Shown: piece after piece, positions 1 through 52,507 of the stretch
How the letters are laid out: every line of letters begins with the position of its first letter
Numbering within the stretch: position 1 is the stretch's first letter
Assembly: GCA_002401445.1 (NCBI GenBank)
Contig: NVTD01000001.1
Location: 1-52,507, forward strand
DNA from: Candidatus Wolfebacteria bacterium
GTDB lineage: Bacteria; Patescibacteriota; Minisyncoccia; Phycocordibacterales; GCA-2401445
Length of the DNA: 52,507 nt
Reading direction: 5' to 3'
Program-made: the position numbers and the translations under genes
The notes under the pieces: generated by a model
What the model was told of the DNA's origin: nothing
Database searches by the model: none
What the model saw: the letters and a program-made list of their open reading frames with translations, nothing else

Positions 1-864
1 TCTGTATTGTGTTGATTTATTAACCAATGGTCCAAATACTAGTTTGCTAGTACTTATCTCTCGCAACAATAGTGACACCCAGTCCATTCCAACTTCTGCC
101 ATATCAGGAGTTATCTCATTCTCAAAACGCTTTGAAGAGTTGTTTATTAGTTTTAGACGTCTTGACGTCTTACGTACTGCGACTGGCTCAAAATTTGCTG
201 ACTCAAGAATAATATTCTTTGTCTCGCGTGTTACCTCAGCGCGCTTTCCTCCTTTCACACCTGCGATTGCAAGAGCTCCATTATCGTCACTGATCACAGA
301 GTCATCTACTGATAGAGTAATCTCGACATCATCAAGTAAAGTAATAATCTCTCCCTCCTTCGCAGCCCGTACAACAATACCTCCAACGATCTTGTCAGCA
401 TCAAAAGCATGCAATGGCTGTCCACGATCGAGCATGACGAGGTTGGTAGCATCTACAACACTGTTGATACTTCGCTCGCCTATTGCTCCTAGAAAATTCT
501 TCGTCCAATCTGGAGAGTCCCCTACTGTTATATTTTCTACACGTCTTCCAATATAGCGACGACAGAAATCTTCATTTTCTATTTTTACTGAAAGATCGTT
601 AGTGTCTCCGGTCTCAATAGGAACTAATCCCAGATCCTTCAACGGTTCATTTATAATTGCTGACAGTTCTCGTGCGCATCCAACATGTGAAAGCATGTAA
701 TGTGCACGATCAGGAAGTACACCAAGATCAAGTACGTAATCTTCTCCTACTTTTTCTATACTTTCCAATTCAACGCTGTGTTTATTAAAAAGCTCCCCCA
801 CTCTATCAGGAGATGGTAGTGTCTTTTCGAAATATGACTGTAGCCAGTTATACGAGATCAGCAT
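1..864 (-). CDS. pheT: Phenylalanine--tRNA ligase beta subunit, N-terminal part (partial at window edge)
   Basis: This frame is open from the ATG to the window edge (288 codons). The product partners PheS to charge tRNA-Phe in the cytosol. The start reads MLISYNWLQSYF and runs within about 45 residues into a B1-like segment (LPDRAHYMLSHVGCARELSAI region). B3/B4 editing-domain motifs follow: RSINSVVDATNLVMLDRGQP, HAFDADK, LAIAGVKGG and SSKRFENE. The family normally carries an EMAP-type OB-fold of about 110 residues between the first helix and B1; that block is absent. The start codon lies one base after the pheS stop, so the two genes are translationally coupled. The catalytic-like B6/B7 and anticodon-binding domains would lie outside the window. 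Confidence 0.93.
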   Translation of the reverse strand, partial: MLISYNWLQSYFEKTLPSPDRVGELFNKHSVELESIEKVGEDYVLDLGVLPDRAHYMLSHVGCARELSAIINEPLKDLGLVPIETGDTNDLSVKIENEDFCRRYIGRRVENITVGDSPDWTKNFLGAIGERSINSVVDATNLVMLDRGQPLHAFDADKIVGGIVVRAAKEGEIITLLDDVEITLSVDDSVISDDNGALAIAGVKGGKRAEVTRETKNIILESANFEPVAVRKTSRRLKLINNSSKRFENEITPDMAEVGMDWVSLLLREISTSKLVFGPLVNKSTQYR

Positions 865-865
865 A

Positions 866-1570
866 TTAGAATTGATTTACGAGGCGAAGATCACCATTAT
901 AAAATGACCGTACATCATCCACTCCGTATTTAAGCATTACTAATCTATCGATTCCCATACCAAATGCAAAGCCGCTATACTCTTTGGGGTCTAGGCCAAT
1001 ATTCTCTATTACAGTGGGGTGCACTACTCCAGCACCAAGAACCTCGATCCATTTCTTTCCGTCGCGTGATATATCTATCTCGATTCCTGGTTCCACAAAT
1101 GGAAAGAAGCTAGGGCGAAATCGTACTTGCAGTTCTCCTCCGAAAAACTCTTTTACGAAGTGTTCAAGTACTCCCTTTAAATGTGCGAGTGATACATTTT
1201 TATCTATATACAAACCCTCCATCTGATGAAACTGCATTTCGTGTGTGCTATCTGTTGCTTCATGTCGAAAAGTCTTTCCTGGGACAATAACCTTGAATGG
1301 GGGCTTGTGTGCTTTTGCATAACGAATCTGCACTGGAGATGTATGTGTTCGTAACAGCTTTCCTGCATTTTTTGGAGAGAGCCAAAAAGTGTCCCACAAA
1401 TCACGAGCAGGATGATTCTTTGGAACATTTAAAAGATCGAAATTGTATTCTTCAGTCTCAATTTCAGTACCTTCTGCAACAGCAAAACCAAGCTCACCAA
1501 AAATACGCTGCATATCCAAAATAGTCTGACTGATGGGATGTAAATGCCCCTTTTTCTGATTTTCTTCCAT
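866..1570 (-). CDS. pheS: Phenylalanine--tRNA ligase alpha subunit, short form
   Basis: Catalytic class II core of PheRS. The protein begins almost directly at HPISQTILDMQRIFGELGF and carries the class II motifs in order: HPARDLWDTFW, FRHEATDSTHEMQFHQMEG, RFRPSFFPFVEPG and the GFAFGMGIDRLVML motif 3. At 234 aa it lacks the N-terminal coiled coil of about 90 residues found in usual PheS (about 330 aa), which contacts tRNA. I chose the ATG at 1570 because a perfect TATAAT lies 7 nt upstream (1578-1583). The in-frame ATG at 1579 overlaps that box and would give 237 aa. It forms an operon with pheT. Confidence 0.93.
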   Translation of the reverse strand: MEENQKKGHLHPISQTILDMQRIFGELGFAVAEGTEIETEEYNFDLLNVPKNHPARDLWDTFWLSPKNAGKLLRTHTSPVQIRYAKAHKPPFKVIVPGKTFRHEATDSTHEMQFHQMEGLYIDKNVSLAHLKGVLEHFVKEFFGGELQVRFRPSFFPFVEPGIEIDISRDGKKWIEVLGAGVVHPTVIENIGLDPKEYSGFAFGMGIDRLVMLKYGVDDVRSFYNGDLRLVNQF

Positions 1571-1577
1571 GATCTCC

Positions 1578-1583
1578 ATTATA
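1578..1583 (-). promoter_or_regulatory. -10 box TATAAT of pheS, leaderless start
   Basis: TATAAT on the minus strand, separated from the ATG at 1570 by GGAGATC (7 nt), so transcription should begin at or next to the start codon. It sits directly behind the T-tract of the lysE terminator. No convincing -35 is visible because the terminator stem occupies that place. Confidence 0.5.
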
Positions 1584-1587
1584 CAAA

Positions 1588-1611
1588 AAAAGGCACCGTT
1601 GGGTACCTTTT
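1588..1611 (-). terminator. Rho-independent terminator after the LysE-family gene
   Basis: A 9-bp stem with one wobble pair and a 4-nt loop, followed on the minus strand by TTTTTTT. It lies 19 nt beyond the stop of the exporter gene. Confidence 0.8.
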
Positions 1612-1629
1612 GAAGTGTGTGCTAATTGA

Positions 1630-2265
1630 TTATTTCGATACAGCAATTTTTAACCCGAGAGCTATGAGTACGACTCCTGTGAATCGTTCTACAATATGCT
1701 TTATTCCCATAAATCTTATTCTTACAGCTGGCTGTGTTAAAGTCAGTGCGACGAATGAAAACCATAGGAATGTTACGATGCTCATCTCTGCTCCATATAT
1801 AATCTTTATACTTACAGGTGTTGTGGGACTAATGCCAATAGAGAACAAGGCCAGAAAAAAGAGAGTTGTCTTTGGATTAAGGATGTTTGTTAAGAAACCA
1901 CTTCGGATTGCCTTCAATACGTTTACTGTCGGAGCATGTCTACCAATTTTAATCTCTATGTCCTTTTTCATTGATCGCTTGGCCCTCAATGACTTACAAC
2001 CAATGTAGATGAGATATGCTGCACCAACCCACTTAATTATGTTGAAGAGGGCAACTGATTGTTGAATGATCAATCCAATGCCAATGATTGAATACGCAAC
2101 ATGGACAAGAATACCAAGTCCAAGACCAACACTTGTCCATATCCCTTCAGTTCGAGAATGTGACAAACTACTACGTAATACGATTGCAAAGTCCGGCCCA
2201 GGACTCATGACGGCTAGTAAATGCGCTCCAGCAAGTGCGGCGAACTCAATTATGTAATTTTCCAT
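1630..2265 (-). CDS. LysE/RhtB family amino-acid exporter
   Basis: A 211-aa integral membrane protein of the LysE/RhtB family, which exports amino acids or homoserine lactone-like compounds across the cytoplasmic membrane. The diagnostic N-terminal stretch is present: GAHLLAVMSPGPDFAIVLRS, then a G-rich helix GVGLGLGILVHVAY-like segment and SGFLTNILNPKTTLFFLALF in the middle. About six hydrophobic segments fit the family. The start is supported by GGAG 7-8 nt upstream (CTGGAGATATACTATGG on the minus strand). The gene is a single unit bounded by two identical 37-bp terminator/-10 repeats. The substrate cannot be told from sequence. Confidence 0.9.
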   Translation of the reverse strand: MENYIIEFAALAGAHLLAVMSPGPDFAIVLRSSLSHSRTEGIWTSVGLGLGILVHVAYSIIGIGLIIQQSVALFNIIKWVGAAYLIYIGCKSLRAKRSMKKDIEIKIGRHAPTVNVLKAIRSGFLTNILNPKTTLFFLALFSIGISPTTPVSIKIIYGAEMSIVTFLWFSFVALTLTQPAVRIRFMGIKHIVERFTGVVLIALGLKIAVSK

Positions 2266-2301
2266 AGTATATCTCCAGGTTCAAGGTTCAAGGTTCTGTC
2301 A

Positions 2302-2338
2302 TCCATTATACAAAAAAAGGCACCGTTGGGTACCTTTT
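2302..2338 (-). repeat. 37-bp direct repeat, copy 2 (terminator plus -10 box)
   Basis: Same 37 bases as 1575-1611. Here it terminates the 72-aa gene on its right and places TATAAT about 40 nt upstream of the exporter start, so each copy serves as the junction between consecutive minus-strand genes. Confidence 0.9.
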
Positions 2339-2360
2339 TGGTTTGTGTCCTCAATAAGGA

Positions 2361-2579
2361 CTATTTTGAATTCATGCAGATAGTGCTCGCCTCAAGAAGG
2401 GTCTTTTGACGTTTCTGTTCTTGAACATTGCGTTTAATTGCACGATGATATGCCGGCATAATATTCCCCGTCTTTCTAAACTCAAGTGAATTGAGCTCCT
2501 CAAGAAATTCGGGGAGTATGTGCGGACGGTCTACTGAAACAAGTGCTAAAAATCTTAAGGCTCTAATACTAGGTTCCAT
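2361..2579 (-). CDS. Small hypothetical protein, 72 aa
   Basis: I do not recognise this family. The 72-residue product is basic and probably soluble, with no membrane segment (MEPSIRALRFLALVSVDRPH at the start, KRNVQEQKRQKTLLEAS near the end). That it is a real gene is supported by CAGGAG about 7 nt upstream of the ATG, a possible extended -10 (TGC TACAAT, 2609-2614) and a terminator 23-49 nt beyond the stop. It lies between tRNA-Thr and the exporter. Confidence 0.6.
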   Translation of the reverse strand: MEPSIRALRFLALVSVDRPHILPEFLEELNSLEFRKTGNIMPAYHRAIKRNVQEQKRQKTLLEASTICMNSK

Positions 2580-2626
2580 AAATACTCCTGGGTTAAGGTT
2601 CTAGGGAAATTGTAGCATAAGCAGTT

Positions 2627-2851
2627 TTGGTGAGCTACCTGAGTGAGTTTCGCGAATTACAGGAGTTCACAAGAGGATTCTCTCCTTACAGGAGCTGTGC
2701 AGGTTTCCCATTTTTTCGAAGTTGAGACTTCTCAAAAATATGGGAGAACCTCTTCGAATCCTCTCACGAAAGAAAATAAATTTTCTTTCTCTCGGCTCGA
2801 CAAAAGTGCAAGCACTTTTGTCAGAATGAGCCGAGGAGAGGATTCGAACCC
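2627..2851 (-). repeat. Cluster of nested inverted repeats and tRNA-derived fragments
   Basis: Three structures follow one another. 2701-2751 is a long imperfect hairpin around GAAGT-TGAG-ACTTC. 2768-2789 is a hairpin (GAAAGAAAAT, AA, ATTTTCTTTC). 2799-2822 is GACAAAAGTGC, AA, GCACTTTTGTC. Around the last two, TTCGAATCCTCTC (2753-2765) plus CTCGGCTC (2791-2798) is the exact reverse complement of 2828-2848, which is the 3' end of the tRNA-Thr gene and its flank. At 2630-2640 there is also AGGTAGCTCA (minus strand), identical to the tRNA D-arm region. No protein gene fits; the plus-strand ORF here looks spurious. Confidence 0.8.
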
Positions 2852-2901
2852 CCGACCAATCGCTTACAAAGCGACCGCTCTACCAGCTGAGCTACCTCGG
2901 C
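2830..2901 (-). tRNA. tRNA-Thr (anticodon TGT)
   Basis: A 72-nt cloverleaf on the minus strand: acceptor GCCGAGG/CCTCGGC, D-arm GCTC...GAGC, anticodon stem GTCGC/GCGAT with loop TTTGTAA (anticodon TGT), and a T-arm with loop TTCGAAT. CCA is not encoded. The 3' end is followed directly by the inverted-repeat cluster, part of which is complementary to the T-arm and acceptor 3' strand. Confidence 0.96.
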
Positions 2902-2940
2902 AATATATACTAGACAAAAAAGAGTATACCTATTTAACTC

Positions 2941-3330
2941 TTAATTGTCTATTGGACCGTTCTGCATCTGTTCCTTATGATGTGCAATCCTGCGCAAAAA
3001 GAATGATGCTGAACCTGTCTGTTTATGTGAACCTCTCCCTCTAATAAAATTGAGTACTCGTACAAGACGGCGCTCAGTAGATTGTTTTATATACGTAACA
3101 GAAGTGTGTAGGCCATGCATAATAGCATGTAATGAAAAATGAAATCCTGAATGAACCCTCTCCTTTGTATCACTCGCTATGCGATCAAAAAACCGTCGTG
3201 TACGCATATCAGCATTCGTACGTGCGCGAGCAAACAAAACTACATGCTTCTTATCCTCCCAATACTTTAGTGAAAGAACTGAGATGATACAGACTAAGGA
3301 CAGTATGAACAATGTAAGTAAAATTGTCAT
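2941..3330 (-). CDS. Hypothetical single-pass membrane protein, 129 aa
   Basis: Not recognised. Residues 1-22 form a hydrophobic membrane segment or uncleaved signal anchor (MTILLTLFILSLVCIISVLS). The rest is basic and rich in Arg, His and Lys (a stretch around RTRRFFDRIASDTKERVHSG), so an N-out or short-anchor protein with a basic cytosolic tail is plausible. It starts 20 nt after the tsf stop, in the same direction. A minus-strand GGTATAATATAG near 3345-3352 could be its own -10, so it may be either part of the rpsB-tsf transcript or independent. Confidence 0.6.
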   Translation of the reverse strand: MTILLTLFILSLVCIISVLSLKYWEDKKHVVLFARARTNADMRTRRFFDRIASDTKERVHSGFHFSLHAIMHGLHTSVTYIKQSTERRLVRVLNFIRGRGSHKQTGSASFFLRRIAHHKEQMQNGPIDN

Positions 3331-3350
3331 ATGAATAACGTGCTACTATA

Positions 3351-3932
3351 TTATACCTCAAGACGCACCATGCTTGTCACTTCAATACGCTCACCAAATT
3401 TCTGTGTAGCTTCACTTAGCATGGCCCCAATAGTTATATCTGGGTTCTTAACAAATGATTGTGTTGCAAGAATACGGTCACTAAAATATGAATCAATCTT
3501 TCCTTTTAGGATTTGCTCTTTAAGCTCCTCAGGCTTACCTTCTACTTCTGGAGCAAATGTTTCCTTTACCTTTTCAATTTCATCAGTGGGAATGGCATCT
3601 GCGTTTGCAAATTCTGGATTCATTGCAGTAACTTGCATAGCAATGTCATGCGCAAGTGCGACAAACTCTTCATTTTTTGATACAAAGTCCGTCTCACAAG
3701 AAAGTGTAATCATTGCTCCAACAGTTCCTGTTGTGTGAGTATACGCAGAAACAACGCCAGCTCCAAGCTCGCGTCCAGATTTCTTTGCTGCAATTTCTCC
3801 ACTTCGCTTCTTAAGTAAGATAAGAGCTTTTTCTTTGTCACCATTTGTCTCCTCAAGTGCCTTCTTACATTCCATTACAGAAATGCCGGTTTCGTTCCTC
3901 AGTTCTTTTACTTGTTCAATTGAGATACTCAT
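3351..3932 (-). CDS. tsf: Translation elongation factor Ts
   Basis: The nucleotide exchange factor for EF-Tu. The N-terminal UBA-like domain (VKELRNETGISVMECKKALEE region) is followed by the highly conserved ETDFVSKNEEF core that contacts EF-Tu (TDFV near residues 84-87). At 193 aa it is the short type, like the Thermus protein, rather than the 283-aa E. coli form. It lies 55 nt downstream of rpsB, the classic rpsB-tsf pair. No Shine-Dalgarno is evident. Confidence 0.96.
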   Translation of the reverse strand: MSISIEQVKELRNETGISVMECKKALEETNGDKEKALILLKKRSGEIAAKKSGRELGAGVVSAYTHTTGTVGAMITLSCETDFVSKNEEFVALAHDIAMQVTAMNPEFANADAIPTDEIEKVKETFAPEVEGKPEELKEQILKGKIDSYFSDRILATQSFVKNPDITIGAMLSEATQKFGERIEVTSMVRLEV

Positions 3933-3987
3933 AAATGCTGTTTTTAATTAGAAAGAAAGCTCGTGTATTACCAAATACATATGAGCT

Positions 3988-4749
3988 TTATTTGTCGCTC
4001 TTGTCTGACTTGTCTGTGGGTGCAACTTTTGCAGCTTCTACGGTTTCTGCTTGCTTTTCTGCCTTTCCCTCTAGATATGCAGCACTTAGTTGATCAATGA
4101 AATATGAAATACTTCCACGGGCAGAATCATTTCCTACAATCGCCTGAGATACCTCTTTTATATTACAATCTGATCCCATAATAGCGATAACTGGAATACC
4201 AATAACGTCAGCTTCCTTCACTGCAATAATCTCTTGTCTTGGATCCACGACAAACAGTGCATCTGGCTTTTTTGCAAGAGTGGTTATTCCACCAAATGTT
4301 CGCTCAAGATCTTCGATGTCACGATCAATCAAAAGTCGTTCCTTTTTTGTAAATTGTGCAAGTGATCCTTTTTCTTTCTTTTCCTTAAGGTCAGCTAGCT
4401 TATCAATTCTCTTTTTAATTTGTGTAAAGTTCGTAAGTGTTCCTCCAATCCATCGTCCAGCAACATGTGGCATTTCGATTGATTCAGCACCTTTCACGAG
4501 AGCGTCATGTGCTTCATTTTTACCAGCAACAAAAAGTATAACCTTACCTTCCTTTCCGAGGCCTTTCACATACTCTTTTGTAGTAGCAAGAGTGTCATAT
4601 GTCTTTTCTAGATCAAAAATCTCAATTCGATTTTTAGCTCCAAAAATAAAAGGCGCTACAGATGGGTGGCGTCGACTTCGTGCATATGCAAAATGTGTAC
4701 CTGCCTCAAACATCTCTTTGAGTGCGGCCTGTTTGTCTATTTCTGTCAT
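3988..4749 (-). CDS. rpsB: Small ribosomal subunit protein uS2
   Basis: A 253-aa S2 protein with the family signatures GTHFAYARSRRHPSVAPFIFG, GRWIGGTLTNFTQIKKRI and PDALFVVDPRQE..AVKEA...GIPVIAI. The C-terminal tail (after about residue 230) is charged and low in complexity (EKQAETVEAAKVAPTDKSDK). The start ATG is preceded by 7 nt and then a strong extended promoter (4757-4785), with no Shine-Dalgarno, so the message is probably leaderless. tsf follows in the same transcript. Confidence 0.96.
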   Translation of the reverse strand: MTEIDKQAALKEMFEAGTHFAYARSRRHPSVAPFIFGAKNRIEIFDLEKTYDTLATTKEYVKGLGKEGKVILFVAGKNEAHDALVKGAESIEMPHVAGRWIGGTLTNFTQIKKRIDKLADLKEKKEKGSLAQFTKKERLLIDRDIEDLERTFGGITTLAKKPDALFVVDPRQEIIAVKEADVIGIPVIAIMGSDCNIKEVSQAIVGNDSARGSISYFIDQLSAAYLEGKAEKQAETVEAAKVAPTDKSDKSDK

Positions 4750-4756
4750 GAGGAGA

Positions 4757-4785
4757 ACTATAGCACATTTCTATTTGTCCCGCAA
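4757..4785 (-). promoter_or_regulatory. rpsB promoter, leaderless type
   Basis: On the minus strand: TTGCGG, 17-nt spacer ending in TGC, then TATAGT (an extended -10). The -10 ends 7 nt before the ATG at 4749, which puts the predicted transcription start at the start codon. Confidence 0.75.
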
Positions 4786-4794
4786 ACAAAAATG

Positions 4795-4985
4795 AAATGC
4801 CAAATTACAAGCACCAAGTACCAAAAATTCAAAAGAGAAAAGAGCCAAGGGCTAAAGAAACCAAGAGCTAAAAACGGTTAAAACCAAGAATTTAAAATGT
4901 TGAAATTTACGATCATAGCTCACAAAATTACACCACATTTTAAAAACTACTTTCCAAGGCTTAGCCTCCGATAAAAAAAGGAAAT
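4795..4985. other. Non-coding stretch with degenerate ACCAAG/AGAGCTAAA repeats
   Basis: No gene is apparent. The plus strand shows irregular repeats of ACCAAG, GCCAAGGGCTAAAG and ACCAAGAGCTAAAAAC between about 4805 and 4905. Related short units occur at 2279-2299 (GGTTCAAGGTTCAAGG), 2590-2603 and 12120-12150. The remainder is AT-rich without visible structure. Confidence 0.5.
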
Positions 4986-4987
4986 CA

Positions 4988-5024
4988 TAAAAAATACCCT
5001 CCACTCGCAAATCGCGAGGAAGGG
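4988..5024 (-). terminator. Terminator downstream of the 208-aa gene
   Basis: On the minus strand CCCTTCCTCGCGATTTGCGAG and GGAGGG form a two-part stem (CTCGC/GCGAG inside CCCT/AGGG), followed by TATTTTTTAT. It lies about 50 nt past the stop at 5074. Confidence 0.65.
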
Positions 5025-5073
5025 CAAAGGACAAATCCGCCAGCCGGCGAATCTAAGTTTAATACTAAATGTC

Positions 5074-5700
5074 CTAGTTCTTAGCACTACTTGAGACAGA
5101 AGCCGACGAATCCTTACGACGCCAGTCGTTCTTAAGCCAGTGCTCGTTCCGATTCAATGCGCCATCATCCCAATAGAGGTAACAAGCGCACAGGTCACCT
5201 TTCTTCCGAAAAATTGAGCCCCAGAAAAAGATGTTGTAGCGTGTATAGCCGTTTTCATCTTTCTTCCAGTGTTCCGGGTACAACTCAGGGTGGTCGTAGA
5301 TGTAGTCCAAAACATTACTGTTCAAGAGTACCTTCTTGCCACCTTCGAGCTCCTTGCGGAGTTCATTGCCAACAACCACACTGTCACCCGTTTGCTTTTC
5401 GGACAGAAAGAGTTCAACCTTCTTTCCATCTAGGTAGAGATTGTCGTCTGAACGCAATTCAATATCGACAACCCCCGTGCCTTCGTGTGTGACCACTTCA
5501 GCGCCGTCAAACGGGAGTCGAGGTGATTTGCCGAGGTCGATGGTTTGTTTGGCTACCGTAATTTTCACATTACTCCGCAAGAAAAACTCACCAGCTTCTT
5601 GGATATTAGAAAGATCCATTTGCTCCGTCAGCTTAATGAGAATTGCACTTTCCTGACCACGAGTCAGGCCATTCGCTGTTGCGATATTTGGTTTTGTCAT
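5074..5700 (-). CDS. Hypothetical protein of a Patescibacteria-type family (PEHWKK...IFFWGSIFR...YLYWDDG)
   Basis: 208 aa with no signal peptide or membrane segment. The N-terminal half is rich in charged residues and beta-forming stretches. The C-terminal part carries DYIYDHPELYPEHWKK, then IFFWGSIFRKKGDLCACYLY and a Trp-rich end (WDDG..NRNEHWLKNDWRRKDS). From memory, many uncharacterised proteins in Parcubacteria genomes share the PEEWK / FFWGTIYR / RYLYW...W pattern with very variable Trp-rich ends; this needs a search. Base composition (for example 5150-5560) is visibly more GC-rich than the neighbours, hinting at recent transfer. It is a monocistronic unit with its own terminator. A possible promoter has TTGACA near 5816-5821 (minus strand). 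Confidence 0.8.
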   Translation of the reverse strand: MTKPNIATANGLTRGQESAILIKLTEQMDLSNIQEAGEFFLRSNVKITVAKQTIDLGKSPRLPFDGAEVVTHEGTGVVDIELRSDDNLYLDGKKVELFLSEKQTGDSVVVGNELRKELEGGKKVLLNSNVLDYIYDHPELYPEHWKKDENGYTRYNIFFWGSIFRKKGDLCACYLYWDDGALNRNEHWLKNDWRRKDSSASVSSSAKN

Positions 5701-5893
5701 TTTTCAACTTTCTGTTGATTTTCCGCTCTTCCAGAGCAAGGGCTGATCTAATTAGTCACATTCAATATCAAAGTACCTTGAAACTCCTTGTACCATACAT
5801 CATCTTTTAGCTGTTTGTCAAGTGCCTATACTGGCTCACTAATTTGAAATCAACTAGAAAATGATCTTTACTCAATTAGGTTTTTATGTCAAA
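5701..5893. other. Leader region of the 208-aa gene, no gene seen
   Basis: No ORF with coding character. On the minus strand, CTTGACAAACAGC followed about 18 nt later by TATGGT could be a promoter. That would give the 208-aa gene an untranslated leader of roughly 90-100 nt. Confidence 0.3.
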
Positions 5894-5918
5894 GTCCCGC
5901 TAGTCAGACTAGCGGGAC
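5894..5918 (-). terminator. Perfect 12-bp palindrome after prfA, probable terminator
   Basis: GTCCCGCTAGTC, one base, GACTAGCGGGAC. It lies 26 nt beyond the prfA stop. On the minus strand it is followed by TTTGACATAAAAA, so the T-tract is weak; it may act in either direction. Confidence 0.6.
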
Positions 5919-5943
5919 AGTGGTGGATAATCTGGCTATCACC

Positions 5944-6921
5944 TTACGCTTCTGCGCTATCACCACCGTTCTCTCCCTCTTCACTATATTCCTTTAAAGT
6001 CTTTATTATTGGTTCTATTGCGCCTTCGAAAATACGCTCTATTCCATGCCAGCTTTTCTTGATCCGGTGATCGGTAACACGATCTTGCAGGATATTATAT
6101 GTACGGATTTTCTCACTTCTATCCCCTGTTCCAATCTGACCTTTACGATTTGCTGAGTGCTTCTTTGCCTCCTCTTCTTCTTTAAGAACCTCAAGCTTCG
6201 ACATGAGCATTGCCATCGCTTTCTCGCGATTCTTTAGCTGACTACGCTCTGAAGTACAACGAACATCTAGCCCAGTTGGTTTGTGAATTATTCTTACCGC
6301 TGTTTCTACCTTGTTTACATTTTGTCCTCCCTTTCCACCTGATCGAGAAAACTCCATCTCAAATTCCGTAGGGTCAATTTCAAGTTTTGACTTTTTTCGG
6401 ATTGGAAGAATCGCAATAGATGCTGTTGAAGTGTGTATACGTCCTGATTTTTCTGTCGCTGGAACACGCTGAACACGGTGTACTCCTGTTTCAAATCGTA
6501 GATCCTTGTACACGTCAGTACCCTTTATTTCAAAAGATGCTTCCTTGTATCCATCCGAATCAGTAACCGCAGTGTGTAATGGTCGAAACTGCCATCCTCT
6601 GGCTTCCGAATATCTCTCGTACATGTTTGCTAGATTACGTGCAAATATAGATGCCTCATCACCACCTGCACCCGCCCTGACCTCAAGAACTATTTCTGCT
6701 GGGAAATCATCACTACCGCCATCTGGATTCAATATATGCTCCATTTGTTTTATCAATCCCTTTTTCTGATCTGCAATTTCCTTTTTCTCTTCTGCTATCA
6801 TCTCTGCCAATTCATCGTCCATATCAGCACCAGAAAGCTCCGCCTCCTTTGATTCGAGACGTTCATATTCCGTTGCTAGAAACTGCGTACGGTGATCCTG
6901 TTTATACTGTTCTAAATCCAT
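5944..6921 (-). CDS. prfA: Peptide chain release factor 1
   Basis: Recognises UAA and UAG and releases the peptide on the ribosome. The codon-recognition tripeptide PAT is present in HRVQRVPATEKSGRIHTSTA, and the catalytic GGQ in SRSGGKGGQNVNKVETAVR. PAT marks RF1 rather than RF2 (SPF). At 325 aa it is about 35 residues shorter than E. coli RF1, the loss being in the N-terminal helical domain; the C-terminus is Glu/Gly-rich. Start at 6921: AGAAGG lies about 11 nt upstream. It follows rpmE in the same direction but beyond a terminator, so it probably has its own promoter. Confidence 0.96.
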   Translation of the reverse strand: MDLEQYKQDHRTQFLATEYERLESKEAELSGADMDDELAEMIAEEKKEIADQKKGLIKQMEHILNPDGGSDDFPAEIVLEVRAGAGGDEASIFARNLANMYERYSEARGWQFRPLHTAVTDSDGYKEASFEIKGTDVYKDLRFETGVHRVQRVPATEKSGRIHTSTASIAILPIRKKSKLEIDPTEFEMEFSRSGGKGGQNVNKVETAVRIIHKPTGLDVRCTSERSQLKNREKAMAMLMSKLEVLKEEEEAKKHSANRKGQIGTGDRSEKIRTYNILQDRVTDHRIKKSWHGIERIFEGAIEPIIKTLKEYSEEGENGGDSAEA

Positions 6922-6945
6922 ATTTATAGTTTACCTTCTTAGACA

Positions 6946-6973
6946 CACAAAAACCACGCGAGTGCGTGGCTTT
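6946..6973 (-). terminator. rpmE terminator
   Basis: CCACGC, loop GAGT, GCGTGG with flanking A/T runs. On the minus strand it reads GCCACGC..GCGTGG followed by TTTTTGTG, 14 nt after the rpmE stop. Confidence 0.8.
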
Positions 6974-6986
6974 TGTATCAAGAGAG

Positions 6987-7196
6987 TTACTTCTTTGCTT
7001 TTGCCTCTCTTGCCTTGAACTTCTCAACGCGCCCTGCTGTATCAAGAACCTTGTCAGTTCCAGTATAAAATGGGTGGCAGGCGCTACAAATCTCAACCTC
7101 TATGTTTTCCATGGTTGAACCTGTCTTAAATGTATTTCCACATGCACATTTTACTGATGCTTGTGGGAAATATGTTGGGTGAATTTCTTTCTTCAT
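6987..7196 (-). CDS. rpmE: Large ribosomal subunit protein bL31
   Basis: A 69-aa L31 protein starting [12 protein letters not shown] and carrying the zinc-binding CACG...CSAC cysteine pairs ([13 protein letters not shown] and [12 protein letters not shown]), so it is the zinc (C+) form. The C-terminus reads [15 protein letters not shown], as is usual. Start supported by alignment to the family and by a leaderless-type promoter 8 nt upstream. It is followed by a strong terminator. Confidence 0.96.
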
Positions 7197-7204
7197 GAGA
7201 TGAG

Positions 7205-7233
7205 ACTATACCAAGTTTTTGGAATTTGTGCAA
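7205..7233 (-). promoter_or_regulatory. rpmE promoter, leaderless type
   Basis: Minus strand: TTGCAC, 17 nt ending in TGG, TATAGT; then CTCATCTC (8 nt) and the ATG at 7196. The architecture matches rpsB. Confidence 0.75.
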
Positions 7234-7244
7234 ATGCTCATACA

Positions 7245-7273
7245 TTGACGTACATTAGTCAATATTGTACTAT
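7245..7273 (+). promoter_or_regulatory. Promoter of the 180-aa hypothetical gene
   Basis: TTGACG, 17 nt, TACTAT on the plus strand, back-to-back with the rpmE promoter. Predicted start of transcription near 7280. Confidence 0.6.
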
Positions 7274-7379
7274 CCATGTGAACCTACGCGTCCGTGTAAC
7301 AGCCAATATGTCGAGTGACATATATGCCGTGGTCATCATTCTGATCGTTGCACTTGACGCTGAATATAGGAACATTGAC

Positions 7380-7922
7380 ATGAAATTGAACATAGATCCA
7401 ACAATACATGAAACTGAAGTTGCTCAACGACATCTTAAGAACCATATTGCAACTAACCAAATAAAGGAAAGTAGAAGGGTCTACACGTCACTTATGTGCG
7501 ACGGAGGTATTATCTCTGCAAGAGTCTCCACAGAACTTATTGAAGCGAAACTCCTCGGTAACAACCCTCCTTATTCTTTTTCGTTCGTAACATTCACTAA
7601 AACGGGAGAGGATGCAAACTGGCTTATTTTGAATTCTTGGTTTCGTCAGTCAGATAAGTTCTGGCTACAATTGGAAATGAATTTCAGCAAATGGCCCATC
7701 TCAATCTTGGACCTGGGATGGATCAGCGACAATTGTCACCAACTGAGATCCATCTATACTGCCTTAAGGAGAGAGGGGTGTGTGGATGGTGCGAATTTCC
7801 TTCGCGAGTGCCGAGAGGGTCCCTTTAAAGAATTCATTAAATCATTCCTTAAAGAAGGTGAGCCGGGTATTGATGCCCGGTTTGCGCGATCCTTTAAGAT
7901 ACCCTCAAATGAAAAGGATTGA
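7380..7922 (+). CDS. Hypothetical protein, about 180 aa
   Basis: Not recognised. It is a soluble-looking mixed alpha/beta protein: MKLNIDPTIHETEVAQRHLK at the start, then a Trp-rich middle (GEDANWLILNSWF, DKFWLQLEMNFSKWP) and a charged C-terminal helix region (RECREGPFKEFIKSFLKEGE). I chose 7380 because AGGA sits 8 nt upstream. An in-frame ATG at 7308 would add 24 residues including a hydrophobic stretch (YAVVIILIVALD), which could be a signal anchor. It is one of few plus-strand genes in this part, has its own promoter (7245-7273) and a strong terminator, so it is expressed alone. Confidence 0.65.
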   Translation: MKLNIDPTIHETEVAQRHLKNHIATNQIKESRRVYTSLMCDGGIISARVSTELIEAKLLGNNPPYSFSFVTFTKTGEDANWLILNSWFRQSDKFWLQLEMNFSKWPISILDLGWISDNCHQLRSIYTALRREGCVDGANFLRECREGPFKEFIKSFLKEGEPGIDARFARSFKIPSNEKD

Positions 7923-7934
7923 ACAGCTTTTACC

Positions 7935-7970
7935 CACCCGACTTCGCAAGAAGTCGGGTGTTCTTTTTTT
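7935..7970 (+). terminator. Terminator of the 180-aa hypothetical gene
   Basis: CACCCGACTT ... AAGTCGGGTG (10-bp stem, 6-nt loop), then TTCTTTTTTT on the plus strand, 13 nt after the stop. Confidence 0.9.
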
Positions 7971-7991
7971 AAATTTCTAGATCTTCTTTTT

Positions 7992-9317
7992 CTACTGCCC
8001 AAACTCCTTCAGTGGATCAATCATGTTCTCTTGGATATCTTGCGCTTTTGCCATAACTCCACGGCCATAAAACGCATTCTTGTCTTTCCACCAGTTACCA
8101 CCTGCATAATATCGTAGTGCTGCTTCATTTTCCGCACTATATCCTCCTTCATCAGCCCCTAGGTCAGATAGGAATAGTGCTGTTGCGGTTATTGCATCCC
8201 TTGGATTCCAAGGATTTGCTGGGCTGTTTCCTGTGATTCTTGCAATTTGTTTCTCAAATATTGCCCATGTTGAAGGTATAAACTGTGATGGCCCCATAGC
8301 CCCTCCCCATCCATTACCCCACGGACAAGATAGCGGCATTACGTCCGGATTAAATCCAAGAGCATTAACAATGCGCAGATATGGCTTATGGTCACGTGTT
8401 GGTTTCATTATTTCTCTCCAACCTTTTGAAGCTGGATCTCCTAATCTGTTACAAGTACCTACATTTTCTCCTAAGTTAGATTCTTGTTTTAGAATTCCTA
8501 ATATAAATGCAGGACGAACACCAGTACCAGCACTTGCCTCCTCTGCAAATCGAAGAGCATCTCCAAAAGGAATAGCTGCACTGTCACGGAGGGCAAACAA
8601 GGTCGAACGAATCTCGGCTGCTCGTTTACTACGCTCAGCGATCACCTCTTTGTATCCTGCCTCTTTTTTCTTGCTCACGTGCAAGAGATCTTGTTTCTGA
8701 TCCTCACGTCTCTCAACTACTCTTTTTTGAGCCTCTATATCCACACGTGCATCAATTGCCTGTTTTCTTTTACCATCCAGTGCTTCACGCTCTACTTCGG
8801 TCGCGGCCTTAATATCACTGATCTCCTCGAATAGAGTTCGCAGTGAATTATTAATTATTGCAAATGTATCAATATCTAGAAAAAAATCAGACAAATTGTC
8901 CTGTGACAACATTATCTCTGTTAAAGAAAAGGCACTCACTTCATCAGTACGCCTCATGATCTTTGCTAGAGATTCCTTTCCACGAGCGACCTGGTCTTCT
9001 AGTGATGCTATTGTAGATGTCTTTTCCTTTATCCCGTCCCCAAGATTTCCGATGGTTATGTTTCTTGATTTAATATTTAATTTTGCTTTGTTTATTTGTG
9101 AAGTAAGAATGGATATATCACGTTGTATTGAACCACTCTCCTTTTTTTGTACATCAAGAACAACCTGCTGTTCAGCAATCTCCTCTTCGACCTGTGACAG
9201 TTCTGCACGAAGCTTTGCTTCTCGCTGATCAACAGCACCTTGTGCAAACGCAGAGCTACTGACCAAAAGACCCAGTATTATGCAAAGGGTTATCAGTCTT
9301 GTGGACAATAATTTCAT
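7992..9317 (-). CDS. Secreted coiled-coil murein hydrolase with lytic transglycosylase domain
   Basis: 441 aa. Residues 1-25 are a signal peptide (MKLLSTRLITLCIILGLLVS, cleavage near SSAFAQG). About residues 30-250 form a long coiled coil (REAKLRAELSQVEEEIAEQQ onward), as in EnvC/PcsB-like proteins that dock to division or export machinery. The C-terminal 180 residues are a lytic-transglycosylase fold: catalytic-Glu type ILGILKQESNLG, GAMGPSQFIPSTW and NPRDAITATALFLSDLGA. It should cut peptidoglycan outside the membrane, possibly under control of the coiled coil. Start at 9317 by the signal peptide and a TGGTATACT box 7 nt upstream; the longer frame to 9389 reads back through the rplY terminator. 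Confidence 0.88.
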   Translation of the reverse strand: MKLLSTRLITLCIILGLLVSSSAFAQGAVDQREAKLRAELSQVEEEIAEQQVVLDVQKKESGSIQRDISILTSQINKAKLNIKSRNITIGNLGDGIKEKTSTIASLEDQVARGKESLAKIMRRTDEVSAFSLTEIMLSQDNLSDFFLDIDTFAIINNSLRTLFEEISDIKAATEVEREALDGKRKQAIDARVDIEAQKRVVERREDQKQDLLHVSKKKEAGYKEVIAERSKRAAEIRSTLFALRDSAAIPFGDALRFAEEASAGTGVRPAFILGILKQESNLGENVGTCNRLGDPASKGWREIMKPTRDHKPYLRIVNALGFNPDVMPLSCPWGNGWGGAMGPSQFIPSTWAIFEKQIARITGNSPANPWNPRDAITATALFLSDLGADEGGYSAENEAALRYYAGGNWWKDKNAFYGRGVMAKAQDIQENMIDPLKEFGQ

Positions 9318-9324
9318 ACCTACC

Positions 9325-9330
9325 AGTATA
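9325..9330 (-). promoter_or_regulatory. -10 box of the transglycosylase gene, leaderless type
   Basis: TGG TATACT (extended -10) on the minus strand, 7 nt before the ATG at 9317. No clear -35: that place is taken by the rplY terminator stem. Confidence 0.6.
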
Positions 9331-9362
9331 CCAAAAAACAGCCCGCAATAGCGGGCTGTTTT
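9331..9362 (-). terminator. Terminator between rplY and the transglycosylase gene
   Basis: AACAGCCCGC, loop AATA, GCGGGCTGTT (10-bp perfect stem). On the minus strand it is followed by a T-run (TTTTTTGG). It lies beyond the 182-bp inverted-repeat element. Confidence 0.85.
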
Positions 9363-9376
9363 AATAAGGTATATTT

Positions 9377-9558
9377 GGAGCCCATCCACTATCTCACCGC
9401 AATAAGTGAAAAAACGAGCTTGTCGACTGAAATCCCTAAATTTTTACTACAAATCATCTATTTTGTCTCAGTAATGTTCACATTGCCTCATCAAAATATA
9501 TAATTTGTAACAAAAATTTCAATAATTTCAGAACGACATGAGATAGTGGATGGGCTCC
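9377..9558. repeat. 182-bp element with 20-bp perfect terminal inverted repeats
   Basis: GGAGCCCATCCACTATCTCA at 9377-9396 is exactly complementary to TGAGATAGTGGATGGGCTCC at 9539-9558. The interior also pairs: GTCGACTGAAAT with ATTTCAG..CGAC, TAAATTTTTACTACAAAT with ATTTGTAACAAAAATTT, TATTTTG with CAAAATA, and AATG-TTCA-CATT at the tip. The whole element can thus fold into one rod with an asymmetric internal loop of about 25 nt (around 9397-9421). It begins 5 nt after the rplY stop. No ORF. Either a MITE-like insertion or a structured RNA in the rplY 3' region. Confidence 0.85.
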
Positions 9559-9562
9559 TAGA

Positions 9563-10213
9563 CTATTTATCTTCCTTTGAGGCCTCTTCAGGTGCTTCTT
9601 CACCCTTTCCTTTTTGTTCTACCTCGATTGCATCCATGTCGACTGCTGCTGATTCTTCTTCAGCTTCCTCCTTAACTTCTTCCGCAACAATCACCACATC
9701 CTCTCCTTGAACCATAGAGGTAACTCCCTCTGGTAGTTTCAGATCTTTTACATCAATCTGACTTCCAATAACATCAAGTTTAGTTAGATCAACTTCAATA
9801 TCTGACGGTAGATCTTTTGGCATCGCTTCAACTTGTAGTTCATGCATCACCTTAACAAGGTTAGCTCCCAGACCCTTAACTGCAGGTGATTCTCCTTCGA
9901 AACGAAGAGGTACTGCAACTTGAACCTTCTTGCCTTTCTCAATAATATAAAAATCTGCATGTCTAAATTGACTTGTCACTGGATCACGATCTACATCATG
10001 AATGAGAGCTTCAAGATCACCTTTTGAGGTCTTCAAAGTAATAACTGCTGATTCTCCTGCTTGATCCCAAACCTTTCCAAATTCTTTTTGAGAAATCGTC
10101 ACTGGAGTATTTTCCTCCTTTGGACCATAAAAAACAGCTGGCATAAGTCCGCCTGCTCGTAAAACACTATTCTTTTGACTGGCATCACGTGCCTCTGTGG
10201 TTAGAGATATCAT
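9563..10213 (-). CDS. rplY: Large ribosomal subunit protein bL25 (CTC form)
   Basis: 216 aa, the long TL5/CTC type with an N-terminal 5S-rRNA-binding beta-barrel (about residues 1-90; LRAGGLMPAVFYGPKE, IHDVDRDPVTSQFRHADFY) and a C-terminal CTC domain (VPLRFEGESPAVKGLGANLV, LPEGVTSMVQGEDVVIVA). The last 35 residues are an acidic tail (EEVKEEAEEESAAVDMD). Start supported by a promoter whose -10 ends 6 nt upstream. It is followed by the 182-bp inverted-repeat element and then a terminator. Confidence 0.95.
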   Translation of the reverse strand: MISLTTEARDASQKNSVLRAGGLMPAVFYGPKEENTPVTISQKEFGKVWDQAGESAVITLKTSKGDLEALIHDVDRDPVTSQFRHADFYIIEKGKKVQVAVPLRFEGESPAVKGLGANLVKVMHELQVEAMPKDLPSDIEVDLTKLDVIGSQIDVKDLKLPEGVTSMVQGEDVVIVAEEVKEEAEEESAAVDMDAIEVEQKGKGEEAPEEASKEDK

Positions 10214-10219
10214 TGAATG

Positions 10220-10247
10220 AGTATACTGAATTTTTGAGAAAAGGCAA
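10220..10247 (-). promoter_or_regulatory. rplY promoter, leaderless type
   Basis: Minus strand: TTGCCT, 16 nt, TATACT; then CATTCA (6 nt) and the ATG at 10213. Confidence 0.65.
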
Positions 10248-10255
10248 GGTAGTTG

Positions 10256-10876
10256 CTAATTGCAAACATTATCTCCAGGATAGAACCATTCTTTATTTTG
10301 ATCCTTACAAAACTTAGGCTGTGAACCAAATTCATACCAAATACACTTTGAAGTATTCTGCGATCCACCGTCATTTTCTGCATCAATACCGGTGCAAGGA
10401 TCCTCAAATTTCATCATAAATCCATATGTTCTATAGCCATCATTTGCATTTGCCACATAGTAATAATTATATGCATCAGAGCCTTTATTACAAAGAGGGT
10501 CTCCTGTAAGTTTCATGTATGGAGAAAGATCACTCACAAGAGCAGTCCACTCAGAATTTTCATCTGCTATTTGCTCTGGTGTACACTGTGAATCTTTCAA
10601 TGTTGCAACCTGTTTTGGGTAATGACCATTATCGGCTAAATATAACTCTAAAGACAACTCTATCCTTTTTACATCAGCAAGACGCTGTGCATTTCTGGTA
10701 CTTACTTTTACACTCTCATATCCCGCAAGAGCAAGACTAGTCATAAGAGTAATGATCGACACAGCAACCATTATCTCAACCAGGGTAAATCCCTCACCTT
10801 TTTTTGCGTTCCGCAAAAAAAGGTGAGGGATAAACCCCCTCTTGAATAGTCTTTTTTGAGATAATATTTTAAACAT
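10256..10876 (-). CDS. Type IV prepilin / pseudopilin
   Basis: 206 aa. The prepilin-peptidase site GEGFTLVEIMVAVSII (G before F, E at +5) is followed by the usual hydrophobic N-terminal helix and a SLALAGYESVKVSTRNAQR.ADVKRIELSLELYLADNGHYP region, typical of pilins and general-secretion pseudopilins. The C-terminal globular part has six Cys (for example QCTPEQIAD, DPLCNKG, DPCTGID, KCIWYE, FCKDQ, NVCN), enough for three disulfides. Start at 10876: the ATG lies one base after the stop of the upstream gene. The leader peptide is encoded by an 18-bp perfect inverted repeat (10791-10829). Probably assembled by a type IV pilus or com-like machine elsewhere. Confidence 0.88.
   Translation of the reverse strand: MFKILSQKRLFKRGFIPHLFLRNAKKGEGFTLVEIMVAVSIITLMTSLALAGYESVKVSTRNAQRLADVKRIELSLELYLADNGHYPKQVATLKDSQCTPEQIADENSEWTALVSDLSPYMKLTGDPLCNKGSDAYNYYYVANANDGYRTYGFMMKFEDPCTGIDAENDGGSQNTSKCIWYEFGSQPKFCKDQNKEWFYPGDNVCN
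10791..10829. repeat. 18-bp perfect inverted repeat in the prepilin leader coding region
   Basis: CCCTCACCTTTTTTTGCG, 3-nt loop TTC, CGCAAAAAAAGGTGAGGG. It encodes the segment just before the prepilin cleavage site and includes A7/T7 tracts. Confidence 0.9.
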
Positions 10877-10877
10877 A

Positions 10878-11132
10878 CTAATACAGAGGTTCAAATGGAT
10901 CTTGCGGAACACCTAGGTCAGGCTCGGAGATTGATTCATTTCCACCATAGGGGAAAACAATAAATGCAATGGAGAATATAAGAATTGAAAATATAACAAG
11001 TACTATTCTTGCTTGAGAAATATTCTCTATAATCCCCGTCTTGAAAACAATACGATACATCAGAGAAGTCTTCTCTAATTCAAATTCTTGTGCTCGATAA
11101 CTGCTTTCATTATGAAAATCTACATCACTCAT
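10878..11132 (-). CDS. Small membrane protein, 84 aa, upstream of the prepilin gene
   Basis: Not recognised. One membrane segment at about residues 42-61 (RIVLVIFSILIFSIAFIVF) is preceded by a hydrophilic N-terminal half and followed by an acidic, Pro-rich tail (GNESISEPDLGVPQDPFEPL). It stops one base before the prepilin ATG and starts 5 nt after the dehydrogenase stop, so the three genes probably share a transcript. A role in pilin assembly is guessed only from its position. Confidence 0.65.
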   Translation of the reverse strand: MSDVDFHNESSYRAQEFELEKTSLMYRIVFKTGIIENISQARIVLVIFSILIFSIAFIVFPYGGNESISEPDLGVPQDPFEPLY

Positions 11133-11136
11133 ATAA

Positions 11137-12105
11137 TTATGATACTACGTTTGGTGGTGTCTCTCCATTAAAGAATGCGATTAGGTTACCACTTGCCAAA
11201 TCTGACATACTCTTTCGTGCTTCTTCTGTCGCAGATGCAATGTGTGGAGTAAGAATCACATTGTCCAAATCTGCTAGACCTGGAGCGAGTATAGGCTCGT
11301 CTTCATAAACATCCATACCAACTCCTGCAATTGTCTTATTCTTTAGTGCCTCAACGACAGCTTTTTCATCCATAACTGGACCACGTGATGTATTGATAAG
11401 GATTGCAGTTTTTTTCATAAGTGCCAATCTCTCTGCATTTACCAAATGACGTGTTGAATCGAGCAATGGAACATTTACTGATACTACATCTGAATTTTTA
11501 AATACATCCTCAGGATTCTTATAAAAGACAGCTCCTAATTCATTCTCAGCACTTGTATTCTGCACGACATCATAATAGATAACATTCATATCAAAGCCAT
11601 TCTTTGCAATCCGCATTATGGTATCTCCAATATGTCCAGCACCAAGCACTCCGAGTGTCTTACCGCGAAGATCTACACCAACAAATAAATTGGGATCCCA
11701 GCCTTGATATTTTCCACCCTTCACAAACTTGTCCGCCTCCACAAGATGTTTCCACAATGCCAATATGAGACCAAATGTATGTTCTGCAACTGGTCGTGTT
11801 AAATCTCCTGGAGTGTTAGTTATAGTAACTCCTCGTTTTTTTGCTTCCTCTAAATCAATATTATTAAAACCAACTGCATAGTTTGCAAAAATTTTAACGC
11901 TTGGTGCTGCATCAAAAACAGACGCATCAATCTTGTCAGTTAGAAGAGGAAGAACTCCTTCGTACTGTCCTTCTGATAGAGTTGTCTTTAATTCTTCTGC
12001 TGTCATGACACCTTCTTTCTCACTAACCGTGACATCATGCCCCGCTTCTTTTAACTTTTCAATTCCACCACCCGGTATATTCCTTGTTACAAAAATCTTT
12101 GCCAT
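11137..12105 (-). CDS. D-isomer-specific 2-hydroxyacid dehydrogenase (glyoxylate/hydroxypyruvate reductase-like)
   Basis: 322 aa, cytosolic. NAD(P)-binding GVLGAGHIGDT lies in the central Rossmann domain. The catalytic triad is intact: Arg in LINTSRGPVMDE, Glu in GVGMDVYEDEP, His in LTPHIASAT. Substrate loop ANYAVGFNNIDLEEAKKRG. It reduces a 2-keto acid such as glyoxylate, hydroxypyruvate or pyruvate to the D-hydroxy acid and could dispose of reducing power in a fermentative cell. It follows fba, separated by about 50 nt of repeat-like sequence. Confidence 0.92.
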   Translation of the reverse strand: MAKIFVTRNIPGGGIEKLKEAGHDVTVSEKEGVMTAEELKTTLSEGQYEGVLPLLTDKIDASVFDAAPSVKIFANYAVGFNNIDLEEAKKRGVTITNTPGDLTRPVAEHTFGLILALWKHLVEADKFVKGGKYQGWDPNLFVGVDLRGKTLGVLGAGHIGDTIMRIAKNGFDMNVIYYDVVQNTSAENELGAVFYKNPEDVFKNSDVVSVNVPLLDSTRHLVNAERLALMKKTAILINTSRGPVMDEKAVVEALKNKTIAGVGMDVYEDEPILAPGLADLDNVILTPHIASATEEARKSMSDLASGNLIAFFNGETPPNVVS

Positions 12106-12157
12106 ATATCAATTAAAAATTAAGATTAAAAGAACCAAGAACCAAAAAGTTCATGGT

Positions 12158-13027
12158 TTAGAGATGATTAAATAATTTTAATCTCTCTTCAACTTTCGCT
12201 TGAACTGCATGTACCGATGATTTCAATATTCTATACGGTGCAACCTCGTCTGGGTTTTCCTGTATCGACTGCTTTAGTGCATCCCGATATGCCACACGAA
12301 TTTCTGTATTAATATGAATCACTGAAACCCCTGCTTTAATGGCTTTTGTAAAATCGTCATCACTAATACCAGAACCTCCATGCAGCACAAGTGGTACTCC
12401 CGTTGCGTTTTTTATTTCGCCAACTCGGTCAACGTTAATTGCAGGATTTCTTCCTTCCTTAAGCATGCCGTGTAAATTACCTACTGCAGGAGCAAGAAGA
12501 TCCACCCCAGTGGCCGCGACAAATTCTTTAGCAATGTCTGGTTTTGTTAGTACTTCATCTGTCGTTTCCGCTCCCTCAGGAATTTCATCTAGTATTTTTG
12601 ATGATTTTCCAATATTGCCAAGTTCTGCTTCAACCAAAATATCAGGATTAACACTTCTCGCATAATCGACACATTTTTTGGTTATTTCAATATTCTCCTC
12701 AGTAGTCACCTTTAAACCATCAAAAATAACTGCATCATATCCCGCGTCAATTGCCTCTTTCACTCCTTCAAAAGAGTACGTATGATCTGCATTAAGAAAG
12801 ATGGGGTAATCATATTCCTCGCGAATACTCTTCACGAGAGCTACCGCTTGCTTCAAGCCAATAAAATCACGCTCTCCTTCTGAAGTACCGATGATTACTG
12901 GCACATCTAGTTTCTGCGCAGCTCTAAATATTCCCCACAATGCCTCTATATTAGAAATATTAAAATGACCGATTGCGACACCCCTCTCTTGTGCATCTGC
13001 GATATACTCGCGTAGTTTCTTTACCAT
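12158..13027 (-). CDS. fba: Class II fructose-bisphosphate aldolase
   Basis: Zinc-dependent aldolase joining DHAP and G3P. The metal and substrate residues are visible in LNADHTYSFEGVKEAIDAGY (zinc His), VEAELGNIG, GNLHGML (His) and VLHGGSGISDDDF (His), ending with HINTEIR. 289 aa from the ATG at 13027, chosen because the family starts near MVKKLREYI and because TGT TAAAAT lies 8 nt upstream; the ATG at 13045 is six codons earlier. With gap and the pentose-phosphate genes nearby it fits a partial glycolysis. Confidence 0.94.
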   Translation of the reverse strand: MVKKLREYIADAQERGVAIGHFNISNIEALWGIFRAAQKLDVPVIIGTSEGERDFIGLKQAVALVKSIREEYDYPIFLNADHTYSFEGVKEAIDAGYDAVIFDGLKVTTEENIEITKKCVDYARSVNPDILVEAELGNIGKSSKILDEIPEGAETTDEVLTKPDIAKEFVAATGVDLLAPAVGNLHGMLKEGRNPAINVDRVGEIKNATGVPLVLHGGSGISDDDFTKAIKAGVSVIHINTEIRVAYRDALKQSIQENPDEVAPYRILKSSVHAVQAKVEERLKLFNHL

Positions 13028-13035
13028 ATGCAGAT

Positions 13036-13041
13036 ATTTTA
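13036..13041 (-). promoter_or_regulatory. -10 box of fba, leaderless type
   Basis: TGT TAAAAT (extended -10) on the minus strand, 8 nt upstream of the ATG at 13027; weak -35. Confidence 0.45.
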
Positions 13042-13091
13042 ACATAGTTAGACATTTCTATTTACTTGCCGTGCTGAATAACAATGACCTA

Positions 13092-13119
13092 TTGACAAAT
13101 ACAATATATTGTGTATAAT
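13092..13119 (+). promoter_or_regulatory. Near-consensus promoter of the 152-aa gene
   Basis: TTGACA, 16 nt, TATAAT on the plus strand; the ATG at 13133 follows 13 nt after the -10. It is the closest match to the sigma-70 consensus in the window. Confidence 0.8.
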
Positions 13120-13132
13120 CATACTAGAACCT

Positions 13133-13591
13133 ATGAAAAACTTACCTGAACCACTGCTCGACCGTATTTCGAAATTTTTTGACCGTCTGTCAAAAATCAA
13201 AACTTCAACATTCGTACTAGCATCTAGTCTTATGTTTTTAGTTCTATTTATCTCCTTCTACACAGTGATCTCAACTATCAGCAATAGCGTACGTGAGAAA
13301 TGGGCAAATTTCCACCCTAATTATTCTGTTAGTATTGACGACGCGAGAATACTACAAACTCAGAAGGAAAAACAAGACGCTGTTGCGCGATACATCGCTG
13401 GCAAACCAGTAAGCCAACACGACACATGGTGGATATCACCACGGAGCCACTTTGCTCCCATCCGACGCGACCTCATAAAGCAATACGCGGATGAGGAAGT
13501 ACTATCTAGAGAGCAAGCGCGACAACTTCTTGAAATTTCTAGAGACTTTCACTACGCTCGCGCTCCGCTACACGACACAGTGCATCCGTAA
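13133..13591 (+). CDS. Hypothetical single-pass membrane protein, 152 aa
   Basis: Not recognised. A short basic N-terminus (LPEPLLDRISKFFDRLSKIK) is followed by one membrane segment at about residues 26-48 (TFVLASSLMFLVLFISFYTV) and a hydrophilic domain with SREQARQLLEISRDFHYARAP. Start at 13133 because the near-perfect promoter ends 13 nt before it. Monocistronic: a strong promoter and a terminator enclose it, suggesting high expression. Lies between divergent fba and the PfkB-kinase gene. Confidence 0.7.
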   Translation: MKNLPEPLLDRISKFFDRLSKIKTSTFVLASSLMFLVLFISFYTVISTISNSVREKWANFHPNYSVSIDDARILQTQKEKQDAVARYIAGKPVSQHDTWWISPRSHFAPIRRDLIKQYADEEVLSREQARQLLEISRDFHYARAPLHDTVHP

Positions 13592-13611
13592 ACAAAAAAT
13601 GTACTAACATC

Positions 13612-13641
13612 ACGCCACCCACTTCGGGTGGTACTTTTTTT
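13612..13641 (+). terminator. Terminator of the 152-aa membrane protein gene
   Basis: CCACCC, short loop, GGGTGG, then TACTTTTTTT on the plus strand. Confidence 0.85.
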
Positions 13642-13659
13642 ATGACTCTATGAGAATGT

Positions 13660-13665
13660 TATACT
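13660..13665 (+). promoter_or_regulatory. -10 box of the PfkB kinase gene, leaderless type
   Basis: TGT TATACT (extended -10); the ATG at 13672 follows after ATCTTC (6 nt). Confidence 0.55.
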
Positions 13666-13671
13666 ATCTTC

Positions 13672-14670
13672 ATGAATACACAATTAGATTTTCTCGCTGT
13701 AGGCGACATAGTAACTGATGCATTTATTAAATTACAAGACGCGTCCGTAGAATGTGAGGTCGATAAAGATAACTGCAAGCTTTGCATGCGATTCGGAGAC
13801 AAAATACCTTATGATTCTGCTATCGTAATTCCAGCTGTAGGAAATAGTCCTAATGCCTCTGTTTCTGCGCATAGACTTGGATTAAACAGTGCATTGATGA
13901 CTGACCTCGGAGATGACGCACATGGTAAAGAATGCATTGATGCACTGGTGACAGAAGGCGTCTCTACTGATTTTGTACGAGCGCACCCTGGAATGGAATC
14001 CAATTACCACTATGTACTACGCTATCAGGCAGAGAGAACAATTCTTGTCAAGCATCATGAATATAAATATTCTTTCCCGAAGGACTTAATTGCTCCAAAA
14101 TTCCTATACCTCAGTTCTCTTGCAGAAAACTCACTTCCTTACCATGACGAAATAGCAGACTATCTAGAAGGACATCCCGAGACCAAACTAGCATTTCAAC
14201 CAGGAACATTTCAAATGAAATTGGGTTCAGAGAAACTTGCTCGACTATATAAACTTTCATACCTATTCTTCTGCAACAAACAAGAAGCTCAGAAAATTCT
14301 TGGTTCTGATTCTGCAGATTTTCAAGAACTATTAAAAGACATGCATGCATTAGGTCCCAAAATAGTTATCATCACCGATGGCCCAGATGGCGCATATGTA
14401 TCAGACGGTACAAGTGTCTGGTTCGGACCTATGTACCCTGATCCTGCTCCTCCAGTAGACCGTACAGGGGCGGGAGACTCTTTCTCAAGTACATTCACTT
14501 GTGCACTTGCTCTTGGAAAAACCGTACCAGAGGCTCTATCTTGGGGACCTATTAATTCAATGAATGTCGTGCAACATATTGGTGCACAGAAAGGATTACT
14601 TGCAATGGATGAATTAGAAAAACTACTTGCGAACGCTCCAGCAGATTATGTTATTAAAAAAATAGCCTAA
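13672..14670 (+). CDS. PfkB-family carbohydrate/nucleoside kinase
   Basis: 332-aa ribokinase-fold enzyme. N-terminal FLAVGDIVTDAFIKL replaces the usual GxxxxD motif, the substrate-side PAVGNSPNASVSAHRLGL is present, and the C-terminal signature is VDRTGAGDSFSSTF with the catalytic Asp. It phosphorylates a sugar or nucleoside; the specificity is unclear, and a Cys-rich insert near residues 25-40 (VECEVDKDNCKLCMRFGDK) is unusual for ribokinase or fructokinase. It might supply pentose or hexose phosphates to the glycolytic genes nearby. Monocistronic, with its own terminator that overlaps the stop codon. Confidence 0.88.
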   Translation: MNTQLDFLAVGDIVTDAFIKLQDASVECEVDKDNCKLCMRFGDKIPYDSAIVIPAVGNSPNASVSAHRLGLNSALMTDLGDDAHGKECIDALVTEGVSTDFVRAHPGMESNYHYVLRYQAERTILVKHHEYKYSFPKDLIAPKFLYLSSLAENSLPYHDEIADYLEGHPETKLAFQPGTFQMKLGSEKLARLYKLSYLFFCNKQEAQKILGSDSADFQELLKDMHALGPKIVIITDGPDGAYVSDGTSVWFGPMYPDPAPPVDRTGAGDSFSSTFTCALALGKTVPEALSWGPINSMNVVQHIGAQKGLLAMDELEKLLANAPADYVIKKIA

Positions 14671-14683
14671 CGGCTATTTTTGT
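14657..14683 (+). terminator. Terminator overlapping the PfkB kinase stop codon
   Basis: AAAAATAGCC, loop TAAC (includes the stop TAA), GGCTATTTTTG. Confidence 0.85.
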
Positions 14684-14751
14684 TTACAATACGATATATT
14701 TGTGTAATATGGTGTTAGATTCGAATAACCCTCAAAGGAAAGGTTGATACA

Positions 14752-15234
14752 ATGCCTCCAGAAACAATAGATGAACCCAGTATTATTGCACTTGTTAATT
14801 TCCTAAAAAGGAAAGGTTGGAACCTTCAAAAACATCACTGGACTATGTTGACAGATAAGATCAATGTAATTAATGTACTCAATACCCTTGCGGGATATAA
14901 TGATTCACTGTCTTCAAATATGCTATTAGGGCGTAATAGGATTATACCCCCAAGCAAATATCCTCACGCTACCCGGCAATACTTAACTCCGGCGGGAATA
15001 CTTATCGCTGTTATTTGGAATAAAGGGATCACCGACGACCCCATTATAATAACTCTCGATGATGTTAATATGGGATGCCTCATTCCAGAAAATACATGGC
15101 ATTGTCTCATAACAAATGCACACACCAGTTGTGGGGTGGTCTCAGTTGGAATTCCTACAACTCCAGAAAAGAACTACGAAACTATTTGGCACCCCGAGGC
15201 ATGTAGACTTGATGGTGCCAATATACTTAGTTGA
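14752..15234 (+). CDS. Hypothetical protein, 160 aa, possible cupin-like fold
   Basis: Not firmly recognised. The N-terminal part is helical (ALVNFLKRKGWNLQKHHWTM). The C-terminal half alternates beta-type segments with a WHCLITNAHTSCGVVSVGIP motif after a GCLIPENTWH turn, which resembles the second cupin motif (PxxxxH). That assignment is weak. Start supported by AGGAAAGG about 9 nt upstream. A possible promoter is TTTACA (about 14684) with TAATAT 16 nt later. It has a terminator of its own. Confidence 0.6.
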   Translation: MPPETIDEPSIIALVNFLKRKGWNLQKHHWTMLTDKINVINVLNTLAGYNDSLSSNMLLGRNRIIPPSKYPHATRQYLTPAGILIAVIWNKGITDDPIIITLDDVNMGCLIPENTWHCLITNAHTSCGVVSVGIPTTPEKNYETIWHPEACRLDGANILS

Positions 15235-15260
15235 TGTGTCAAAAAATGCTCAAAATTTCA

Positions 15261-15292
15261 ACCCTGCGTAGATTCTGCGCAGGGTATTTTTT
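15261..15292 (+). terminator. Terminator of the 160-aa gene
   Basis: ACCCTGCG, loop, CGCAGGGT (8-bp stem) followed by ATTTTTTAT on the plus strand. It may also slow convergent transcription from the transketolase operon. Confidence 0.8.
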
Positions 15293-15295
15293 ATA

Positions 15296-16297
15296 CTAAC
15301 TTTGCAATACCTTTTTAACTGCTTTTTTAATTGCGGCTTCATCTAATCCATAGTGCACAATCAATTCATCTGGAGTTCCTGATTGACCAAAGACATCACG
15401 TACTCCAACAAAAGCTATCGGCACTGGGAAATTTTCAGCAAGTACTTCAGCAACTGCACTTCCCAATCCTCCTACAACTTGGTGCTCTTCAACGGTGACG
15501 ATATGTTTTGTCTCACGAGCAAGCGCTATGACCGCAGCGCTATCGAGAGGTTTTATTGTTGCACAGTTAAGTACTTTGATGCGTACTCCCTTTTCTTCTA
15601 ATTCTTTAGCAACCCTAAGCGCACGGTGCAATAATGCTCCTGTCGCAATAATCCCTACTTCAGCATCGCCACTTTCTGGTTCATAAAAAACCGCTGCTTT
15701 CCCTATTTCAAATGGTGTTTCCTCTGAGGTAATAATAGGTGTCTTTTCTCGCGCCAAACGTACATAGGTTGGATCAGGTGTTTTGGCACACGCAATAGTC
15801 GCCTTTCGCGCCTCGATAGCATCACATGGTGAAATGACGACCATACGCGGTATAACACGCGTGATAGCAATGTCCTCGATTGCTTGGTGTGTACCACCGT
15901 CAGGACCAACAGATACTCCAGCGTGCGAACCAGCGATCTTTACAGGTACATTGTTATAGCAGATCGTTGTGCGAATTTGTTCCCAATTACGTCCAGGCGA
16001 AAACATTGCATATGAAGTAATAAAAGGAATCTTACCCATTGCTGCCATGCCACTTGCGACACTCGCAAGATTTTGCTCTGCAACACCAATTTCAATAAAA
16101 CGCTCGGGAAATTCATCACGAAAGAAATTCATTTTTGTTGAATCAGTTAGATCAGCACATAGACCAACAACATTTTCGTCAGCCTTCCCGGCCTCGAGTA
16201 ACCCCTCACCAAACCCTTGTCGAATAGGCACTTGCTCAACGTCATCACTGAACATTTCTTTATTTAAATTTTGCTTTGAGTTAATCATTGTTCTCAT
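15296..16297 (-). CDS. Transketolase, C-terminal subunit
   Basis: 333 aa covering the pyrimidine-binding (Pyr) and C-terminal domains of transketolase. Motifs: VGLCADLTDSTKMNFF, FIEIGVAEQNLASVASGMAA (catalytic Glu for TPP), TSYAMFSPGRNWEQIRT, GSHAGVSVGPDGGTHQAIED and VEEHQVVGGLGSAVAEVL. Together with the adjacent N-terminal subunit it makes one active enzyme; split transketolases are common in archaea and some bacteria. The start overlaps the end of tktN by 17 nt; the ATG at 16288 is an alternative. Last gene of the gap-rpiB-rpe-tktN-tktC run. Confidence 0.93.
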   Translation of the reverse strand: MRTMINSKQNLNKEMFSDDVEQVPIRQGFGEGLLEAGKADENVVGLCADLTDSTKMNFFRDEFPERFIEIGVAEQNLASVASGMAAMGKIPFITSYAMFSPGRNWEQIRTTICYNNVPVKIAGSHAGVSVGPDGGTHQAIEDIAITRVIPRMVVISPCDAIEARKATIACAKTPDPTYVRLAREKTPIITSEETPFEIGKAAVFYEPESGDAEVGIIATGALLHRALRVAKELEEKGVRIKVLNCATIKPLDSAAVIALARETKHIVTVEEHQVVGGLGSAVAEVLAENFPVPIAFVGVRDVFGQSGTPDELIVHYGLDEAAIKKAVKKVLQS

Positions 16298-17159
16298 TCA
16301 TTATTTTCTTATCAAGAGTACGCAATGCGGTGTGCGCTGCCTTTTTCTCTTCATCACTCTTTGGAGGCTTACCATGCCATTCAGGTAGACGTTCAAACTC
16401 TGGTACTCCTTTGCCTGGAATTGTATTAGCAATGATCACACTCGGTTTGTCACCTACTGCTTGTGCATTCCCAAATGCTTCAATAATCGCATCAAAATTA
16501 TGTCCATCAATTTCCTGGACATGCCAGTTAAAGGCCTCCCATTTCTTGTCCATGGGATTCATTGGTAGGACATCCTCTGTATAACCATCGATCTGAATGT
16601 AGTTGCGATCAACAATTGCAATGAGATTGTGTAGCTTTTCTTTTCCCGCCAACATGATTGCTTCCCAGTTCTGCCCCTCTTGTAATTCACCATCCCCAAG
16701 GAAACAATAGAAAAACTTACTTGATGATCGTCCATTATTCAGGCGTTCTGCAATTGCCATCCCGAGAGATTGTGACAATCCTGAGCCAAGTGGACCTGAA
16801 CTTGTTTCCATGGCTGGTAGGAATTCACGATGTGGATGTCCTTGCAAACGTGAGCCGAATTTTCGTAGTGTTTTTAATTCGTCTACCGGGAAATATCCGC
16901 TATGCGCCATTGTGGCGTAGAGCACAGGACAAATATGTCCATTGGAAAGAACTACTCGATCACGATCCTCCCAAGCGGGGTCTTGTGGATTATGTTTGAG
17001 GATATGAAAATATAGTGCAGTAAAAATATCTGTCATACCGAGGGGCCCTGCTGTGTGTCCACTCCCTGCCTCGATCAACATATCGATAATCGAAAGGCGC
17101 ACATGGTTTGCCATATGCTCGAGTGTTTGTGGTGTGTGATCTTCTACAAGTGATGTCAT
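16281..17159 (-). CDS. Transketolase, N-terminal (TPP-binding) subunit
   Basis: 292 aa carrying the thiamine diphosphate PP domain: SGHTAGPLGMTDIFTALYF, VLSNGHICPVLYA, SSGPLGSGLSQSLGMA, and GDGELQEGQNWEA followed by AIVDRNYIQIDG (the GDG-X-N motif). It moves C2 ketol units between pentose and triose/hexose phosphates with the C-terminal partner encoded next. It starts 2 nt after the rpe stop, so translation is coupled. Confidence 0.94.
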   Translation of the reverse strand: MTSLVEDHTPQTLEHMANHVRLSIIDMLIEAGSGHTAGPLGMTDIFTALYFHILKHNPQDPAWEDRDRVVLSNGHICPVLYATMAHSGYFPVDELKTLRKFGSRLQGHPHREFLPAMETSSGPLGSGLSQSLGMAIAERLNNGRSSSKFFYCFLGDGELQEGQNWEAIMLAGKEKLHNLIAIVDRNYIQIDGYTEDVLPMNPMDKKWEAFNWHVQEIDGHNFDAIIEAFGNAQAVGDKPSVIIANTIPGKGVPEFERLPEWHGKPPKSDEEKKAAHTALRTLDKKIMNENND

Positions 17160-17161
17160 TG

Positions 17162-17824
17162 TTATAGTGATTTAAAATTTAATATTGTTGTAGAAATGTC
17201 GTCTGACTTAAATATAGCCGAGCCACTAACTAAACGACTAGCTCCAGCCTCTATAAGTTTTGGAGCTGTATCAAGAGTAACTCCTCCGTCAACACTAATT
17301 ATAATATCTGCATACTTAGATTTCAATGCTCTAATCTGTGAAATAACTCGCTCATCAAACGGTTGCCCCTGATAGCCAATTTTTGCTATCCCCATACATT
17401 GAACAAAATCAATCTTGGGAATAAACTCACTCAATCTATCTACTTCCGTATCTGTGTTTATTGCAATACCAATTTCAACTGATGTGTCTGTGTTGCGAAT
17501 TACCTCAATCGTTTTATCCATGTTATCCGTACTTTCAATATGGATGATTATTCTAGAAGCACCCGCATCCACCCACTGAAGCACAACATCTTCTGGCGAA
17601 GTAACCATAAGATCAACCTCAAAAGCGACACCGAGCAAATGTAGCACAGCTGTATCTTCACTTATATTGGTTTGTGAATCAGTGTATGGCCAACCTTTTG
17701 AAGGCACAAATACACCGTCGACAATATCAATCTGAACAAGTGGCACAAACGAAGAAACCTTCGACACGTTTTCGCGTAAATCATCAAACGATTTTGGAAT
17801 AATTGCTGGTATAATTTCAGTCAT
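17162..17824 (-). CDS. Ribulose-phosphate 3-epimerase-like protein, divergent active site
   Basis: 220-aa TIM-barrel of the RPE family: IPAIIPKSFDDLRENV, QIDIVDGVFVPSKGWP, GIAINTDTEVDRL, KIGYQGQPF, SVDGGV and ASRLVSGSAIF. The context (between rpiB and transketolase) argues for epimerisation of ribulose-5-P to xylulose-5-P. However, two of the four canonical metal ligands are changed: the His of the usual HxDVMDG is Gln, and the His of DVHLM is Asp (FEVDLMV). The two Asp ligands (IDIVDG and SVDGG) remain. The start at 17824 is one base after the rpiB stop; the longer frame to 17890 overlaps rpiB. Confidence 0.85.
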   Translation of the reverse strand: MTEIIPAIIPKSFDDLRENVSKVSSFVPLVQIDIVDGVFVPSKGWPYTDSQTNISEDTAVLHLLGVAFEVDLMVTSPEDVVLQWVDAGASRIIIHIESTDNMDKTIEVIRNTDTSVEIGIAINTDTEVDRLSEFIPKIDFVQCMGIAKIGYQGQPFDERVISQIRALKSKYADIIISVDGGVTLDTAPKLIEAGASRLVSGSAIFKSDDISTTILNFKSL

Positions 17825-17825
17825 A

Positions 17826-18410
17826 TTAGAAAAGGCCGAGCCATTTAAGAAGGATACTTCCAATAATTGATGCAACGATTCCCTGCACAATGTTTGTCGA
17901 CATTGGCAAAGTATTCCTCTTTAGAAAACTTTTCTTCTCCAGAAGTGCATCGATTTTCTTTATGCGTCGTATATGTCTTACTTCTCCCGAAAATTCTGTA
18001 TCAATCCATTCTGAAACCGCCTCACGAGCTTCAAGGGGTGTGAGGAACCGAGCACCCAGGCTCAAAATATTTGAATCATTGTGTTCACGAGCAAGACGTA
18101 TTTCTCTCGGAACACTGCGTCCATTTTGCGGATCATATTGACCGTTGAACACAATTGCACGAACACCCTTTATTCGATTTGCAGCAATTGCTTCTCCCTG
18201 TCCAGATCCACCAATAACGATACCCATCGTATCTTCTGGATTATTCGCAACTTCACGAGCAACCGGTATTATAAAATCTGGATAATCATCTCCTTCATCA
18301 TATTCATGAGCACCAACATCTGACACGTCATGGCCCTGATCACTTAAAAATGAAACGAGGTCTTTTTTTAAAACAAATCCGGCATGGTCCGCACCAATGA
18401 CAATTTTCAT
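17826..18410 (-). CDS. rpiB: Ribose-5-phosphate isomerase B with hydrophobic C-terminal tail
   Basis: Interconverts ribose-5-P and ribulose-5-P. RpiB motifs: IGADHAGFVLKKDL, GGSGQGEAIAANRIKGVRA and REHNDSNILSLGARF. The loop that often bears a catalytic Cys (CGTG) is GGSGQG here. Normal RpiB is about 150 aa; this one has 194, with a basic linker (RHIRRIKKIDALLEKKSFLKR) and a C-terminal hydrophobic stretch of about 22 residues (IVQGIVASIIGSILLKWLGL) that looks like a membrane tail. Stop and rpe start are one base apart, so the tail is in the natural frame. It follows gap by 10 nt. Confidence 0.92.
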   Translation of the reverse strand: MKIVIGADHAGFVLKKDLVSFLSDQGHDVSDVGAHEYDEGDDYPDFIIPVAREVANNPEDTMGIVIGGSGQGEAIAANRIKGVRAIVFNGQYDPQNGRSVPREIRLAREHNDSNILSLGARFLTPLEAREAVSEWIDTEFSGEVRHIRRIKKIDALLEKKSFLKRNTLPMSTNIVQGIVASIIGSILLKWLGLF

Positions 18411-18420
18411 AAAACAGTAT

Positions 18421-19452
18421 TTATATATGGGCTCCTGATGTTAATACATGTCTTACAAGCGTGTGTGCATAGCCAATTTCATTGTCATACCATGCAAGCA
18501 CCTTTACTAAATTTCCCCCTACTACACGAGTGAGACTCAAGTCAGCGATCGCAGCATACGGAGCTCCTAAAATATCTGATGAGACTAGTTCTTCGTGTGT
18601 TGCCGCAAAAATGCCAGCCCATCTATCTTCACCGGCAGCTGATTCCAACAAACCATTTACTTCAGCAACAGTAGTGTCCCTAGACGCAATAAAAGTTATA
18701 TCAACAATTGATCCGTTAGGAACAGGAACACGCATCGCAATACCATCAAATAAACCTTCCAATTCAGTATGTGCTTTTGTTGTTGCGATTGCTGCACCTG
18801 TTGATGTTGGAATAATATTTTGTGCAGCAGCACGACCCATTCTCTTATTCTTTTTACTAGGACCGTCCACTACAGACTGAGTAGCGGTGTAACCATGTAT
18901 TGTATTTAAAAGAGCTTTCTCTATTCCAATTGCCTCACCAAGAATAGCAACCAAGGGACTACCTGCATTTGTTGTACATGATGCATTTGAACTAATATCA
19001 CACGTCGCGAGTTGTTCTTCATTCACTCCAACGAGAACAGTTGCACCGACAATACCTTCTGGGGCCTCATCCTTTACAGGAGCAGAAAGAACCACCCTTT
19101 TTGCTCCAGCACGAAGATGTGCGCTAGATTTTTCATATGAGGTAAAGCGTCCTGTTGCCTCTATCACAATATCAATATCAAGTTCTCCCCAAGGTAATTT
19201 TTCAGGATCTGGCTCGGACAAATATTTGATTTCCTTGCCTCCAACAAACAACTTTTCTCCGTCAGAGAAAACATCGAATTGGCTACGGCCATATACAGTG
19301 TCATAACGCAGTAAATATTCAATAGTATCTATTGGAACAAGATCATTTATGGCAACAATCTCTATATTTTCGTTATCATGTACTAAACGAATGAATGCAC
19401 GCCCAATTCTCCCAGAACCATTAATAGCAACTCGAATACTTTCTCTATTCAT
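18421..19452 (-). CDS. gap: Glyceraldehyde-3-phosphate dehydrogenase
   Basis: 343 aa. NAD-binding VAINGSGRIGRAFIRL (Ser where Phe is usual), then AINDL (Asp favouring NAD), the catalytic SNASCTTNAGSPLVAIL with the nucleophilic Cys and a changed NAGSPL in place of NCLAP, the base His in NTIHGYTATQSVVDGP, and WYDNEIGYAHTLVRHV at the end. It forms 1,3-bisphosphoglycerate in glycolysis. First gene of the operon gap-rpiB-rpe-tktN-tktC, with a leaderless-type promoter. Confidence 0.96.
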   Translation of the reverse strand: MNRESIRVAINGSGRIGRAFIRLVHDNENIEIVAINDLVPIDTIEYLLRYDTVYGRSQFDVFSDGEKLFVGGKEIKYLSEPDPEKLPWGELDIDIVIEATGRFTSYEKSSAHLRAGAKRVVLSAPVKDEAPEGIVGATVLVGVNEEQLATCDISSNASCTTNAGSPLVAILGEAIGIEKALLNTIHGYTATQSVVDGPSKKNKRMGRAAAQNIIPTSTGAAIATTKAHTELEGLFDGIAMRVPVPNGSIVDITFIASRDTTVAEVNGLLESAAGEDRWAGIFAATHEELVSSDILGAPYAAIADLSLTRVVGGNLVKVLAWYDNEIGYAHTLVRHVLTSGAHI

Positions 19453-19458
19453 AGGAAC

Positions 19459-19487
19459 AGTATAGCAGACACAAGAATACCCCGCAG
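19459..19487 (-). promoter_or_regulatory. gap operon promoter, leaderless type
   Basis: Minus strand: CTGCGG, 17 nt ending in TGC, TATACT; then GTTCCT (6 nt) and the ATG at 19452. Confidence 0.7.
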
Positions 19488-19531
19488 AATAAAATTCTCG
19501 AGGCTGTGTACAGTAATATAAAATTGAGCAG

Positions 19532-19559
19532 CAAAAAACCCACCAGAGGCGGGTTTTTC
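19532..19559 (-). terminator. Terminator of the O-antigen-ligase-like gene
   Basis: Minus strand: AAAAACCCGCC, TCT, GGTGGGTTTTTTG, i.e. a GC-rich stem followed by T6, separating the ligase gene from gap. Confidence 0.85.
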
Positions 19560-19668
19560 GTTAAGACATCTTAGAAAACATACCCTAAAGCATGCACTCA
19601 CTTCTATATAGTATCAGAAAACAAATATTTGTCAAGTCAAGGGTGAATATTGTAGAAAGGTTCTCAAA

Positions 19669-21912
19669 CTACGGATTTCGTCCAGCCAAAATTTCAGCTA
19701 TAAAATATTCGCCTTGTTCCTTAAATTCTGGTGCAAATTTAATTGCCTCTCGAAGCTCTGTGACAGCATCACCCCTTCTTCCGACTTGCAAATACGCAGC
19801 AGCTAGTTGAGTTCGGTTTTGCGAATCGTTTGGATTATTTTTAACAAGCTCTTCGTATATTAGTATAATCGCCACAATATCTCCTATTGCATTATACGCT
19901 TGGATAATTCGTGCATCAGATACATATCTTGTTCCATATGAGTCAATGAGCAACGGATACGCAATATCAGTGCGTCTTTGATACAGTGCGGTAGCAGCAT
20001 AATTAACGACGGCTTCTCTATATTCGGGAGCTAGATCATATGCTTCTTTAAGGACTTCAAATCCTTTCTCAACATTTCCGGTATTAACGTAATGGGCTCC
20101 AAGACCAAACATTATTTGCTGTTTCTTTGGAGATAATTCAAGTGCTTTTATTAAAGCATCTAATTCCTTTGCACGATCACCTCGTGAAGAATAAAATGTA
20201 GATAAGAATACGTACAGTCGAGCATCGTTTGGAACTTGCTCAATATATTCCAATATCGCCTCCTCAGCGAAATCACCGATCTCAGTTTTCACTTTATCCG
20301 GCAAATCAAACCCATTAATGCGTACAGAGAACTGTACCAACTGTTCTCGTATTTCTTGGCCACCAGTAGTCTTGTGTTTAACCGCCTTTTTAAAACTTTC
20401 CAAATTCGCCATGATACCTTCCTTATTTGGTGCCAGTCCGCCTAGTAATGCTCTGTTAGCATTCACTGGTTGAACAACAAAGAAAAACGATGAGGCAAGA
20501 AATACAATAATAACAACGGGTATGACGATGTATTTTCGAACATTCGTGGGGAGATTGAAAAGAGGTTTGAATAAATCTTTTGGCATATGATATACACTAT
20601 GAAGAAAAGCCAAAATGGTGAAGAACATTATGTAGCTCACAGTATTATCAAACACAAATAAATTATGCACAAAATATGCAACAAATAGTCCACTAAGTAT
20701 TGCACGATCGGTATATCCTAATGACATTTCATCATCGTCCTCCAATCTATGACGGAACCAACTCTTCACTCTCCCTAAAAAACTTTTTGTGTGAGGAATC
20801 CACATATGCATGAATGCTGTGATAAACAATGCAAGATATGCAGTTAATCCAAGTATTCCTCCAGAAGTTAACCAATCAAAAAATACATTATGTGCACGAT
20901 CAAACCATTGTTCTTGTGCAAACATTTCTGGACTATAGTGCGTATTAAACAAGAAATTGAAATTCTCTTGCCCCCAACCTAATAGAGGTCTTTCTTTGAA
21001 CCCATTGAACGCCATATTCCAAATCTGAACACGAGATAATGAAGCTTGCTTTAGTCCATCCAGAGAAATAAACGGGGCAATACGTATAAGAGTGTCACTC
21101 TCTTGAACAAATTTTGTATCTTTCGCAGCAGATAATCCTGCCCCAACCAAAACAATAGCTATCATTACGCCTGCTATAATCCCACGGGCACTTCCCTTCT
21201 GATTGTTATTAAAGAGCATTAACACCAGTGTGAATCCTATCCCGGCAAGAAGTCCGAGAAACGCGCCACGAGTTGCAGTGTAATACAGTATAATCCCTTG
21301 CAATAAAATCGCTCCTGAATACCACCATCTTACTAGAATACCTTTAGATCTTGAAAACAGGAATGCCGTTATGAAAATATTAAACAAAAGATATATTGCA
21401 AGGTACGATGCATTTCCAAATGTACCGTCTACTCGTACACCACCTTGATTGATTACGGCTTTACCGGCAAGTTGAAAAATTGCAAACACACTCATTCCAA
21501 CACTTGCTAGAACTGATGCATTGAAAAATATATTCCACAACTTTTTAGTATTTATTACAGTAGCAAGAACAATAAAGTACGCCCCGAGGTGCAGCAAAGT
21601 AACATATCCTTCCATTCTCTCAAAGTTACTCCATATACTTTTGAGTGGATTCTCACCAAGAAGATCAGCAAGTCCAATTATTACAAGAAATGCACCGAGT
21701 GAATATGCAATCCAAGATGCACGAGGTCTATAACTTTCATCTTTAAGAGCAAGAAGAATCCAAGCCAAAGAAATAATTTCTACTATAGTCCTAAAATAAA
21801 ACGCTTTTCCGGTTATAAATGGAAAAAAGAGTGTCTTGTCTACGATAAAAGGTGTTAGTAACACCGCAAAGATTCCTGCGAAAATGATATACAGTAGCGA
21901 TTGTTTGAACAT
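19669..21912 (-). CDS. O-antigen-ligase-like (Wzy_C) membrane glycosyltransferase with TPR domain
   Basis: 747 aa. About the first 480 residues hold 12 or so membrane segments, with the Wzy_C/WaaL region SRVQIWNMAFNGFKERPLLG ... DRAHNVFFDWLTSGGILGL, containing the conserved periplasmic Arg and His. Residues from about 560 to the end are TPR repeats (ARLYVFLSTFYSSRGDRAKE, KQQIMFGLGAHYVNTGNVEKG, NDSQNRTQLAAAYLQVGRRG). Such proteins transfer lipid-linked glycans to an acceptor (lipid or protein) outside the membrane. It stands at the edge of the polysaccharide locus, divergent from it. Start supported by TGG TAATAT 7 nt upstream. Confidence 0.88.
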   Translation of the reverse strand: MFKQSLLYIIFAGIFAVLLTPFIVDKTLFFPFITGKAFYFRTIVEIISLAWILLALKDESYRPRASWIAYSLGAFLVIIGLADLLGENPLKSIWSNFERMEGYVTLLHLGAYFIVLATVINTKKLWNIFFNASVLASVGMSVFAIFQLAGKAVINQGGVRVDGTFGNASYLAIYLLFNIFITAFLFSRSKGILVRWWYSGAILLQGIILYYTATRGAFLGLLAGIGFTLVLMLFNNNQKGSARGIIAGVMIAIVLVGAGLSAAKDTKFVQESDTLIRIAPFISLDGLKQASLSRVQIWNMAFNGFKERPLLGWGQENFNFLFNTHYSPEMFAQEQWFDRAHNVFFDWLTSGGILGLTAYLALFITAFMHMWIPHTKSFLGRVKSWFRHRLEDDDEMSLGYTDRAILSGLFVAYFVHNLFVFDNTVSYIMFFTILAFLHSVYHMPKDLFKPLFNLPTNVRKYIVIPVVIIVFLASSFFFVVQPVNANRALLGGLAPNKEGIMANLESFKKAVKHKTTGGQEIREQLVQFSVRINGFDLPDKVKTEIGDFAEEAILEYIEQVPNDARLYVFLSTFYSSRGDRAKELDALIKALELSPKKQQIMFGLGAHYVNTGNVEKGFEVLKEAYDLAPEYREAVVNYAATALYQRRTDIAYPLLIDSYGTRYVSDARIIQAYNAIGDIVAIILIYEELVKNNPNDSQNRTQLAAAYLQVGRRGDAVTELREAIKFAPEFKEQGEYFIAEILAGRNP

Positions 21913-21919
21913 GAGTATT

Positions 21920-21925
21920 ATATTA
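21920..21925 (-). promoter_or_regulatory. -10 box of the ligase gene, leaderless type
   Basis: TGG TAATAT on the minus strand followed by AATACTC (7 nt) and the ATG at 21912. Confidence 0.5.
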
Positions 21926-21999
21926 CCACATAGTAAACAAATTACTGATCGCAGCCTGCATACATAACTAAAGATTCAAAAAGGTTATTTATGGTCAAC

Positions 22000-22029
22000 T
22001 TGACTAGTTTTGACACTTATTGACACTTC
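22000..22029 (+). promoter_or_regulatory. Three tandem 10-bp TTGAC repeats, probable operator and -35 region
   Basis: TTGACTAGTT, TTGACACTTA, TTGACACTTC in direct tandem. The 10-bp period places each unit on the same face of the helix. The last unit supplies a perfect -35 TTGACA, with TAAGCT 17 nt further (22043-22048) as a poor -10; the ATG of the HTH gene follows 8 nt later. Upstream GGTCAA also forms an inverted match to the first unit. Confidence 0.7.
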
Positions 22030-22056
22030 TAGATTTTTAATGTAAGCTCCAATGAT

Positions 22057-22305
22057 ATGAACGAGGAAATTCTCTCCCAAGCTGTATATACATCAGCTGA
22101 AACACAAAAATTGCTGAAAATAAGCAACAGTACAATAAAACGCCTCCTTAAACGTGGCCTAATCAAAGCGAACAAAGTTGGTGGTCAGTACCGAATCCTT
22201 GGTAAAGAAATCCTAAGGGTCGTATCTCCCGATATAGAAAAAGAAGCTGTAGAGTCCTACATGTCTGTAAAGAGAAAAGTAGTTAATAAAATTAACAAAT
22301 GGTGA
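22057..22305 (+). CDS. Small MerR/BldC/excisionase-like HTH DNA-binding protein
   Basis: 82 aa. The winged-helix MerR-type motif spans residues 9-50: QAVYTSAETQKLLKISNSTI, KRLLKRGLIKANKVGGQYRI, LGKEILRVV. There is no effector domain, as in BldC or phage excisionases. A basic C-terminus follows (VKRKVVNKINKW). It stands first on the plus strand before the Wzm/Wzt genes (18 nt spacing) and behind tandem direct repeats, so it is likely to control itself and the polysaccharide operon. No integrase is nearby, which argues against an excisionase role. Confidence 0.85.
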   Translation: MNEEILSQAVYTSAETQKLLKISNSTIKRLLKRGLIKANKVGGQYRILGKEILRVVSPDIEKEAVESYMSVKRKVVNKINKW

Positions 22306-22323
22306 TACACTAACACAATTGAA

Positions 22324-23142
22324 ATGACTACAACAATCATAAAACCAAGAAAGAATTTCAGCCTAAAAGACTTTAAAGAAGTCTGGGAATACAAAGAACT
22401 TGCGTATTTTTTTGCTTGGAGAGATATAAAAGTCAGGTACAAACAAACTTTTGTTGGCATTGCCTGGGCGGTCTTTCAGCCTTTTATGGCAATGGTTGTA
22501 TTCAGTATCTTCTTTGGCAGTCTCGCAAAGATGCCTTCTGACGGGATACCGTATCCTATTTTTGTGTATTCAGGACTTTTGTTCTGGCAATTCTTTTCCT
22601 CAGCACTCACCGAAACAAGCAATTCACTGGTCGGGAACGCGAATATAATTACCAAGGTATATTTTCCACGACTTATACTTCCTATTTCTGGAATAGTAAC
22701 TAAATTTGTAGACTTTGGAATTGCCTCTATAATTCTCGTTGGTATGATGTTCTATTACAGCTTCACACCAGATCCAATAATTCTTTTAATTTTACCATTA
22801 TTACTTTTCATTACATTTATGGCAGCGATGGGCGGAGGATTATTCCTTGCCGCTATAAATGTGAAGTATAGAGACGTTCGTTATGTACTCCCCTATTTTA
22901 TACAGATGCTACTTTTTGTAACACCTGTAATATACCCAGCAAGTATAGCTGGAGCATATTCGTGGATATTAGCCCTCAACCCAATGACGGGGGTTATCAA
23001 AGCTTCACGTGCTGCTCTTTTTGATAATGCTCCAATAAACTGGGAGCTCCTTGGAATCTCTTTCGTGGCTGTTGTGATACTGCTTATCATTGGAATTATT
23101 TTCTTTAAAAAAGCCGAACGGCAGTTCGCGGATATAGTATAA
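22324..23142 (+). CDS. Polysaccharide ABC exporter, permease subunit (Wzm/TagG type)
   Basis: 272-aa ABC-2 permease: an N-terminal cytosolic helix (LKDFKEVWEYKELAYFFAWR), then DIKVRYKQTFVGIAWAVFQP, the family signature at the first transmembrane helix, and about six membrane segments. The motif AAINVKYRDVRYVLPYFIQM and a final KKAERQFADIV are typical of Wzm. It exports undecaprenyl-linked glycan across the cytoplasmic membrane with the ATPase encoded 14 nt downstream. Confidence 0.93.
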   Translation: MTTTIIKPRKNFSLKDFKEVWEYKELAYFFAWRDIKVRYKQTFVGIAWAVFQPFMAMVVFSIFFGSLAKMPSDGIPYPIFVYSGLLFWQFFSSALTETSNSLVGNANIITKVYFPRLILPISGIVTKFVDFGIASIILVGMMFYYSFTPDPIILLILPLLLFITFMAAMGGGLFLAAINVKYRDVRYVLPYFIQMLLFVTPVIYPASIAGAYSWILALNPMTGVIKASRAALFDNAPINWELLGISFVAVVILLIIGIIFFKKAERQFADIV

Positions 23143-23155
23143 GCTTATTTTATAT

Positions 23156-24412
23156 ATGGAAAACGCTATTGAAATAAAAAACGTAGGAAAAAAATATAAC
23201 ATAACGCACATGCGTGGTGGATATGTCTCTTTGAGAGACGTAATAATGAACGTATTAAAAAGTCCATTTAAGCACGTAAAACACAAAGCGAAAAGTGTAT
23301 TCGGGAAAGCCGATAATGAAGAGTTTTGGGCACTTAAGGATATTAACGTCACAATAAAGAAGGGGGAGATAATTGGAATTATAGGAGCAAATGGTGCTGG
23401 AAAATCTACACTGCTCAAACTACTCTCAAAAATCACCCCGCCAACAACAGGTGAAATACGTATGAATGGAAGAGTCGCTTCTCTTCTTGAAGTTGGCACT
23501 GGCTTTCATCCAGAATTAACGGGTAGAGAAAATATTTTTCTCAATGGTGCAATTTTAGGAATGACAAAGAAAGAGATAGTTGAACGCTTCGATGACATTA
23601 TAGAATTTTCTGGTGTTGAAAAATTTCTAGATACACCTGTTAAAAGATATTCTTCCGGAATGTATGTTCGCCTTGCATTTGCTGTGGCCGCTCACATGGA
23701 ACCGGATATTTTAATTGTCGATGAAGTATTGGCCGTTGGAGATGCAGAATTTCAAAAAAAATCCCTTGGTAAGCTAGACTCTGTATCAAAAAAAGATGGC
23801 AGAACAATTTTATTTGTAAGCCATAATATGTCTGCAATACAAAGACTTTGTAAAAGATGTATATTACTTGAAGGTGGCGAGATTAAAATGGTTGGGGAAA
23901 CAAAAAAAGTAATTGATTTTTATCTTCACCGTAAAATTGAAGCTAACAAACTATCTCTTGAAAAAAGACAAGATCGAAGCGGAAGTGGAAATGTTCAATT
24001 TACCAAATGTGAACTCGTCTCTATTACACCCCAAAACCACGCTATCAAACTAAAATTATCCTATAGAAACAAAACAGAAAATTTATATGAGGATGTAAAA
24101 ATATCTGTGGATATAAAAGATGCTAATGAAGAACACGTCTCCGATATAACAAACAATGTGCTCGACCAAAGGATCGACATCCAAAAGGGAGAGGGTAATA
24201 TTTTTCTTGAAATTTTTGGCTTCAATCTTGAAAGTGGAGAATATTCAATCAGCCTGTTCATGGCAAATGATCCAATGAATTCGGAGATATTGGACTCTAT
24301 AGAAAATGTGCTTCTATTGGATATTGATAACGATAATTTTTACAGCACGGGTAAACTACCACCAATAAGAAGCAGGTCTCTCTTTAATTTTGCGTTTAAA
24401 GACAACAATTAA
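23156..24412 (+). CDS. Polysaccharide ABC exporter, ATPase with C-terminal glycan-binding domain (Wzt type)
   Basis: 418 aa. ATPase domain: Walker A GANGAGKST at residues 77-85, signature YSSGMYVRLAFAVAAHM, Walker B PDILIVDEVLAVGD and the H-loop LFVSHNMSAI. After about residue 260 a beta-rich domain follows (NVQFTKCELVSITPQNHAIK, YEDVKISVDIKD), like the Wzt C-terminal domain that recognises the modified end of the glycan before export. That form of Wzt usually pairs with chain-terminating methyl or phosphate groups, which fits the many methyltransferases in the locus. Confidence 0.93.
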   Translation: MENAIEIKNVGKKYNITHMRGGYVSLRDVIMNVLKSPFKHVKHKAKSVFGKADNEEFWALKDINVTIKKGEIIGIIGANGAGKSTLLKLLSKITPPTTGEIRMNGRVASLLEVGTGFHPELTGRENIFLNGAILGMTKKEIVERFDDIIEFSGVEKFLDTPVKRYSSGMYVRLAFAVAAHMEPDILIVDEVLAVGDAEFQKKSLGKLDSVSKKDGRTILFVSHNMSAIQRLCKRCILLEGGEIKMVGETKKVIDFYLHRKIEANKLSLEKRQDRSGSGNVQFTKCELVSITPQNHAIKLKLSYRNKTENLYEDVKISVDIKDANEEHVSDITNNVLDQRIDIQKGEGNIFLEIFGFNLESGEYSISLFMANDPMNSEILDSIENVLLLDIDNDNFYSTGKLPPIRSRSLFNFAFKDNN

Positions 24413-24469
24413 TCTAAAGAATCAGAAGACAGGATATCTTTCTCCTCTTTTAAAAAAATAATAAAAAAT

Positions 24470-26248
24470 ATGTGTGGAATCGTAGGTATCATAGGCAAAG
24501 ATATTAGTGTGTATAACAAAAGCACACTTAATTCTATGCTCGGAACCCTCTCTCAGCGTGGCCCAGACGATCAAGGTACACTTTATTTCCCAACATGTAC
24601 CCTGGGGCAAACTCGGTTATCGATCATAGACCTTTCTTCTGGAGGGCATCAACCGATGCATGATAACAAGAACGATATATCAATAACTTTCAATGGAGAA
24701 ATTTATAATTATAAAGAACTCCGTGAAAATCTTAAGAAGAAAGGGCATCTTTTTTCCACTCAATCCGATACCGAGGTAATACTAAAAGCATACGTTGAAT
24801 ACGGATCCGATTGCCCAAAACACCTAGAGGGAATGTTTGCATTTGCCATCTGGGATAATGGAAAAGAGGAGCTGTTTATGGCACGAGATCGTTTTGGTAA
24901 AAAGCCCCTCTATTATGCATTTGATGATAAAAAGAATTTTCTAATTGCTTCTGAAATAAAGGCATTATTTGCATCAAAACAAATACGGGGTGAGATTGAT
25001 TACAAAACAATTGATAATTATCTTACTCTAATGTATGTCCCTCCACACAAAACAGTTTACAAAAACATCAAGGTGATTCCGTCAGCCTGTTTTGCTATTT
25101 TTAAAAATGATAATCTTAAAATCGAGAGATACTGGAGTCTAAAAAAGAAAAATACTCCAATAACATACGAGGAGGCAAAGGAGAAAACACGACAACTATT
25201 AACTAAATCTGTTAAAAAAAGAATGGTTGCTGACGTAGAGATTGGTTCGTTTCTGTCTGGTGGAGTAGACTCAACCCTCATAACCTCTATCGCTAAATCT
25301 TTTTCAAAAAAACCAATCAAAACATTCTCAGTTGGGTATCAGGGTTATATTAATGAACTCCCCTTCGCAAAAGAAGCTGCACAAGCCATAGAAACGGATC
25401 ATAATGAACTTCAAGCAAAAGATGACATGGTTAATGAACTCAAAACTGCTATTGAGTATTTTGATGAGCCTCATGCTGATTCATCAAATTTTCCACAATA
25501 CCTGCTCTCAAAATTTGCCTCTTCGAGTGTGAAGGTCGTGCTATCCGGTGACGGTGCAGATGAATTGTTTCTTGGTTATGGGTGGTATATGCGACACAAG
25601 AACCTCTCCTATCGCGCACATTTTAAGGAAAAAGTTTTCATGAGCCCTTTTGCTGGTTACCTCAATGCTGTGCAAATCTTTACACAAAAGGAAAGAACTA
25701 GGCTTTGGAAAAAATCAAACTACGTAAACAAGGACTTCATTAATGATGAGGTAAAAAATTCAAAACTTTCATCGGTAGAAAAAATAAATCTGTTTGATCT
25801 TACAACATCATTGCCTGGACAACTCCTAACCAAAGCAGATAGAATGGGTATGGCAAATTCTATTGAGATCCGCTCGCCATTCCTCGACCATTCCCTCGTT
25901 GAATTTATATATAGCTTGCCAGATAATTATAAAACGGATAATACTATATTCAAACGCATACTCAAAGATATATTAGGTGAAACGATGTCTCATGAATTTG
26001 TACACCGCAGAAAGCAGGGGTTTGGTGCTCCTGTAAAAAAATGGTTACGCAAAGATACATTCAAAAATGAAGTCTATTTACGACTCTACAATACAACAGC
26101 AGACATATATACCTTTCTTGATGAAAAATATATAAAAACAATGATTGATGATTTCTATATCAAAAATAGTGATCGTTACAACTATAAGATTTGGGTGTTA
26201 TACTGCTTAGAACTTTGGTTTAATTCACATAAGGAATACCTTACTTAA
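24470..26248 (+). CDS. asnB: Asparagine synthase (glutamine-hydrolysing)
   Basis: 592 aa. Class II glutaminase domain with nucleophile Cys2 (MCGIVGIIG), SQRGPDDQG, LSIIDLSSGGHQPM and FNGEIYNY. The synthetase domain has the PP-loop SFLSGGVDSTLI and SGDGADELFLGYG. AsnB members inside polysaccharide loci often amidate uronic acids rather than make free Asn; the UDP-sugar-dehydrogenase-like gene downstream would fit that, but free Asn synthesis cannot be excluded. Preceded by a 58-nt gap; no clear Shine-Dalgarno. Confidence 0.93.
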   Translation: MCGIVGIIGKDISVYNKSTLNSMLGTLSQRGPDDQGTLYFPTCTLGQTRLSIIDLSSGGHQPMHDNKNDISITFNGEIYNYKELRENLKKKGHLFSTQSDTEVILKAYVEYGSDCPKHLEGMFAFAIWDNGKEELFMARDRFGKKPLYYAFDDKKNFLIASEIKALFASKQIRGEIDYKTIDNYLTLMYVPPHKTVYKNIKVIPSACFAIFKNDNLKIERYWSLKKKNTPITYEEAKEKTRQLLTKSVKKRMVADVEIGSFLSGGVDSTLITSIAKSFSKKPIKTFSVGYQGYINELPFAKEAAQAIETDHNELQAKDDMVNELKTAIEYFDEPHADSSNFPQYLLSKFASSSVKVVLSGDGADELFLGYGWYMRHKNLSYRAHFKEKVFMSPFAGYLNAVQIFTQKERTRLWKKSNYVNKDFINDEVKNSKLSSVEKINLFDLTTSLPGQLLTKADRMGMANSIEIRSPFLDHSLVEFIYSLPDNYKTDNTIFKRILKDILGETMSHEFVHRRKQGFGAPVKKWLRKDTFKNEVYLRLYNTTADIYTFLDEKYIKTMIDDFYIKNSDRYNYKIWVLYCLELWFNSHKEYLT

Positions 26249-26250
26249 CA

Positions 26251-26784
26251 ATGAAAAACTTTATCAATAGTATATTTAGAAAAACAGGCTATCAAATATC
26301 AAAATTTGATGCCGCTCCATACGTGTTTCGAGACAAGCTCAAGATGTTTCTAGACGAAAATGTACAAGAAGGTAATATTTTAGACATCGGATCTGCCCAC
26401 TGGAATTACCCCAAAGAGCATTTCCAAAATGTAACCACGCTTGATCTGAAACAACCAGCTGATATTATTGGGAGCATCATGGATATGCCCTTTCAAGATG
26501 AGACCTTTGATTGCGTTATCTGCCTAGAAACCCTCGAGCATGTCGAAAATCCTTTTGAGGCGATGCGGGAGGTATTACGAGTACTTAAGCCTAATGGTAA
26601 GTTTATTGGTTCAACACCATTTACACACAAGCTACACGGAGAAGAGTATGGTGACTACTGGCGGTTCACGAGGCAGTGTTGGAAGAATATTCTAATGAAA
26701 GACTTTAAAGACACCTCGGTAACCCCTTATGCAGGAAAAGTACTTTCGCCAGGCTGGTATTTAGTAACAGGAAGTAAATATTAA
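26251..26784 (+). CDS. Class I SAM-dependent methyltransferase
   Basis: 177 aa. SAM-binding motif I is NILDIGSAHWNYPKEHF, the acidic end of strand 2 is TTLDLKQPADI, and motif DMPFQDETFDCVICLETLEH is followed by LRVLKPNGKFIGSTPFTHKL, as in Methyltransf_11 proteins. Probably modifies the glycan or a sugar nucleotide. It begins 2 nt after asnB. At 177 aa it is a short version without extra substrate domains. Confidence 0.85.
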   Translation: MKNFINSIFRKTGYQISKFDAAPYVFRDKLKMFLDENVQEGNILDIGSAHWNYPKEHFQNVTTLDLKQPADIIGSIMDMPFQDETFDCVICLETLEHVENPFEAMREVLRVLKPNGKFIGSTPFTHKLHGEEYGDYWRFTRQCWKNILMKDFKDTSVTPYAGKVLSPGWYLVTGSKY

Positions 26785-26790
26785 ATAAAT

Positions 26791-27435
26791 TTGATAGAAA
26801 ATTTAGTAAAAAAAATTAAATGTAAGATAGTTGTATCTAAGAGAAACTTAGTAAGCAACATCAAAACATATTTCTTAATAAAGAAATTACTAAAAGGAAC
26901 CAACGAAATTAAATTGGAGTTAGGAGATATAAGAAAAAGAGAGGCAACGAACGATTGGATTACGGTTGATATAAAGACAGGGAGTGATCTTCGTGTAGAT
27001 TTATCAAGGCCATTGCCCTTTCCAGACAACTCCGTGGATATGATATATTCATCACATTTACTGGAACACTTTTCTTACCCAAATCCCATGATGGATTTGC
27101 TAAATGAGTGTCACAGAATACTCAAGCCCGGAGGAGTTTTCAGTAGCGCTGTGCCCAATGCAAGAAACTATGCAGAGATTTATTTAAATCAAAAAAAAGA
27201 TTTAGATAACTTCTTACAACACCTCTCCGGAATTAACTTTGATTTAAATATCGATTATCTAAATTACATGTCCTATATGAGAGGTGAACACAAACATCTA
27301 TTTGATGAAGAAAATTTACCCATCATTCTTGAAAAGTCTGGCTTTAATGATGTTAAATTAAGAAAATTTGACCCCACCGTAGATAGAGAAGAAAGAGCAT
27401 TTGAATCAATTTATATTCAGGGAATAAAAATCTAG
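26791..27435 (+). CDS. Class I SAM-dependent methyltransferase (TTG start)
   Basis: 214 aa. It belongs to the group where motif I is replaced by ELGDIRKREATNDWITVDIK and followed by LRVDLSRPLPFPDNSVDMIY, SSHLLEHFSYPNPMMDLLNE and CHRILKPGGVFSSAVPNARN. Such predicted SAM-dependent methyltransferases are frequent in capsule clusters. TTG at 26791 is the only start that keeps the whole domain; it lies 6 nt after the previous stop. The helical basic N-terminus (residues 1-35) may contact membrane or lipid-linked substrate. Confidence 0.75.
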   Translation: MIENLVKKIKCKIVVSKRNLVSNIKTYFLIKKLLKGTNEIKLELGDIRKREATNDWITVDIKTGSDLRVDLSRPLPFPDNSVDMIYSSHLLEHFSYPNPMMDLLNECHRILKPGGVFSSAVPNARNYAEIYLNQKKDLDNFLQHLSGINFDLNIDYLNYMSYMRGEHKHLFDEENLPIILEKSGFNDVKLRKFDPTVDREERAFESIYIQGIKI

Positions 27436-27468
27436 GGGTACATAAATACAGTTTCTCATCCTGCGCCA

Positions 27469-27502
27469 ACAAGAAGAATATCTCCTTGTTATTTCTTTCT
27501 TT
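27469..27502 (+). terminator. Possible terminator between convergent genes
   Basis: AACAAGAAG ... CTCCTTGTT (9 positions, one mismatch) then ATTTCTTTCTTTT on the plus strand. It overlaps the end of the convergent minus-strand gene. Confidence 0.4.
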
Positions 27503-29528
27503 TGAAAAACTTACCTACTGAGATTCCTAATTCAATCGCCCGTGGCACACTTGTTGTTACTTTACCAGAAAATATTTGCCAAAATCCTGGAAACACTTCG
27601 TTAATAATTGTCGGCCGAGCATCAGTTTTTTCTTTTTTGGGCAAAACAACTCTTGTCACATAAAGAGATGAGATAGGTTGGCATTTCTCAATATCCTCTA
27701 AATATGGGGCCCACTTTTTCTTATAATTATCAAATCTCCTCATTCTCCTTTTTTCGTCATTGTAATAAGGAATATCAAACTTGAAGTTTGGAGCCTCCCC
27801 AACAACCCTCTCCAAAACTGAAAGCTCTACATCATAAAAAAGATATTTTTTTGAAAAACCAAAAGGCATAACACCGAAAAATGGACCATCTATTACTGAC
27901 CACCCCTCTTTACTCCATGGTGTCTTCACAACAGGCATTTCACACAACTCATATTGATATGTGTTAAGTGGTAAACCAAAAAGACTATTGATGTGATTTA
28001 TATTTCCATATGCAGCATTGATAATGGCCCCACAATTAACAGTCTTTTGGACTTTTCCTGTTTTATATATAATATTAAATCCGTCGGAATTTTTCTTAAT
28101 ACCAACCACCTCTGTTTTTGTCAAAAGCGTCATGTTGGGTGTCATGGCTATTTTTTTGTTAAGGATATCTCTTATTACATTCGCGTCAAAAATCTTCTCC
28201 GGAACTTTTGCACTTAAAGATATTTTTTCTTTAGATAAATTTGCCTCGACAGGCCAAGATTTTTTATATGGTAGCCTAAGTTTTCTACAAAATTGATGGA
28301 AGTCTTCAGGGTTAGTTAAACTTCCATGCTTGGCAATTAAATAATAATTATTAAGATCCTTGACGATAGCTTTATCAAAAAATCTCTCAAAAATAGCATT
28401 TGTACGTCTACTTTCTCTAGCGGTCTTTTCATCACGAGGATAGTGATACCCCATATGAACCCTGCATTGATTTACAAGAGAGGCCCCAGTAATTATTTCT
28501 GATGCTTTTTCAAAGACTACAACTGAGTAGCCCTTTTTAGCTATTTCTAGAGCTGATAGAATACCGAAAATTCCACCGCCAATTACAACAACCAGTTTAG
28601 ACGCATGCTCTACAATACGGATTTCTTCCTTTGCAATAGGTAAATATCTATGGAGTGTTAAAATATTATTATCCGAACCATTTCCACTAAAGTATTTAAG
28701 GGAGCTGCTTATCATTTTTTCCAAAACATCTTCACGTACTTGATGTTCTTTTTTTGCAATGGTTATCGATGGATATTTTACAAAACCACCTGACCCCAAA
28801 ATACCTGAGAAATTTGCAACAAGAGCGGGCTTATCGTCTCCATTTAAGAAAATCTTAACAATTTCTGTCTTCTTTACATCAGTAATATTTGAAACAATGT
28901 GTATATTTTTTTTACCAACATATCGTAAGGCAATGCTATTGTCCGAGGAATTCTCAACAACAAAATTAGACTTTCCCTTAATAAGCTTAGTGTCAAACAG
29001 AATCTGTAGAATGTGTGGCAAAAAAGCTGTTGTGGCCGTATAAGACTCTTTACGAGGAGATTTAAAAGATCGAGAAAAAACTACATCTACCGAGGATATC
29101 TTACTTTTGTTTTTTTTCACAAAACTCGTTACTTCCTCCACTAATTTTGAATAATGCCACTGCGAAGCGACAAGAATTTTCAATTTATGATGATGTGCTA
29201 AATATTGTATTTGTGACAATTCTTTCTTAGTAATTGCAATCGGTTTAGGAAGAACAAAATTTTTAGCGCCAATTTTAATAAAATCCTCCATCACAGCAAT
29301 TATCGAGTCTTGGTGAACAGAAATATCAAAAACATCTCTTTTATCAGGTTTTCCAAAATTTTTCTCCCACCCAATGGCTGAACTAAAAAATGGAACATCG
29401 AAAAATATGGCATCTTTGGGCTTACCTCTGCTTATCACTGTCTTTAGTTTGGCATTCTTGAATTTTTTGTATTTATTAGCAATTCTTGTTCCATGCACTC
29501 CTGCGCCAATTATTGTGATATTTACCAT
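27489..29528 (-). CDS. Fusion: Gfo/Idh/MocA-like NAD(P) domain plus FAD-dependent oxidoreductase (DAO type)
   Basis: 679 aa from the ATG at 29528. Residues about 1-310 form a Rossmann domain (VNITIIGAGVHGTRIANKYK) with NFVLPKPIAITKKE, the KP motif of Gfo/Idh/MocA oxidoreductases, then LVASQWHYS and a beta-sheet domain. From about residue 314 a second nucleotide-binding site begins, LVVVIGGGIFGILSALEIAK (GxGxxG for FAD), followed by VFEKASEIITGASLVNQCRV, HMGYHYPRD and GAIINAAYGNIN, typical of DAO/GlpO-like FAD oxidases. I infer a bifunctional redox enzyme acting on a sugar or glycan-linked acid. The upstream 30 codons to 29618 look non-coding. Opposite in direction to its neighbours. Confidence 0.85.
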   Translation of the reverse strand: MVNITIIGAGVHGTRIANKYKKFKNAKLKTVISRGKPKDAIFFDVPFFSSAIGWEKNFGKPDKRDVFDISVHQDSIIAVMEDFIKIGAKNFVLPKPIAITKKELSQIQYLAHHHKLKILVASQWHYSKLVEEVTSFVKKNKSKISSVDVVFSRSFKSPRKESYTATTAFLPHILQILFDTKLIKGKSNFVVENSSDNSIALRYVGKKNIHIVSNITDVKKTEIVKIFLNGDDKPALVANFSGILGSGGFVKYPSITIAKKEHQVREDVLEKMISSSLKYFSGNGSDNNILTLHRYLPIAKEEIRIVEHASKLVVVIGGGIFGILSALEIAKKGYSVVVFEKASEIITGASLVNQCRVHMGYHYPRDEKTARESRRTNAIFERFFDKAIVKDLNNYYLIAKHGSLTNPEDFHQFCRKLRLPYKKSWPVEANLSKEKISLSAKVPEKIFDANVIRDILNKKIAMTPNMTLLTKTEVVGIKKNSDGFNIIYKTGKVQKTVNCGAIINAAYGNINHINSLFGLPLNTYQYELCEMPVVKTPWSKEGWSVIDGPFFGVMPFGFSKKYLFYDVELSVLERVVGEAPNFKFDIPYYNDEKRRMRRFDNYKKKWAPYLEDIEKCQPISSLYVTRVVLPKKEKTDARPTIINEVFPGFWQIFSGKVTTSVPRAIELGISVGKFFKRKK

Positions 29529-29734
29529 AATATAAGAAACTTTTTGAGAATATTTTAGCTTTAAGCGTCTACTGTTAAAACAAAAGCTCAACAGCAAAAA
29601 TCCCCAACATTGTAACAAAGAAAACCCCTTCTATCAATGGCCGCTGAGTCCTAGTTTGTGATAAAATATCAATGTTTAATCACACTATGTAACCACGCTA
29701 TATATTGTATGCAAGCGCCCAATTTACAACATTG

Positions 29735-29740
29735 TATAAT
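29735..29740 (+). promoter_or_regulatory. -10 box TATAAT of the two-domain glycosyltransferase, leaderless type
   Basis: TATAAT, then TCATAATC (8 nt) and the ATG at 29749. No good -35 seen. Confidence 0.55.
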
Positions 29741-29748
29741 TCATAATC

Positions 29749-31887
29749 ATGGATAGAAAACCTTTTAATACTCCTATACTTTTTGTAGTTTTTAACAGAC
29801 CAGATAATACTAGGTTAGTTTTTGAAGAAATAAGAAAACAAAGACCAGCGTCGCTTTTTATTGCTGCCGACGGCCCGAGAGAAAGTAATCCTGGTGACGC
29901 TGCAAAATGTACCGAGGTCAGAAAAATTGTTTCAAATATTGACTGGCCATGTGATGTTCATACTCTTTTTAGGGAGAAAAACCTGGGATTCAGAGACGCT
30001 GAGAGGCTGGCCTTTGACTGGTTTTTTGAGAATGTTGAGGAAGGAATAATCTTAGAAGATGACCAGCTTCCACACCCTTCATTTTTTAGATACATTTCTG
30101 AAATGCTAGAAAAATATAGGAACGACGAAAAAATAATGATGATCACAGGTGGTAATTTTCTTCCAGATTTAAAAGTTAAAGAGGATTATTTTTTTTCAAA
30201 ACATTTTCCAATCTGGGGATGGGCCACATGGAGACGAGCGTGGAATAAATATGATTTTGATATCAAGAGTTGGGGCAGTACCAAAAACAAGAGGAGACTA
30301 AAGGCTATGTACCCTCAAAAATATGTTAGGGATCATTTAGTAAAAATGTTTGATGAAATTTATTACAGAAACAAAAGTACATGGGATACACAGTGGATGT
30401 ATGCATGTATCATGAACAACGGCTTCTGCATAACCCCAAGAGTGAATCTAATTTCAAATATAGGGGTTTCAGGAACTCACCAAGGAGGAAGTAATCAAAA
30501 TTTACCAGTCCATGACATTTATAGGTCAAGTAATTTGCTCCATCCGCAAAGAAAAGAAGTAAATACAAATTACGACAATGCATTCAATAAAAAGAGTTTC
30601 TCACCAAGACCATTTAGTCTTAAAAGATGGGTCGTTTCAGTACTTGTTAAATACGAAAGTATAAAAATATTATATCGCTTTTTAAGGAAAAGTTTATTGA
30701 AAATTCATACTATTTTTTATCTAACCCCTAAAATAATAAGGGTTTATATTAATAAAGTCACAAACAAACTGTACGGTATTGTTCATGTACCAGCTAGTGG
30801 GAAATTTAATGGAAATGTTTTGCTTTCTTATATTACGTCTCCTTTTGTTTTTGGACCTACAGAGTATCCGACAGACCCGCATACCAATTATTGGGAGTGT
30901 TCAGAAATAGCCCGCTTATTTTCTGTACGAGGATATTCTGTTGATATTATAGATGCAAATAATACAAACTTTAAACCGCATAGACAATATAAGGCTGTAG
31001 TGGATACAAAAAATAACCTAGAAATCCTGTCGCCAATGCTTCCTTCTTCTTGTAAGAAGGTGATGCACATTACTTCTTCCTATGGTAAGTATCAAAACAC
31101 ACAAGAAAAAGAGAGGTTGGTTAACTTAAAAAATAGACGCGGGGTTTCCTTTACAAAGCAACGAGTCGAAGAAGAGTCTGACAATCCAATGTATGCAGAT
31201 TTTTTAGAGGGATTTGGTAATAAAACAGTACATGCTTCATTTTTGAGCTTTAAAAAACCCATTCATCCAATCCCTATCTCTGTAGCAGAGACATTTGATT
31301 TTCCACAAAATAAGGACTTCTCTGTCGCTAGAAAACATTTTTTATTTTTTGGAGGAGGTGGAGCTATTCTCAAAGGACTTGACTTGGTAATTGAGGCTTT
31401 TTCTGTCATGCCAAATTTACATATACACATAGTTGGACCTGCTTCTTATGAAAAAGAATTTTCTGAAGAATATAAAAAGGAACTTGCTTTGCCAAATGTA
31501 CATCGCTATCAAAGACCAAAAATATCAAAAAACGGGGTACTCTCAATAGGAGAAGGTCTTTTCAGTGAACTGGCAGATACATGTGCTCACATAATATACC
31601 CTTCTGCCTCAGAGGGGACGTCTGGTGCCGTCATTCAAGCCATTCATGCTGGTGTTATTCCTATAGTAACTAAGGAAACAGGACTGTCTGAAAAATCTTC
31701 TCCTATATTAATTGAAGATCCATCTGTAGAGTCTATTGTCACATTGGCACAAGAAAGGTCTGAGATTGATCCGGAGCTCTTGTATAGAGAGGCCTATGAT
31801 TCATGGGAGTATGTAAATAAGCACCATACTAAAGAAAAATTTAGTGACGCTTATGCCGATTTTATTGATAATATTCTAGATATATGA
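29749..31887 (+). CDS. Two-domain glycosyltransferase (GT-A type N-terminus, GT-B/GT4-like C-terminus)
   Basis: 712 aa. Residues about 1-290 form a nucleotide-diphosphosugar transferase domain of the HlpA/GNT-I-like group: TPILFVVFNRPDNTRLVFEE, REKNLGFRDAERLAFDWFF, the metal-binding GIILEDDQLPHPSFF, and PIWGWATWRRAWNKYD. Residues about 340-712 are GT4-like: ISVAETFDFPQNKDF, FLFFGGGGAILKGLDLVIEAF, IHIVGPASYE, HIIYPSASEGTSGAVIQAIH. The two active sites in one chain suggest successive transfers onto the same acceptor. It overlaps the next gene by 4 nt (ATGA). Confidence 0.85.
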   Translation: MDRKPFNTPILFVVFNRPDNTRLVFEEIRKQRPASLFIAADGPRESNPGDAAKCTEVRKIVSNIDWPCDVHTLFREKNLGFRDAERLAFDWFFENVEEGIILEDDQLPHPSFFRYISEMLEKYRNDEKIMMITGGNFLPDLKVKEDYFFSKHFPIWGWATWRRAWNKYDFDIKSWGSTKNKRRLKAMYPQKYVRDHLVKMFDEIYYRNKSTWDTQWMYACIMNNGFCITPRVNLISNIGVSGTHQGGSNQNLPVHDIYRSSNLLHPQRKEVNTNYDNAFNKKSFSPRPFSLKRWVVSVLVKYESIKILYRFLRKSLLKIHTIFYLTPKIIRVYINKVTNKLYGIVHVPASGKFNGNVLLSYITSPFVFGPTEYPTDPHTNYWECSEIARLFSVRGYSVDIIDANNTNFKPHRQYKAVVDTKNNLEILSPMLPSSCKKVMHITSSYGKYQNTQEKERLVNLKNRRGVSFTKQRVEEESDNPMYADFLEGFGNKTVHASFLSFKKPIHPIPISVAETFDFPQNKDFSVARKHFLFFGGGGAILKGLDLVIEAFSVMPNLHIHIVGPASYEKEFSEEYKKELALPNVHRYQRPKISKNGVLSIGEGLFSELADTCAHIIYPSASEGTSGAVIQAIHAGVIPIVTKETGLSEKSSPILIEDPSVESIVTLAQERSEIDPELLYREAYDSWEYVNKHHTKEKFSDAYADFIDNILDI

Positions 31888-32744
31888 GCAACCCTTTAAT
31901 TTCAGTAATATTACCTACACACAATAATTCTTCTACAATAAAAGAAGCGATCACTTCTATAATCAATCAGACATACAAAAATTTGGAGATAGTGATAGTT
32001 GATGATAAAAGTACTGACGACACAAGAGAAATAGTTAAGAACATGCAAGAAGAAAACCCCAATAAAAAGATTCTTTATTACTTACTCCCATTTGATGATC
32101 CCGCCCGCTTCAACAAACGAGGGAGAAATATTAATGCTGGCTACTCAGCAAGAAACTACGGACTAGAGAGGGTAAGTGGTGAGTGGGTTACCTTTCAGGA
32201 TGCTGATGATGTTTCCTTTTTAAACAGAATCGAGTGGCAATATAAATTTGCACAAAAATATAACTCAATCCATATTTGTACTAATGCTATTTTTTTAAAA
32301 AAAGAATGGTCTGAAAAAAAGTTTGATGTTGAAAAATACTTAGCTGATAATCCTGATCACATAACCAACAGCGAAGAACTATATAAAATGGCAAAAAAAG
32401 CAAAAGGGATTATTATTCCATTTCTGGGTAAGCTAAACTCAAAAATTCCTTTTGGATTAAAAACAAGCAGAGTTATAAACAAACTATTTTTTGGTAATTT
32501 AGATCCATATCCAGCAGCAGCCAACAGTCCTTTATTTAAAAAAGAGATTTTCAAAAAAGTAAAATTCCGCCAAACTCAATACAGAATTTGGCCATCATTT
32601 GTTGGAAGAGGAGCTGATCGCGATTTCAATTTTCAAATCGCCGAGACTTTCAAAAATAGTGTCGTAATAAAAGCCCCACTCTACATGTGGCGCCAAGACC
32701 CCAATAAATTTAATTTCAAGGAATTCGAAAAATATATAATATAA
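31884..32744 (+). CDS. GT2-family glycosyltransferase
   Basis: 286 aa with the GT-A N-terminus LISVILPTHNNSSTIKEAIT, then INQTYKNLEIVIVDDKSTDD and the metal-binding region GEWVTFQDADDVSF. The C-terminal part after about residue 170 is unassigned. It transfers a sugar from a nucleotide donor in the cytosol. Translationally coupled to the upstream two-domain transferase (4-nt overlap). Contains a T7A7 tract at about 32290-32303 that could be prone to slippage. Confidence 0.9.
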   Translation: MSNPLISVILPTHNNSSTIKEAITSIINQTYKNLEIVIVDDKSTDDTREIVKNMQEENPNKKILYYLLPFDDPARFNKRGRNINAGYSARNYGLERVSGEWVTFQDADDVSFLNRIEWQYKFAQKYNSIHICTNAIFLKKEWSEKKFDVEKYLADNPDHITNSEELYKMAKKAKGIIIPFLGKLNSKIPFGLKTSRVINKLFFGNLDPYPAAANSPLFKKEIFKKVKFRQTQYRIWPSFVGRGADRDFNFQIAETFKNSVVIKAPLYMWRQDPNKFNFKEFEKYII

Positions 32745-32763
32745 TTTTAGAAATCACTTCAAA

Positions 32764-33507
32764 TTAAAGGGTTTTCCTTATAACAGAAACTCCCTTATGC
32801 TTAACTACCTCAGAAGCACACTCATTAGCAAATTTTATGGAACTTTTTATATCTTCTGTTTCAATATATTTTGCAAGTAGGGCTGCGAAAAAACTATCGC
32901 CAGCACCAGAAGTATCTTTAACTTCCACCCGATCAGCAACTGGATATAATTCACCCATAAAAGTTGCCCCTCCACCTCCTTTTGTACAAATTATTTTCTT
33001 TTCAATATCATCAGTTATCGAGCCCAGAGATCTTTCATACTCATAATTATTTATCTTAATAAATTTGGCCTTTTTGGCCCAATCCCCCAAAACCTTTTTT
33101 GTATCAATAAAAACAGTGTCGTTATTTTCACAGATATATTTTATGTCTTCCTCAATCAAAAATCCCTTATTATAATCTGAAATAGCAATAATATCATAAT
33201 CAAAAGGAATCTTTTTAACATCTATTCTTTTTATATTATGATCTGTATCAACCCTTAAAAACGCATGGTTGCTGCCATGGTGCATATACCTAGTCTTCGT
33301 GACATCTTGCCAATTTTCATTTGTAATAACATCGCAGTTATCAATAATATTATTAATATTTCTTTCGACATTTTTTACCATTCCGGGATTTTCTTTCTGT
33401 TCAATAATATTAAGTACTGGAATAGGCAAATCTGGAGCTAGACGATTAGCCCCACAGTACACAAATATATCCTTGCAACCTTCTCCTATCAATAATATTT
33501 TTTTCAT
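32764..33507 (-). CDS. PfkB-family kinase resembling the HldE/RfaE heptose-7-phosphate kinase domain
   Basis: 247 aa. GEGCKDIFVYCGANRLAPDL followed by PIPVLNI matches the D.Y..G...RLSPEAPVPV start of HldE kinase domains, and the C-terminus has the KDTSGAGDSFFAALLA catalytic signature. The usual domain is about 310 aa; about 60 residues are missing from the lid and central sheet, so activity or substrate may differ. Last gene of a tightly coupled four-gene operon (ATGA overlap with the upstream gene). No nucleotidyltransferase partner is visible in the window. Confidence 0.85.
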   Translation of the reverse strand: MKKILLIGEGCKDIFVYCGANRLAPDLPIPVLNIIEQKENPGMVKNVERNINNIIDNCDVITNENWQDVTKTRYMHHGSNHAFLRVDTDHNIKRIDVKKIPFDYDIIAISDYNKGFLIEEDIKYICENNDTVFIDTKKVLGDWAKKAKFIKINNYEYERSLGSITDDIEKKIICTKGGGGATFMGELYPVADRVEVKDTSGAGDSFFAALLAKYIETEDIKSSIKFANECASEVVKHKGVSVIRKTL

Positions 33508-34427
33508 ATCTTTTCTATTTTACCTGTTCTTGTATTATAAAATGGAGCGTCCTTCAAGAAAAAACTTATCGTCTCCTCGTGTTCCATAAAATAACGTTTA
33601 CCATCTTTGTCTCGGCACTCTTTTGTTGTTGTATTCACAAAACCCTCTTCTGGTGTCAAATGTCTTAATTCCCCCAATTTATCTTTTCTCACAAAAAAAG
33701 CATTTATTCCTTGACGACTACATCCAACAAGAGAGTACCCCTTTACTTCAGCCAAATCACAAAGTGAAGTTAGCGATGCTCCGCAATACCAAGTTCCATA
33801 ATCACTCTTTGTTCTAACAAAATTTTCTTCATACGGAATAGTAATGGGCTTTAATCCAAAAAGTGGGTTGTACTCGATTACAACAATAGTTGGTGAAGTT
33901 TTTATTGCTTCCCAAATCCAATAATCGTTTCCATCAATATCTATGTTAAGTAAGCCAACTTCTTTAAATTTAATTAGATCATTTATGTTTTCTACAGTTA
34001 CAAATGCCTGTTTTGCCTCAATATCGAAAAAGGGATAATATTCACTGTTTTTTAAAGAATCAACAGGTGAACCGTCTATTGCAATACCACTCCAATTATT
34101 ATTTTGTAAGAGAAACCTTGTGTCTGGTTGTGTATATCTTCCTCCCCCTATATCTACAAATGTTTTTGGGCAATCAATTTTACTAATAAGATACTGAATG
34201 ATTCCATCATCACCACCTTGAGAGAAAATGCTAAACTCTGCCTCGTGTATATCTTCTAAAGTTCCTTTTCTTAGTAATGCTTCTGTTAAAAGTTTCCCTA
34301 ACAAAAGCTTCTGTTTGTCAGACTCGCTTGTAATCAATCCTTCAATTTCTCTAATTTTATTATCAAAATTTATATAGTTATAAATTTTTTTCTTGATCTT
34401 TCTAAATAAACTTTCCATTGTTTTCAA
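33504..34427 (-). CDS. FkbM-like methyltransferase-fold protein
   Basis: 307 aa. Helical N-terminus (LFRKIKKKIYNYINFDNKIR), then FSQGGDDGIIQYLISKIDCP and the SAM-like loop TFVDIGGGRYTQPDTRFLLQ, GIAIDGSP, and LLNIDIDGNDYWIWEAIKTS, the position of the FkbM KIDVEGHE-type motif. YNPLFGLKPITIPYEENF follows. Likely O-methylates a sugar, or is a degenerate relative. Third gene of the operon, 3 nt after the thiamine enzyme; the ATG at 34418 is an alternative start. Confidence 0.75.
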   Translation of the reverse strand: MKTMESLFRKIKKKIYNYINFDNKIREIEGLITSESDKQKLLLGKLLTEALLRKGTLEDIHEAEFSIFSQGGDDGIIQYLISKIDCPKTFVDIGGGRYTQPDTRFLLQNNNWSGIAIDGSPVDSLKNSEYYPFFDIEAKQAFVTVENINDLIKFKEVGLLNIDIDGNDYWIWEAIKTSPTIVVIEYNPLFGLKPITIPYEENFVRTKSDYGTWYCGASLTSLCDLAEVKGYSLVGCSRQGINAFFVRKDKLGELRHLTPEEGFVNTTTKECRDKDGKRYFMEHEETISFFLKDAPFYNTRTGKIEKI

Positions 34428-34430
34428 TGT

Positions 34431-35633
34431 TTAATATCTGCTTTTTCTTTCTACTATCATAACAGGTCTTCCGGATAGCTGAGCGGTTTTAAAAGCTTTT
34501 AATACGTCCACCCCCGTCACTGGATCGAAAACAGGAAAATCTACCAGTTTTTTAAATGCTTCTGTGAAATCTTGAGAGTGTGTAGGACCTGAATAAAAAG
34601 GACCTGCATCTGCTGTTACTGCTCTTATTATTACAGGAACCTTATACTCTCCATGAGAAATTCTTTCAATTTTATCGATATGATTAACTATCGCATCAGC
34701 AGCAACTAAAATAAAATCATGTCTCTCAATATATAAAACAGGAATAAATCCTTCAAAAGACATGCCGATAGCTAATCCTGACATAAGATTTTCTGCGACT
34801 GGCGTTTCTATTTTTTGTTCATTTGGAACATTTTTTAATGTCCCCATAGCATCACCCTGTGCTACATTATATCCAATAAACACAGCTCCCTCTTTGCCAA
34901 GTTCATCCATTGATTGAATTACAGCATCCTTATAGGTAATGTCTAATCCTTCTAACTCCTCAAAGGACGGAAATGTTTCTGGTTTTAAGGGTGGAAAATA
35001 TTCTTCGTCTGTCTTCTTAACAGCTTTTGATAGATCAATCATTCCAGGTTTTCGGGCGTGTGGATACGTAATGTCATAACTATATTTGATGACGGAAGGA
35101 GAATCCCATTTATAGTCTGCGGTCTTACCCCATCTTTCCTCATTTGTGGTTTCAACAGATCTATTATTACTTTCAATAACAAAAGTACAAGGAAGATCCC
35201 AGCCATCAACATATCGAACTGCCTCAAACAGATGCCCAGAATCTTCTGTACCGTCACCGACAAAACACCAAACTTTTTGCTTTGATCCTTTCTTCTTGAG
35301 TGCAAGAGCTATTCCCGCAGCTATCGCTGGTGTCCCACCAATAATTGCAGAACAAAAGAAATTCTTTTCTCTGTCATACACAAACATACTTTTACCGTCG
35401 AGTATACTCTGCTTCAACACATCTGGAGATATTCCATGTAGTAATGCGTGGTAATGATTCCGGTGATTTGAAATAACATAATCACCTTCTTTTATATCTT
35501 TAAAAATATCAATTAGAGGCTCTTCATTACCGCCAGAGAGGTGAAATAGAAATGGCAATTTATTGTCCATGTATAGATCGCCAATTTCATTTTCAAAGGC
35601 GACTAATTCTTCTTTTGTCCATTGTTTTCTCAT
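34431..35633 (-). CDS. Miniature fused E1-type thiamine-diphosphate enzyme
   Basis: 400 aa combining E1-alpha and E1-beta halves of the 2-oxoacid dehydrogenase / transketolase superfamily. Alpha part: NHRNHYHALLHGISPDVLKQ, then GDGTEDSGHLFEAVRYVDGW (GDG at 126-128) and VIESNNRSVETT with NN at 156-157, the GDG-X(27)-NN thiamine signature. Beta part from about 215: TPVAENLMSGLAIGMSFEGF with the Glu that activates thiamine, then HDFILVAADAIVNHID and SGPTHSQDF. Normal alpha plus beta total about 650 residues, so both halves are trimmed. No E2 or E3 genes are here, so a carboligation or ketol transfer on a sugar or keto acid is likelier than dehydrogenation. Start overlaps the dehydrogenase stop (TAATG). 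Confidence 0.85.
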   Translation of the reverse strand: MRKQWTKEELVAFENEIGDLYMDNKLPFLFHLSGGNEEPLIDIFKDIKEGDYVISNHRNHYHALLHGISPDVLKQSILDGKSMFVYDREKNFFCSAIIGGTPAIAAGIALALKKKGSKQKVWCFVGDGTEDSGHLFEAVRYVDGWDLPCTFVIESNNRSVETTNEERWGKTADYKWDSPSVIKYSYDITYPHARKPGMIDLSKAVKKTDEEYFPPLKPETFPSFEELEGLDITYKDAVIQSMDELGKEGAVFIGYNVAQGDAMGTLKNVPNEQKIETPVAENLMSGLAIGMSFEGFIPVLYIERHDFILVAADAIVNHIDKIERISHGEYKVPVIIRAVTADAGPFYSGPTHSQDFTEAFKKLVDFPVFDPVTGVDVLKAFKTAQLSGRPVMIVERKSRY

Positions 35634-36673
35634 TAGGAAGACAATTCTATCATTATTCTCCCTGCCTGGCCAGATCGTACCAAATGTATTGCTTCGTTAA
35701 TATCATCTAATTTCATTGTATGACTAATTATTCCTTCGATAGAGAGAACTCCCGCTTGGTGCATACGCACGTATCTCGCAATCTGACGACCTGGCGAAAA
35801 CCCTCCTCCTTGTGTTGCCATAATTTTTTTACCATCACCCTCAAAAAGATGTACTGCATTTTTCAACTCAACTGATTCTCCTGGTTTTGGCTGACCAACG
35901 AAAATAAATCTTCCTGTTCCAGAGAGAAGTTGGATTGTCTCTTCCAAACTTTGCTTGTTTCCTGAAGTATCTATAATGACATCAATCTCAGTAATTCCAA
36001 AAGCTTTCTCGATTTCAGATGATATATTGTGAGTAGTACAATTAATATACAGGTTAGCTCCTAGAGATTCACATATTTCCTTTTTACTATCAGTAACATC
36101 GACGATAATAATCGGATACGCACTCGCCAATTTAGCTGCGGTGACAAGATTGACGCCAAGTCCACCTGCACCAATAATCAAAACACTCTCTCCAAACTTT
36201 ACATTTGCTTCTTCATTTACCGTACCTAATGCAGTCGACAACCCACATCCCAACAGAGCACACAGCTCATTTGGAGTGTCTTGCGGAACGGGTGTTATCC
36301 GGTTTTCTGAAACAATGGAATATTCGCTTAACGTCGTAACCTTACCACCACTTATTATATTTCCATTATATGTATATTTGGGAAAATCAGATTCTATGCC
36401 ATCACCCTTTCGCCAATGCATAACCACCTTGTCTCCCTTTTTTACCTTAGTCACACCAACACCAACTTCTTCCACGATGCCACATCCTTCATGTCCCAAG
36501 AGATGTGGCATGAAGCGAGCATTATTTTTATTGCCAGCAATTTCTTGGAGCTGCGCGCCGCATATACCGCTCATTATTACCTTAACTAAAACCTGCCCAA
36601 AGGACACATCTGTCAATCCTACTTCTCCAACTAGCAATTCCCCGTTTACTTTTTCTAATATTACTGCTTTCAT
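35633..36673 (-). CDS. Zinc-dependent alcohol dehydrogenase (MDR family)
   Basis: 346 aa. Catalytic-zinc Cys in MSGICGAQLQEIAG, GHEGCGIVEEVGVGVTKVKK with the second ligand His, and the Rossmann fold SVLIIGAGGLGVNLVTAAKL. The four-Cys structural-zinc lobe typical of yeast/horse ADH is absent (that region reads HWRKGDGIESDFPKYTYNGN). The end ...LVRSGQAGRIMIELSS is usual. First gene of the coupled operon ADH - thiamine enzyme - FkbM-like - kinase; may reduce the product of the thiamine enzyme. Divergent from the next plus-strand operon across a 59-nt hairpin. Confidence 0.92.
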   Translation of the reverse strand: MKAVILEKVNGELLVGEVGLTDVSFGQVLVKVIMSGICGAQLQEIAGNKNNARFMPHLLGHEGCGIVEEVGVGVTKVKKGDKVVMHWRKGDGIESDFPKYTYNGNIISGGKVTTLSEYSIVSENRITPVPQDTPNELCALLGCGLSTALGTVNEEANVKFGESVLIIGAGGLGVNLVTAAKLASAYPIIIVDVTDSKKEICESLGANLYINCTTHNISSEIEKAFGITEIDVIIDTSGNKQSLEETIQLLSGTGRFIFVGQPKPGESVELKNAVHLFEGDGKKIMATQGGGFSPGRQIARYVRMHQAGVLSIEGIISHTMKLDDINEAIHLVRSGQAGRIMIELSS

Positions 36674-36740
36674 ATTTTAAATGATTCTATTAATTATGAC
36701 TATCTATTTTTCTGATTATTAATGATAACAATAAATGCTA

Positions 36741-36799
36741 TAATAGACCTCTTCCAAAATTCTTTCCAAGCTTGGAGTAATTTTGGAAAAGGTCTATTA
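36741..36799. promoter_or_regulatory. 59-nt hairpin between divergent operons, with TATAAT at its base
   Basis: TAATAGACCTCTTCCAAAATT and its near-perfect complement (one mismatch) enclose an inner perfect palindrome TCCAAGCTTGGA. An extended -10, TGC TATAAT (36736-36744), overlaps the left arm. A plus-strand transcript from it would carry most of the hairpin in its 5' leader, upstream of the gene at 36853. Confidence 0.7.
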
Positions 36800-36852
36800 A
36801 ATCAAAAAATGGGCTAAAAATTATGAATGAATTCTACATCACAAAGGGAAAA

Positions 36853-38130
36853 ATGTCTACAGTGATACTGTGCCACCACCTAGGTTTAGGTGATCATGTT
36901 ATGTGTCATGGAATCGTTCGAGAATATTGTAAAAAATATAGCAAGGTTCTCATTTTTTCTAAACCACATAATTACGATTCTGTATCTTTTATGTTTAGAG
37001 ACATAGCCAACCTAGCAATTGCCAAAGGTGATGACACCACCATGAAAGAATTTATTCAGCTTAATACATCTAAATTCCAAGGGCTAAAATATGATGAGGT
37101 AAAAGCCATAGGCTTTCAACACTTAAATAGAGAAAGCGGTATTCCTCTTGAATGGCAATTTTACCAAATCGCCGGTGTTCCTTTCGAAAAAAAGTGGAGT
37201 AGCTTTTTTATTAATAGAGATATTGAAAGAGAGAAAGCACTTTTTGAAAAAATTGCTCCAAAAGAAGACTATGTGTTTCTACACGAGGACACCTCTCGAA
37301 AATACATAATCAAAAGAAACCTGATCAACAAAAATTATGCGCTAGTAACTCCTGGGATAGAACTTACGAGCAACTTTTCTGATTATTGCAGTATCATAGA
37401 AAAGGCAAAGGAAATCCATGTCATTGACTCTTCATTCATGTTCCTGATAGATTGCCTTCCTTATAACAATCCAGACCAAAAACTTTATATTCATAGGTAT
37501 GCTCGAGAAAACAATGAATGGCAACTCCCAATACTCAAAAAAGACTGGCATATATTTATAGAAGAACCGAGTAAATTAGACCCTTTAAAGAATCTTATAA
37601 AGAGGCTCTCGAATCTCAAGACACCAATTTTCATACACATATTCTTAAAAAGAGCTGTACGTAAAATATTTAAAATATTAAACTGGTCTATGAATCGACC
37701 GAAACAAACTGATATACTCGCACTTATTAGACGATACGTACCGGGAAAATCATTTATTGCCATTTCTTCAGAAAAAAGCAATGATACTGCATACATATCA
37801 GCAGCAAAGATCATGGGAGCCACAAAGACTGGTATTATAACCTTGAATACACTAGAAAAAGTTGAATCCGCAGATATTGTGTTTTGTTCTAGCTCACTCT
37901 TAACAAATCCCAATCTACTCGAACTACTTAAAAAACTACGCACCATAACAAACCAAACCCTTATTCTTAGCATACCTTCTGCTGTTAATACATTAAACAA
38001 GAAAGGGCTAACGGGTATTACGCTAAGTGACACTGGGTCAGTGTTTACGCAAGCAGGATTTGAAATACGAGAAAAGCACATACTACCTCTTGATTCGTGT
38101 TTAGTATGCCGTGCGGTTCCAATAACATAA
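36853..38130 (+). CDS. Glycosyltransferase-like protein (GT9-like N-terminus) with degenerate methyltransferase-like C-terminus
   Basis: 425 aa. The start STVILCHHLGLGDHVMCHGI resembles the GLGDxL motif opening GT-B heptosyltransferase (GT9) proteins; IHVIDSSFMFLIDC is a GT9-like donor-site segment. After about residue 300 comes a region reminiscent of a class I methyltransferase lacking a clear SAM motif (FIAISSEKSNDTAYISAAKI, ESADIVFCSSSLL, FTQAGFEIREKHILPLDSCL). Function unproven. I chose 36853 because AAGGG sits 5 nt upstream and alignment starts there; the ATG at 36823 adds ten residues. Confidence 0.6.
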   Translation: MSTVILCHHLGLGDHVMCHGIVREYCKKYSKVLIFSKPHNYDSVSFMFRDIANLAIAKGDDTTMKEFIQLNTSKFQGLKYDEVKAIGFQHLNRESGIPLEWQFYQIAGVPFEKKWSSFFINRDIEREKALFEKIAPKEDYVFLHEDTSRKYIIKRNLINKNYALVTPGIELTSNFSDYCSIIEKAKEIHVIDSSFMFLIDCLPYNNPDQKLYIHRYARENNEWQLPILKKDWHIFIEEPSKLDPLKNLIKRLSNLKTPIFIHIFLKRAVRKIFKILNWSMNRPKQTDILALIRRYVPGKSFIAISSEKSNDTAYISAAKIMGATKTGIITLNTLEKVESADIVFCSSSLLTNPNLLELLKKLRTITNQTLILSIPSAVNTLNKKGLTGITLSDTGSVFTQAGFEIREKHILPLDSCLVCRAVPIT

Positions 38131-38136
38131 TCCAAA

Positions 38137-39060
38137 ATGAAATTTACAATAGTTACACCAACATATAATGGAGGAGAATATATACGCGAAACAATCGAGA
38201 GTGTTTTAAGTCAATCTGGTGATTTTAAAATTGAATATATTATTATTGATGGTGGATCAACGGATAATACAACTGAGATAATAAAGGAATATGAACAAAA
38301 ATTAGAGAACAACACCATATCTATTAAATGTGATGGTATAGAATTTAAATGGATATCAGAAAAAGATAACGGGATGTACAGCGCAATCAATAAAGGGTTT
38401 GATATGGCAACTGGTGATATTTATGCATGGATCAACTCAGATGATAAATATTTAACTAATGCATTTCAAATAATGAAAAATGTATTTGAAAAATACCCAG
38501 ACATTGACTGGGCAAAAGGCAAAACAATCTTCATAGACAAAAATGCCCAAAATATAAATACCGCGCCATGTTTTATTTTCAATAAAAAGTGGATTGAACT
38601 AGGAATATATGGACGTTATGCTTATTTCATAAACCAAGACAGTGTATTTTGGAGAAAAAAACTATGGAATAAATCGGGTAAAATTGATGATTCTTTAAGA
38701 TATGCCGGTGATTATGATCTATGGTGTAAATTTGCAAAACAAACGTCTCTATGGTCAATAGACGCTCTTGTAAGTGTATTTAGGCAGAAAGACGGACAAC
38801 TAAGTGAAAATATGTCAGGATATAGACGTGAACAATCAAAGGTAAAAGAAAGTGGAGGATTTTTACAAAAGAAAGTTATGCTTTTCTTTTTTATAAAAAA
38901 TAGACTAGATCCAAAAAATAATTCTCTTATACTCCACTATCTATATAGAATATTATTTAGAAACCATATGAAGCAATATATCACGATCAATGAAGATGGA
39001 AAACCTTATAAATCACTATCCTGTTCATATATTTCAACATGCAAACAAAACAAAGAATAA
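38137..39060 (+). CDS. GT2-family glycosyltransferase
   Basis: 307 aa. N-terminal FTIVTPTYNGGEYIRETIES, IEYIIIDGGSTDNTTEIIKE, and the metal-binding DIYAWINSDDKYL (N-S-D-D as in WcaA/WbbD-like GT2). NQDSVFWRKKLWNKSG and AGDYDLWCKFAKQ close the active site. It should add a hexose or HexNAc residue. It follows the preceding gene by 6 nt and overlaps the next by 22 nt. Confidence 0.92.
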   Translation: MKFTIVTPTYNGGEYIRETIESVLSQSGDFKIEYIIIDGGSTDNTTEIIKEYEQKLENNTISIKCDGIEFKWISEKDNGMYSAINKGFDMATGDIYAWINSDDKYLTNAFQIMKNVFEKYPDIDWAKGKTIFIDKNAQNINTAPCFIFNKKWIELGIYGRYAYFINQDSVFWRKKLWNKSGKIDDSLRYAGDYDLWCKFAKQTSLWSIDALVSVFRQKDGQLSENMSGYRREQSKVKESGGFLQKKVMLFFFIKNRLDPKNNSLILHYLYRILFRNHMKQYITINEDGKPYKSLSCSYISTCKQNKE

Positions 39061-39824
39061 AAACAAAATTAAAAAATATTACAATCTTAAAGATTCTTGT
39101 AATATATTTAAAGGTATTAAGAAATCCATACAATTTTTTACAAAAAAATTCACGTTTTTTGAATTTTTTAAGGGATTTGAAAAAATATAAAGCTCTTAAA
39201 CAGAATACAAATATTCCAATAAAAAACTCAGATTTGTATCCTAGGGTGCACGACAAAACAAAAATAACAGGAATAGATCCAATATATTATCTACAGAACA
39301 CGTGGTGTGCCAAAAAGATTTTTGAAAACAAACCACAAAAACATTACGACATAGGTTCTCACTCTATGATGGTTGGAATTATTTCTCAATTTGTTCCAAC
39401 AACAATGGTAGATATTAGACCGCTGTCTGTAACACTTCCTGAATTATCTTTTATAAAAGGAGATATTACTGATTTACCATTTGAAGATAATTCTATTGAC
39501 TCCCTCTCTTCAATTTGTGTTATAGAACATATTGGACTAGGTAGATATGGGGATTCTCTTGATCAATTTGGCACTGAGAAATCTGCCGAGGAATTAAAAA
39601 GAGTCTTAGCCAAAAAAGGAGATCTCTATATAAGTGTTCCTATAGATATGGAAAATAAAGTCTATTTCAATGCACACAGAGCATTTACACGAGATTATAT
39701 CCTAGAACTTTTTTCCTCCCTTTCTCTTATCGAAGAGAAGTATATTTATGGAAATAAGATGTACGCTGAATACAGAAAAGACAAAGGATTTGGAACAGGT
39801 CTATATTGTTTTAAAAAAATATGA
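39039..39824 (+). CDS. DUF268-type methyltransferase-like protein
   Basis: 261 aa with a basic N-terminal 45 residues (KTKLKNITILKILVIYLKVL), then KHYDIGSHSMMVGIISQFVP as a SAM-like loop, PFEDNSIDSLSSICVIEHIG and GLGRYGDSLDQFGTEKSAEE. The last stretch is the diagnostic motif I recall for DUF268 proteins found in O-antigen and capsule loci. The biochemical role of the family is unproven; a methyltransferase fold is likely. It starts inside the end of the GT2 gene and overlaps the next by 4 nt. Confidence 0.8.
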   Translation: MQTKQRIKTKLKNITILKILVIYLKVLRNPYNFLQKNSRFLNFLRDLKKYKALKQNTNIPIKNSDLYPRVHDKTKITGIDPIYYLQNTWCAKKIFENKPQKHYDIGSHSMMVGIISQFVPTTMVDIRPLSVTLPELSFIKGDITDLPFEDNSIDSLSSICVIEHIGLGRYGDSLDQFGTEKSAEELKRVLAKKGDLYISVPIDMENKVYFNAHRAFTRDYILELFSSLSLIEEKYIYGNKMYAEYRKDKGFGTGLYCFKKI

Positions 39825-40603
39825 GTAACTATGTAAATCAATCAAAAGCACGACTTATTGACCTAATGCTATTCTTTGCATTTTTTCAAAGGATCATAGG
39901 AAAAAGATGGGTTTCTCGATGGACAAAAAATTATACGCTAGCAGAACAAGAGCTCTCTATTCTCCCTAAAATTTTAAAAAGGGATTCAATTATTTTTGAC
40001 ATTGGAGCAAATCGCGGTGAGCTTAGTTTCTTTTTTGCCGTAACATGTAACTTTAAAAAAGTATTTGCATTTGAACCACAGAGCAGAATGTTTGGAATAC
40101 TTGGGGGTGTCGCAGATAATATAACAAACATAATACCTATTAATACCGCCCTTTCTGATTCTGCAGAAAAAAAGATTTTAAAAATACCCATAAAATCTAC
40201 TGGACAATACACACCCGCAGCATCATTTGAACAAGTCCACGATAACAATTTAAAGAAAGAAAAAGTGGAAGTAGATACGCTCGATAATTTTGTAGCAAAA
40301 AATAACATACCCGCAGTAAACTTCATAAAATGTGATACCGAGGGTCATGAGCTTTCAGTGTTTAGGGGTGCTAAAAAAACACTAGAAACATTGAGACCAA
40401 TATTGTATATCGAAATAACAAACCCAAATGAACACCTTTTATTTGATCTACTAAGCCATGCGGGGTATAGACCCTATCAGTGGGATAATCTAAGTCTTTG
40501 TTTTGTCCCTAGGATAGATAGAAAAAATACTCCATCAGAAAATTACTATTTCGTCCCCATTGAAAAAGAAAAGAAAATTGCTGAAGCATTAAAAGATATA
40601 TGA
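39821..40603 (+). CDS. FkbM-family methyltransferase
   Basis: 260 aa. SAM motif SIIFDIGANRGELSFFFAV, KVFAFEPQSRMFGIL, and the FkbM signature VEVDTLDNFVAKNNIPAVNF, IKCDTEGHELSVFRGAKKTL. Probably O-methylates a sugar hydroxyl in the exported glycan. Overlaps both neighbours by 4 nt (ATGA), so the three genes are translated as a unit. Confidence 0.92.
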   Translation: MSNYVNQSKARLIDLMLFFAFFQRIIGKRWVSRWTKNYTLAEQELSILPKILKRDSIIFDIGANRGELSFFFAVTCNFKKVFAFEPQSRMFGILGGVADNITNIIPINTALSDSAEKKILKIPIKSTGQYTPAASFEQVHDNNLKKEKVEVDTLDNFVAKNNIPAVNFIKCDTEGHELSVFRGAKKTLETLRPILYIEITNPNEHLLFDLLSHAGYRPYQWDNLSLCFVPRIDRKNTPSENYYFVPIEKEKKIAEALKDI

Positions 40604-41535
40604 AAAACATCATAATACTTAAATCTGAAGGAAACGAGTTGGCAAATCAGCTATGGAACTATGCGAGTATCTATGCATATACTCTTGAGCGTGGCTATAA
40701 ACTCAAAAACCCCTCTTTTTTTGAGTATGGTACTTTTTTTACAATACCCGTAACTGGTTCATTGCTAAAAATTTTATTCTTCCTGCCTTTTATAAATTAT
40801 ACGAAACGTAAAACCGCTTTTCGTAGAAAGGTGTGGAGAAAATTTTATACTTGGTATTCTGGCCTGGTGATACTGTTACATAAAAATACTGTAATCTCGT
40901 ACAAACCTCAAAACAGAAAACCTTACTACTTACCCCCAACAAAGGAATCCGACAGTACACTGAAAAAACTTGAACAATCACCGGGAGATATTTATCTTGA
41001 CGGGTGGATTTTTAGAAATCCAGTAGGTATTGAAAAATATCATAAAGAAATACAAGAATATTTTCAACCTAAAAAACGGATCACTTCACTTATTGATCTG
41101 AATATAAAGAAATTACGTGATAATTATAAAAATGTCATTGGTGTGCATATTCGCCAAGGAGACTACAAAACTTGGCGGGATGGAGAATATTACATAGAAC
41201 AAAAAAGAGTGCGGGAGATACTCGATGGATATTTAAAAGAGACTAATACAGACAAGACGGAAACTTGCTTTGCCATAACCTCCGACGGACAAATTGATAC
41301 ATCATTATTTGATGGTTTAAATATTTTTGTGAGTAAGGAAAATATGGTTCATGATCTTTTCTTTCTTGCAAAAACAGACATTATTCTCGGTACAAATAGT
41401 ACGTTTGGCGCCTTCGCTTCATATTATGGAAATATTTCGCATATAGTATTTCAAAAAGAAAATATTGACTGGGAATACTACAAAAACAAAACTACATATT
41501 TTGAAAACAAATACAGTACATTCGTACAGTATTAA
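40600..41535 (+). CDS. GT11-like alpha-1,2-fucosyltransferase family protein
   Basis: 311 aa. Starts IIILKSEGNELANQLWNYAS, the GT11 N-terminal loop with Gly and NQ/NQLW. The donor-binding HxRxGDY motif appears as IGVHIRQGDYKTWRDGEYYI, and AKTDIILGTNSTFGAFASYY matches the conserved third motif. It should transfer fucose, or a related 6-deoxy sugar, to a 2-hydroxyl. Last gene of the plus-strand run; no fucose-nucleotide synthesis genes are in the window. Confidence 0.85.
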   Translation: MKNIIILKSEGNELANQLWNYASIYAYTLERGYKLKNPSFFEYGTFFTIPVTGSLLKILFFLPFINYTKRKTAFRRKVWRKFYTWYSGLVILLHKNTVISYKPQNRKPYYLPPTKESDSTLKKLEQSPGDIYLDGWIFRNPVGIEKYHKEIQEYFQPKKRITSLIDLNIKKLRDNYKNVIGVHIRQGDYKTWRDGEYYIEQKRVREILDGYLKETNTDKTETCFAITSDGQIDTSLFDGLNIFVSKENMVHDLFFLAKTDIILGTNSTFGAFASYYGNISHIVFQKENIDWEYYKNKTTYFENKYSTFVQY

Positions 41536-41728
41536 TACCACCCAGGGATACACATCAAGGTTAATAACGCTGTTATGGAGTCTTTCTGGACATGATACCT
41601 AGATCTACGGCAAACTATCCTTAGGAAGCATTTTGAGCACCTTACTAGTCCCATTCACCAGCATAATGACGGAAAAAAACGCGCCTCTATCTACTCAATA
41701 ATCAATTTGTACTTCGAAAAAACCGTGT

Positions 41729-42871
41729 CTACACATTATTTACAAATTTTACTATTGTCCTTGCTCTGTTTTCCCACGTATGCTTCAAGACATAATTATA
41801 CGCATGTATAGATAATTTGCTTTGCAAATGAGTATCTTGTAATACTATTTTTATAGATTCAGATAACTCTACAGGCGAATCAGGTTTTACAAAATATACC
41901 ATGTCTTGCGTTGCTATCTCCCTAATAGATGGAATATCACTTGCGATGATTGCTCTTTTGGAAGCCATGTATTCAAACAGCTTCATGGGTGAAGTGTAAT
42001 ACTTTGATATTTTTTCTTTAGCCGTGTTTGGCAAAATCAACACATCAGATGCTTTTTGCCACATTGGAATTTCCCCGTGTGTTTTATTACCAACAAAAAG
42101 AACATTTTTAAAACCTTCATATTTATTTTTCATATTTTTAACATCCTCGTCTGTACCACCAACAAAGACAACAAGATTATTACTATCGAGGTATTTTGAG
42201 GCATCCGCCAAGATATCGACACCTTTCCATCCATACAAATGGCCGGTGTAGACAATAAGATTTTTGTTAATTGGCAAACTAAGCTTTTCTCTCGCGTCTT
42301 CTTTTGAAATAGGTATATCAAACATCTTTACACTCACCACGTTTGGTTGATGTAAGATTTTGTCCTCTGAAACAGATAACTTTTCTACCGCTTCATTAAT
42401 TTTCCATTTATTATGAATGAGTATCCAGTTAACTCTTTTTGTGAGCATTCTATAAAACCAGAAATTAGATTCGGGGAAATCGTGCATCTCATAAAAGGTG
42501 TTTTTAAATACGTAAGAAGACATCAGCAGTGGCAATGTTTCATTCGAATAAATTATATCATCCCCTTTCACATTCTTTACCAAATAGAAAAAGGTGCTAA
42601 TTGAGAAAGTGATAAAACTAACAAAAAAAGCAATTTTTTGTAAAAAACCAAAAAGATCCACAACAGGAAGATATGTTATGGAAAAATTATTTGGCACAGA
42701 ATAATATGAAAAAGGATCTTCTTTAAGGCGACCCAATCTTCGAGGAACAAGTAAAACAACTCGCAAATTTCTATTTGCAAAGGCTGCAGCATTCTCTGCG
42801 ACAAATATAGAAGCAGCTTTCTCGCTAGGAAACCTACCGTGAAAAATAAGGAAAAGTGTTCTCATTGTCAT
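41729..42871 (-). CDS. GT4-family glycosyltransferase
   Basis: 380-aa GT-B enzyme. C-terminal donor domain: NLIVYTGHLYGWKGVDILAD, FVGGTDEDVKNMKNKYEGFK, ASDVLILPNTAKEKISKYYT and SPMKLFEYMASKRAIIASDI with the E/E-type GT4 motif. N-terminal acceptor domain has SEKAASIFVAENAAAFANRN. The ATG at 42865 is an alternative start. It is convergent to the fucosyltransferase gene across a 193-nt stretch with nothing recognisable, and divergent from the next gene at a shared promoter palindrome. Confidence 0.9.
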   Translation of the reverse strand: MTMRTLFLIFHGRFPSEKAASIFVAENAAAFANRNLRVVLLVPRRLGRLKEDPFSYYSVPNNFSITYLPVVDLFGFLQKIAFFVSFITFSISTFFYLVKNVKGDDIIYSNETLPLLMSSYVFKNTFYEMHDFPESNFWFYRMLTKRVNWILIHNKWKINEAVEKLSVSEDKILHQPNVVSVKMFDIPISKEDAREKLSLPINKNLIVYTGHLYGWKGVDILADASKYLDSNNLVVFVGGTDEDVKNMKNKYEGFKNVLFVGNKTHGEIPMWQKASDVLILPNTAKEKISKYYTSPMKLFEYMASKRAIIASDIPSIREIATQDMVYFVKPDSPVELSESIKIVLQDTHLQSKLSIHAYNYVLKHTWENRARTIVKFVNNV

Positions 42872-42878
42872 GAATATG

Positions 42879-42892
42879 GCTATAATTATAGC
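42879..42892. promoter_or_regulatory. Palindrome with overlapping divergent -10 boxes
   Basis: GCTATAATTATAGC is a perfect 14-bp palindrome carrying TATAAT on both strands (plus 42881-42886, minus 42885-42890). It lies between two divergent GT4 genes, 13 nt from the minus start and 27-39 nt from the plus start, so polymerase can occupy only one direction at a time. Confidence 0.6.
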
Positions 42893-42919
42893 AAATTTCG
42901 TGTTATTCTTGAAATACAG

Positions 42920-43981
42920 ATGAAATTCTACTACATAAGCACAAATAATTCATACCCACAGAATAGGCACCTTATAGACGGCTTGAGGGAAAACGGTCAC
43001 GTAGTGTCTGAAGTTGAAGAAAAGAGCCTTGGATTTGGTAAATATCTAAAAATTGCAAAAAATTTTTGGCCCCAGAGACACTCCTATGACAGTATCATTG
43101 TCGGATTTACCTCTCCGCATTTTGTGCCAATCATGAGACTAATCTCATCAAAGAGAATTATATACAATGGTGCATTTTCTCAATATGAAGCTAATATAGT
43201 ATCCAGATCCATCAGCAAGAAGTTCTCCATAAGAGCAATTGTCTGGTGGCTCAAAGATTTCATTTCATTTTTAATGTCATCCAAAATACTCCTAGAAAGT
43301 AACCATCAAATAGACTACATTCATAGGCTATTTTTTGTATCTAGAAAAAAAATGTTTCGGGCTTGGGCTGGAGTAAACGAAAAAGAATTTTTTCTAGATA
43401 AAGGCATAGAAAAGAACAAAAAAATCACGATTCTGTTTAGGGGGAGGTTTTTACCAGAGTCAGGGGTACTAACGGTAATAAAAGCAGCAAAACTTTTAGA
43501 AAACATGGATGTAGACTTTCTCATCATAGGTCATGGATTTTTATATAGGGAGTTTAATAAATTAATGGAAGAATTAAAACCAAAAAATATAAACGTAATT
43601 TCAGAAAAAACTTCTGCGGACGAACTTAGAAAAGAGATGCTATCCTGTCATATTAGTTTAGGCCAACTTGGGGATCAGGAAAGACTCTCAAGAACCCTTC
43701 CCTGCAAACTATTTGAAAGCTTAGCGCTAGAGCTTCCCTATCTTACTGGAAGAAACGCTGGGGCACTTGAGCTCCTGAGAGAAAACGAGACCTGTATAGC
43801 TGTTAAACCTGCAAGTCCAGAAGAACTTGCAGAAAAAATACTCTATCTCAAAAAAAATCCGCAAGTACTGGAGAGAGTGGCTAAGCAAGGGCATGCACTT
43901 TACAAAGAGAAACTCACTTCTAAACAATTAGCAAAGGATTTTACAGACAATGTATTCGGCATACTCAAAATTATAGATTGA
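42920..43981 (+). CDS. GT4-like glycosyltransferase
   Basis: 353 aa from MKFYYISTNNSYPQNRHLID. Donor-binding half: ITILFRGRFLPESGVLTVIK, FLIIGHGFLYREFNKLMEEL, HISLGQLGDQERLSRTLPCK, LFESLALELPYLTGRNAGAL and VKPASPEELAEKILYLKKNP, as in GT4 enzymes. I chose the ATG at 42920 because the preceding 27 codons (from 42839) overlap the promoter palindrome and the divergent gene's start. Its 3' end overlaps the convergent methyltransferase gene by 11 nt. Confidence 0.85.
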   Translation: MKFYYISTNNSYPQNRHLIDGLRENGHVVSEVEEKSLGFGKYLKIAKNFWPQRHSYDSIIVGFTSPHFVPIMRLISSKRIIYNGAFSQYEANIVSRSISKKFSIRAIVWWLKDFISFLMSSKILLESNHQIDYIHRLFFVSRKKMFRAWAGVNEKEFFLDKGIEKNKKITILFRGRFLPESGVLTVIKAAKLLENMDVDFLIIGHGFLYREFNKLMEELKPKNINVISEKTSADELRKEMLSCHISLGQLGDQERLSRTLPCKLFESLALELPYLTGRNAGALELLRENETCIAVKPASPEELAEKILYLKKNPQVLERVAKQGHALYKEKLTSKQLAKDFTDNVFGILKIID

Positions 43982-44591
43982 TCTTCTCAGCTCTAAAAAC
44001 AAAAGATAGAGCAAACAAAGAAGGAAACATTTTGACTAAAAAGTTCAACCCCCAGAAAGTATTCATCTTCATTTCAACAATTTTAAAGCCATTCTCTTTT
44101 AAGATTCTTTTTAAAACGACTAAATTAAACCAATAAATATGGCCTTTGTGAGGTGTGTTGTTTTCAGGAACCCTGCCTAACAATGTTTGGACTCTTGCTG
44201 GTAGAGAGCTAAAATTTGGCACACTGATAACAATATATTTCTTAGAAACCCTATGAGCCTCTCTCAAAAGATATTCTGGTGAATACAGATGCTCCAAGAC
44301 ATCGAGCATGATCACATAATCAAATTCGTTTTCAGAAAATGGTAATGGATCTTTAGAGAAATCGCACAGAGAGGTCTTAATTCCTTTTGCCGTACACTTT
44401 TTAATTCCCTCTTCAGATATATCAACACCTTCAGACATATTGTTTTTAAACATGTCCAATAAGAGACCATCACCACACCCAACATCCAATACATTTCCTG
44501 AGCCTACCATATCTAAAGTTGCAGTATGTCTGAATTCAGGGTTTTGACTCTTCTCTCTCCATCTTTTGTTTTCAAAATCTGTTACACTCAT
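43971..44591 (-). CDS. Class I SAM-dependent methyltransferase
   Basis: 206 aa. Motif I is NVLDVGCGDGLLLDMFKNNM, followed by SEGVDISEEGIKKC, CDFSKDPLPFSENEFDYVIM, LDVLEHLYSPEYLLREAHRV and a C-terminal HIYWFNLVVLKRILKENGFK element common in lipid- or glycan-modifying Methyltransf_11/23 proteins. It follows the GT4 gene by 2 nt. Confidence 0.88.
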   Translation of the reverse strand: MSVTDFENKRWREKSQNPEFRHTATLDMVGSGNVLDVGCGDGLLLDMFKNNMSEGVDISEEGIKKCTAKGIKTSLCDFSKDPLPFSENEFDYVIMLDVLEHLYSPEYLLREAHRVSKKYIVISVPNFSSLPARVQTLLGRVPENNTPHKGHIYWFNLVVLKRILKENGFKIVEMKMNTFWGLNFLVKMFPSLFALSFVFRAEKINL

Positions 44592-44593
44592 AT

Positions 44594-45679
44594 TTATGCA
44601 AAAAGTTTTATAAATTTTTTAACCGCAATAGAAACATCATATTTCTTAACATGTTCCCTCAATTCATTACCATCAATTGGATTTTCTTTAAGTTTTCTAA
44701 GAGACATACAAAAATTTTCAGGCTTTCTTTCTTTTATTACGTATTGATATTCTACTCCTGGACTAATATCTTTTACAGACCCTACGTCACTCGCAACATA
44801 CGGGACTCCAGAAGCCATGGCTTCTAACAACACATGAGGAAACCCCTCCTCCTCTGAGGGCATAAAAAATATGTCAGAAGCTGAAAGATACGTATGAATC
44901 TGATTTTGTGGTTTACGTCCCTCGATTTGAATTCGACCTTTTAAATCTTTACTACCTTCAATTTCCTTTTCTAAGGCGCTTTTATAAGGACCATCACCCA
45001 CAACAACAAAATACATGTCGCCGGAACAGCGTACTGTCGGAAAAATCATATCTGCTCCTTTTCTTTTTGATAGATGATGAACAAAAAGGACGATAATTTT
45101 ACCCTGTGGTAATTCTAGTTTTTCTCTTGCTACTTTTTTCTCTAGATGACTTTTTCTAAATTCAGTGAGGTCTATCCAATTTGGCATAACATGAATATTC
45201 TTTTGATTAAGTGAGTATTCACGAGAGTAATCTTGCTTTAATGAATCTGTTCCCGTGACAAGCTCCACTCGCTTCAAAATAAATCTGAAAATCCTCTCAC
45301 GAAACCAATTTCTTTTATACAGCCACGGCATACCACAATTCCAGTAAAAAACGCGCCCTCGACCATTTCTGGCTACAAAAAGAGCACTTAACGCCCCAAC
45401 AAAAGAGTAATGAACGTAAAAATCGTTATACCCATTAGTCTGTGCCTCCTCGGCAAACCGTATCCCTTCAAATAATCTTCCCAATATTCCTTTCTTAGTT
45501 TTAATCCTTAATTGAGCTGTATTTTTAAAATGAGTCTTCCCTTTTACATTTTCAATAATAAGAAAAATATTCATTTCGGTAGACACTCTATCGATAAAAT
45601 CATACAGATATGAAAAATGCGTATCTGTATCAACATCATAACTCGGTAGTATATAGCAAAGTTTATTTTTCGTATGCAT
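44594..45679 (-). CDS. GT4-family glycosyltransferase
   Basis: 361 aa. Acceptor half YILPSYDVDTDTHFSYLYDF; donor half KIIVLFVHHLSKRKGADMIF, FVVVGDGPYKSALEKEIEGS and the GT4 signature DIFFMPSEEEGFPHVLLEAM with ASGVPYVASDVGSVKDI. The RNWFRERIFRFILKRVELVT stretch is basic and may touch the membrane. It sits between the methyltransferase (2 nt) and the dehydrogenase-like gene (1 nt), so all three form an operon. Confidence 0.92.
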   Translation of the reverse strand: MHTKNKLCYILPSYDVDTDTHFSYLYDFIDRVSTEMNIFLIIENVKGKTHFKNTAQLRIKTKKGILGRLFEGIRFAEEAQTNGYNDFYVHYSFVGALSALFVARNGRGRVFYWNCGMPWLYKRNWFRERIFRFILKRVELVTGTDSLKQDYSREYSLNQKNIHVMPNWIDLTEFRKSHLEKKVAREKLELPQGKIIVLFVHHLSKRKGADMIFPTVRCSGDMYFVVVGDGPYKSALEKEIEGSKDLKGRIQIEGRKPQNQIHTYLSASDIFFMPSEEEGFPHVLLEAMASGVPYVASDVGSVKDISPGVEYQYVIKERKPENFCMSLRKLKENPIDGNELREHVKKYDVSIAVKKFIKLFA

Positions 45680-45680
45680 C

Positions 45681-46592
45681 TTATTTATTTATATCTTCGC
45701 CATATACCCCAGCAAGTAAATCAAGATCCTTCTTGCTCTTTTTTAACAAATCAATATTTTTGTCTTCAAGACTCTTTAGCACACTATTACCGACTTCATC
45801 CCCTACTCGTGCATACAATTCGCGAAATGCCGCAAAATCCTTAATAAAACAATGTCCTCCGGCACCACGTAACCCATTATCTTTACTACTTTTATCTTCG
45901 TTACCATTATTACTCCCTAGCGTACCACTCACATGAACTGGCATCAAATGACTCTTTCCAATTCTTGGGTCCGCAGACATGGCGTCACGTATAGTATCCC
46001 ATTCACATCCTAAATTCATTGCAAGATCATACAGCATATTTACATATACAACCTTAAGATAAAGCCAATTATTTCCGGCATATTTTATTAATTCAGCCTC
46101 TTTTGACTTACAGATTACTTCAAATGACGCTTTGGGCAAGACACTCAAAACTTGTTTTGCACGATCCTGATATTCTGCAGTCTCAGTAGGAATTCCAATT
46201 ATATTTCGATTAGGATTCCCAGCATCATGTTCAGCAGTTGCCTCTGTCAAAAACTCAGGAGAATGCATTACGAATATATCTGGATTCTCAGTTTGTATAG
46301 ACTCTACCGTTCCCGGTAAAATAGTTGACTTTATAACAACAGTCTTCCCCTTACCAACATATTTCATCACCGAACGCAATATACTGTCGTCAAATCCGTC
46401 TGGAGTTGATGGTGTGGGAACTGCTACAAAGACGATATCTGCTTCTTTAATTTTCCCTTCATTTAGATGGTATGGTTCCTCCTTAGCAAATCGAATAACA
46501 GTAAAACCACGCTTCTCAAAATCGTCAGCGTAGTTTTTGCCAATAAACCCCTGGCCAATAAATCCAATCTTCGGTTTTTTTAAATCTGTCAT
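45681..46592 (-). CDS. UDP-glucose/GDP-mannose dehydrogenase-like enzyme lacking the C-terminal domain
   Basis: 303 aa. NAD fold IGFIGQGFIGKNYADDFEKR; ADIVFVAVPTPSTPDG; KSTILPGTVES; SPEFLTEATAEHDAGNPNRN; the central helix AELIKYAGNNWLYLKVVYVN; and the catalytic Cys248 in GAGGHCFIKDFAAF (canonical GGxCxPKD, Pro changed to Ile). Only 55 residues follow that Cys, whereas family members have about 140, so the third (UDP-binding) domain is missing. It may oxidise a sugar nucleotide to a uronic acid, or act on another substrate. An inserted low-complexity loop GSNNGNEDKSSKDN precedes the Cys motif. Confidence 0.85.
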   Translation of the reverse strand: MTDLKKPKIGFIGQGFIGKNYADDFEKRGFTVIRFAKEEPYHLNEGKIKEADIVFVAVPTPSTPDGFDDSILRSVMKYVGKGKTVVIKSTILPGTVESIQTENPDIFVMHSPEFLTEATAEHDAGNPNRNIIGIPTETAEYQDRAKQVLSVLPKASFEVICKSKEAELIKYAGNNWLYLKVVYVNMLYDLAMNLGCEWDTIRDAMSADPRIGKSHLMPVHVSGTLGSNNGNEDKSSKDNGLRGAGGHCFIKDFAAFRELYARVGDEVGNSVLKSLEDKNIDLLKKSKKDLDLLAGVYGEDINK

Positions 46593-46624
46593 ATGGAAGC
46601 TATTCTACAGTAAAAATGAACTCT

Positions 46625-47782
46625 CTAAAAGACACGGCTCTTACTCTCCGAAATGCACCACAAAAGGGAGTCTCTAAAATCAACTATATAGTCATCAAAG
46701 TCTTGCGTATATTTCTCCATTAATACTGCTTCAAAATTAACTGCATACTGCATACGTAAATCACGATCAGAAATAAGTACGTTTAATTTTTCTACAAAGC
46801 ACTCAGTATCGCCAACAGGACAAACTGATAACTCAATTCCATCTCGAAACCCATCCCCAACGATACCAACATCGCTTGCCACCACAGGTATACGATGTGC
46901 ACCAGCTTCAATTATGGTTAATCCATACCCTTCAAAAAATGAGGTGAGTAAAAATATATCTGCTGTATTATAATACGCACTAATATTATCAGACCAGGAT
47001 TCAAAGCGGACATTGTCCTCTACTCCTAGATCACGAGCCTTTCTCTCCAAAATTTCCCTTTCAGGTCCTGCACCAACAATTAGAAGTCCTGTTTCAGGAT
47101 TTGTTTTTAGAACATCTTTCAGTATACTCAGTGCCTCCATAATATTCTTTTCATGAGTAAGACGAGAAATCATCAAAACAATAGACTTAAACTCCGGATA
47201 TCGTGATCGGAAATTTTCATTTGTTTTATTTTGAATAAATGATTGCACATCTACAAAGATCGGCAGAACAGTAACAGATTGTGAATCTAAATTATATTTC
47301 TCAATAATTGCATCCTTAATGCGGAGACTAACAACACGAACACTGTTCGCATACTTCATAATACTATCTGCTATCCGCACACGCATTTTATTTAAAAATC
47401 CTTGAACGAAATGAGGACTAAGGAAATCTGTATGCACCTGAAATTGCAAAGGTATACCAAACTTTTTCTTCAACTTCACACCAACAACACCCGCTTCAAA
47501 TGGATCCTGTGTGCTAATCACTGAATCATTAGTATCCCAATCTCTTATAATTTTACTTCCAATCGCAACAGCACCAATAACATAGGTCCATCTATTAAGA
47601 GAACTAGTTGGATAAATCCACACATTATTACTGATTTTTTGTTTCTTAAGACCAAGAGTTTTATTCGCAAACACTACTATGTGCAACTCATCAAACAGAG
47701 TTGCTGTTGCAACCAGTCTATCTCTAACAGAACTCCCCTCTTGAAAAAGTAGTCTGTCTGAACCAATCATTAAAACTTTCAT
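46625..47782 (-). CDS. GT4-family glycosyltransferase
   Basis: 385 aa. Starts MKVLMIGSDRLLFQEGSSVR; donor half SIVLMISRLTHEKNIMEALS, LLIVGAGPEREILERKARDL, DIFLLTSFFEGYGLTIIEAG and AHRIPVVASDVGIVGDGFRD with the conserved EGxG..xxEA pattern. Head of the minus-strand group ending at 43971, with a leaderless-type -10 7 nt upstream. Confidence 0.93.
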   Translation of the reverse strand: MKVLMIGSDRLLFQEGSSVRDRLVATATLFDELHIVVFANKTLGLKKQKISNNVWIYPTSSLNRWTYVIGAVAIGSKIIRDWDTNDSVISTQDPFEAGVVGVKLKKKFGIPLQFQVHTDFLSPHFVQGFLNKMRVRIADSIMKYANSVRVVSLRIKDAIIEKYNLDSQSVTVLPIFVDVQSFIQNKTNENFRSRYPEFKSIVLMISRLTHEKNIMEALSILKDVLKTNPETGLLIVGAGPEREILERKARDLGVEDNVRFESWSDNISAYYNTADIFLLTSFFEGYGLTIIEAGAHRIPVVASDVGIVGDGFRDGIELSVCPVGDTECFVEKLNVLISDRDLRMQYAVNFEAVLMEKYTQDFDDYIVDFRDSLLWCISESKSRVF

Positions 47783-47789
47783 ATATATT

Positions 47790-47795
47790 AGTGTA
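47790..47795 (-). promoter_or_regulatory. -10 box of the GT4 gene, leaderless type
   Basis: TGA TACACT (extended -10) on the minus strand, then AATATAT (7 nt) and the ATG at 47782. Confidence 0.5.
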
Positions 47796-47806
47796 TCAAA
47801 TATGTC

Positions 47807-48802
47807 CTAATTATTTTTTAACAATGTGACATACTCTTTTGCAATATCACCCCAAGAATGCTCTTTGCTAAATCTTTCAACTTTTCCTTTATATGCACTG
47901 TATGTATCATAATTCGCCAACTCGAGAATTGCATCTTTAATATCCTCTATATCTTCCGGATCAACAAAGCGTCCTACGTCCTTCAGAGTTTCGAACAAAC
48001 CTGTTTCTTTAGTGCAAATAAATGGCTTATTATGCTCCACAGATTCAATTATAATATTTGGTCCAATATCTGAGACCGATGGAAGAATTACTGCATAGCA
48101 CTCTGATATTTTTTGCATAAGTTCTTCTCTCGGATATATATTGGTATCCAGTGAAATTTCAGGATTTTCTTTTCGTGCCAGTGCAAACGCCTTCATTAGG
48201 CGATCTTTGTTCTTGAACCCAACAGGACGCACCGCCCAAATAAAATTTTTCCGTGTTGGTGAATACGACTCTTTCTTTGGTCCAAAATAATTCGCAACTA
48301 CTACTGCTTTTTCTGAATCAAACTCGTATGCCTTTTGCTCAATATCCCTTTGCCATGCAGTAGTAAACGCTAAAACATCTGCATGATTAAAAACATATTT
48401 AAGAGCTTTACGCAGCAACCTCTCCTTAAAACTTAACTTCGGCAAACTACCATAAAAATCCTTTATGGATATAATCTGATGCTCAGTATATTGCTCCCAC
48501 AAAAAATCACCTCCTATTCTTATAATTGTCTTTGTTCCTGTTATGTTACCAGCTATAGTACTAGGCAAACCAACACTAAATGTATCTAGAGCAATAATTA
48601 CATCTGTTTTTCTTGTATTCAGAAGTACTCTAAGCAAAAACCATAAGTGCCTAACACCTGTGGGTAGTTTCTTCTCTATCCCATACGACAGAACTTTCAC
48701 CTCATGTCCCTGTTCTAATAGAGCGTTTTCTATACCGACGGCATATCGTGCTGGGCCACCAACATCTGGCGGATAAATTCCTGTAGTGATTACTATTTTC
48801 AT
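47807..48802 (-). CDS. GT4-family glycosyltransferase
   Basis: 331 aa. Acceptor half VITTGIYPPDVGGPARYAVG, GGDFLWEQYTEHQIISIKDF and FTTAWQRDIEQKAYEFDSEK; donor half FIWAVRPVGFKNKDRLMKAF, CYAVILPSVSDIGPNIIIES and VEHNKPFICTKETGLFETLK. The donor half is somewhat shortened relative to typical GT4 (about 380 aa). The start shares one base with the upstream stop (TAATG). Confidence 0.9.
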   Translation of the reverse strand: MKIVITTGIYPPDVGGPARYAVGIENALLEQGHEVKVLSYGIEKKLPTGVRHLWFLLRVLLNTRKTDVIIALDTFSVGLPSTIAGNITGTKTIIRIGGDFLWEQYTEHQIISIKDFYGSLPKLSFKERLLRKALKYVFNHADVLAFTTAWQRDIEQKAYEFDSEKAVVVANYFGPKKESYSPTRKNFIWAVRPVGFKNKDRLMKAFALARKENPEISLDTNIYPREELMQKISECYAVILPSVSDIGPNIIIESVEHNKPFICTKETGLFETLKDVGRFVDPEDIEDIKDAILELANYDTYSAYKGKVERFSKEHSWGDIAKEYVTLLKNN

Positions 48803-50016
48803 TATTCCTCTTCCTTATTAATCTTATTCAAAACTTCTATATCAGAAAGTGCAGTGCTCATCTCCTTGGCAACTATAGACCAGTCATAACGTTCTTTTAC
48901 AAGTTTTTGTCCAGCAGTTATTAATCTTTTTCGAAGTCTGTTGTCCTTCAAAAGAATTTTAACTTTTTCTGCAATGTCTTCAGGATTCTCTACATCAACA
49001 AACAAACCTGTCTTTTCATTCTCAAGGAAATCACTTATTCCACCAACATTAGTTGCTACAACAGGGAGACCAGCCGCCATTGCTTCAACAAACACATTAC
49101 CAAACCCTTCTGATATAGGCGTTCGTACAAAAACATCACCGACAGACAAAAATCTTGCTACCTCCGTCTGGTCGAGTGGTCCTAGAAATTGTACTCGCTC
49201 TGCAACTTTTTTGTCATGTGCACGTTCTCGCAATGATGAATACTCCGCACCACCACCAATTACAACCAACTTTATCTCCTCTGGAAGAAATACTAGCGAA
49301 TCAATAATATCTTTAACAGAATTCTTCTTCACTAGACGTGACGTTGTTATTAAGAATTTGTCATCCTCACGTTTGCCTAATTTACTGGCGATTGTTGATT
49401 TCTGCTCTGGTGTAATGGTCTGACTAAATAACTCAATGTCTACACCGTTCGGTATAACCTTAATTGATGCTTCAACATCCTTCTCCAATGCTCGCGTCTT
49501 AAGATAATTGCTAATAGCAGTAATCAAATCAGCTTTCTTAAAAACAAGATTGTGCCATGGTCGTATTAGCAGATTATACAAAAATGTATTTCCTCCTACA
49601 TATCTTTTCAAATGATCCTCCTCATCACCTTCCTGAAGAGTAAGGACCAGTGGAACATTCTTGTAGCTCATCTTAAAAAATGCAGCCGCAATACTTGCCT
49701 GACTTGCCATGATTGACCAGACGGTATCGTACTTATTTATTCTATGTAATTCAACTGCTTTGAAATACCCTAAGAATGGAACTAGGAATTTGTCTAGATT
49801 TATTCCCATACCGACACGATGAATAGTGACTACCCCGATATCCTCTTTGCGCGCCAAACCTCCATCTATACGCGGAACTATCATATCAAAATGATATTCA
49901 CGATTTCCATTAGTTGTTTCTGCTCCCAATTTATCGGTTATGTGTTTTACAGCAATTTCAGCCCCACCAATGTTTGGCAGGTAATTAGTGCTAAAAATAA
50001 GGATTTTTTTGGACAT
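48802..50016 (-). CDS. GT4-family glycosyltransferase
   Basis: 404 aa. N-terminal LIFSTNYLPNIGGAEIAVKH (GGAE loop), VLTLQEGDEEDHLKRYVGGN, ADLITAISNYLKTRALEKD and VIPNGVDIELF; donor half FLITTSRLVKKNSVKDIIDS, LVVIGGGAEYSSLRERAHDK, DVFVRTPISEGFGNVFVEAM and AAGLPVVATNVGGISDFLEN. A textbook GT4 with every motif. It is coupled to the next gene. Leaderless-type -10 lies 8 nt upstream. Confidence 0.95.
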   Translation of the reverse strand: MSKKILIFSTNYLPNIGGAEIAVKHITDKLGAETTNGNREYHFDMIVPRIDGGLARKEDIGVVTIHRVGMGINLDKFLVPFLGYFKAVELHRINKYDTVWSIMASQASIAAAFFKMSYKNVPLVLTLQEGDEEDHLKRYVGGNTFLYNLLIRPWHNLVFKKADLITAISNYLKTRALEKDVEASIKVIPNGVDIELFSQTITPEQKSTIASKLGKREDDKFLITTSRLVKKNSVKDIIDSLVFLPEEIKLVVIGGGAEYSSLRERAHDKKVAERVQFLGPLDQTEVARFLSVGDVFVRTPISEGFGNVFVEAMAAGLPVVATNVGGISDFLENEKTGLFVDVENPEDIAEKVKILLKDNRLRKRLITAGQKLVKERYDWSIVAKEMSTALSDIEVLNKINKEEE

Positions 50017-50024
50017 TATCTACC

Positions 50025-50030
50025 ATATTA
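50025..50030 (-). promoter_or_regulatory. -10 box of the GT4 gene, leaderless type
   Basis: TGG TAATAT on the minus strand, then GGTAGATA (8 nt) and the ATG at 50016. Confidence 0.5.
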
Positions 50031-50054
50031 CCAAAAAAACAGTAAAAAACAACG

Positions 50055-50177
50055 TTAGTCAAGTTCGTATATTGTGAACTCGTCAATACCGCTGTCTTTA
50101 GTAATTGTGTTTGTATTCATGACAAATCCAACAACTGACAATATAATCAAGATTGTGAGTATATAAAGATACACCAT
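50055..50177 (-). CDS. Short membrane peptide, 40 aa, coupled to the ATPase gene
   Basis: A 40-codon frame read directly from the sequence: MVYLYILTILIILSVVGFVM, then a hydrophilic tail NTNTITKDSGIDEFTIYELD and TAA. One membrane segment covers residues 2-20; the acidic tail is short. It begins one base after the ATPase stop (TAGTATGG), with GGAGAG about 6 nt upstream of the ATG, which supports translation by coupling. No family is recognised. Its position suggests a small partner of the ATPase complex, though that is inference. Confidence 0.55.
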   Translation of the reverse strand: MVYLYILTILIILSVVGFVMNTNTITKDSGIDEFTIYELD

Positions 50178-50178
50178 A

Positions 50179-52212
50179 CTACTCTCCATCTACACGAAGA
50201 GTGTTTCGTAGGACATCTTCTGGTACTTCATTCCTGTTTGTGTTTGTATTTGTATTCGTGTGTGCTTGAGAATTTTCCTTTGGTCTATTATGTGGGACAT
50301 TTTTATGATTTGGTTTTGTTGTATGAGATTGAGAATGTGTTTTAGCTGACTCTGGTATTTCCTTTTTAGTATTACTGTTCGAATAAGCATCATTCTTCAT
50401 TGCAGAATTTAGAGCCTCACGGAGAGAAGACAGATTTCCCTCTGATGGTTTTTTGTCATCTTTTCTCTGTGCTACTTTTTTCTCTATAGATTTGTGCTCT
50501 TGAGTACCCTTTAAAGATCCAAGAGATAATGGAGAGAATCCATCCTTATTATTTGATGGAGGTGGTGTTTTGGTTATTTTATTTTGTTCCTCTTCAACCT
50601 TAGTTTCAATCTTCTTTTCAACTTTGGTATGTTTGACAGGAACCACTACAAGTGGCTTTTCGACTTTAGCTTCAATCTTATTTTCAACTTTGGTATGTTT
50701 GACAGGAACCGCTCCAAGTGACTTTTTATCTACTGATTTCTCTTCTGCTTTTTCTGTAGGCTTTTGCCCTGTTTTCTGTGATTTCTCAAACTCCTTGTTT
50801 TTTGTAGAACCAATAACATTACCCTCCGCATCCCTTTTTCTTAAATCGGTAACTTCTTCTTTTTTCTCTCCAGATTCTGATCCATCACTCTTTCCATCAG
50901 TAGTACTATTCTTGTCTGTGACTGGATTACTTAAAGATGCAAGTATTTTTTCTTCCACTTCTGCTCTTTTGTTTCCAAATTGTTCACGTGACGCTGCAAT
51001 AACGCTTTCAGTCGAACTAGTTTCTGGTACAGCAATAGGCGGAAGGGTTGTCGCAGAAAAAGGCAGTGATCCAATACCATCAATCATTAGGCGTAGATAT
51101 ATTTGGTGCTTACCGAGATTCACTAGATCTTCCCCCGTAAATTGAGGTGCAAATTCTTTTTCAAACACCTCTGCATCTGTTGCACCGACACGAAACGCAA
51201 TCATGGTTCCAACGTTACCAAATACAGCAGCTCGCACTTCATCGGTCATTTGCTCAATATATTGATGCGCCATCGTCAGATTAAGTTTATATTTTCTTGC
51301 TTCAGAAAGAATGTCTGCAAATGTTTCATTAGCAAAAGACTGGAATTCATCCACGTATAGATAAAAATTTGGAAGCTCTTTCATCCGAGCAGGGGTAACA
51401 TCAGCACGTGACATCGCAGCAAGATATATTTTTGTGATTAACATACTACCCAACAGGTTCGCATTTGATTCACCGACAAGACCCTTTGAAAGATTGATAA
51501 TGACAATCTTTTTCTTATCCATTATTTCTCGCAAATCAAATGATGAATGCGGCTGCCCTATGATATTTCTTATAATCGGATTACCTGTAAACTGTCCAAT
51601 CTTGTTTTGAATCGCTGGCGTCGATTCAGCGGCCATACGCTCTGTGTATTTTGCAAACTCATCTATCCAAAAACTCTTAACTGAAACGTCCGTAACGTTG
51701 TCTACGACTTTTTTCCTATACGCCTTATCGGAAAGCATACGATTCACCGACAACAGTGTGGAATCTGGATATTCCAGTAAGGCAAGAATGGTATTGCTCA
51801 AAATGTATTCCATACGAGCACTCCAGACATCTACCCAAATCTTTTTGAATGTACTCATCAATCCAGCAAGCACAAGATGTCTTTTGTCTGGACCAACATC
51901 CTCCATCACATTGAACGAGATTGGATTATCGGTATCAAACGGTGCAAAATATAAAACGTCTTTTCTGCGTTCCTCTGGTATGTAATCCAACAAAAGCTCT
52001 GCTGTCTGTCCATGCGGGTCTATAAATGCAAAACCATTTCCATTTTGTATATCCTGTACCGCCATGTTTTCAAGCAAAGTAGACTTACCCATACCCGTCT
52101 TTCCAATCACATAGACATGTTTTGTTCTATCCTTTGCTTTAATACCAAAAGACTGCTGCTTGTTTCTAGCATCAGTTTTGGCAAAGTATGTTACTTTGTC
52201 TTCTTCATTCAT
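50179..52212 (-). CDS. VirD4/TraC-like conjugation-type ATPase with long disordered tail
   Basis: 677 aa. Walker A GKTGMGKST at residues 37-45 (HVYVIGKTGMGKSTLLENMA), FAFIDPHGQTAELLLDYIPE, and Walker B in ELPNFYLYVDEFQSFANETF followed by SEARKYKLNLTMAHQYIEQM, as in TraG/TraD/VirD4 coupling proteins. No N-terminal membrane anchor. Residues from about 420 are Lys/Glu/Ser/Asn-rich and disordered, with a 22-residue tandem repeat (VPVKHTKVENKIEAKVEKPL and VPVKHTKVEKKIETKVE) and a TNTNTN run. Such ATPases are widespread in Patescibacteria and may move DNA or protein in a T4SS- or pilus-like machine. A TATAAT lies 13 nt upstream of the start. Confidence 0.9.
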   Translation of the reverse strand: MNEEDKVTYFAKTDARNKQQSFGIKAKDRTKHVYVIGKTGMGKSTLLENMAVQDIQNGNGFAFIDPHGQTAELLLDYIPEERRKDVLYFAPFDTDNPISFNVMEDVGPDKRHLVLAGLMSTFKKIWVDVWSARMEYILSNTILALLEYPDSTLLSVNRMLSDKAYRKKVVDNVTDVSVKSFWIDEFAKYTERMAAESTPAIQNKIGQFTGNPIIRNIIGQPHSSFDLREIMDKKKIVIINLSKGLVGESNANLLGSMLITKIYLAAMSRADVTPARMKELPNFYLYVDEFQSFANETFADILSEARKYKLNLTMAHQYIEQMTDEVRAAVFGNVGTMIAFRVGATDAEVFEKEFAPQFTGEDLVNLGKHQIYLRLMIDGIGSLPFSATTLPPIAVPETSSTESVIAASREQFGNKRAEVEEKILASLSNPVTDKNSTTDGKSDGSESGEKKEEVTDLRKRDAEGNVIGSTKNKEFEKSQKTGQKPTEKAEEKSVDKKSLGAVPVKHTKVENKIEAKVEKPLVVVPVKHTKVEKKIETKVEEEQNKITKTPPPSNNKDGFSPLSLGSLKGTQEHKSIEKKVAQRKDDKKPSEGNLSSLREALNSAMKNDAYSNSNTKKEIPESAKTHSQSHTTKPNHKNVPHNRPKENSQAHTNTNTNTNRNEVPEDVLRNTLRVDGE

Positions 52213-52271
52213 AGTATTTATTCAAATTATACTCGCGTTGGACAATATATACCACTATTTGTTGGGGACGA

Positions 52272-52307
52272 AAAAAAACCGCCAGATGGTAAACCACCTG
52301 GCAGTTA
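52272..52307 (-). terminator. Terminator upstream of the ATPase gene
   Basis: Minus strand: ACTGCCAGGTGG, TTTA, CCATCTGGCGGT (12 bp with two G-T pairs), then TTTTTTTT. It ends the transcript of the partial gene at 52334. Confidence 0.9.
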
Positions 52308-52333
52308 AAGTTTATGTCCTACGCATTGTAGGA

Positions 52334-52507
52334 TTATTGCACAAGTTCAACCTGTGCAATAGGTACGGACGGAGTGTGTAGTCTTCTGTTTGTGTCACTC
52401 CACAACTGTCTGTACCTTCGATTACGATCCTGATTCTCCTTTTTCCACTTTTTACATGTCTTACGATGTTCAAGTGGTGTTCCCAATATATCCTCAATTG
52501 TTGCTTC
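52334..52507 (-). CDS. Hypothetical protein, C-terminal fragment (partial at window edge)
   Basis: 57 codons open from the window edge to a TAA: the frame reads EATIEDILGTPLEHRKTCKK, then a basic stretch WKKENQDRNRRYRQLWSDTN and the end TPSVPIAQVELVQ. Not recognised. The basic Arg/Lys/Trp composition suggests nucleic-acid binding. A second frame (52312-52497, TTG start, 61 aa) competes for the same DNA; I prefer this one because it is continuous to the edge, but the choice is uncertain. The 52272 terminator follows. Confidence 0.45.
   Translation of the reverse strand, partial: EATIEDILGTPLEHRKTCKKWKKENQDRNRRYRQLWSDTNRRLHTPSVPIAQVELVQ

Follow-up and report, generated by a model that had tools for sequence, protein, structure and literature searches.

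The enzymatic attachment of a two-carbon branch to a sugar is known from antibiotic biosynthesis, where the E1-like proteins AviB1/B2 (avilamycin) and Pau11/12, the same as Plm8/9 (paulomycin), are assigned to put a pyruvate-derived C2 branch on keto sugars, the branch being then converted by a reductase (PMC4802897; PMC4425429; PMC4753412). Pau11 and Pau12 are two distinct polypeptides, 325 and 345 aa long (PMC4425429). In O-antigen sugar synthesis, the C2 branch of yersiniose is attached in a TPP-dependent manner by YerE, a TPP-dependent flavoprotein (PMC4753412). As for viruses, LPS gene clusters have been reported in the cyanophages S-SM2, P-SSM2 and S-SSM7, which share kinase, nucleotidyltransferase and epimerase families; no transketolase-like gene is mentioned in that report (Sullivan et al., 2010; PMC3037559).

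The locus considered here lies in a 52,507-nucleotide stretch of a Candidatus Wolfebacteria genome (the window) and centres on a trio of genes encoding a Zn-ADH, a mini E1 thiamine enzyme and an HldE-type PfkB kinase (Table 1). Like AviB1/B2 and Pau11/12, its E1 is an E1 alpha/beta-like enzyme that would serve sugar biosynthesis instead of a dehydrogenase complex, and it has a partner oxidoreductase, as in paulomycin, where Pau7 reduces the acetyl branch. According to the published descriptions, it is set apart from Pau11/12, two chains acting on 4-keto hexoses, in being one 400-aa chain without C-terminal domain, and the trio differs from these systems also in the Zn-dependent nature of the ADH partner, the HldE-type kinase, the linkage to heptose genes and the carriage by phages. 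YerE belongs to a different TPP enzyme family, the likeness being in the proposed TPP-dependent C2 branching. The ADP-heptose pathway (GmhA, HldE, GmhB, HldD) has in common with the trio the HldE-type kinase, but GmhA is missing in the phages and in the window's genome, kinase and nucleotidyltransferase are two small proteins on chains of their own, and ADH and E1 are extra. The S-SM2 LPS cluster holds this ADH-E1-kinase set, whereas the other kinase-bearing cyanophages examined have neither ADH nor E1.

Table 1. Genes of the locus and its flanks, with positions in the window.
Feature	Position	Strand	Remark
Zn-ADH, 346 aa	35633..36673	-	trio gene 1
Mini E1 ThDP enzyme, 400 aa	34431..35633	-	trio gene 2
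FkbM-like SAM-methyltransferase-fold protein, 307 aa	33504..34427	-	passenger, outside trio
Compact PfkB kinase, HldE N-domain type, 247 aa	32764..33507	-	trio gene 3
Flanking glycosyltransferase	31884-32744	+	
Flanking 435-aa protein	36823-38130	+ (per original prediction)	no Pfam match

The ORF coordinates agree with the original prediction of four minus-strand genes, in which ADH and E1 overlap by 1 nt, the FkbM-like gene and the kinase by 4 nt, and E1 and the FkbM-like gene are 3 nt apart; this gap presupposes a TTG start at 34427 and becomes 12 nt from the first ATG (34418). Transferases had been placed on both sides of the four genes, which holds for the glycosyltransferase but is unproven for the 435-aa protein.

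In the mini E1, an E1-alpha-like PP domain is fused to an E1-beta-like Pyr domain in a single chain, with PF00676 (E=2e-17) and PF02779 (E=6e-11) as the only main Pfam domains; the Transketolase_C / E1-beta C-terminal domain (PF02780) was not found in the Pfam search, the chain stopping at the Pyr domain. The ThDP motif and activating glutamate expected in the 400-aa chain were located, with GDG at 126-128, NN at 156-157 and the glutamate at position 281. The active-site residues His63a, Arg90a, Glu59b and His128b of human PDH E1 align to His31, Arg58, Glu281 and His352, all invariant or near-invariant among 16 relatives. The AlphaFold2 model (pLDDT 89, pTM 0.92) has a TK/E1 fold, and the closest PDB relatives of the enzyme are PDH E1 alpha and beta, with DXS and transketolase also matching in the fold search. 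The full-chain PDB matches have a poor rmsd, presumably owing to a domain shift, and over a single domain E1-beta matches well (2.2 A); nothing was found in BFVD at E<=0.001. An assignment as transketolase or DXS finds no PF00456 match, only 22 bits for DXP_synthase_N and no C-terminal domain. Among phage protein families the enzyme falls in phrog_34187, labelled there as of unknown function.

By their names, the matching Pfam and NCBIfam families would suggest the E1 of a conventional pyruvate or branched-chain dehydrogenase, or else a degenerate relic of such an enzyme. This appears extremely improbable, considering that the protein scores 92 bits against an NCBIfam E1 equivalog cut-off of 394, that it lacks the C-terminal domain, that PF00198, the E2 signature, was not found in the window's genome, as anticipated by the original prediction, and that mean column identity is 73% across phages and bacteria, with the catalytic residues invariant or near-invariant. 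Since both an E2 and the E1-beta C-terminal domain are missing, carboligation, already favoured in that prediction, is judged from the sequence to be likelier than oxidative acyl transfer.

The ADH is of the Zn-dependent medium-chain type, with matches to PF08240 and PF00107 (2e-17 each) and with the catalytic zinc ligands Cys38, His61/Glu62 and Cys143 retained by 97% or more of the 39 relatives compared; the structural-zinc cysteines are missing. The ADH is 57% identical to the S-SM2 protein and 52% to that of P-TIM68. The kinase (PF00294, 6e-17; phrog_8133) has as best NCBIfam match TIGR02198 rfaE_dom_I (5e-26, 91.6 bits, far under the cut-off of 345) and as best PDB match HldA 4e84. It keeps the PfkB catalytic GAGD (DTSGAGD) and the HldE N-terminal RLxPxxPxPV (cf. 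RLSPExPVP), with GM replacing GG in the sugar-site motif. The HldE N-domain is the heptose-7-phosphate kinase domain. In a tree, a branch with SH-aLRT 89 separates the E1-linked kinases from five E1-less cyanophage kinases.

The conserved unit consists of these three genes, not of four. The trio was found in four other Patescibacteria, in the isolate cyanophages P-TIM68 and S-SM2 (E1 83-87, 72 and 61% identical to the window E1, respectively) and at most of 36 IMG/VR loci. ADH is present at 34 and the kinase at 31 of 37 non-redundant fused-E1 loci, and ADH and E1 are directly adjacent (gap <=25 nt) in 36 of 42 fused-E1 loci, far beyond chance. The pairwise distances of E1, ADH and kinase are correlated (r 0.66-0.79, permutation p ~0.0005); the trio is conserved and co-evolving, and common to phages and bacteria. 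The cassette is horizontally mobile and is carried by both Patescibacteria and many aquatic phages, and it is known mainly from the latter, a point absent from the original prediction; a plasmid collection held no relative of E1. The predicted movement of the genes as a unit thus stands for ADH, E1 and kinase, which stay linked across genomes, but not for the FkbM-like gene, which is missing or unlinked in three of the four Patescibacteria relatives. The latter is an optional passenger, its position not being conserved, and synteny rules it out as a cassette member. Its product in the window has no Pfam match at the cut-off (PF05050, 12.6 bits against a gathering threshold of 22.7, E 0.15); PF05050 is weakly matched by 7 of 9 members of its family (best 1.2e-4), and the predicted structure matches SAM methyltransferases. 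The genes had been put forward as a candidate for an undescribed pathway, and a literature search gave no description, nothing being found on the cyanophage transketolase/ADH genes or on a link between heptose and thiamine enzymes.

The neighbouring genes point to heptose-type nucleotide sugars, which the original prediction did not foresee. An HldD-like gene occurs at 19 and an RfaE-II-like nucleotidyltransferase at 13 of the 37 fused-E1 loci, and both adjoin the phage copies of the trio, so that the associated nucleotidyltransferase that was to be looked for is present in phage relatives. As an ADP-heptose epimerase, the HldD-like SDR of the phages reaches 206.8 bits. In Prochlorococcus, ADH-E1 adjoins GmhB, HldE, HldD and GmhA, that is, a complete ADP-heptose set. 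Distant E1 homologues, split into two chains of about 200 and 180 aa (SAR11, Chloroflexi), are often within GDP-heptose loci, as in the operon HddC-GmhA-E1a-E1b-GMD-like-HddA (locus L060): among 31 split-E1 loci, an HddA-like kinase is found at 15, GmhA at 8, ADH at only 1, and a 4,6-dehydratase-like SDR at 17, a label based on resemblance to a single reference and at odds with the best scores of some of them, which go to other SDRs. Against the heptose link, no heptose gene lies within ten genes at 15 of the 31, and in glycan islands such as these loci genes are commonly found side by side. Both E1 subfamilies are linked to heptose-nucleotide genes, which recur in viruses, Cyanobacteria, Pseudomonadota and Chloroflexota, and a possible ketone-making enzyme accompanies both, since ADH is found in one clade and the dehydratase in the other.

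In the window's genome the heptose pathway is incomplete. Searches there gave no GmhA, no second HldE and no PF01467, PF00483 or PF12804 nucleotidyltransferase, and an RfaE-II match is missing in three of the four other trio-bearing Patescibacteria; in these bacteria, either activation has to be supplied by other genes or the product must be used differently. That these bacteria retain the trio alone, without GmhA and mostly without RfaE-II, would fit a non-heptose product, e.g., an acyloin that is turned by reduction into a diol or deoxy-alditol, then phosphorylated and later used as a glycan substituent, the phage heptose neighbours being coincidental or sharing only the kinase type. The altered sugar motif of the kinase and the match of the phage nucleotidyltransferase to glycerol-3-phosphate cytidylyltransferase as well (86 bits) agree with such a product, but it seems unlikely in view of the recurrence of heptose-type genes with both E1 subfamilies and of the epimerase score of the phage SDR.

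GmhA is also missing from 11 phage records (two complete genomes), though many have HldE/HldD-type genes. A cyanophage "phosphoheptose isomerase" was rejected as GmhA, since its ~108 aa contain a HAD-like DxDGT motif and match LNS2 weakly, and since the complete P-TIM68 and S-SM2 genomes gave no GmhA match. E1 might then replace the GmhA route by taking a C2 unit from a ketose or hydroxypyruvate and adding it to the aldehyde of a pentose phosphate, giving sedoheptulose 7-phosphate or its 1-deoxy analogue, to be reshaped by the ADH and phosphorylated by the HldE-type kinase; the DXS and transketolase fold matches, and the position of the L060 split E1 directly after GmhA, are consistent with this. 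Such a supply of precursor is doubtful and was placed behind the C2-ligation reading given below, because a full-length split transketolase pair, the only other transket_pyr gene in the genome, is already encoded in the window together with a ribulose-phosphate 3-epimerase (15296-17890), so that sedoheptulose 7-phosphate needs no new enzyme. Moreover, its synthesis requires no ADH, GmhA is kept beside E1 in Prochlorococcus and at several split-E1 loci, and other cyanophages use the kinase/nucleotidyltransferase/HldD-like set without E1.

The probable product of the trio is an unusual sugar of seven-carbon type, destined for surface glycans. That this mobile set would make a modified heptose-type sugar by way of C2 ligation by E1, together with ADH and kinase, is, on sequence grounds, about evenly poised between right and wrong. 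E1 would decarboxylate a 2-oxo acid, most likely pyruvate, and ligate the two-carbon unit to a carbonyl group on a sugar of heptose type, as AviB1/B2 and Pau11/12 are assigned to do on hexoses, with a branched or extended product; the ADH would either oxidise a hydroxyl to the acceptor ketone or reduce the new acetyl group, and the kinase would phosphorylate the resulting sugar phosphate, while in phages the RfaE-II-like nucleotidyltransferase and the HldD-like epimerase would complete the NDP-sugar. We infer the substrates, the order of the steps and the role of the ADH. More tentatively, the trio may represent a new route to a C2-branched or extended heptose, carried as a cassette by aquatic viruses, cyanophages among them, and passed between these and Patescibacteria so as to modify surface glycans.

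Two phage protein families of unknown function, phrog_34187 and phrog_8133, gain in this way a testable function, and phages and very small bacteria appear to share a sugar-building module. The findings also suggest that carboligation by E1-type enzymes, familiar from a handful of antibiotic sugars, occurs widely at surface glycan loci with a heptose link, in SAR11, Chloroflexota, cyanobacteria and viruses. If this is true, phages can produce an unusual sugar while infecting, possibly altering the host surface or decorating their particles.

The four minus-strand open reading frames of the original prediction, with their coordinates and junctions, agree with those in the sequence, the FkbM-like frame requiring a TTG start at 34427 for the 3-nt gap (its first ATG lies at 34418). 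The window corresponds to contig C59 in an assembly of 1.12 Mb with a completeness rating of 100%. The E1 enzyme (400 aa) consists of just two domains, a thiamine-diphosphate one of the E1-alpha type and a pyrimidine one of the E1-beta type, and a domain search of the protein did not find a transketolase C-terminal domain. Its AlphaFold2 model is confident (pLDDT 89, pTM 0.92) and has the TK/E1 fold, the E1-beta part superposing at about 2.2 Å on a solved E1-beta. His63a, Arg90a, Glu59b and His128b, catalytic residues in human PDH E1, align with His31, Arg58, Glu281 and His352, which are invariant or near-invariant across relatives. In the ADH the catalytic zinc ligands are conserved. The kinase, a compact form with the sugar motif GM instead of GG, is nearest to the HldE heptose-7-phosphate kinases, yet scores far under that model's cut-off.

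Features of the window discussed in the text
Feature	Position	Strand	Remarks
Split transketolase pair (PF00456; PF02779+PF02780) and ribulose-phosphate 3-epimerase	15296-17890		Pentose-phosphate gene group, 15 kb away from the cassette; genes for GAPDH and class II aldolase close by
709-aa protein	27489-29618	-	Within glycan cluster; N-terminal GFO/IDH/MocA-like, C-terminal FAD oxidoreductase (DAO); homologue not found in syntenic loci L043/L044
HldE-type PfkB kinase	32764-33507	-	
FkbM-like protein	33504-34427	-	Distant, methyltransferase-fold
Mini E1	34431-35633	-	
Zn-ADH	35633-36673	-	
435-aa protein	36823-38130	+	No Pfam/NCBIfam match; relatives adjoin the trio in other Patescibacteria and some phage loci
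FkbM methyltransferase	39821-40603	+	Same cluster; clear match (PF05050, 1.6e-20), unlike the cassette's weak one

Among 42 loci with a fused (one-chain) E1, the ADH lies directly upstream of E1 (gap ≤25 nt) in 36 and the kinase immediately follows in 20, one or two variable genes intervening in others; with near duplicates removed, the ADH is found in 34/37 and the kinase in 31/37. Pairwise distances of the three proteins are correlated, and the kinases linked to E1 separate from five cyanophage kinases without it. In two other Patescibacteria (L043, L044) the trio occupies the same position in a glycan cluster that shares synteny with the window. Only in the window and L044 is the FkbM-like gene found between E1 and the kinase; in L041 and L043 it lies outside the trio, on the opposite strand, and L042 lacks it, so it is a passenger. 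The unit of the original prediction is real, but it is better regarded as a mobile cassette of three genes, shared with phages, from which the FkbM-like gene is to be dropped.

The closest relatives of the window, by E1 and by synteny, are Patescibacteria, four of which carry E1 on genome contigs (83–87% identity). In the Prochlorococcus phage P-TIM68 and the Synechococcus phage S-SM2, E1 has homologues with 72% and 61% identity over the full length; in both phages the same ADH immediately precedes E1 and the same kinase comes after it (in S-SM2 with one gene between). IMG/VR yields 36 E1 loci, Prochlorococcus single cells have E1 at 72–74% identity, and the genome-contig search also gave distant relatives (36–47%) and some MAG contigs whose origin is doubtful. 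A contig labelled Bifidobacterium breve, which bears the full phage-type set, is probably mis-binned. Among 380 genomes sampled from the phylum, E1 is present only in the window's own, which makes its occurrence rare and patchy. The fused enzymes make up one side of the E1 tree with strong support, and the five Patescibacteria cluster with weak support (93/77) within a mostly viral set; this topology fits a phage-to-Patescibacteria transfer, the direction being unproven and some IMG/VR contigs possibly cellular.

Downstream of the trio, many phage loci encode an HldD-like epimerase (206.8 bits in S-SM2), an RfaE-II-like nucleotidyltransferase (115.5 bits) and two further proteins, a cupin and a tiny HAD-like one; a linked nucleotidyltransferase, which the original prediction had suggested looking for, is thus found there. 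In Prochlorococcus, GmhB, HldE, HldD and GmhA adjoin ADH-E1. Distant E1 relatives are split into chains of ~200 and ~180 aa, and their loci (SAR11, Chloroflexota, Gammaproteobacteria) often carry HddA-, HddC- and GmhA-like genes with 4,6-dehydratase-like SDRs, the heptose link being seen in 16 of 31. Since two different heptose-nucleotide routes accompany two E1 subfamilies, a tie to heptose is likely. E1-less cyanophages mostly retain the kinase, nucleotidyltransferase, HAD, cupin and epimerase, so ADH-E1 either supplements that set or represents a variant of it. The split family (L034-L040, L051-L075), with no C-terminal domain, occurs in glycan loci of SAR11, SAR116, Gammaproteobacteria, Chloroflexota and viruses, and in several viral loci other genes separate the halves. 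Cyanophage proteins labelled 'phosphoheptose isomerase' (L002, L003, L077-L081) were rejected as GmhA, being HAD-like proteins of ~108 aa that are apparently mis-annotated.

The E1 could instead produce sedoheptulose 7-phosphate, a reading weakened because the window already has its own split transketolase and ribulose-phosphate epimerase. For the trio, a model is offered by the E1-like AviB1/B2 and Pau11/12, assigned to join a two-carbon unit derived from pyruvate onto keto sugars, the branch being converted by a reductase (PMC4425429, PMC4802897, PMC4753412). The trio E1 would catalyze the same ligation, with a heptose-type sugar as acceptor. The ADH accompanies fused E1 nearly always and split E1 almost never, a 4,6-dehydratase-like SDR often being there instead, and either enzyme type would be able to create the ketone acceptor. 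Such two-carbon ligation to a heptose-type acceptor is plausible.

The heptose-type proposal is at its weakest in the window's own genome, where GmhA gave no match and where, across the whole genome (rated complete), nucleotidyltransferases of PF01467, PF00483 and PF12804 gave none. The MAG of the patescibacterial locus L041 has elsewhere a separate, canonical-looking HldE kinase/GmhB-like/RfaE-II gene group (L092). The window's genome encodes many glycosyltransferases, and sugar activation in this organism may depend on a partner cell.
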